Source of the DNA: a virus
DNA length: 22,684 bases
Strand: one strand, 5' to 3'
Virus record (IMG/VR): IMGVR_UViG_3300009507_000138
Span: 1 to 22,684 of that record
Each line of letters starts with the position of its first letter. The first letter of the stretch is position 1. A model generated the notes under the pieces. That model saw only the letters and a list, made by a program, of their open reading frames with translations, ran no database searches and was not told the origin of the DNA. A program made the position numbers and the translations under genes. Below are positions 1-22,684 of the stretch, one piece after another.

Positions 1-126
1 ATGAACAATGGCGTTAACATCAAAAGATTACAAGAGGATGTAAAAATCCTTAGAGATGATGTTGAAAAATTAAAAGATAGTAATAGAAATATTATCTATA
101 ATAATGGAAACGAAAAAACACAATGA
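1..126 (+). CDS. Partial or short coiled-coil protein, unknown function
   Basis: The frame is open from the first base to a TGA at 124-126 and gives 41 residues if the ATG at 1-3 is the true start. The frame may continue left of the window, so this could be the C-terminal end of a longer protein. The visible residues have heptad-like spacing of Leu, Ile and Val (LQEDVKILRDDVEKLKD), so a short coiled coil is likely. The stop overlaps the next start in an ATGA arrangement (123-126), which indicates translational coupling with the downstream exported protein. No function can be assigned. Confidence 0.55.
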   Translation: MNNGVNIKRLQEDVKILRDDVEKLKDSNRNIIYNNGNEKTQ

Positions 127-428
127 AAAAATTAATAAGTATATTATTTTTATTATTGTTTACATCTAGCGTATTAGCAGCTAAATTATATACTGGCGGA
201 GAAAAATACGAAAAAAATGGTGTAATTGCTTTGACACTAACTCTTAATGGAAAATTAATTGAGTGGGTTTATAAAGAAAATTTAAGTCAATGCTTAAAAT
301 CTAAAAGGGTAGCGGCTAGAGAAGTAGGTGGCGAAAGAGTTATATTCGCTTGTAAGTCTGTAAAAGGATTATTACAAGAAGATAAACAAGCAAAATACGG
401 TATTAGATTACTTAAAATTTTAAACTAA
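123..428 (+). CDS. Small exported protein, unknown function
   Basis: This 101-residue protein begins with a typical Sec signal peptide: Lys2-Lys3, a hydrophobic core at 4-17 and a likely cleavage site after VLAA at about residue 20. The mature part is about 80 residues, basic, with two cysteines (C57 and C77) that could form a disulfide in the periplasm. Residues about 42-80 carry the pattern NG-x(7)-KENL-x-x-CLK-x-KR followed about 20 residues later by the second Cys. The same pattern recurs in the C-terminal half of the next protein (428-949), so the two appear to be tandem paralogues. The gene overlaps the upstream ORF by ATGA and the downstream one by TAATG. I do not recognise a family. 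Confidence 0.8.
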   Translation: MKKLISILFLLLFTSSVLAAKLYTGGEKYEKNGVIALTLTLNGKLIEWVYKENLSQCLKSKRVAAREVGGERVIFACKSVKGLLQEDKQAKYGIRLLKILN

Positions 429-949
429 TGAACGAAGATAACGAAGATAAAATAACAGAAAAAGAAAAGAAACTTTTTGGTTTTATAGAAAAGTATAGTC
501 CATTGATTATATTTGTTCTTTTTATGTTCTTTGCTTTTGGTTTAGATAAAGCAATGGCAGATTGTACAGGTTGTGGTGATGATGGTCACCAAGTTTGTCC
601 AATTGAAAAGAAACATAAACACGTTACCGTGATGAAAGAAGAACACAAAGCTTCATCATCTGAGCCTGAAATGGGCGTTGTGTTTGCTGTGTGTATTTTT
701 GAAATTGATGAAAATGGCAATAGAGTTTTAGTTGATCACGTAGCTTCAGAAAATTTAGTTGAATGTTTAAAAAACAAAAGAAACAAAGAAAAAGAATATA
801 GAGAGACTAAAGAAAAACCAGGTGTTTATAATATGACCTGTGATAAAGTTAATGCTAAAGTTAAAGTAAATGATGATGGTTCTTGGGAAATTTTAGATAT
901 TCTTGGCAGACACCAACAAGCTTACGAAAAGAAAAAAATCTACGAATAA
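428..949 (+). CDS. Membrane-anchored or exported Cys-rich protein, paralogue of the preceding one
   Basis: This 173-residue protein has a charged 21-residue N-terminus, a hydrophobic segment at about 25-39 and then KAMADC, which looks like an uncleaved anchor or a late signal-peptidase site (AMA before residue 45). Directly after it comes a C46-x-x-C49 pair with C57 and a His/Lys-rich stretch (HKH at 63-65), which could bind a metal; this is inference. Residues about 94-142 (NG, ASENL, ECLKNKR, then Cys138) match the pattern of the 123-428 protein with C113 and C138 as the counterpart cysteines. The start codon shares bases with the upstream stop (TAATG at 426-430). A later start inside the hydrophobic segment (Met33) is possible but would remove the charged N-terminus. 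Function unknown. Confidence 0.75.
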   Translation: MNEDNEDKITEKEKKLFGFIEKYSPLIIFVLFMFFAFGLDKAMADCTGCGDDGHQVCPIEKKHKHVTVMKEEHKASSSEPEMGVVFAVCIFEIDENGNRVLVDHVASENLVECLKNKRNKEKEYRETKEKPGVYNMTCDKVNAKVKVNDDGSWEILDILGRHQQAYEKKKIYE

Positions 950-960
950 ATCACAACTAT

Positions 961-968
961 TATAAATA
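961..968 (+). promoter_or_regulatory. Candidate T4-type late promoter (TATAAATA)
   Basis: The 36-base gap at 950-985 contains an exact TATAAATA octamer, the -10-like box that T4 late promoters use with the gp55 sigma factor. It ends 17 bases before the ATG at 986 and just upstream of an AAGGA ribosome binding site (976-980), close spacing that is common for T4 late genes. In such AT-rich DNA several chance matches per strand are expected over 22 kb, and two do occur inside genes (3435, 7518). The intergenic position therefore carries most of the weight. Confidence 0.6.
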
Positions 969-985
969 GTTAAAAAAGGATAACA

Positions 986-1756
986 ATGAAAAGATTATTA
1001 GTCTTTTTGTTATTCTTCATTATGGTAGGCGTTTCGCCTATTTGGGCTGACACTACAAACTCTGGAGCGACAACTAACTCTCAAACAAATACGAGTGGAA
1101 GTAATACCACTATATCGGGTGGATATTCGCAAGAAGCAACAACCACATATCAAAGTGGTTCATCAAGTAACACCACATCTAATAATACTACAAACGCATA
1201 TACAGGCGATCAAAGAGTAGTCAATTCAGCATCAGCACCATCAATGTCAGCAATGTCGCAAGACCTTTGTGTAGTAGGTATATCAGGTGGTTTATCTAAA
1301 TTTGGTATCGGCATATCAGCAGGTACATATAGAACAGACGAGAATTGCGAAAGAATAAAATTAAGTAAAGTCTTAAATGACTTGGGTATGAAAGTTGCCG
1401 CTGTTTCAATTCTATGTCAGGATGAAAGAGTTTTCCACGCAATGATACAATCAGGAACACCTTGTCCTTACAATGGTAAGATTGGCCAAGAGGCGTTAAA
1501 AGAATGGAAAAAATATGGTAAATTAAGACCTGATTACGAAAGATATACAGCAGATTTAAAATACATTGAAAAGAAAAACAAACAATTAGAAAAAGAATAC
1601 GAAAAAAAAGTGGCTGAAAATGCTGAAGAATTAACTAAACAACAAATTGAATTAGACGCAGTAGCGGCTGAGAAACAAAAACTGATTGACGAAATGAATG
1701 ATTTGAAGGGAAAGAAGACTGAAAAAAAAAGTCAAAACAAAAATTCCCCAAAGTAG
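986..1756 (+). CDS. Secreted protein with Ser/Thr/Asn-rich linker and C-terminal coiled coil
   Basis: This 256-residue protein starts with a clear signal peptide (MKRLLVFLLFF..., likely cut after IWA at residue 21). Residues 22-90 are a low-complexity Ser, Thr, Asn and Gly linker. Residues about 92-180 form a compact domain with four cysteines (C95, C121, C144, C160) and the motifs GISGGLSKFGIG, NCERIKLSK, LCQDERVFHAM and GTPCPYNG. Residues about 185-245 are a Lys/Glu-rich coiled coil, and the tail is basic. The start has an AAGGA site at 976-980 and lies just behind a candidate late promoter. A role outside the cytoplasm late in infection fits, for example virion-associated or envelope-acting, but I cannot name the family. 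Confidence 0.8.
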   Translation: MKRLLVFLLFFIMVGVSPIWADTTNSGATTNSQTNTSGSNTTISGGYSQEATTTYQSGSSSNTTSNNTTNAYTGDQRVVNSASAPSMSAMSQDLCVVGISGGLSKFGIGISAGTYRTDENCERIKLSKVLNDLGMKVAAVSILCQDERVFHAMIQSGTPCPYNGKIGQEALKEWKKYGKLRPDYERYTADLKYIEKKNKQLEKEYEKKVAENAEELTKQQIELDAVAAEKQKLIDEMNDLKGKKTEKKSQNKNSPK

Positions 1757-1772
1757 AGAAAGAGAATAAAAA

Positions 1773-1892
1773 ATGGATCCTATTACCCTTAACCTTATTA
1801 TTTGGAGTGCCCTTATAATCTATGTGCCTTACAAAATATATAATTTTATTCACAGTCTTAATCCTTACGACTTTTCTAATAAGTCCAAGTAA
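1773..1892 (+). CDS. Possible 39-residue membrane peptide overlapping the next gene
   Basis: An ATG at 1773 opens a 39-codon frame to TAA at 1890-1892. The product has one hydrophobic stretch (ITLNLIIWSALIIYV, residues about 4-18) and then a polar, basic tail, as in a small single-pass membrane protein. It fills the otherwise unexplained 65-base gap after 1756 and overlaps, in another frame, the signal-peptide codons of the 1822-3663 gene. Only a weak purine-rich stretch (AGAGAAAGAGAA, about 1755-1766) precedes it as a ribosome binding site. It could be a real micro-gene, a leader that couples translation into the next gene, or chance; overlap with conserved coding sequence keeps confidence low. 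Confidence 0.35.
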   Translation: MDPITLNLIIWSALIIYVPYKIYNFIHSLNPYDFSNKSK

Positions 1893-3663
1893 GGCCGAAA
1901 CCTGTACAACCAACGACCTTGGTGACCGTACCTGTACTACAACTACAGCTGGCACAACCACAGGAAACGTCTTAAACAACTCAACTTTTGGAACATCCGG
2001 TTACAGCACACAGGATTGGACAATTTCAGGTGATGTAGGTCAAGGACATAGTACCACATCAGGCACAACTTACACAGGACAAAATACTTCAGGTGGTAAT
2101 CTTGCTTTTGAGGGTGACCCTAAGGGTAGTATCTACCAAGATGTGGATTTGGTTGGCGATGGTCACTTAACAAAATCACAAATCAATGAGGGTTTTACTT
2201 CAACAATGTCAGCAGACATTTGGTTTTGGAATAATACAGAAAATACAACAACTCTTAAACAAACTATCACAGCCGGTGATGGTACGGTAACTACACAAAT
2301 AAGAAACATAAACGACCACGACCCAAATAGGGCAGGTAATGGTGGTCAATGGAATAACTACACAGATAGTTATACTCACAATACAAATACACAAACAGAT
2401 TTTACAATTAGAGCTGAAGTCTCCAATGACACAGCTGGTACAGGTAATGATGGTGCCCATAGGGGACCAGATGTAGATAATGTTCAGTTATCTATTACAA
2501 CTGCTGGTGTTCAATCATCAACATTTACACCTTGTGAAAAATTAGGTACTTGTACAAGCGCTGGTGAGGCTGTTAATGACGCAGTTAATTTAACAACAGA
2601 TGATGGTGTGGATTTATTTACAGATTTAGATACAAAAGTTGAAGACGCATTTAAAGAAGTAGAAAAGATGGAAGATGTAAAAGTAGAAGAAATAAAATTT
2701 GAAACAGTTTTAGTAGAAGATGATTTAGGTAAAATAGAAGAAGTAGAATTTAAAGAGTTTGTTGAAATGCAATTTACATCTTTTATAGAAGAAAATAATT
2801 TAGTAGAAGAATTTAAAACTGAATTAAAAGTAGAAGGTATAAATGAAGAAGAATTTTTTGATGAACTTGGTGACACTATGATGGAAGAAATTGAAACTGA
2901 AATGATGGCTGAATTAGATATGAAAGAACCTGAAATGTTGGAAGAACCAAAAGTAGAAGAAATCAAAGAGGAGGAATTAAGTGAGCCTGAATTGAAAGAA
3001 GAAATAAAAGAAGAAGAAATAAAACAAGAAGAAGTCAAAGAAGAATCAATTAACGAAGAATCTAATAAAGAGGAATCAAATGAATCTACGGAACCTGACA
3101 CCAATACAAATGAGGAAATTAAAGAAGAGTCTAATGAAACAACTGAGAAACCAGAGGATAGTGAATCTGTATCTAATGAATCTGAGGTGGCTGAAGATAA
3201 GGAAACAGAAGGAACGAAGGAAGAGGAAACTGATGGTGAAAATGTGGAAGATGAGGCAGTTGAATCTGATGAGGCTGAGACTGGAGAAATCAAGGTTAGT
3301 AGCATAAACGAAAAAGTACAAAGAGTTTTAAATAAAGTATTATCTAAATTAAAGAGAGTTGACCAAAAGTTACAGGCGATACAGATGGTCACATCACAAG
3401 GTATAACAGCTGGCGAGGCGGACTTGTCAGGATATATAAATAAGCGTATCTATACTAAACAAGTGGCATTAAACGGTGTACCAAATCCTGACTTCTTTCA
3501 AAATCTAAATATTTTGGAACAGCAACAAATATACAAGGACGCCAATTTAGCTGCGTATGTAAGTAATGATCCAATTGCTGTCAAACAAAAGCTCTTGCAA
3601 GAGATAAATGTGGACAAACAGAGATTATTACTAGAACTAAAGGCATTAAAAAATGAAGGATAA
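1822..3663 (+). CDS. Large exported protein: beta-rich N-terminal region, long acidic middle, helical C-terminus
   Basis: This 613-residue protein begins with a signal peptide (hydrophobic 5-20, likely cut near SKA at residue 25). After a short Cys pair (C28, C38) and a Thr-rich stretch, residues about 48-228 alternate polar and aromatic residues (NNSTFGTSGYSTQDWTISG, SIYQDVDL, ADIWFWNN, FTIRAEV, VDNVQLSI) in a pattern resembling jelly-roll, carbohydrate-binding-type domains; this fold is inferred. Residues about 262-495 are overwhelmingly Glu with Lys, Val and Ile, many in EE-x-K repeats. Residues about 500-613 turn basic and helical, with a coiled-coil start and a Tyr/Asn-rich section (GYINKRIYTKQ, NDPIAVKQKLL). 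A weak GGAG at 1802-1805 is the only candidate ribosome binding site. Glycan binding on the virion or host surface is possible but unproven. Confidence 0.8.
   Translation: MCLTKYIILFTVLILTTFLISPSKAETCTTNDLGDRTCTTTTAGTTTGNVLNNSTFGTSGYSTQDWTISGDVGQGHSTTSGTTYTGQNTSGGNLAFEGDPKGSIYQDVDLVGDGHLTKSQINEGFTSTMSADIWFWNNTENTTTLKQTITAGDGTVTTQIRNINDHDPNRAGNGGQWNNYTDSYTHNTNTQTDFTIRAEVSNDTAGTGNDGAHRGPDVDNVQLSITTAGVQSSTFTPCEKLGTCTSAGEAVNDAVNLTTDDGVDLFTDLDTKVEDAFKEVEKMEDVKVEEIKFETVLVEDDLGKIEEVEFKEFVEMQFTSFIEENNLVEEFKTELKVEGINEEEFFDELGDTMMEEIETEMMAELDMKEPEMLEEPKVEEIKEEELSEPELKEEIKEEEIKQEEVKEESINEESNKEESNESTEPDTNTNEEIKEESNETTEKPEDSESVSNESEVAEDKETEGTKEEETDGENVEDEAVESDEAETGEIKVSSINEKVQRVLNKVLSKLKRVDQKLQAIQMVTSQGITAGEADLSGYINKRIYTKQVALNGVPNPDFFQNLNILEQQQIYKDANLAAYVSNDPIAVKQKLLQEINVDKQRLLLELKALKNEG
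2941..3290 (+). repeat. Purine-rich degenerate repeat encoding the glutamate tract
   Basis: This stretch of the 1822-3663 gene is built from degenerate GAA/AAA/GAG-rich units, for example GAAGAAATAAAAGAAGAAG around 2998-3018, which encode EE-x-K-type repeats. The coding strand is almost pure purine over long runs. Such tracts can expand or contract by slippage, so length variation between relatives is likely. The long open frame on the opposite strand here is a by-product of this composition. Confidence 0.6.
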
Positions 3664-3667
3664 AAAA

Positions 3668-3997
3668 ATGTTAGACAAACTAAAGGACAACCTAGCAAGT
3701 ATAGCAGCCTTAGTTGCGGCTGTTGTTGCGATTGGCGGTGGTTTTGTAAAGTATGGTGAAATCACTACTAAACTAAATCAAATAGAAGCAAATCAAGGTG
3801 TTGATTTATCACCTATTGACAAACAAATAGACGAAGTTAAATCAAATGTAAACGGAGTATCTAAAAATGTTAAAGAAAATAAAGACACTATTTCAAAAGT
3901 TGACACAAAAGCTGAAGTCAATAGTAAAGAAATAGAATTACTAAAGCTTCAAATCAAAGAAATTCAGATTAAATCCAATAATCCATTAGGCGGTTAA
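3668..3997 (+). CDS. Membrane-anchored coiled-coil protein (N-terminal TM)
   Basis: From the ATG at 3668 the product has 109 residues. I prefer this start over the ATG at 3653 because an AAGGA site (3656-3660) sits seven bases before it and it avoids overlapping the upstream gene. A short amphipathic start is followed by one Ala/Val/Ile/Gly membrane helix (residues about 10-26). Residues about 30-105 are a polar coiled coil with regular Lys, Asn and Val spacing (DKQIDEVKSNVNGVSKNVKENK). The layout recalls the TM-plus-coiled-coil form of phage inner-membrane proteins such as spanins, but that is inference only. It sits two bases before a protein of mirror layout. Confidence 0.75.
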   Translation: MLDKLKDNLASIAALVAAVVAIGGGFVKYGEITTKLNQIEANQGVDLSPIDKQIDEVKSNVNGVSKNVKENKDTISKVDTKAEVNSKEIELLKLQIKEIQIKSNNPLGG

Positions 3998-3999
3998 TA

Positions 4000-4434
4000 A
4001 TGGCCGAAAACGGTACAACGGATATAAAAGTCCAATTAGAAGGACTTAAAAAAGAGATAGAGAATATCAACTCTATTAATAGTCGTATTGACACGGCCAT
4101 TGAAAAGTTGACAGACTTATCTACCTCTATAAAGTCTATGTTGGCCGTACACGAAGAAAAACTTGATCAATCAGAAAAGATTGATGAAGTAATCTTTACA
4201 AAAATAAGAGAAAGAGCAGACGAGATAGAAAGGGTCAACCGTGAGTTGACTGACCATATTAATCTTACAGAGAAAAGATTAATGAATGAACTTAAATCAT
4301 TAAGGAACGATATAGGAGACCGTGTAGGAACGCTGGAGAAACACAAGTGGTTGATACTTGGGGGTTTCATAGCGGTAGGTTGGATATTATCAAAGAACTT
4401 AATGCCATTAATTCATATGATGAATGGCTCCTAG
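4000..4434 (+). CDS. Coiled-coil protein with C-terminal membrane helix
   Basis: This 144-residue protein is a long heptad-rich coiled coil (residues about 8-112; LEGLKKEIENINSI, IERVNRELTDHINLTEKRL) ending in a tail anchor: HKW followed by a hydrophobic helix at about 117-131 and a short polar end. It follows the 3668-3997 gene after two bases. The two proteins look like a pair with membrane helices at opposite ends and coiled coils that could interact. I recall similar short proteins in marine T4-like phages but cannot name a function. It is the last gene before the only sizeable gap in the right-hand part of the window. Confidence 0.75.
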   Translation: MAENGTTDIKVQLEGLKKEIENINSINSRIDTAIEKLTDLSTSIKSMLAVHEEKLDQSEKIDEVIFTKIRERADEIERVNRELTDHINLTEKRLMNELKSLRNDIGDRVGTLEKHKWLILGGFIAVGWILSKNLMPLIHMMNGS

Positions 4435-4436
4435 CA

Positions 4437-4465
4437 TTGACTTTTTAGCACATATATAGTATATT
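4437..4465 (+). promoter_or_regulatory. Candidate sigma70-type promoter ahead of the primase gene
   Basis: The 43-base gap at 4435-4477 contains TTGACT (4437-4442), a 17-base spacer and TATATT (4460-4465), a close match to the host sigma70 consensus with ideal spacing. It would start transcription near 4472, only a few bases before the ATG at 4478, so the primase message would be nearly leaderless. That fits the absence of any purine-rich ribosome binding site there. It plausibly drives the replication, nucleotide and glycan genes downstream. The AT-rich context makes a chance -10 match easy; the -35 match and position are the stronger evidence. Confidence 0.5.
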
Positions 4466-4477
4466 AGTATTTGTGTT

Positions 4478-5488
4478 ATGTCGTCTTATATTGATCTAAA
4501 ATTCATTAATAATATTTCAAGTAGATTAGGCCAGTTTAAAAAGAAAACTGACTATCTATTTAACTTTAGATGTCCCCATTGTGGTGACTCTCAAAAGTCT
4601 AAAACAAAAGCCAGAGCATATCTTTATAGGGTCAAAAATGATATGTTCTTTAAATGCCATAATTGTGGCCAAGGACAAAATTTAGCAAACTTTATTAAGT
4701 CTGTTGACCCAAAATTATACGAACAATATCTTTTAGAAAGATATAAAAAATCGGCACCTGCGACACCGAAACCACAGTTTGATTTTAAACCAACGAAGTT
4801 TATAGATCAAACACCGATAGATGATCTAAAGTCTATAAAAGACTTACCTGAGGATCATCCTGCTAGATTATACTGTACAAACAGAAAGATACCTGAAAAG
4901 TATTTTGACAAGTTATTTTTAAGTGACAAGTTTATGACTTTGGTAAATAAAGTAAAACCAAATACTTACAAAGTTATTAAAGATCATCCAAGATTAATAA
5001 TACCTTTTTATGATACTACTGGTAAAATATTTGCTTTTCAAGGTAGGGCTTTCGGTAAAGAACAACCAAAGTATCTAACAATTAAGTTAGACGAAAATAG
5101 GCAAAAAGTATATGGGCTTGAAAGAATCAATTTCCAAAACCCGGTACAGATCGTTGAAGGCCCGATTGATAGTTTATTTATTGATAATTGTTTGGCTGCT
5201 GGTGGAGCAGATTTATTTTTAAGAAATAAAATTCCTAACGATCAGATCACCTACATATTTGATAACGAACCTCGTAACAAAGAGATTGTTAAAAGAATGT
5301 ATAAAGTGATTGAACAAGATTTTAATGTGGTTATTTGGCCTGAAGAACTACAACTAAAAGATGTAAACGATATGATACTATCAGGCTTGACAAAAATAGA
5401 ATTACAAGATATTATAAGTAATAACACTTATTCAAAGTTATCTGCTTTGACAAAATTAAACTACTGGAAGAAAACAAAGGAGGTGTAA
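4478..5488 (+). CDS. 61: T4 gp61-like DNA primase
   Basis: This 336-residue protein makes RNA primers for lagging-strand synthesis and in T4 works with the gp41 helicase. The N-terminus carries a zinc ribbon with C32-x-x-C35 (CPHCGDS) and C60-x-x-C63 (CHNCG), matching the primase zinc-binding domain in position and wording. A TOPRIM-type core follows: VEGPIDS with E227 and then FDNE with D262 and E264 as probable metal ligands. The length is near that of T4 gp61 (about 340 residues). The ATG at 4478 gives the expected short stretch before the zinc ribbon; no better in-frame start exists, although there is no ribosome binding site. Its stop overlaps the nrdA start in TAATG. Confidence 0.92.
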   Translation: MSSYIDLKFINNISSRLGQFKKKTDYLFNFRCPHCGDSQKSKTKARAYLYRVKNDMFFKCHNCGQGQNLANFIKSVDPKLYEQYLLERYKKSAPATPKPQFDFKPTKFIDQTPIDDLKSIKDLPEDHPARLYCTNRKIPEKYFDKLFLSDKFMTLVNKVKPNTYKVIKDHPRLIIPFYDTTGKIFAFQGRAFGKEQPKYLTIKLDENRQKVYGLERINFQNPVQIVEGPIDSLFIDNCLAAGGADLFLRNKIPNDQITYIFDNEPRNKEIVKRMYKVIEQDFNVVIWPEELQLKDVNDMILSGLTKIELQDIISNNTYSKLSALTKLNYWKKTKEV

Positions 5489-7800
5489 TGGCGCCAGCTG
5501 AACAAATTATAAATGTGGTGAAAAGAGGGACTCGTGGAAGAGAGCCTCTTAATATTGAAAAAATCCACGATATGGTGGAATATGCCGTAGAAGATATAAA
5601 AGGTGTGTCATCATCTCAGGTTGAGATGACAAGTGGTCTACAATTTTATGATGGTATGACCACAGATGAAATTCAACAAATTTTAATTAAGTCAGCTGCT
5701 GATTTAATATCATTAGAAAATCCAAACTATCAATATGTGGCCGCTAGGTTACTATTATACTCATTAAGAAAACAAGTTATAGACAAATTGTGGGATCATC
5801 CACACATTTACGACCACGTTAAAATGGCCGTAGAGAAAAAAGTCTATGATGAAAATATTTTAAAATGGTATGACAAAAAAGATTTTGATAGAATGGAAAA
5901 TTGGATAAACCACGAAAGAGATTATACATTTACCTACGCTGGTTTACGACAAGTAATTGATAAGTATTTGGTACAAGACAGATCAAACGGTGAGATATTT
6001 GAAACACCTCAGTTTATGTATATGATGATCTCTGCTACTGTCTTTGCTCAATACCCCAAAAATAAAAGGATGAGTTATGTTAAAAAATATTATGACGCCA
6101 TTTCGACTTTTAAAATTAATATTCCAACGCCTGTTATGGCTGGTGTCCGTACCCCTATTAGGCAGTATGCTAGTTGTGTCCTTGTTGACGTTGACGATAC
6201 TTTACCTAGTATCTTTAGTAGTGATATGGCTATTGGACGTTATGTTGCCCAAAGGGCTGGTATCGGAATTAATGCCGGAAGAATCAGAGGTATCAACTCA
6301 CGTATTAGAGGCGGTGAGGTACAACATACGGGTGTTATACCTTTTCTTAAAAAATTTGAAGCGACTGTTAAGTGCTGTACCCAAAACGGAGTACGAGGCG
6401 GATCAGCAACAGTACACTTCCCAATTTGGCACCAAGAAATAGAAGACATATTAGTCTTAAAAAATAATAAAGGTACCGAAGATAATAGAGTTAGAAAATT
6501 AGATTACTCTATACAAATATCAAAACTATTTTACGAAAGATTTATTAACGAAGAAGACATAACTTTGTTTTCACCACACGAAGTGCCTGAATTGTATGAG
6601 AAGTGGGGCACACCAGAGTTTGATGAACTTTATTTAAAGGCAGAAAGAAAACTATCAGTATCTAAAAAGAAAATATCAGCACCAAATCTTTTTATGAATA
6701 TGTTAAAAGAGAGAGCAGAAACAGGTCGTATCTATATTATGAATATTGATCATTGTAATACTCACTCTAGTTTTAAAGATTTAGTTAGAATGTCAAACTT
6801 ATGCCAAGAAATAACTTTACCAACAGACCCTTTACAACACATTGATGGTGAGGGAGAGATTGCTTTATGTATTCTATCTGCTATCAACGTAGGTACAATT
6901 GACAAAAGAGATGAGTTGGAAAACTTATGTGACTTGGCAGTTAGAAGTTTAGATGAGATTATAGATCATCAACAGTATCCTGTAAAGGCTGCTGAAATAT
7001 CCACAAAAGCTAGAAGAAGTTTAGGTATAGGTTATATTGGCCTTGCTCACTATCTTGCTAAAAAAGGATATACTTACGAACAAAAATTAGGTTGGCGACA
7101 AGTTGATAAACTAACAGAAGCTTTCCAATATTATCTATTAAAGGCTAGTAGCGAAGTTGCTAAAGAAAAAGGCAAATGTGATTACTTTGATAGAACAAAA
7201 TATTCCGATGGTATCTTACCGATAGACACTTACAAGAAAGAGGTAGATGAGGTTGTAACCAGAAATCTAACTTATGATTGGGAGTGGTTAAGGAAAGAAA
7301 TAAAAGAGTCGGGCCTCCGACATAGCACACTCTCGGCTCAAATGCCATCAGAATCCTCTAGTGTGGTTTCAAATGCTACAAACGGCATTGAACCACCTAG
7401 AGATTATTTAAGTGTTAAGAAATCTAAAAAAGGCCCATTAAAACAGGTCGTACCAGAATATAAGAAATTAAAAAACAATTATACTTTATTATGGGATATG
7501 AAGAGCAACGAAGGATATATAAATATCGTTAGTGTAATGCAAAAGTATTTTGACCAGGCAATATCTGGTAACTGGTCATATAATCCTGAACATTTTGAAG
7601 ACGGCCAAGTACCTATATCAGTTATGGCACAGGACTTGTTGACAACATATAAGTTAGGATGGAAAACATCTTATTATCAAAATACGTATGATAGTAAGAA
7701 AGACGAAGACGAACCACAACATAGTATTGATTACGATACTCCTGTTGAGGATAAAAAAGAAGAAACAGAGGACGAGGCTTGCGAGTCTTGTACAATTTAA
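5488..7800 (+). CDS. nrdA: Ribonucleoside-diphosphate reductase, class Ia alpha subunit
   Basis: This 770-residue protein is the large subunit that reduces ribonucleoside diphosphates to deoxy forms for phage DNA synthesis. An ATP-cone lies at residues about 5-95 (VVKRGTRGREPLNIEKI), so overall activity control by ATP/dATP is likely. All catalytic residues are visible: C230 (SCVLVD) and C461 (EIALC) as the redox pair, N437-x-C439-x-E441 (SNLCQE) at the active site, and Y729-Y730 (SYYQNT) for radical transfer. The C-terminus ends CESCTI, with C765 and C768 as the mobile pair re-reduced by thioredoxin or glutaredoxin. The full-length chain has no break or intron. A strong AAGGAGGT at 5477-5484 precedes the ATG, so this gene is probably translated well. 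Confidence 0.97.
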   Translation: MAPAEQIINVVKRGTRGREPLNIEKIHDMVEYAVEDIKGVSSSQVEMTSGLQFYDGMTTDEIQQILIKSAADLISLENPNYQYVAARLLLYSLRKQVIDKLWDHPHIYDHVKMAVEKKVYDENILKWYDKKDFDRMENWINHERDYTFTYAGLRQVIDKYLVQDRSNGEIFETPQFMYMMISATVFAQYPKNKRMSYVKKYYDAISTFKINIPTPVMAGVRTPIRQYASCVLVDVDDTLPSIFSSDMAIGRYVAQRAGIGINAGRIRGINSRIRGGEVQHTGVIPFLKKFEATVKCCTQNGVRGGSATVHFPIWHQEIEDILVLKNNKGTEDNRVRKLDYSIQISKLFYERFINEEDITLFSPHEVPELYEKWGTPEFDELYLKAERKLSVSKKKISAPNLFMNMLKERAETGRIYIMNIDHCNTHSSFKDLVRMSNLCQEITLPTDPLQHIDGEGEIALCILSAINVGTIDKRDELENLCDLAVRSLDEIIDHQQYPVKAAEISTKARRSLGIGYIGLAHYLAKKGYTYEQKLGWRQVDKLTEAFQYYLLKASSEVAKEKGKCDYFDRTKYSDGILPIDTYKKEVDEVVTRNLTYDWEWLRKEIKESGLRHSTLSAQMPSESSSVVSNATNGIEPPRDYLSVKKSKKGPLKQVVPEYKKLKNNYTLLWDMKSNEGYINIVSVMQKYFDQAISGNWSYNPEHFEDGQVPISVMAQDLLTTYKLGWKTSYYQNTYDSKKDEDEPQHSIDYDTPVEDKKEETEDEACESCTI

Positions 7801-8475
7801 ATGAACTTTGTAGCAAACACACCGTATATTAAATGTTGGGTAAGAAAAGAATACTTACACGATTTAGAAAAAGGCCACGGCGAGTTAGTTGAGGCAGTTA
7901 TGGTCGCTGTAAAATCTGTACAAGGTCGTGCTTTAATGTTTGAAGCATATCTACCAGAATATGGCGCTTGTTTTGATAAGTTTCCGTTATCTGCTTTTGT
8001 ATGGAAAAAAGACTATAAAGAAGAAGAATTATTACCTTTAAGTACCATAGAGTTATGGGATAGTTTTAGTAATAATATTCAGTTATGGTCAAAAAGATTA
8101 TTAAAGAATTGTGATGTAGAAATTATGTTAAAAGGTGGTGGTAGAATAAAAGGTGAATATATGTTTACAATAGATAGTTGCCACGGTGATGTAAATATGA
8201 TAGACACAGGAGTTAGTGAGGTGCCATCTGAACATAAACAACACAATTTTGGTAAGTTAGACAATGGTCAATTCTTTGCTCAACCTAATAATAGAATGCT
8301 GTGGTATGAACAAAGTTTAACACCTAAAGAATTAAAGAGACCAGACTTTCAAGTTTCAACTAGAAACTTTTATTGTGAACAAGAGTCCAAATGGGCATTT
8401 GGTGATAGTAATGATTACTTTTATGAAGACAAAGAAAGAAATGTAAAAGAAAAGGACGAATACAATAATGAGTAA
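7801..8475 (+). CDS. Unknown protein encoded between nrdA and nrdB
   Basis: This 224-residue protein starts directly after the nrdA stop and overlaps nrdB by eight bases, so the three are almost certainly co-translated. It is soluble, acidic at the C-terminus and rich in aromatic residues, with no signal peptide or membrane helix. An N-terminal region (residues about 5-60; YIKCWVRKEYLHDLEKGHGE, FEAYLPEYGACFDKFPLSAF) appears beta-rich. I recall marine T4-like phages carrying an uncharacterised gene in this position, but the family has no function known to me. Its location suggests a link to ribonucleotide reductase assembly, activity or regulation; that is inference. Confidence 0.85.
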   Translation: MNFVANTPYIKCWVRKEYLHDLEKGHGELVEAVMVAVKSVQGRALMFEAYLPEYGACFDKFPLSAFVWKKDYKEEELLPLSTIELWDSFSNNIQLWSKRLLKNCDVEIMLKGGGRIKGEYMFTIDSCHGDVNMIDTGVSEVPSEHKQHNFGKLDNGQFFAQPNNRMLWYEQSLTPKELKRPDFQVSTRNFYCEQESKWAFGDSNDYFYEDKERNVKEKDEYNNE

Positions 8476-9571
8476 AACTGTTTTAAATAAAGACAAAAAA
8501 TTAGACGCTACAAAACAACCAATGTTTTTTGGTGATGATTTACAAATACAAAGATATGATAATATGAAGTATCCTATATTTGATAAATTAAATCAACAGC
8601 AATTAGGTTATTTCTGGAGACCTGAAGAAGTGTCTTTACAAAAAGACAGAAACGATTACCTTGAATTAAGAGATGAACAAAAGTTTATCTTTACTTCTAA
8701 TCTAAAATATCAAACAATGTTAGATAGTGTACAAGGTAGAGGCCCTTGTTTAGCATTTTTACCTTTTGTATCTTTACCAGAATTAGAGGGTGCCATTGTT
8801 ACTTGGGACTTTATGGAAACAATTCATAGTAGAAGTTATACATACATTATTAAAAACTTATACTCACAACCAAGTGAAGTATTTGACACTATTATACAAG
8901 ACGAGAAGATTGAAAAAAGAGCAGAAAGTGTAACAAAAACTTATGATGACTTAATTAAAATGGGTTATCAATGGACATTAACACCAGATAAAGTTGATAT
9001 GTATGAACTTAAAAAGAAATTATATTTAGCTATGGTATCAGTAAACATACTAGAGGGCTTAAGATTTTATGTTTCATTTGCTTGTAGTTTTGCTTTTGGT
9101 GAACTAAAAAAATTAGAAGGCTCTGCTAAGATTATATCATTTATTGCTAGAGATGAAAGCCAACATTTAGCAATGTCACAAAGAATTATTAATAATTGGA
9201 AAGACTATGAAAACGATAAAGACTTTACAAAGATTATAAAAGAAACAGAAAAAGAAGTTTACAAAATGTATGATGAGGCTGTACAGGAAGAGAAACGTTG
9301 GGCAACTTATTTGTTTAGTAAAGGCTCAATGATAGGTTTATCAGAAAAACTTTTACACCAGTTTGTAGAATATATGGCAAATAGAAGAATGAAAGCCATA
9401 CAATTAGCACCTGCTTACGACCAAAAAACAAATCCATTACCTTGGGTTGACCATTGGTTGAATAGTAGATCAACACAAAATGCTCCACAAGAAACAGAGA
9501 TAGAATCTTATGTTATTGGTGGCATAAAACAAGATGTAAAAAAAGATCAATTTAAATCTTTTAAACTATAA
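8468..9571 (+). CDS. nrdB: Ribonucleoside-diphosphate reductase, class Ia beta subunit
   Basis: This 367-residue protein is the small subunit that houses the diiron-tyrosyl radical used by NrdA. All six iron ligands are visible: D86 (MLDS), E117 and H120 (ETIHSRSY), E212 (FAFGE), and E230 and H233 (ARDESQH). The radical tyrosine is Y124 in HSRSY. The sequence around these sites is close to the E. coli form (SNLKYQT, YVSFACSFAF), and the length is typical. The start overlaps the previous gene by eight bases, with an AAGGA at 8452-8456 somewhat far upstream. The stop shares bases with the next start (TAATG at 9569-9573). The enzyme is expected to be functional. Confidence 0.97.
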   Translation: MSKTVLNKDKKLDATKQPMFFGDDLQIQRYDNMKYPIFDKLNQQQLGYFWRPEEVSLQKDRNDYLELRDEQKFIFTSNLKYQTMLDSVQGRGPCLAFLPFVSLPELEGAIVTWDFMETIHSRSYTYIIKNLYSQPSEVFDTIIQDEKIEKRAESVTKTYDDLIKMGYQWTLTPDKVDMYELKKKLYLAMVSVNILEGLRFYVSFACSFAFGELKKLEGSAKIISFIARDESQHLAMSQRIINNWKDYENDKDFTKIIKETEKEVYKMYDEAVQEEKRWATYLFSKGSMIGLSEKLLHQFVEYMANRRMKAIQLAPAYDQKTNPLPWVDHWLNSRSTQNAPQETEIESYVIGGIKQDVKKDQFKSFKL

Positions 9572-9747
9572 TGGCAAACAAAGTAGAAAAAACCTGTTCA
9601 TCCTGCGAAACTAAATATTCTATAATATGGGATATTGAAGAACAAGATTTACAACCTTTTACTTGTCCCTTTTGTGGATATGAGGTAGATAATGAGGAGG
9701 ATGAAGTTGAGTGGGTTAATAAAGACGAAGACGATAATTGGAATTGA
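9571..9747 (+). CDS. Small zinc-ribbon protein
   Basis: A 58-codon frame runs from the ATG at 9571, which overlaps the nrdB stop (TAATG), to TGA at 9745-9747. The product has two Cys pairs, C9-x-x-C12 (CSSC) and C32-x-x-C35 (CPFC, followed by GYE), the layout of a zinc ribbon, and then a strongly acidic tail of Glu and Asp. It resembles many small phage zinc-finger proteins whose roles are unknown; binding to nucleic acid or to a protein partner is plausible. The acidic tail coding sequence overlaps the start region of the next gene in another frame. The position after nrdB and before a nuclease suggests a DNA-metabolism role. Confidence 0.8.
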   Translation: MANKVEKTCSSCETKYSIIWDIEEQDLQPFTCPFCGYEVDNEEDEVEWVNKDEDDNWN

Positions 9748-10297
9748 TTATAGTTTAAACAGTCCTGCCGTTTGTGTATCAACAAATGGTGGCACAGCGT
9801 TTAGTGATTGTTATTTTTACTATCTAACAAGTAAAAAGAAATACATTGGTAAAATGTTAGAGAACGTTATAGGTTATGAACACAAAGAATTTAAAAGTCC
9901 TATTGATAGATTTACAAACTTATCTAGTTGGGTTTTACACATACTCGACACACTACACAAAAAACAAAAAAACAAACACGTATTCATTGAGGGCTATTCG
10001 TATGGCTCAAAAGGGCAAGCTGTGTTTCAAATTGCTGAAAACGGCGGTATTCTCAAATACAGATTACAAAAAAGATTTACTTGTAAAACAATTGTGCCTA
10101 GCGTTGTCAAAAAACTGGCCACAGGTAAAGGCAATGCTGACAAACAAAAAATGTACGAAACGTTTACACAAACACAAGGCGTTGATTTAATGAAAGCATT
10201 TGATCAACAAACATTAAACAACCCTATCACCGATATTGTTGATAGTTATTATATAATGAGGGCAGGTTTTGAAAATAGCATTAGTAACCACATTTAA
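9707..10297 (+). CDS. RuvC/RNase H-fold nuclease (putative Holliday junction resolvase-like)
   Basis: The protein shows the RuvC-type RNase H pattern: GIDYS on the first strand (D14 in this numbering), FIEGYS with E95 on a later strand, a KGNADKQ segment, and D176-x-x-D179 (DIVDS) near the end. Such enzymes cut branched DNA or other structured nucleic acid during recombination or packaging; the substrate here is not known. Start choice: TTG at 9707 has AGGAGG at 9695-9700 six bases upstream and gives 196 residues. The ATGs at 9692 and 9701 give slightly longer forms but lack good sites. The gene overlaps the zinc-ribbon gene by about 40 bases and the next gene by 29. Confidence 0.8.
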   Translation: MSGLIKTKTIIGIDYSLNSPAVCVSTNGGTAFSDCYFYYLTSKKKYIGKMLENVIGYEHKEFKSPIDRFTNLSSWVLHILDTLHKKQKNKHVFIEGYSYGSKGQAVFQIAENGGILKYRLQKRFTCKTIVPSVVKKLATGKGNADKQKMYETFTQTQGVDLMKAFDQQTLNNPITDIVDSYYIMRAGFENSISNHI

Positions 10298-10997
10298 TAA
10301 AAGACTTTACGATTATTATGCTCATAAATTTATTGAGACATATAATTGGCCATTTGATCTATATGTTTACCACGAGGGTTGGCATCCAGCAAAAGAGGGT
10401 ATCTTCTTTAGAGACATACACAAATACAATCCAGAATTACAAGAGTTTATTGATAGAAACTCACCAAAAAATGTAGATAGTCAATATGAAAAACATAAAG
10501 AAACTACAACAGACTATAAGATGGACGCTATACGATTTGCCTATAAGATATTTGCTAAGACACACTTAATGCTTGATTGTGATTATGACTATGTGTTTTG
10601 GGCTGACGCTGATATTATATTTAAGAAAACCATAACAGAGAAAGAAGTAATAAGAAAGTTTTTACCAGAGGGCTGTGCTGTCTCATTTATAGATAGACCA
10701 AGTTATTATAGTGAATGTGGTTTTGTAGGTTATAATTTAAAGGAACCCATTACAAAAAGTTTTATATATAATTTAAGAAGACACTATACAAAAGATTTGC
10801 TATTCAAAGAAAGAGAATGGCACGATAGTTATGTTTGGGATTGTGTAAGAAAAAAATATCTACACGGTATTAGAACACATAATCTAGCACCAACTATTGA
10901 TAAGGTTGGTAATCCTTGGCCTGACACATATATGGCTGAGTATTGTGACCACTTAAAAGGTAAAAGAAGAAAAGACGCAGGAGTGATGTTAAGATGA
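10269..10997 (+). CDS. Glycosyltransferase, GT-A-like, DAD motif
   Basis: This 242-residue protein has the look of a nucleotide-sugar-dependent glycosyltransferase. It begins with a hydrophobic first strand (MKIALVTTFN) and has FWADADIIF with D113-A-D115 as the expected metal- and nucleotide-binding DxD motif, followed by conserved-looking Cys, Gly and aromatic residues (SECGFVGYN) and an acidic acceptor-side section. The start is TTG at 10269, preceded by a GAGGG-type site and placed exactly at the usual start of the fold. It overlaps the nuclease gene by 29 bases and opens the glycan module. Donor and acceptor are unknown. Confidence 0.75.
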   Translation: MKIALVTTFNKRLYDYYAHKFIETYNWPFDLYVYHEGWHPAKEGIFFRDIHKYNPELQEFIDRNSPKNVDSQYEKHKETTTDYKMDAIRFAYKIFAKTHLMLDCDYDYVFWADADIIFKKTITEKEVIRKFLPEGCAVSFIDRPSYYSECGFVGYNLKEPITKSFIYNLRRHYTKDLLFKEREWHDSYVWDCVRKKYLHGIRTHNLAPTIDKVGNPWPDTYMAEYCDHLKGKRRKDAGVMLR

Positions 10998-11365
10998 GCA
11001 ATAAAGCAGGCAAGATATGGGGTCAAACGGAAATGATTCACAAAAATGGAGTTTTAGAATTTCATAGAGTTGAATATAAAAAAAATGTAGCGTGTTCTAA
11101 ACACAGACATAAATTTAAATGGAATGGATTTTATGTTGAATCAGGAAAGATGATGATTAGAGTATGGCAACAAGGTAAACAATCAGGTTTAATAGATGAA
11201 ACAATATTAAATGCTGGCGATTTTACTACCGTTAAACCAGGATTATTCCACGAGTTTATAGGTATGGAAGATGGTGTAGCATTTGAATTATATTGGGCAG
11301 AATTTGACCACAATGACATAGAAAGAGAAAGTCAAGGTCATTTAGTAAATGAGGGGATTAAATAA
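10994..11365 (+). CDS. Single-domain cupin protein
   Basis: This 123-residue protein is one cupin beta-barrel. Motif 1 is visible as H37-R-H39, E49 and SG at 50-51 (KHRHKFKWNGFYVESG), and motif 2 as PGLFHEF with H86, so the usual 3-His/1-Glu metal site is complete. Cupins of this size in glycan clusters include sugar-phosphate isomerase-like and dTDP-ketohexose isomerase-like enzymes (FdtA/QdtA). The HRH wording does not clearly match the latter, so a sugar-modifying role is only inferred from context. Start and stop are coupled to both neighbours (ATGA at 10994-10997 and TAATG at 11363-11367). Confidence 0.8.
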   Translation: MSNKAGKIWGQTEMIHKNGVLEFHRVEYKKNVACSKHRHKFKWNGFYVESGKMMIRVWQQGKQSGLIDETILNAGDFTTVKPGLFHEFIGMEDGVAFELYWAEFDHNDIERESQGHLVNEGIK

Positions 11366-11637
11366 TGACAAAAACATTTCCAGAGAATGATGTGTTTGTT
11401 GATGAAAACGGTATTTCTTATGGTGAAGATACACAAGCAATGGACAAAACATTTGAAAATGAATCAACACGTGATACAACACCTATGGTAAGAATATCCG
11501 TAAAAGAGTATAACGATTTGAGAGATCAAGCAAAAGAGTCAGGTAAGTATATTACAGACCCTAGTTTGATTTCTATTATAGATAAGATAGAGGAACTAAC
11601 AAGAGCATTAAGAAAACATATTGTTAGAAAATATTAA
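11365..11637 (+). CDS. Small hypothetical protein
   Basis: This 90-residue protein has an acidic, probably disordered first half (residues 1-40, many Asp, Glu and Thr). The second half is helical, with MVRISVKEYNDLRDQAKE at about 41-58 and a basic end (ALRKHIVRKY). There is no signal peptide, membrane helix or recognisable motif. It lies between the cupin and a glycosyltransferase and shares TAATG junctions with both, so it belongs to the same translational unit. No function can be proposed; a small partner or chaperone of a neighbouring enzyme is one option. Confidence 0.7.
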   Translation: MTKTFPENDVFVDENGISYGEDTQAMDKTFENESTRDTTPMVRISVKEYNDLRDQAKESGKYITDPSLISIIDKIEELTRALRKHIVRKY

Positions 11638-12308
11638 TGATTAGAATATTTGTAGGATATGATAACAATGAAAAGGTGGCCTTTAGCACACTATCACATA
11701 GTTTATTAAAACACTCTACACAACCTATTTCTATAACACCAATTAGATTAGAAAATATAAAAGACATATTTGTTAGAGAAAGATTAAAGATACAATCTAC
11801 CGAGTTTGCCTTTAGTAGGTTTCTCGTACCTTATCTTTGTAATTATTCTGGCCACGCCATCTTTATGGATTGTGATATGTTATCGAGAGCTAATATTGCT
11901 GAACTATGGCGATTAAGAACTACAAAATATGCCGTACAATGTGTACAGCACGATTACACACCTACTAGCACAATTAAATTTATGAATCAACCACAAACAC
12001 CATATCCTAAAAAGAACTGGTCTAGTATGATGATATTTAATAATGCTAAGTGTACAGCATTATCACCCGATTATGTGAATAGTGCCACAGGTTTAGAACT
12101 ACATCAATTTAAATGGCTAGAGAGTGAAAACTTAATTGGTAATTTAGGTGTAGAATGGAATCATTTAGTTGGTGAATATGAGTATAATGAGAATGCTAAG
12201 TTAGTACATTATACAGAGGGCGGCCCTTATTTTGAAAAATATAAAGATTGTCACTATGCTGACGAATGGTTTGATACCTTTAAAGAATCAACTCAAATAG
12301 GTTTATAA
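11637..12308 (+). CDS. Glycosyltransferase, GT-A-like (GT8-type), DCD motif
   Basis: This 223-residue protein starts with IRIFVGYDNNE, a first strand plus nucleotide-binding loop as in GT8-type enzymes. FMDCDML contains the DxD pair D78 and D80 for metal and nucleotide-sugar binding. Later, NWSSMMIFNN and NLGVEWNHLVGEY fit the conserved substrate-side segments, and VHYTEGGPYF resembles the terminal H-x(n)-G-x-x-K/P-type loop of the group. Such enzymes transfer hexoses in lipopolysaccharide core or glycan synthesis. The gene is TAATG-coupled at both ends. It is not closely similar to the 10269-10997 protein except in overall plan. Confidence 0.8.
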   Translation: MIRIFVGYDNNEKVAFSTLSHSLLKHSTQPISITPIRLENIKDIFVRERLKIQSTEFAFSRFLVPYLCNYSGHAIFMDCDMLSRANIAELWRLRTTKYAVQCVQHDYTPTSTIKFMNQPQTPYPKKNWSSMMIFNNAKCTALSPDYVNSATGLELHQFKWLESENLIGNLGVEWNHLVGEYEYNENAKLVHYTEGGPYFEKYKDCHYADEWFDTFKESTQIGL

Positions 12309-13276
12309 TGAATACGATAGGCGTTTATACACAAACAACCACAGCGGCTGGTTATAAAGCAGATTTAGTTAAGGCTTTTGCTAAAGGTGTTGGTCAAGTA
12401 GCTAATGATAATTGGCGAGCAGAATTAGTACCAGAAAGTGAAGTTAAGAACGGATACTCTCACGTATTTTGTTTTAATTATCAAAGAACATATCCTAAAA
12501 AAGAAGCAAGAGTTGGTTTAACTTTAAGAAAAAGACTTATAGAAAGATATGAACCAGCAGGTAAGATATGGTACTTTGATAGTAACGTTTTAAACTCTTA
12601 TGAAAAAGTTAGACAACACTTACACAACTCATTTGTTAGAATTGCTTACGGTAAAGTTTTTCCTAATGAAACAAATTATTTTAATGATAATCCTAAACCT
12701 AATAAATGGGAATATATGAGAAACACCTGTGGTATAGATGTAAGACCATATACAAAAACAGGTAAAAAAATTTATATATGTTGTAATAGAGGGACTGGTG
12801 GTTATTCAGGCCACGGTGTAAACGCTGCTGATTGGGCTATAGAGACAGCAAAGACATTAAGAAAATATACAGATAGATATATTGTTGTAAGAACTCATAG
12901 TGGTATGGGTCACCCTACAGCTGAAGAAGATATTAAAAAATTATACTCAGCAAAGAACGATATAAAAGATTTTGATATACACTCTCCTAGAAACAACTAC
13001 CCCAATTTAATTGATGAGGTAAGAGATAGTTATGCTGTTGTGGTGTTTACATCATCATCTGGAGCGCCAGCAATTATAGAGGGTAAGGCATTGTTTGTAA
13101 CTCACCCGACAGGTTATCTAACACCTATGAGCGCTGGTAAATTAGAAGATATAGAAAACCCTAATTACGATTTAGACAGAGATAAATTTCTACACGGCCT
13201 TGGCGAAAGTCATTGGACTTTAGCACAAATAGAAAAGGGCGATTACTTTAGAAAATTTTTAGAAAGGCAAAAATGA
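12308..13276 (+). CDS. Glycosyltransferase-like protein, GT-B type, paralogue of the next gene
   Basis: This 322-residue protein has no DxD motif. Its C-terminal half (residues about 155-322) has a first strand (KKIYICCNRGTGG), a charged RTHSG loop and TSSSGAPAIIEGKALFV at about 248-264. The last resembles the Ser/Thr-x-Ser-x-x-x-Ala/Glu-x-x-x-Gly loop that binds nucleotide sugar in GT-B enzymes of capsule synthesis (KpsS/KpsC or Kdo-transferase-like). The next protein shares this plan segment by segment, down to DIENPNY versus NIDNPKY, so the two arose by duplication. The junctions are TAATG upstream and ATGA downstream. Function as a glycan transferase is inferred. Confidence 0.65.
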   Translation: MNTIGVYTQTTTAAGYKADLVKAFAKGVGQVANDNWRAELVPESEVKNGYSHVFCFNYQRTYPKKEARVGLTLRKRLIERYEPAGKIWYFDSNVLNSYEKVRQHLHNSFVRIAYGKVFPNETNYFNDNPKPNKWEYMRNTCGIDVRPYTKTGKKIYICCNRGTGGYSGHGVNAADWAIETAKTLRKYTDRYIVVRTHSGMGHPTAEEDIKKLYSAKNDIKDFDIHSPRNNYPNLIDEVRDSYAVVVFTSSSGAPAIIEGKALFVTHPTGYLTPMSAGKLEDIENPNYDLDRDKFLHGLGESHWTLAQIEKGDYFRKFLERQK

Positions 13277-14262
13277 TTAGAGCAGTAGATTGGGCAACCG
13301 ATAAAGCAGACGAAAGAGAAAGAAAAGGTAAAAATAGAACAGACCCTTACATAGCCGCTTGTGCTCAAGGTATAACTGATTGTGAATACGTTAGAACTGA
13401 AAGACTAGATTTAGATAATGATAAATCGCCTTGTATTTTTAGAGGTCTTGGTAAATCACCACTTATTCATAAATGCATAGAAAAAGGCATAGACTTTTAT
13501 TATATTGACACAGGTTATTTTGGTAACTTTGGTACTAAAAAGTGGCATAGAATTTCTAAAAATAATTTACAAACTTTAAATCATATAGGTGGAAAAGAAA
13601 TTTATAAAACACTATTTGGTCTTACATATGGTGTAAAATATAAGAACGATCCTACAAAATCAATGCCTAGGACCTTTCATCACAAAGAACAACACATCTT
13701 TGATGATAGATTTGATAGAATGGGTTTAGGTTTAAGAACAAATCAAATATACACTAGACGAGCAAGATCAAACAGAATATTACTAGTGCCACCTAGTCAA
13801 AAAGTATTTAATCATTTTGGTGGTGACGCTGGTGAATGGACTGAAAGATTTTTAAAAGAGTCAAAAAAATACACAAACAGAGAGATTGTATTAAGACCAA
13901 AAGCAAGTAGAAGTGACAGACAATCCTTTTCTTTACAAGATCAATTAATAAAAGAAGAATTTGATTCACTAATTACTTTTAATAGTATTGCTTCGTTAGA
14001 GGCAATAGTAAAAGGTTTTCCTGCTACAACTTTAGGGCCTAACGCTGGAGCCTATTTGTCTAATACAGATATTAAAAACATAGACAATCCAAAATATCCT
14101 AAAGAAGGACATATAATAGAACATATGTTTTACCTATCATTATGTCAATTTACATCCGAAGAAATGGCAAGTGGTTGGGCATTTAAAGTAATTAATCAAT
14201 TACAAGGTGGCCAAAAACCTAATAACTTTAAACTAGGACCTCATAAAGCAACATTATATTAA
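13273..14262 (+). CDS. Glycosyltransferase-like protein, GT-B type, paralogue of the previous gene
   Basis: This 329-residue protein shows a C-terminal half (residues about 165-329) like that of its neighbour: RILLVPPSQ as a first strand, KKYTNREIVLRPKAS matching RKYTDRYIVVRTHSG, then FNSIASLEAIVKGFPATTL at about 236-254. N237, S238 and E243 in the last segment resemble the donor-binding loop of capsule glycosyltransferases. NIDNPKY and a helical C-terminus follow. The N-terminal half differs more, as expected if acceptors differ. Both junctions are overlapping (ATGA and TAATG). Transferase activity and sugar specificity are inferred, not shown. Confidence 0.68.
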   Translation: MIRAVDWATDKADERERKGKNRTDPYIAACAQGITDCEYVRTERLDLDNDKSPCIFRGLGKSPLIHKCIEKGIDFYYIDTGYFGNFGTKKWHRISKNNLQTLNHIGGKEIYKTLFGLTYGVKYKNDPTKSMPRTFHHKEQHIFDDRFDRMGLGLRTNQIYTRRARSNRILLVPPSQKVFNHFGGDAGEWTERFLKESKKYTNREIVLRPKASRSDRQSFSLQDQLIKEEFDSLITFNSIASLEAIVKGFPATTLGPNAGAYLSNTDIKNIDNPKYPKEGHIIEHMFYLSLCQFTSEEMASGWAFKVINQLQGGQKPNNFKLGPHKATLY

Positions 14263-15245
14263 TGAATATAAAATTTTTATTACCAAAGGCCAGAGCCTTC
14301 CTTGAAAAAGGTAAAATACCTAAAAGAGCCTCACAAAGATTTAGAGGTTTAATACCGTTACAACATATGTTACCAACAGATGGTTTTATTGATAAAGTTG
14401 AAGAGGCTAATAAAGATGATTTAGTAATTATGTCAAAGTCAATTGGCGTAAAAGATTTTTTATATTTAAAAGAAAAAGGTATTAAGTTTGTATTTGACAT
14501 ATGCGATAACAAGTGGCGATTAGGTAAAGACTCTATTGAAAATACAAAAATAATGGATACTGGTTGTAAACACGCTAACTTAATTACAACCACTTGTAAA
14601 GAGTTAAGAGCAAAGATATTTGAAGAATCAGGTAAGACAGCTATAATCATAGACGACCCTTTTGAAAGAGGCATTGAAGAACCTAGATTTAAACCAGACC
14701 TAAAAAATTTAAATTTTTGTTATTTTGGTGGTCGTAAAAGTTTTTCGTTAGTGGATTGGGAAGAAACCATAGCTATTTTAGACTTTGTTTGTAAAAAACT
14801 AGGAGCAAATTACACACTAAATTGTATGACACAAAAACATCTACAAGTTTCGGAAGAACTAACTCATCATTACCACCCTAAAGGCCGTTTAAAAATGTAT
14901 GAATGGGATTACGAACTACAAAAAGAAATGGTAAGAAAAAGTGACTTTGTATTAATACCTATACCTGTTGATGGTTTCTCACCGGTGATTGCTTTTAAAA
15001 GCCCTAATAGAGTTATAGATAGTATAGCACAAGGTAGATATGTTATAACTACTAGGGGTGTAACTAGTTATAGAAATTATATAGATTTTATAGGCTGGGG
15101 CTCTATACAAAATAGTATTAAGTGGGCAATAAACAATCCTAAATCAGTTTTGAATAAAATAAAACAAGGCCAAAAACATATAATGAAACATCACTTACCA
15201 GAAGTAATAGCAAAACAATGGATGAGTTTGAGGAAAAAGATATGA
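14262..15245 (+). CDS. Glycosyltransferase, GT-B (GT4-like)
   Basis: This 327-residue protein has an N-terminal half with KFVFDICDNKW (about 75-85) and a NLITTTCKEL strand. The C-terminal half starts with LNFCYFGGRKS (about 150-160) and ends with FVLIPIPVDG and SPNRVIDSIAQGRYVITT (from residue 247). The last is the SPNR-x-x-D/E-x-x-x-x-G-x-x-V pattern seen at the nucleotide-sugar site of GT4-like enzymes. There is no membrane segment, so it should work in the cytoplasm on a sugar or lipid-linked acceptor. It is coupled upstream by TAATG and downstream by ATGA at 15242-15245. Confidence 0.75.
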   Translation: MNIKFLLPKARAFLEKGKIPKRASQRFRGLIPLQHMLPTDGFIDKVEEANKDDLVIMSKSIGVKDFLYLKEKGIKFVFDICDNKWRLGKDSIENTKIMDTGCKHANLITTTCKELRAKIFEESGKTAIIIDDPFERGIEEPRFKPDLKNLNFCYFGGRKSFSLVDWEETIAILDFVCKKLGANYTLNCMTQKHLQVSEELTHHYHPKGRLKMYEWDYELQKEMVRKSDFVLIPIPVDGFSPVIAFKSPNRVIDSIAQGRYVITTRGVTSYRNYIDFIGWGSIQNSIKWAINNPKSVLNKIKQGQKHIMKHHLPEVIAKQWMSLRKKI

Positions 15246-16294
15246 AAATATTTGATGATGTAAAAAAAAGAATACTATTAACAGGTGGTGCTGGATTTAT
15301 AGCACACCACACAATTAGACATTTACTACAAAATACAGATTGGGAAATTGTATCGTTAGATAGATTAGATTATTCTGGTAATTTAAATAGAATTTCTGAT
15401 ATGATGAAAGAGTTTGATAAAGAAACACAAAAAAGAGTTAGAATAGTTTACCACGATTTAAGAGCTGAGGTAAATGAAATGTTGACTGCTGACCTTGGTA
15501 AGTTTGATTATATTGTACATATGGCTGCCTCATCACACGTAGATAGATCAATAGAAGACCCTATGACATTTGTATTAGATAACGTTGTAGCTACTTGTAA
15601 TATATTAAACTTTGGCCGTAAACAAGAAAACTTGGATAGATTTATTTACTTTTCAACAGATGAAGTATTTGGCCCAGCACCAAAAGGTGTAAACTATAAA
15701 GAAAGAGATAGATACAACTCAACTAATCCATACTCTGCTACAAAGGCAGGTGGTGAGGAGTTGTGTGTTGCTTTTGAAAATACTTATGATATGCCAATCT
15801 ATATTACCCATACAATGAATGTATTTGGTGAAAGACAACATCCAGAAAAATTTATACCAATGACAATCAAAAATGTTAGAGATGGTAATTTGGTCACTAT
15901 TCATAGTGATAAAGATAAAAAAATACCAGGTAGCAGACACTACATACACGCTAAAGATGTGGCTGATGGTATGTTATTTTTATTAAAAAATCAGGATAAA
16001 ATTAGTGGTTTAGATAAAGATTACGGTGGTGCTAAGTGTCCTAAATTTAATTTAGTAGGTCCTGTTGAATGGGATAATTTAGTGTTAGCACAAAAGATTT
16101 CTATGGCACAAAACAAAGAATTAAAATATGAAATGGTGGACTTTCATACTAGTAGACCCGGCCACGATTTAAGATATGCTTTAGATGGTTCATTTATGAA
16201 AGAGTTAGGTTGGGAACCAAAAGTTTCTATTGAAGAAAGAATAAGTCAGGTTGTAAATTGGACTTTAAATAATGACAGGTGGTTAAAATCTTAA
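15242..16294 (+). CDS. rmlB-like: NDP-glucose 4,6-dehydratase, RmlB-like
   Basis: This extended short-chain dehydrogenase should convert a dTDP- or other NDP-hexose to its 4-keto-6-deoxy form, the entry to most deoxy and amino sugars. From the ATG at 15242 (350 residues) the marks are TGGAGFIA (residues 14-21) for NAD, DYSGNL, AASSHVDRSIEDP, STDEVFG with T139-D140-E141, Y164-x-x-x-K168 (YSATK), FGERQHPEKFIP and SRPGHDLRYA, all close to RmlB. The ATG at 15242 is preferred over 15218 because it forms an ATGA overlap with the upstream stop and has GAGG upstream. No rmlC or rmlD homologue is visible nearby, so rhamnose is not the obvious product. Confidence 0.9.
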   Translation: MKIFDDVKKRILLTGGAGFIAHHTIRHLLQNTDWEIVSLDRLDYSGNLNRISDMMKEFDKETQKRVRIVYHDLRAEVNEMLTADLGKFDYIVHMAASSHVDRSIEDPMTFVLDNVVATCNILNFGRKQENLDRFIYFSTDEVFGPAPKGVNYKERDRYNSTNPYSATKAGGEELCVAFENTYDMPIYITHTMNVFGERQHPEKFIPMTIKNVRDGNLVTIHSDKDKKIPGSRHYIHAKDVADGMLFLLKNQDKISGLDKDYGGAKCPKFNLVGPVEWDNLVLAQKISMAQNKELKYEMVDFHTSRPGHDLRYALDGSFMKELGWEPKVSIEERISQVVNWTLNNDRWLKS

Positions 16295-16950
16295 TGAAAA
16301 AATTTAACGAACTATTTAAAGAACACACAGGCGAGAGTATATTAAAGTGGTCTAATTATGGCGACATATATGATAAACACTTTGCTCCGTTTAGAGACCA
16401 GCCAATAAACATACTAGAGATAGGTGTATTAAAAGGCGGCTCAATGAGATTGTGGGAAAAATATTTTCCAAAGGCTAATATTTTTGGCATAGACATAGAT
16501 GAAGAATGTTTACAATATCAATCAGATAGAACAAAAATATTCATAGGTGATCAAGGTGATGTATCTTTTTTAAGAAACGTTAAGGCAAAAGTACCTAGAA
16601 TTGACATACTAATAGATGATGGTAGTCATAGAGCAAAAGATCAAAAGACTACCTTTGATGAAATGTATTACCACGTTAGAAAACCTGGTGTATATCTTAT
16701 AGAAGATATAGAATTAAATTATTGGCCTAGTAAAGACAAAGATAAACCTGATAATTTTATGACATATATGAAAAACAAAATTGATGAAATGAACGTAAGA
16801 AGAACTATGAGCCGTAAAATTTCAGAATCATATCCGTTCAAAGACACCGAAGTTAGATTTAATAACTCAACAAATAGTATTTCTTTTTATGAAAACGTGG
16901 TTGTATTAGAAAAACAAGAAATGCCAAAGGCTAAGGAAATTAAAAGATGA
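16294..16950 (+). CDS. SAM-dependent methyltransferase, class I
   Basis: From the ATG at 16294, which shares bases with the upstream stop (TAATG), the protein has 218 residues. The SAM site is visible as LEIGVLKGGS (41-50), with the acidic ribose-binding GIDID at 65-69 and LIDDGSH at 106-112. IGVLKGGS with DDGSH is typical of the group that includes sugar O-methyltransferases of the TylF/ElmMI and cephalosporin-hydroxylase-like type, where the Asp pair and His bind metal. A role in O-methylating a sugar of the phage-encoded glycan fits the context. An in-frame GTG at 16279 would add five residues but breaks the coupling pattern. Confidence 0.82.
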   Translation: MKKFNELFKEHTGESILKWSNYGDIYDKHFAPFRDQPINILEIGVLKGGSMRLWEKYFPKANIFGIDIDEECLQYQSDRTKIFIGDQGDVSFLRNVKAKVPRIDILIDDGSHRAKDQKTTFDEMYYHVRKPGVYLIEDIELNYWPSKDKDKPDNFMTYMKNKIDEMNVRRTMSRKISESYPFKDTEVRFNNSTNSISFYENVVVLEKQEMPKAKEIKR

Positions 16951-17579
16951 AACAAGTAAAAGGGTGGTGGCTACCAGATACAGACACAGATTTTGATAGA
17001 TGGATTTTAGATGGTGAATATCAAAAGAAACAAAGAGACGCTATACTAGAGTTTGTAAATAAAGATGGTAATGCCATTGACATAGGCGCTCACGTTGGCT
17101 TTTGGTTAAGAGATATGTGTAAACAATTTAAACACGTTTATGCCTTTGAACCCATAGAAGAAGTCAGACAATGTTTAGCAAAAAATGTTATTGCTGAAAA
17201 TTACTCAACATATTCTGTTGGTCTAGGTGCTAAGAATGATAATATAAAAGTAAATTATAATCCAGCAGAAACAGGTAATACACACGCTTCAAAAGACGGT
17301 AATCAAACCATAACAATTAGAAAACTAGATGATATGAATTTACCAAAGATAGATTACATTAAGGTAGATACAGAGGGTTTTGAAATAGAAGTATTAAAAG
17401 GTGGTGAGAAAATGATAGAAGAATATAAACCTTTTGTACACGTAGAAGTAAAAGGTAAAGTTTTAGTAAAACAAGGTCTATCTAGTGATGATGTTGATGA
17501 ATATTTAAAATCAATAAATTACAAAGAGGTGTTTAGAATTAGTAGTGAAAGGGTATATGCACATAGTAATAGCAGGTAA
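16947..17579 (+). CDS. FkbM-family methyltransferase
   Basis: This 210-residue protein matches the FkbM family of SAM-dependent O-methyltransferases. It has AIDIGAHVGFW (about 43-53) for SAM binding, YAFEP (65-69), and IDYIKVDTEGFEIEVLKGG (about 135-153), the family hallmark. FkbM members methylate hydroxyls on polyketides and, often in glycan clusters, on sugars. It overlaps the preceding methyltransferase by ATGA and the next gene by 23 bases. Two different methyltransferases in a row suggest two methylated positions or two sugars, or capping of the glycan end; this is inference. Confidence 0.88.
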   Translation: MKQVKGWWLPDTDTDFDRWILDGEYQKKQRDAILEFVNKDGNAIDIGAHVGFWLRDMCKQFKHVYAFEPIEEVRQCLAKNVIAENYSTYSVGLGAKNDNIKVNYNPAETGNTHASKDGNQTITIRKLDDMNLPKIDYIKVDTEGFEIEVLKGGEKMIEEYKPFVHVEVKGKVLVKQGLSSDDVDEYLKSINYKEVFRISSERVYAHSNSR

Positions 17580-18303
17580 AAACAAATGTGCTATTGAAGC
17601 ACATAAGTATTTGAGAAACAAATATCCTAAACACAAAATTATAGGTGTTGCTAATTCAGATGATGATGTAAATGATGGTTGGCAGCCCTCTTTTAAAAAG
17701 TATCTATTAAAGAATAGATATACAGAATATAGATTAAACGATTGTTATGATTTAGAAGATATGATATTTTTTTCTGTTGAGTTTGATCAGATTATTAAAA
17801 CAGAAAATTTTAAGTCAAAGAAACTTTTTAATTTACATTTTAGTTTACTACCAAAGTATAGAGGTTGTCATACTAATTTTGTTCAACTATACAATGGTGA
17901 GAGATATAGTGGTGTAACTTTACACGAAATAGATAATAGTATTGATGGTGGACCTATTATATCACAAATGAAATTTAAGATTAGAATAAATCATACAGCA
18001 CAAGAGAACTATGTTAGACTTATGAATACTGCTGTCAAACTATTTAAATGTAAGATAGAAAATGTTATAGATAATAATTATAAGTCTAAACCACAAGATG
18101 AAAAACTAGCTGGTAAATATTATGATAGAGAAAGTGTTGACTATAAATCACTTAAAAGTATGGTTGTTGAGCCTAAAGATTTAGATACACATAACAAATT
18201 GAGAGCTTTGATATTTCCTGCCTTTCAATATCCTATTGTAAATGGCAAAGAAGTAAAACGAAGTCTATATAAGAATGGTAAGTTTATATGCGAATATGTT
18301 TAA
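17557..18303 (+). CDS. Sugar N-formyltransferase-like protein
   Basis: The protein belongs to the formyltransferase fold shared by methionyl-tRNA formyltransferase and dTDP-amino-sugar N-formyltransferases such as VioF, QdtF and WlaRD. The catalytic set is N92-x-H94 (NLHFSLLPKYRG) and D130 (SIDGGP), with the usual 38-residue Asn-Asp spacing, and G-V-T-L-H in between. It uses N10-formyl-tetrahydrofolate. Here the neighbouring aminotransferase makes an amino-sugar substrate likely. I start at ATG 17557 (248 residues; MHIVIAG), since GTG at 17545 only adds MKGY. It overlaps both neighbours (23 and 16 bases). Methionyl-tRNA formylation is less likely given the context and the size. Confidence 0.85.
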   Translation: MHIVIAGKNKCAIEAHKYLRNKYPKHKIIGVANSDDDVNDGWQPSFKKYLLKNRYTEYRLNDCYDLEDMIFFSVEFDQIIKTENFKSKKLFNLHFSLLPKYRGCHTNFVQLYNGERYSGVTLHEIDNSIDGGPIISQMKFKIRINHTAQENYVRLMNTAVKLFKCKIENVIDNNYKSKPQDEKLAGKYYDRESVDYKSLKSMVVEPKDLDTHNKLRALIFPAFQYPIVNGKEVKRSLYKNGKFICEYV

Positions 18304-19199
18304 TAGGTTATGGTTATTGGGGTAAGAATTTAGCCAGAGTTTTTGGTAAAGATTTAGTTGCTATATGTGATAACAACCAAGAGAATTTAGACAAAGCAAA
18401 AGAACTTTATGATGTTCAATATTTTTCTAGTAAAGATGAACTATATCAAAGTAATTTAGAATATGATACCGTTGCTATTGCTACAAAAGCAGATACACAT
18501 TTTGAATTAGCAACCACATTTCTAATAGCAGGTAAGAATATATGGTTAGAAAAACCTGCTTGTATTAAAACAAAAGATATTGAATACTTAATAAAGATAA
18601 GAAAAGATAATAAAGTATTTGTAGACCACACATTTGTTTACCACCCAGCAATACAAAAAATTAAATCATTAGATATTGGCACACCATTATATTACGATAG
18701 TCATAGAATTAGTTTAGGTTTATTTCAAAAAGATGTTGACGCTATACTAGATTTAGCAATACACGATTTATCTATATTAGATTATTTGTATCCAGACCTA
18801 GTGTTAGATAAAAAAAGTATTATAAAGAACAATCATATAAACGACAAAGCAAATCAATCAATATTAAATTTAAAATTTACAAATAATTTTACTGCTACCA
18901 TTAATGTAAATTGGGTAAGTCCTGTAAAGAAAAGAGAAATCATATTAGCAGGCTCAAATTCATCTATTATATTTGATGATATATCGGTAGAAAAAGTAAA
19001 AGTATATAACACAGGCGAGTTAGGTGATGACTATAATGTTAATTCTGTTAAAGGTTATACAAACATAGAAATACCTGATATGATAGAACCATTAGCTCAA
19101 GGCTATGAAGAATTTAAAAATAGTGTAAAAGAAGACAGGCAACCATTAACATCATTAGAAAGATCATTAAAGATACAAAGTTGGGTAAATCAATGGTAA
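18288..19199 (+). CDS. GFO/IDH/MocA-family oxidoreductase
   Basis: This 303-residue protein has a Rossmann start (ICLIGYGYWGKN, GxGxxG), the family EKP motif at 88-90 (LEKPAC), and LAIHDLSILDYL with H159 as the usual active-site histidine region. Members oxidise or reduce sugar hydroxyls with NAD(P), for example at C3 in the UDP-sugar WlbA/WbpB and dTDP-sugar KijD10 enzymes. Next to a C3-type aminotransferase, a C3 dehydrogenase or ketoreductase is a sensible guess. The ATG at 18288 overlaps the formyltransferase gene by 16 bases and gives the expected first strand. The stop overlaps the aminotransferase start by seven bases. Confidence 0.87.
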   Translation: MRICLIGYGYWGKNLARVFGKDLVAICDNNQENLDKAKELYDVQYFSSKDELYQSNLEYDTVAIATKADTHFELATTFLIAGKNIWLEKPACIKTKDIEYLIKIRKDNKVFVDHTFVYHPAIQKIKSLDIGTPLYYDSHRISLGLFQKDVDAILDLAIHDLSILDYLYPDLVLDKKSIIKNNHINDKANQSILNLKFTNNFTATINVNWVSPVKKREIILAGSNSSIIFDDISVEKVKVYNTGELGDDYNVNSVKGYTNIEIPDMIEPLAQGYEEFKNSVKEDRQPLTSLERSLKIQSWVNQW

Positions 19200-20236
19200 A
19201 ATATTATGATATGACATCAATTACTGAGCAAGTAAAAGATATGACTAGGCTTGAACTAGATACAATAATGAACAGCAATAACTATATTTACGATACAAAA
19301 GACTTTGAAGAAAGATTTAGGCAGTTTACAGGTGCTGGTTATTGTGTAGGTGTATCTAGTGGCACAGCTGCCTTACACTTAGCATTAAAGGCAATAGGCA
19401 TTAAACCAGGTGACCAAGTTGCCACGGTATCTCATACATTTAGAGCCACAGCGGCTGCTATAAAATATGTTGGTGCTGAACCTGTTTATGTTGACATAGA
19501 GCAACTTTCTTATTGTATGGATCCAGATGAGTTAGAAAATACATTAGAAAATAATCCTACTATAAAAGCAGTTATAGTTGTTCACTTATATGGTAATTCA
19601 GCAATGATAGAAAAGATTGCTGAGATGTGTAAGAAAAGAAATGTAAAACTAATAGAGGACTGTTCACAGGCACACGGTACTCGTAGAGTTAATAAACACG
19701 TGGGTACTTTTGGTGACATAGGAACTTTTAGTTTTTTCCCAGGCAAAGGCATAGGTGCTTTTGGTGACGCTGGTGCTTGTATTACTATGAATAAAGAATA
19801 CAATGATTATATCTCTGAAGCAAGAAGTTGGAAAGAAGATGAGATAGGTTATAATTATAGAATGTCAACAATTAATGGTAGATTTTTATATCATAAGATT
19901 GATAATTTTAAAAAAGTATTAGAAGAAAAAACATTAATTGCTAAAGAATATGACAGGCACTTTCGTAATTGTTCAGTAAGAGGTCAAGTAACACATAGTT
20001 ACCACATTTACCCTATACTACACAAACATAGAGATAAACTTATTTCGTATGCTAAAGAAAAAGGCGTAGAATTAAAATGTCATTATACTTTACCTGTACA
20101 CAAACTACCTGCTTATAAAACAGATAAGTATTCACTACCTGTTACAGATTTAATATCATCACAGCAGGTAAGTTTACCAATTTATCCTGGCGTGGATTAT
20201 AAAAAAGTTATTGAGGTAGTAAAAGAATTAATATGA
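19193..20236 (+). CDS. DegT/DnrJ/EryC1-type PLP sugar aminotransferase
   Basis: This 347-residue enzyme should transfer an amino group from glutamate to a keto sugar nucleotide. Family marks are GVSSGTAALHLAL, the PLP-binding D156 and Q159 in EDCSQAHG, and the Schiff-base Lys K185 in FSFFPGKGIGAFGDAGA. The PGK-x-x-GA-x-GDAGA wording is that of the C3 type (QdtB, FdtB, DesV, WbpE), not the GNK-x-x-x-x-GEGG of the C4 type (PerA, ArnB). The ATG at 19193 (MVKYYDM) overlaps the upstream stop by seven bases; an in-frame TTG at 19181 is less likely. The downstream junction is ATGA. Confidence 0.92.
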   Translation: MVKYYDMTSITEQVKDMTRLELDTIMNSNNYIYDTKDFEERFRQFTGAGYCVGVSSGTAALHLALKAIGIKPGDQVATVSHTFRATAAAIKYVGAEPVYVDIEQLSYCMDPDELENTLENNPTIKAVIVVHLYGNSAMIEKIAEMCKKRNVKLIEDCSQAHGTRRVNKHVGTFGDIGTFSFFPGKGIGAFGDAGACITMNKEYNDYISEARSWKEDEIGYNYRMSTINGRFLYHKIDNFKKVLEEKTLIAKEYDRHFRNCSVRGQVTHSYHIYPILHKHRDKLISYAKEKGVELKCHYTLPVHKLPAYKTDKYSLPVTDLISSQQVSLPIYPGVDYKKVIEVVKELI

Positions 20237-20517
20237 CATATCAACCATTACCAGACGAATTATATATTAGAAGAAGTACCATAGAGGGTATGGGTTTATT
20301 TGCTAAAACAGATATTGATGGTAATATTAATTTAGGTATGACCCATATAATTGTTAAAGGTGAAATTATAAGAACACCATTAGGAGGTTTTATAAATCAT
20401 AGTGATGAACCTAATTGTATAAAAATTAAAGAGGGAGATAGGTATAGTTTATTTACCTTGCGTGATATAAAAGCGGAAGAAGAAATAACATTGAAATATA
20501 CTTTTTATAAAATATGA
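20233..20517 (+). CDS. Minimal SET-domain protein (putative lysine methyltransferase)
   Basis: The 94-residue product is almost entirely a SET domain: EGMGLFAKTDI (18-28) is the first G-x-G segment, FINHSDEPNC (53-62) the N-H-S-x-x-x-N SAM-binding core, and TLRDIKAEEEITLKYTF (75-91) the final strand with the conserved Glu and Tyr. SET proteins methylate protein lysines. At 94 residues it is smaller than the viral vSET of chlorella virus PBCV-1 (about 120) and has only about 30 residues between the first and second motifs. It is ATGA-coupled at both ends to sugar enzymes. The target is unknown: a host protein, a phage protein or a glycan enzyme are all possible. Confidence 0.82.
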   Translation: MTYQPLPDELYIRRSTIEGMGLFAKTDIDGNINLGMTHIIVKGEIIRTPLGGFINHSDEPNCIKIKEGDRYSLFTLRDIKAEEEITLKYTFYKI

Positions 20518-21374
20518 TTAATTTTATACCATTTTTTAAAAGAAAAGATTTTAATGACGGCATTGAAGAACCTGAAGAAGTAAAACACTTCAATAGTTTT
20601 GGTGAAGGCTATGATTATTATTTAGATAGTTATAGGACATCTATGGGTTGGTATCATACAAGAGACCAGGCAAAGTTTTCTGTAGCGAGTGATGAGATTA
20701 CAGAGATAATGCCAGAGAGTGGTAGACCTTTTGATATGATAAGAGTAAAAGGTTTAAAAGATAAAAATATAATTGAGTCAAAAACTTTAGCAGAGACATA
20801 TGTATTTAATGAGGCAGACATAGATGGCACAATTGTATCAAGTGGTTGTGACCATTTAATTAATGGTAATTTTAACAAATGGGTTGATGATAATGATTTT
20901 GATATTGCGATACCATTAAGAAGAAAATCCAGAGTGAACAATGCTCTAATAATACAAAAGAAAAGAACTAAAAATACTATTGACTTTTTTAATTATAGAC
21001 TAGAAAAGTTTTACGAACTTAAAAAAGAAAATAGAGCTTGGTATGGCGACCAGAAAAGTTATGAAAGTTTATTTTTAGAAAAAGGTATACTAACTAAAGG
21101 TGTTAAAGGCTCTGGTAAACTTGGTGTACATAACATAATGGGTTGTAAAGTTTTAATTATACCTTATGGTGGTGATGTAGTAGGTACAAATATTGATGAT
21201 GTTTATGGTCATTATTTTTTTCCTAACGCTTTGTTTTTTGATTACAAAGGCGATAGAAAAAGAAAATATAAAATAGGGCTTGAAAGAGCAAGAGCTAAGT
21301 TTAGAGAGAATAAAGATCAATTTGCTAACAATGATGACTTCATCAATTTCAATAGTAAAAATACCAATGAATGA
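20514..21374 (+). CDS. Putative glycosyltransferase-like protein (GT-A-like)
   Basis: This 286-residue protein resembles nucleotide-diphospho-sugar transferase folds: an early strand with KFSVASDEITEIM, then IVSSGCDHLINGNFNKW with D113 where a DxD-like acidic site is expected, FDIAIPLRRKS, NNALIIQKK and WYGDQKSYESLF with D179-Q180. This series, including the late D-Q pair, is common in GT-A enzymes, but the usual DxD is not present as such. The C-terminus (KLGVHNIMGCKVLIIPYGG, YGHYFFPNALFFDYKG) appears well ordered. ATGA couples it to the SET gene. Assignment is moderate; an inactive transferase or another sugar enzyme is possible. Confidence 0.6.
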   Translation: MINFIPFFKRKDFNDGIEEPEEVKHFNSFGEGYDYYLDSYRTSMGWYHTRDQAKFSVASDEITEIMPESGRPFDMIRVKGLKDKNIIESKTLAETYVFNEADIDGTIVSSGCDHLINGNFNKWVDDNDFDIAIPLRRKSRVNNALIIQKKRTKNTIDFFNYRLEKFYELKKENRAWYGDQKSYESLFLEKGILTKGVKGSGKLGVHNIMGCKVLIIPYGGDVVGTNIDDVYGHYFFPNALFFDYKGDRKRKYKIGLERARAKFRENKDQFANNDDFINFNSKNTNE

Positions 21375-22113
21375 ACACACTATTAAAGAGTTAAAAGGTT
21401 TTTCTGGTAGTAAAATATATTTAATGAGAAACAATACTGGTTTGTTTATTAGAAAAATGGAAAATGTTGATAGAAACTATATTAAATTAAACGAACTATC
21501 TCAACATTTTAATGTGCCTAAAGTTTACACTTACGGTAACAACGTTTTAGATATGGAATATATACACGGACTAGATATGAAATCTTATTTAGCTGTTAGA
21601 GATACAAAAAGACTTACAGATTTTTTAACAGATACATTATCTAAATTTAGTGATGATGTACAAATGAACGATTATACAAGTGTTTATGTAGATAAACTAA
21701 AATATATAAAACTACCTAGTGAAATAATATTTACTAAAGAACAATTATTAGAAAAGTTACCTAAAAGATTACCTAGATCAAAATACTTTGGTGATCTAAC
21801 ACTAGAAAATATAATATATGGTGAAGATGGTCAGTTTTATTTTATAGATGGTATGACAAGTGAATATGATTCATATATATTTGATATAGCTAAGTTAAGA
21901 CAAGATTTAGAATGTAAATGGTTTTTAAGAGACACTAAATTATTATTAGATGTTAAAGTAGAAAATATACAGGATAAATTATTAGAAAAGTTTGAACTAG
22001 CAAATAATAATTATATACTAATATTAATGTTATTAAGAGTTTATAGATATACAAAACCATTTAGTAAAGAAGAGGCATTATTAATAAAAGAAATGAATAG
22101 ACTATGGAAATAA
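21331..22113 (+). CDS. APH/choline-kinase-like phosphotransferase
   Basis: From the ATG at 21331 the protein has 260 residues with the aminoglycoside-phosphotransferase/choline-kinase fold. A GFSGSKIYLM segment stands for the nucleotide loop, YFGDLTLENII holds the catalytic-loop D155 and N160, and FYFIDGM holds the metal-binding D173, followed by YIFDIAKLRQDLE. The usual H of HGD is replaced by F (FGDLTLEN). Start codons at 21331, 21334 and 21367 are all possible, with no clear ribosome site; 21331 preserves the first strand before the loop. The overlap with the upstream gene is 44 bases. It probably phosphorylates a sugar or small alcohol that the next enzyme then activates. Confidence 0.75.
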   Translation: MMTSSISIVKIPMNEHTIKELKGFSGSKIYLMRNNTGLFIRKMENVDRNYIKLNELSQHFNVPKVYTYGNNVLDMEYIHGLDMKSYLAVRDTKRLTDFLTDTLSKFSDDVQMNDYTSVYVDKLKYIKLPSEIIFTKEQLLEKLPKRLPRSKYFGDLTLENIIYGEDGQFYFIDGMTSEYDSYIFDIAKLRQDLECKWFLRDTKLLLDVKVENIQDKLLEKFELANNNYILILMLLRVYRYTKPFSKEEALLIKEMNRLWK

Positions 22114-22684
22114 TTTTACCAGCGGCTGGATTATCAACTAGATTTCCTAATATGAGACCAAAATTTACCTTAACTGATTACAAGGGTATGATGATGTTTG
22201 AGAGGGCAATACAATACTACATTGGCAAATACAACGTTACAATAGGAATATTAAAAGAACACGACACAAAATATAATATATCAACATACATAAAAAATAC
22301 ATATGATAAGCTTGTCAATGTAGTTGTACTGGACGAACTCACAACAGGACCTGCTCATACGGTATATGAAATACTAAAGAGGGCCAACATATCAGACGAT
22401 AACGAATTTTTTATAAAAGATTGTGATAGTTTCTTTGATCACATACCAACAGAGGGTAATTATGTTTGTGTATCAAGTATTACTGAACACGAAGTATTAA
22501 AGAGATTGTCTAGTAAATCATTTGTTATATCAAACGACCAAGGTATCATAAACGGTATCATAGAAAAGAAAGTGGTGTCAGATAAGTTTTGTGTAGGTGG
22601 TTATAAGTTTGATAACGTAGGTTTATACAAACGAACATATGAAAAATTACAAAGTAAAAATGTAAAAGAAATATTTGTATCTCA
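22104..22684 (+). CDS. Sugar (or phospho-alcohol) nucleotidyltransferase, partial at right edge
   Basis: The ATG at 22104 overlaps the kinase gene by 10 bases, and the frame stays open for 193 residues to the window edge. The start is the signature of the NTP-transferase family: LPAAGLSTRFPNMRPK (5-20), with R13 and K20 binding the triphosphate. TTGPAHTVYEI (80-90) is the sugar- and base-side loop, and KDCDSFF with D106 and D108 gives the metal site. The family includes RmlA, HddC-like and LicC-like enzymes that make dTDP-, GDP- or CDP-activated compounds; which one cannot be told. The TTGPAHT loop is not a clear RmlA match. It could provide the donor for the RmlB-like path or a separate CDP-linked group. 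Confidence 0.8.
   Translation, partial: MEIILPAAGLSTRFPNMRPKFTLTDYKGMMMFERAIQYYIGKYNVTIGILKEHDTKYNISTYIKNTYDKLVNVVVLDELTTGPAHTVYEILKRANISDDNEFFIKDCDSFFDHIPTEGNYVCVSSITEHEVLKRLSSKSFVISNDQGIINGIIEKKVVSDKFCVGGYKFDNVGLYKRTYEKLQSKNVKEIFVS

Follow-up and report, generated by a model that had tools for sequence, protein, structure and literature searches.

The window, by which we mean the whole analysed stretch of 22,684 nucleotides, belongs to a T4-like marine phage with a compact, swappable gene cassette, which very likely makes and attaches an unusual formyl-bearing sugar, probably after C3 oxidation of a common cellular sugar, and with a separate neighbouring module. The T4-like character is seen in its primase/RNR/RuvC neighbourhood, and among isolates Pelagibacter phage Mosig has the nearest primase (71.5%). 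A sequence-only reading of this DNA had named five genes, encoding an RmlB-like dehydratase, a formyltransferase (FT), a Gfo/Idh/MocA dehydrogenase (GFO), a DegT aminotransferase and a nucleotidyltransferase, as one overlapping gene chain; their positions were right, all lie on a single strand in a chain that overlaps or abuts, and family profile or motif matches bear out the enzyme types of all five. Between them also lie two methyltransferases (starting at 16279 and 16947), an ORF resembling SET domains (20233), a GT-A-like protein (20514) and a kinase of APH type with its ATG at 21367, none of which that reading had mentioned. The five named genes are parts of two mosaic modules and not of a single pathway: module A, at 17557-21374, consists of FT, GFO, DegT and the GT-A-like glycosyltransferase, and module B, a second and independent glycan module, comprises RmlB, the methyltransferases, the kinase and the nucleotidyltransferase.

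FT (17557..18303, + strand, as are all features below) is a sugar 3-N-formyltransferase of the WlaRD/QdtF kind. Its likely start is the ATG at 17557, the alternative being a GTG at 17545 (ORF 17545-18303). Pfam PF00551 is matched at 9e-16, and the PDB search returned WlaRD at 5e-52 and 180 bits, with FT residues 6-244 aligned, that is, the full length including the C-terminal part. WlaRD, QdtF and two further sugar formyltransferase entries score 151-180 bits, whereas 4-N sugar (ArnA, VioF, Rv3404c), tRNA or purine formyltransferases reach at most 43. The triad N96-x-H98...D134, noticed earlier in the sequence, is present; it is invariant in all relatives covering the region, and conserved in phage and bacterial kin. 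Alternatively, the phage could have taken up a methionyl-tRNA or GAR formyltransferase to help subdue its host, and FT would stand beside sugar genes by chance, as the Formyl_trans_N domain is generic and the PHROG name of FT is "phosphoribosylglycinamide formyltransferase". However, methionyl-tRNA enzymes score no more than 29 bits and GAR transformylases no more than 43 against the 180 of WlaRD, the WlaRD alignment extends through the C-terminal part, and the FT and GFO genes overlap in all related contigs spanning the join. We regard this explanation as extremely improbable and reject it on the PDB bit scores. The best match is WlaRD and not a methionyl-tRNA formyltransferase, so that the result which would have refuted the sequence-only reading did not appear. 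Its proposal that the phage itself encodes the making of a 3-formamido nucleotide sugar is supported.

The relatives of FT in viral contigs are 82-91% identical to it. No full-length FT was found in annotated phage genomes, and a scan of bacterial species contigs gave no relative; an even sample of 1,093 bacterial genomes from three phyla contained 19 kin with 34-40% identity, so such relatives do occur in bacteria, though rarely. In 18 bacterial loci the relatives usually stand alongside RmlB, an FdtA-like ketoisomerase (13 of the 18) and DegT, and in one bacterial locus (L239) a GFO directly precedes FT. To our knowledge, the characterised enzymes of the WlaRD/QdtF family act on dTDP-3-amino-3,6-dideoxyhexoses. 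Since 21 alignment columns are fixed in the ketoisomerase-linked kin but never so within the phage clade, the substrate of the phage enzymes may differ from theirs. The residue after the catalytic D134 is T in the ketoisomerase-linked kin and G in the phage clade.

GFO (18288..19199) is a putative Gfo/Idh/MocA nucleotide-sugar 3-dehydrogenase for which we propose C3 oxidation. It matches PF01408 in Pfam (2.7e-16), and its first NCBIfam match is NF040723 at 4.5e-32, but with 111.8 bits, far under the cut-off of 450, for which reason we call the protein GnnA-like only. GnnA (UDP-GlcNAc 3-dehydrogenase, 7bvj) is its top PDB match in the sequence search (1.6e-16) as well as in the fold comparison (2.6e-15), and the EKP and DxxxH motifs are invariant in 12 phage sequences; annotated phage genomes contain only two GFOs, both distant. 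The sequence-only reading had left the C3 keto step to either the oxidoreductase or a cupin, and the oxidoreductase is the best assignment. The small cupin (10994..11365; PF07883, 1.4e-6) is conserved in these glycan loci; its family profile found no match in the PDB and no similarity to the bacterial FdtA profile, and on these grounds it was rejected as a 3,4-ketoisomerase of the FdtA/QdtA type. The window contains no homologue of that ketoisomerase.

DegT (19181..20236, ATG at 19193) is a probable PLP-dependent sugar 3-aminotransferase, with a match to PF01041 at 2.5e-86. The PGK lysine predicted earlier is present (K185 from the ATG, K189 from the TTG start) and invariant. Among the best PDB matches are 7n63, QdtB and WbpE, the first two scoring slightly above WbpE, and NtdA follows well below QdtB and WbpE at 2.3e-33; the top NCBIfam models, LegC and PseC, are C4 enzymes, and both matches stay below cut-off. 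In a quick tree with some long branches, as are all our trees, GFO-linked and FdtA-linked enzymes split (support 96), and the window's DegT stands on the GFO side. We describe it as 3-aminotransferase-like and as separate, in that tree, from the ketoisomerase-linked enzymes. Conserved right after DegT is g286 (20514..21374), a predicted GT-A-fold glycosyltransferase whose structure model (pLDDT 79) retrieved GT8, glycogenin and GT6 folds as top Foldseek matches, with a best E of 6e-6 (GT8/glycogenin) and a probability of 1.00 but a TM of only 0.40-0.45; its GxDH and WxGDQ motifs are invariant. We propose that g286 may transfer the new sugar.

Module B opens with the RmlB-like NDP-glucose 4,6-dehydratase (15218..16294), which matches PDB RmlB entries down to 1e-48 and GDP_Man_Dehyd at 2.5e-51, and has the TDE and YxxxK motifs; TIGR01181 is its best family at 236 bits, under the cut-off of 365. 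It is followed by a macrocin-type O-methyltransferase (16279..16950; PDB 3ssm 1.5e-24, 8ia9 6e-18) and an FkbM methyltransferase (16947..17579; TIGR01444, 2e-21), the latter forming the left flank of the cassette in the empty-site alignment described below. The right flank is an APH/RIO-like kinase (21367..22113) with weak APH/RIO1 matches and a GDLTLENI motif. The nucleotidyltransferase domain (22104..22684) is cut by the contig end; it carries the signature PAAGxSxRF...RPK (here PAAGLSTRF and RPK) and matches phrog_3980 at 1.3e-16, while no NTP-transferase match was obtained in Pfam, NCBIfam or the PDB. In relatives the full-length protein is a 341-aa NTP-HAD fusion, of which locus L008 has a full copy.

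Synteny and an empty site demonstrate that the two modules are separable. Relatives of RmlB occur in 401 viral stretches, and among the best 80 of these FT, GFO and DegT accompany it in only 3 and are missing in 77. Window segments 16901-17525 and 21370-22684 are colinear with four viral loci without module A (L147, L153, L161, L162), and in L147 the gap between the two colinear blocks is about 40 bases. Conversely, FT-GFO-DegT-g286 stands without RmlB at the site in L003, and in L007 and L122 a glycosyltransferase gene runs straight into FT, again with no RmlB, an absence that holds for the site only. Because the compared contigs are fragments, RmlB or a ketoisomerase could sit elsewhere in L003-type genomes. 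An adjacent RmlB is also missing in most loci of the wider family. The single five-enzyme pathway of the sequence-only reading is therefore rejected as a unit: RmlB and the nucleotidyltransferase, which both occur in viral contigs without FT, GFO and DegT, are not supported as its steps, and neither is a 6-deoxy product, given the formyl loci without adjacent RmlB.

The cassette represents one version of a module that is widespread among phages, acyltransferase-GFO-DegT-glycosyltransferase, whose acyl slot is usually acetyltransferase-like. DegT lies beside GFO on the same strand for 45 of the 49 distinct viral GFOs, mostly with gene ends overlapping by 1-16 bases, and an acyltransferase is also present in 39 of the 49 loci (hexapeptide 25, formyl 11, LpxA-like 2, GNAT 1). 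This slot is exchangeable and has been swapped repeatedly: the GFO tree requires at least 9 changes of its type, or 6 when formyl is set against all other types, and the window's formyl clade (support 100) is nested in a 26-row, mostly hexapeptide clade (support 99). The LpxA-like enzymes occupy the slot in L055 and L063; LpxA itself acts on UDP-GlcNAc.

On balance we favour the view that the genes at 17557-21374 form a self-contained exchangeable cassette for C3 oxidation, amination and formylation, giving a nucleotide 3-formamido-3-deoxyhexose that is then transferred. We infer the reaction order, the substrate nucleotide, the product and the acceptor as follows. GFO would use NAD+ to oxidise a nucleotide sugar of the host at C3, the reaction that GnnA performs with UDP-GlcNAc; DegT, with PLP as cofactor and an amino acid as donor, would aminate the 3-ketone; FT would formylate the 3-amine from formyl-tetrahydrofolate; and g286 would move the new sugar onto a surface glycan, either the LPS of the host or some structure of the phage. 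Direct C3 oxidation leading to a nucleotide 3-formamido-3-deoxysugar is the likely outcome because the modules are separable, formyl loci without RmlB exist and the cupin is no ketoisomerase. The most likely compound is UDP-2-acetamido-3-formamido-2,3-dideoxyhexose and not a 3,6-dideoxyhexose made via RmlB; formed from UDP-GlcNAc, it would have a neutral mass of about 634 Da by our calculation. The PDB ranking of DegT, the NF040723 score of GFO and the dTDP-3-amino-3,6-dideoxyhexose substrates of the characterised FT family speak against the direct route.

The route of the sequence-only reading, in which RmlB supplies dTDP-4-keto-6-deoxyglucose, the keto group is shifted to C3 by either GFO or the cupin, and DegT and FT produce a dTDP-3-formamido-3,6-dideoxyhexose, draws on RmlB being part of the same chain of genes only 1.3 kb upstream, on the nearest PDB entries of FT and DegT, which are dTDP-3-amino-3,6-dideoxy sugar enzymes, and on the company of the bacterial FT kin. 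However, it would need a ketoisomerase, which the window lacks, and we know of no Gfo enzyme that acts as one; the mutual independence of RmlB and the cassette and the position of DegT in its tree also argue against it, which makes it rather unlikely. A kanosamine-like route would start with C3 oxidation of plain NDP-glucose or glucose 6-phosphate, FT then giving a 3-formamido-3-deoxyglucose derivative. NtdC/NtdA is likewise a Gfo plus DegT arrangement, and NtdA is among the DegT matches, but its low rank there, the action of FT kin on nucleotide sugars and the closeness of GFO to a UDP-GlcNAc enzyme render this route improbable.

The favoured direct C3 oxidation has parts in common with several known systems. 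With the dTDP-Fuc3NFo and dTDP-Qui3NFo pathways (RmlB, FdtA/QdtA, FdtB/QdtB, WlaRD/QdtF/FdtF) the cassette shares the 3-N-formyltransferase family and a DegT 3-aminotransferase, but it has a Gfo/Idh/MocA dehydrogenase in place of the 3,4-ketoisomerase, and its neighbour RmlB sits in a module that can be separated from it. GnnA-GnnB, which converts UDP-GlcNAc to UDP-GlcNAc3N for lipid A in Acidithiobacillus and several Rhizobiales, likewise pairs a Gfo 3-dehydrogenase with a DegT aminotransferase; where that pair is linked with LpxA, the phage-borne pair has an N-formyltransferase and a glycosyltransferase as partners. As in the WbpA-WbpB-WbpE-WbpD/Wlb route to UDP-GlcNAc3NAcA, 3-dehydrogenase, 3-aminotransferase and 3-N-acyltransferase form one unit, but the window's unit would add formyl instead of acetyl and has no 6-dehydrogenase within the window. 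We tentatively suggest, as a possibility short of a firm expectation, that phages possess a plug-in nucleotide-sugar module in which a fixed core (GnnA-like 3-dehydrogenase, 3-aminotransferase and usually a glycosyltransferase) is combined with a 3-N-acyl enzyme that can be exchanged (acetyl, formyl, LpxA-like or GNAT-like), so as to change the acyl group of a surface sugar. In the window's version, elements of two known pathways would be put together to make a nucleotide sugar of the 2-acetamido-3-formamido type.

Pelagimyophages, the phage group of the window, carry LPS-type genes with a proposed role in changing surface glycans (PMC7029224); the part of that paper available to us has no "formyl" and describes neither a cassette nor an acyl-slot swap. 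Viral gnnA, wbpE and wbpD have been reported singly as auxiliary genes proposed to change surface glycans (PMC12783922, PMC13211439), and the accessible parts of these papers deal with single genes, with no cassette, acyl-slot swap or formyl variant described. If our reading is true, marine T4-like phages encode every step towards a rare formylated sugar, whose acyl group they have exchanged in the course of evolution. This would be a compact means to change the host surface during infection, for instance to block other phages, or to decorate the phage itself. The reading also predicts a sugar nucleotide in which three small enzymes join GnnA/Wbp-type C3 oxidation to Fuc3NFo/Qui3NFo-type formylation. 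The sister phage loci have a hexapeptide acyltransferase, for example at L016:7568-7984, and some also have a UDP-sugar 6-dehydrogenase-like gene. The SET-domain-like ORF of 94 aa within the cassette (20233..20517; PF00856, 1.7e-11) is restricted to the window's population and L004.

Our data establish at family level the identities of four genes at window 17557-21374, which encode a formyltransferase (FT), a Gfo/Idh/MocA dehydrogenase (GFO), a DegT aminotransferase and the 286-aa protein g286. The top PDB match of FT is the sugar 3-N-formyltransferase WlaRD (5e-52, residues 6-244), and the six leading chains, WlaRD and QdtF (TDP-3-aminoquinovose N-formyltransferase) among them, score 151-180 bits, while ArnA, VioF, Rv3404c, GAR and Met-tRNA formyltransferases and all other PDB matches stay at or below 43 bits. 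The catalytic N-x-H...D is conserved, and the earlier assignment of FT to the sugar type holds. The best PDB match of GFO is the UDP-GlcNAc 3-dehydrogenase GnnA, by sequence (1.6e-16) and by predicted fold (2.6e-15, from a model of moderate confidence, pLDDT 75); its best NCBIfam model, NF040723, describes the same enzyme, with a score under the cut-off. The best PDB matches of DegT include 7n63, QdtB and WbpE. The AlphaFold model of g286 (pLDDT 79) has its best fold matches among GT8/glycogenin-type GT-A glycosyltransferases, and its gene follows DegT in nearly all nearer-clade relatives. Among the relatives, a 94-aa SET-domain-like ORF inside this cassette (20233-20517) is confined to the population of the window and the related locus L004.

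The sequence-only reading had joined FT, GFO, DegT, an RmlB-like dehydratase and a nucleotidyltransferase into one pathway to a formamido-6-deoxy sugar nucleotide. All five genes are present with the motifs ascribed to them; two methyltransferases, the SET-like ORF, g286 and an APH-like kinase, which it did not list, lie between them. The nucleotidyltransferase is truncated at the contig end; near-identical contigs encode it whole, fused to a HAD domain in a 341-aa protein. The distribution of the genes places RmlB and the nucleotidyltransferase in a module apart from the cassette and argues against their being steps of the same pathway. Among the best 80 of 401 viral stretches with RmlB relatives, FT, GFO, DegT or g286 occurs in only 3, all of the window's own clade. 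Four related loci (L147, L153, L161, L162) have the order RmlB-methyltransferase-FkbM-kinase-nucleotidyltransferase with nothing between FkbM and the kinase; L147 is colinear with window 16901-17525 and 21370-22684, and these blocks are separated by about 40 bases in this empty site versus 3.8 kb in the window. In L003, L007 and L122 a glycosyltransferase-like gene runs straight into FT, without RmlB. The cassette shows clean presence or absence across loci. The kinase and the nucleotidyltransferase-HAD fusion (window 21367-22684; L008:11817-12842 in a near-identical contig) travel with RmlB and the methyltransferases, and likely represent a second pathway, one for an activated headgroup or a sugar.

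Classical 3-formamido-3,6-dideoxy sugars require RmlB and an FdtA/QdtA ketoisomerase. Of 18 loci in bacteria that encode an FT of the WlaRD type, 13 include an FdtA-like gene and one (L239) has a GFO immediately upstream of FT. The window lacks FdtA. A distant small cupin (10994-11365), with invariant HxH and WAEFxH motifs, had been offered as an alternative to the oxidoreductase for the C3 keto step. Its copies in the phage set share 61-81% identity, and it occurs with and without the amino-sugar cassette; it had no match in annotated phage genomes. We abandoned it as a ketoisomerase, since bacterial FdtA profiles show no similarity in either direction and its family profile matched no solved structure. 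FdtA-linked aminotransferases form one clade, apart from the GFO-linked ones, and the window's DegT falls on the GFO side.

The genes of the cassette are modular, and the acyl enzyme encoded just before GFO has been exchanged recurrently. Among FT and GFO relatives collected from viral contigs, FT-GFO-DegT-g286 is complete in L003, L004, L005 and the near-identical L002; the L006 contig begins within FT. More distant phages retain GFO-DegT-g286, preceded by a 139-aa hexapeptide acyltransferase with sugar N-acetyltransferases such as QdtC among its best PDB matches. In L055 (2750-3352) and L063 (5438-6001) an LpxA-like acyltransferase (124-149 bits against LpxA models, under cut-off) lies directly 5' of a GnnA-like dehydrogenase and DegT, which could mean a phage-directed lipid A change or a short-chain 3-N-acyl sugar. 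A GNAT-like protein is encoded nearby in L054, and a short formyltransferase of another lineage occupies the slot in L074, L076, L082, L083, L085 and L086. Of 49 distinct viral GFOs, 45 are accompanied by DegT and 39 by one of these acyl enzyme types. On a tree of 65 GFOs, where the window's clade is nested within a mostly hexapeptide clade, the acyl type changes at least 9 times and formyl versus non-formyl 6 times, counts that are approximate because the trees are quick and some branches long. On the FT tree, too, the short phage formyltransferases branch separately from those of the WlaRD kind. Therefore, formylation entered the module more than once.

GnnA/GnnB oxidize and aminate C3 of UDP-GlcNAc (PMC5644692), and WbpB/WbpE/WbpD do so on UDP-GlcNAcA, followed by 3-N-acetylation (PMC10622841). 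The phage cassette would follow the same logic, ending in a formyl group: adjacency and chemistry suggest that GFO, DegT and FT act in sequence, the substrate may be UDP-GlcNAc or close kin, as the similarity to GnnA and the LpxA-like enzymes in the same slot suggest, and g286 would transfer the product. Passages of PMC12783922 and PMC13211439 report viral gnnA, wbpE and wbpD singly as auxiliary genes; in the open papers searched, we came upon no account of the cassette, of its exchangeable acyl slot or of a formyl variant.

The window, an entire IMG/VR virus record of 22,684 bases, is a fragment and, judged by its primase, class I ribonucleotide reductase and RuvC-like gene, comes from a T4-like phage. 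Among isolates, Pelagibacter phage Mosig has the nearest primase (71.5%). Downstream of RuvC, Mosig carries another complement of genes for glycosyl-, methyl- and sulfotransferases, so the glycan locus is variable. Pelagimyophages are known to have related genes, for which passages of PMC7029224 propose modification of host O-chains. About 2.7 kb beyond the window end, near-identical contigs carry a gene for the KDO-8-phosphate synthase KdsA (L008:15099-15869; L019:6045-6815), whose product exceeds two NCBIfam cut-offs (361 vs 242, 347 vs 314); this suggests, though it does not prove, glycans of an LPS-like type.

Elsewhere in the window, 986-1756 encodes a Ser/Thr/Asn-rich 256-aa protein with a signal-peptide-like N terminus, and 1822-3663 a 613-aa protein with a similar N terminus and a long acidic stretch, for which no family was found. 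Three consecutive proteins of 320-330 aa (12308-15245) are kept in these glycan loci and match no Pfam or PHROG family; the first two both resemble another gene downstream in L008, and all three are possibly uncharacterised glycosyltransferases.
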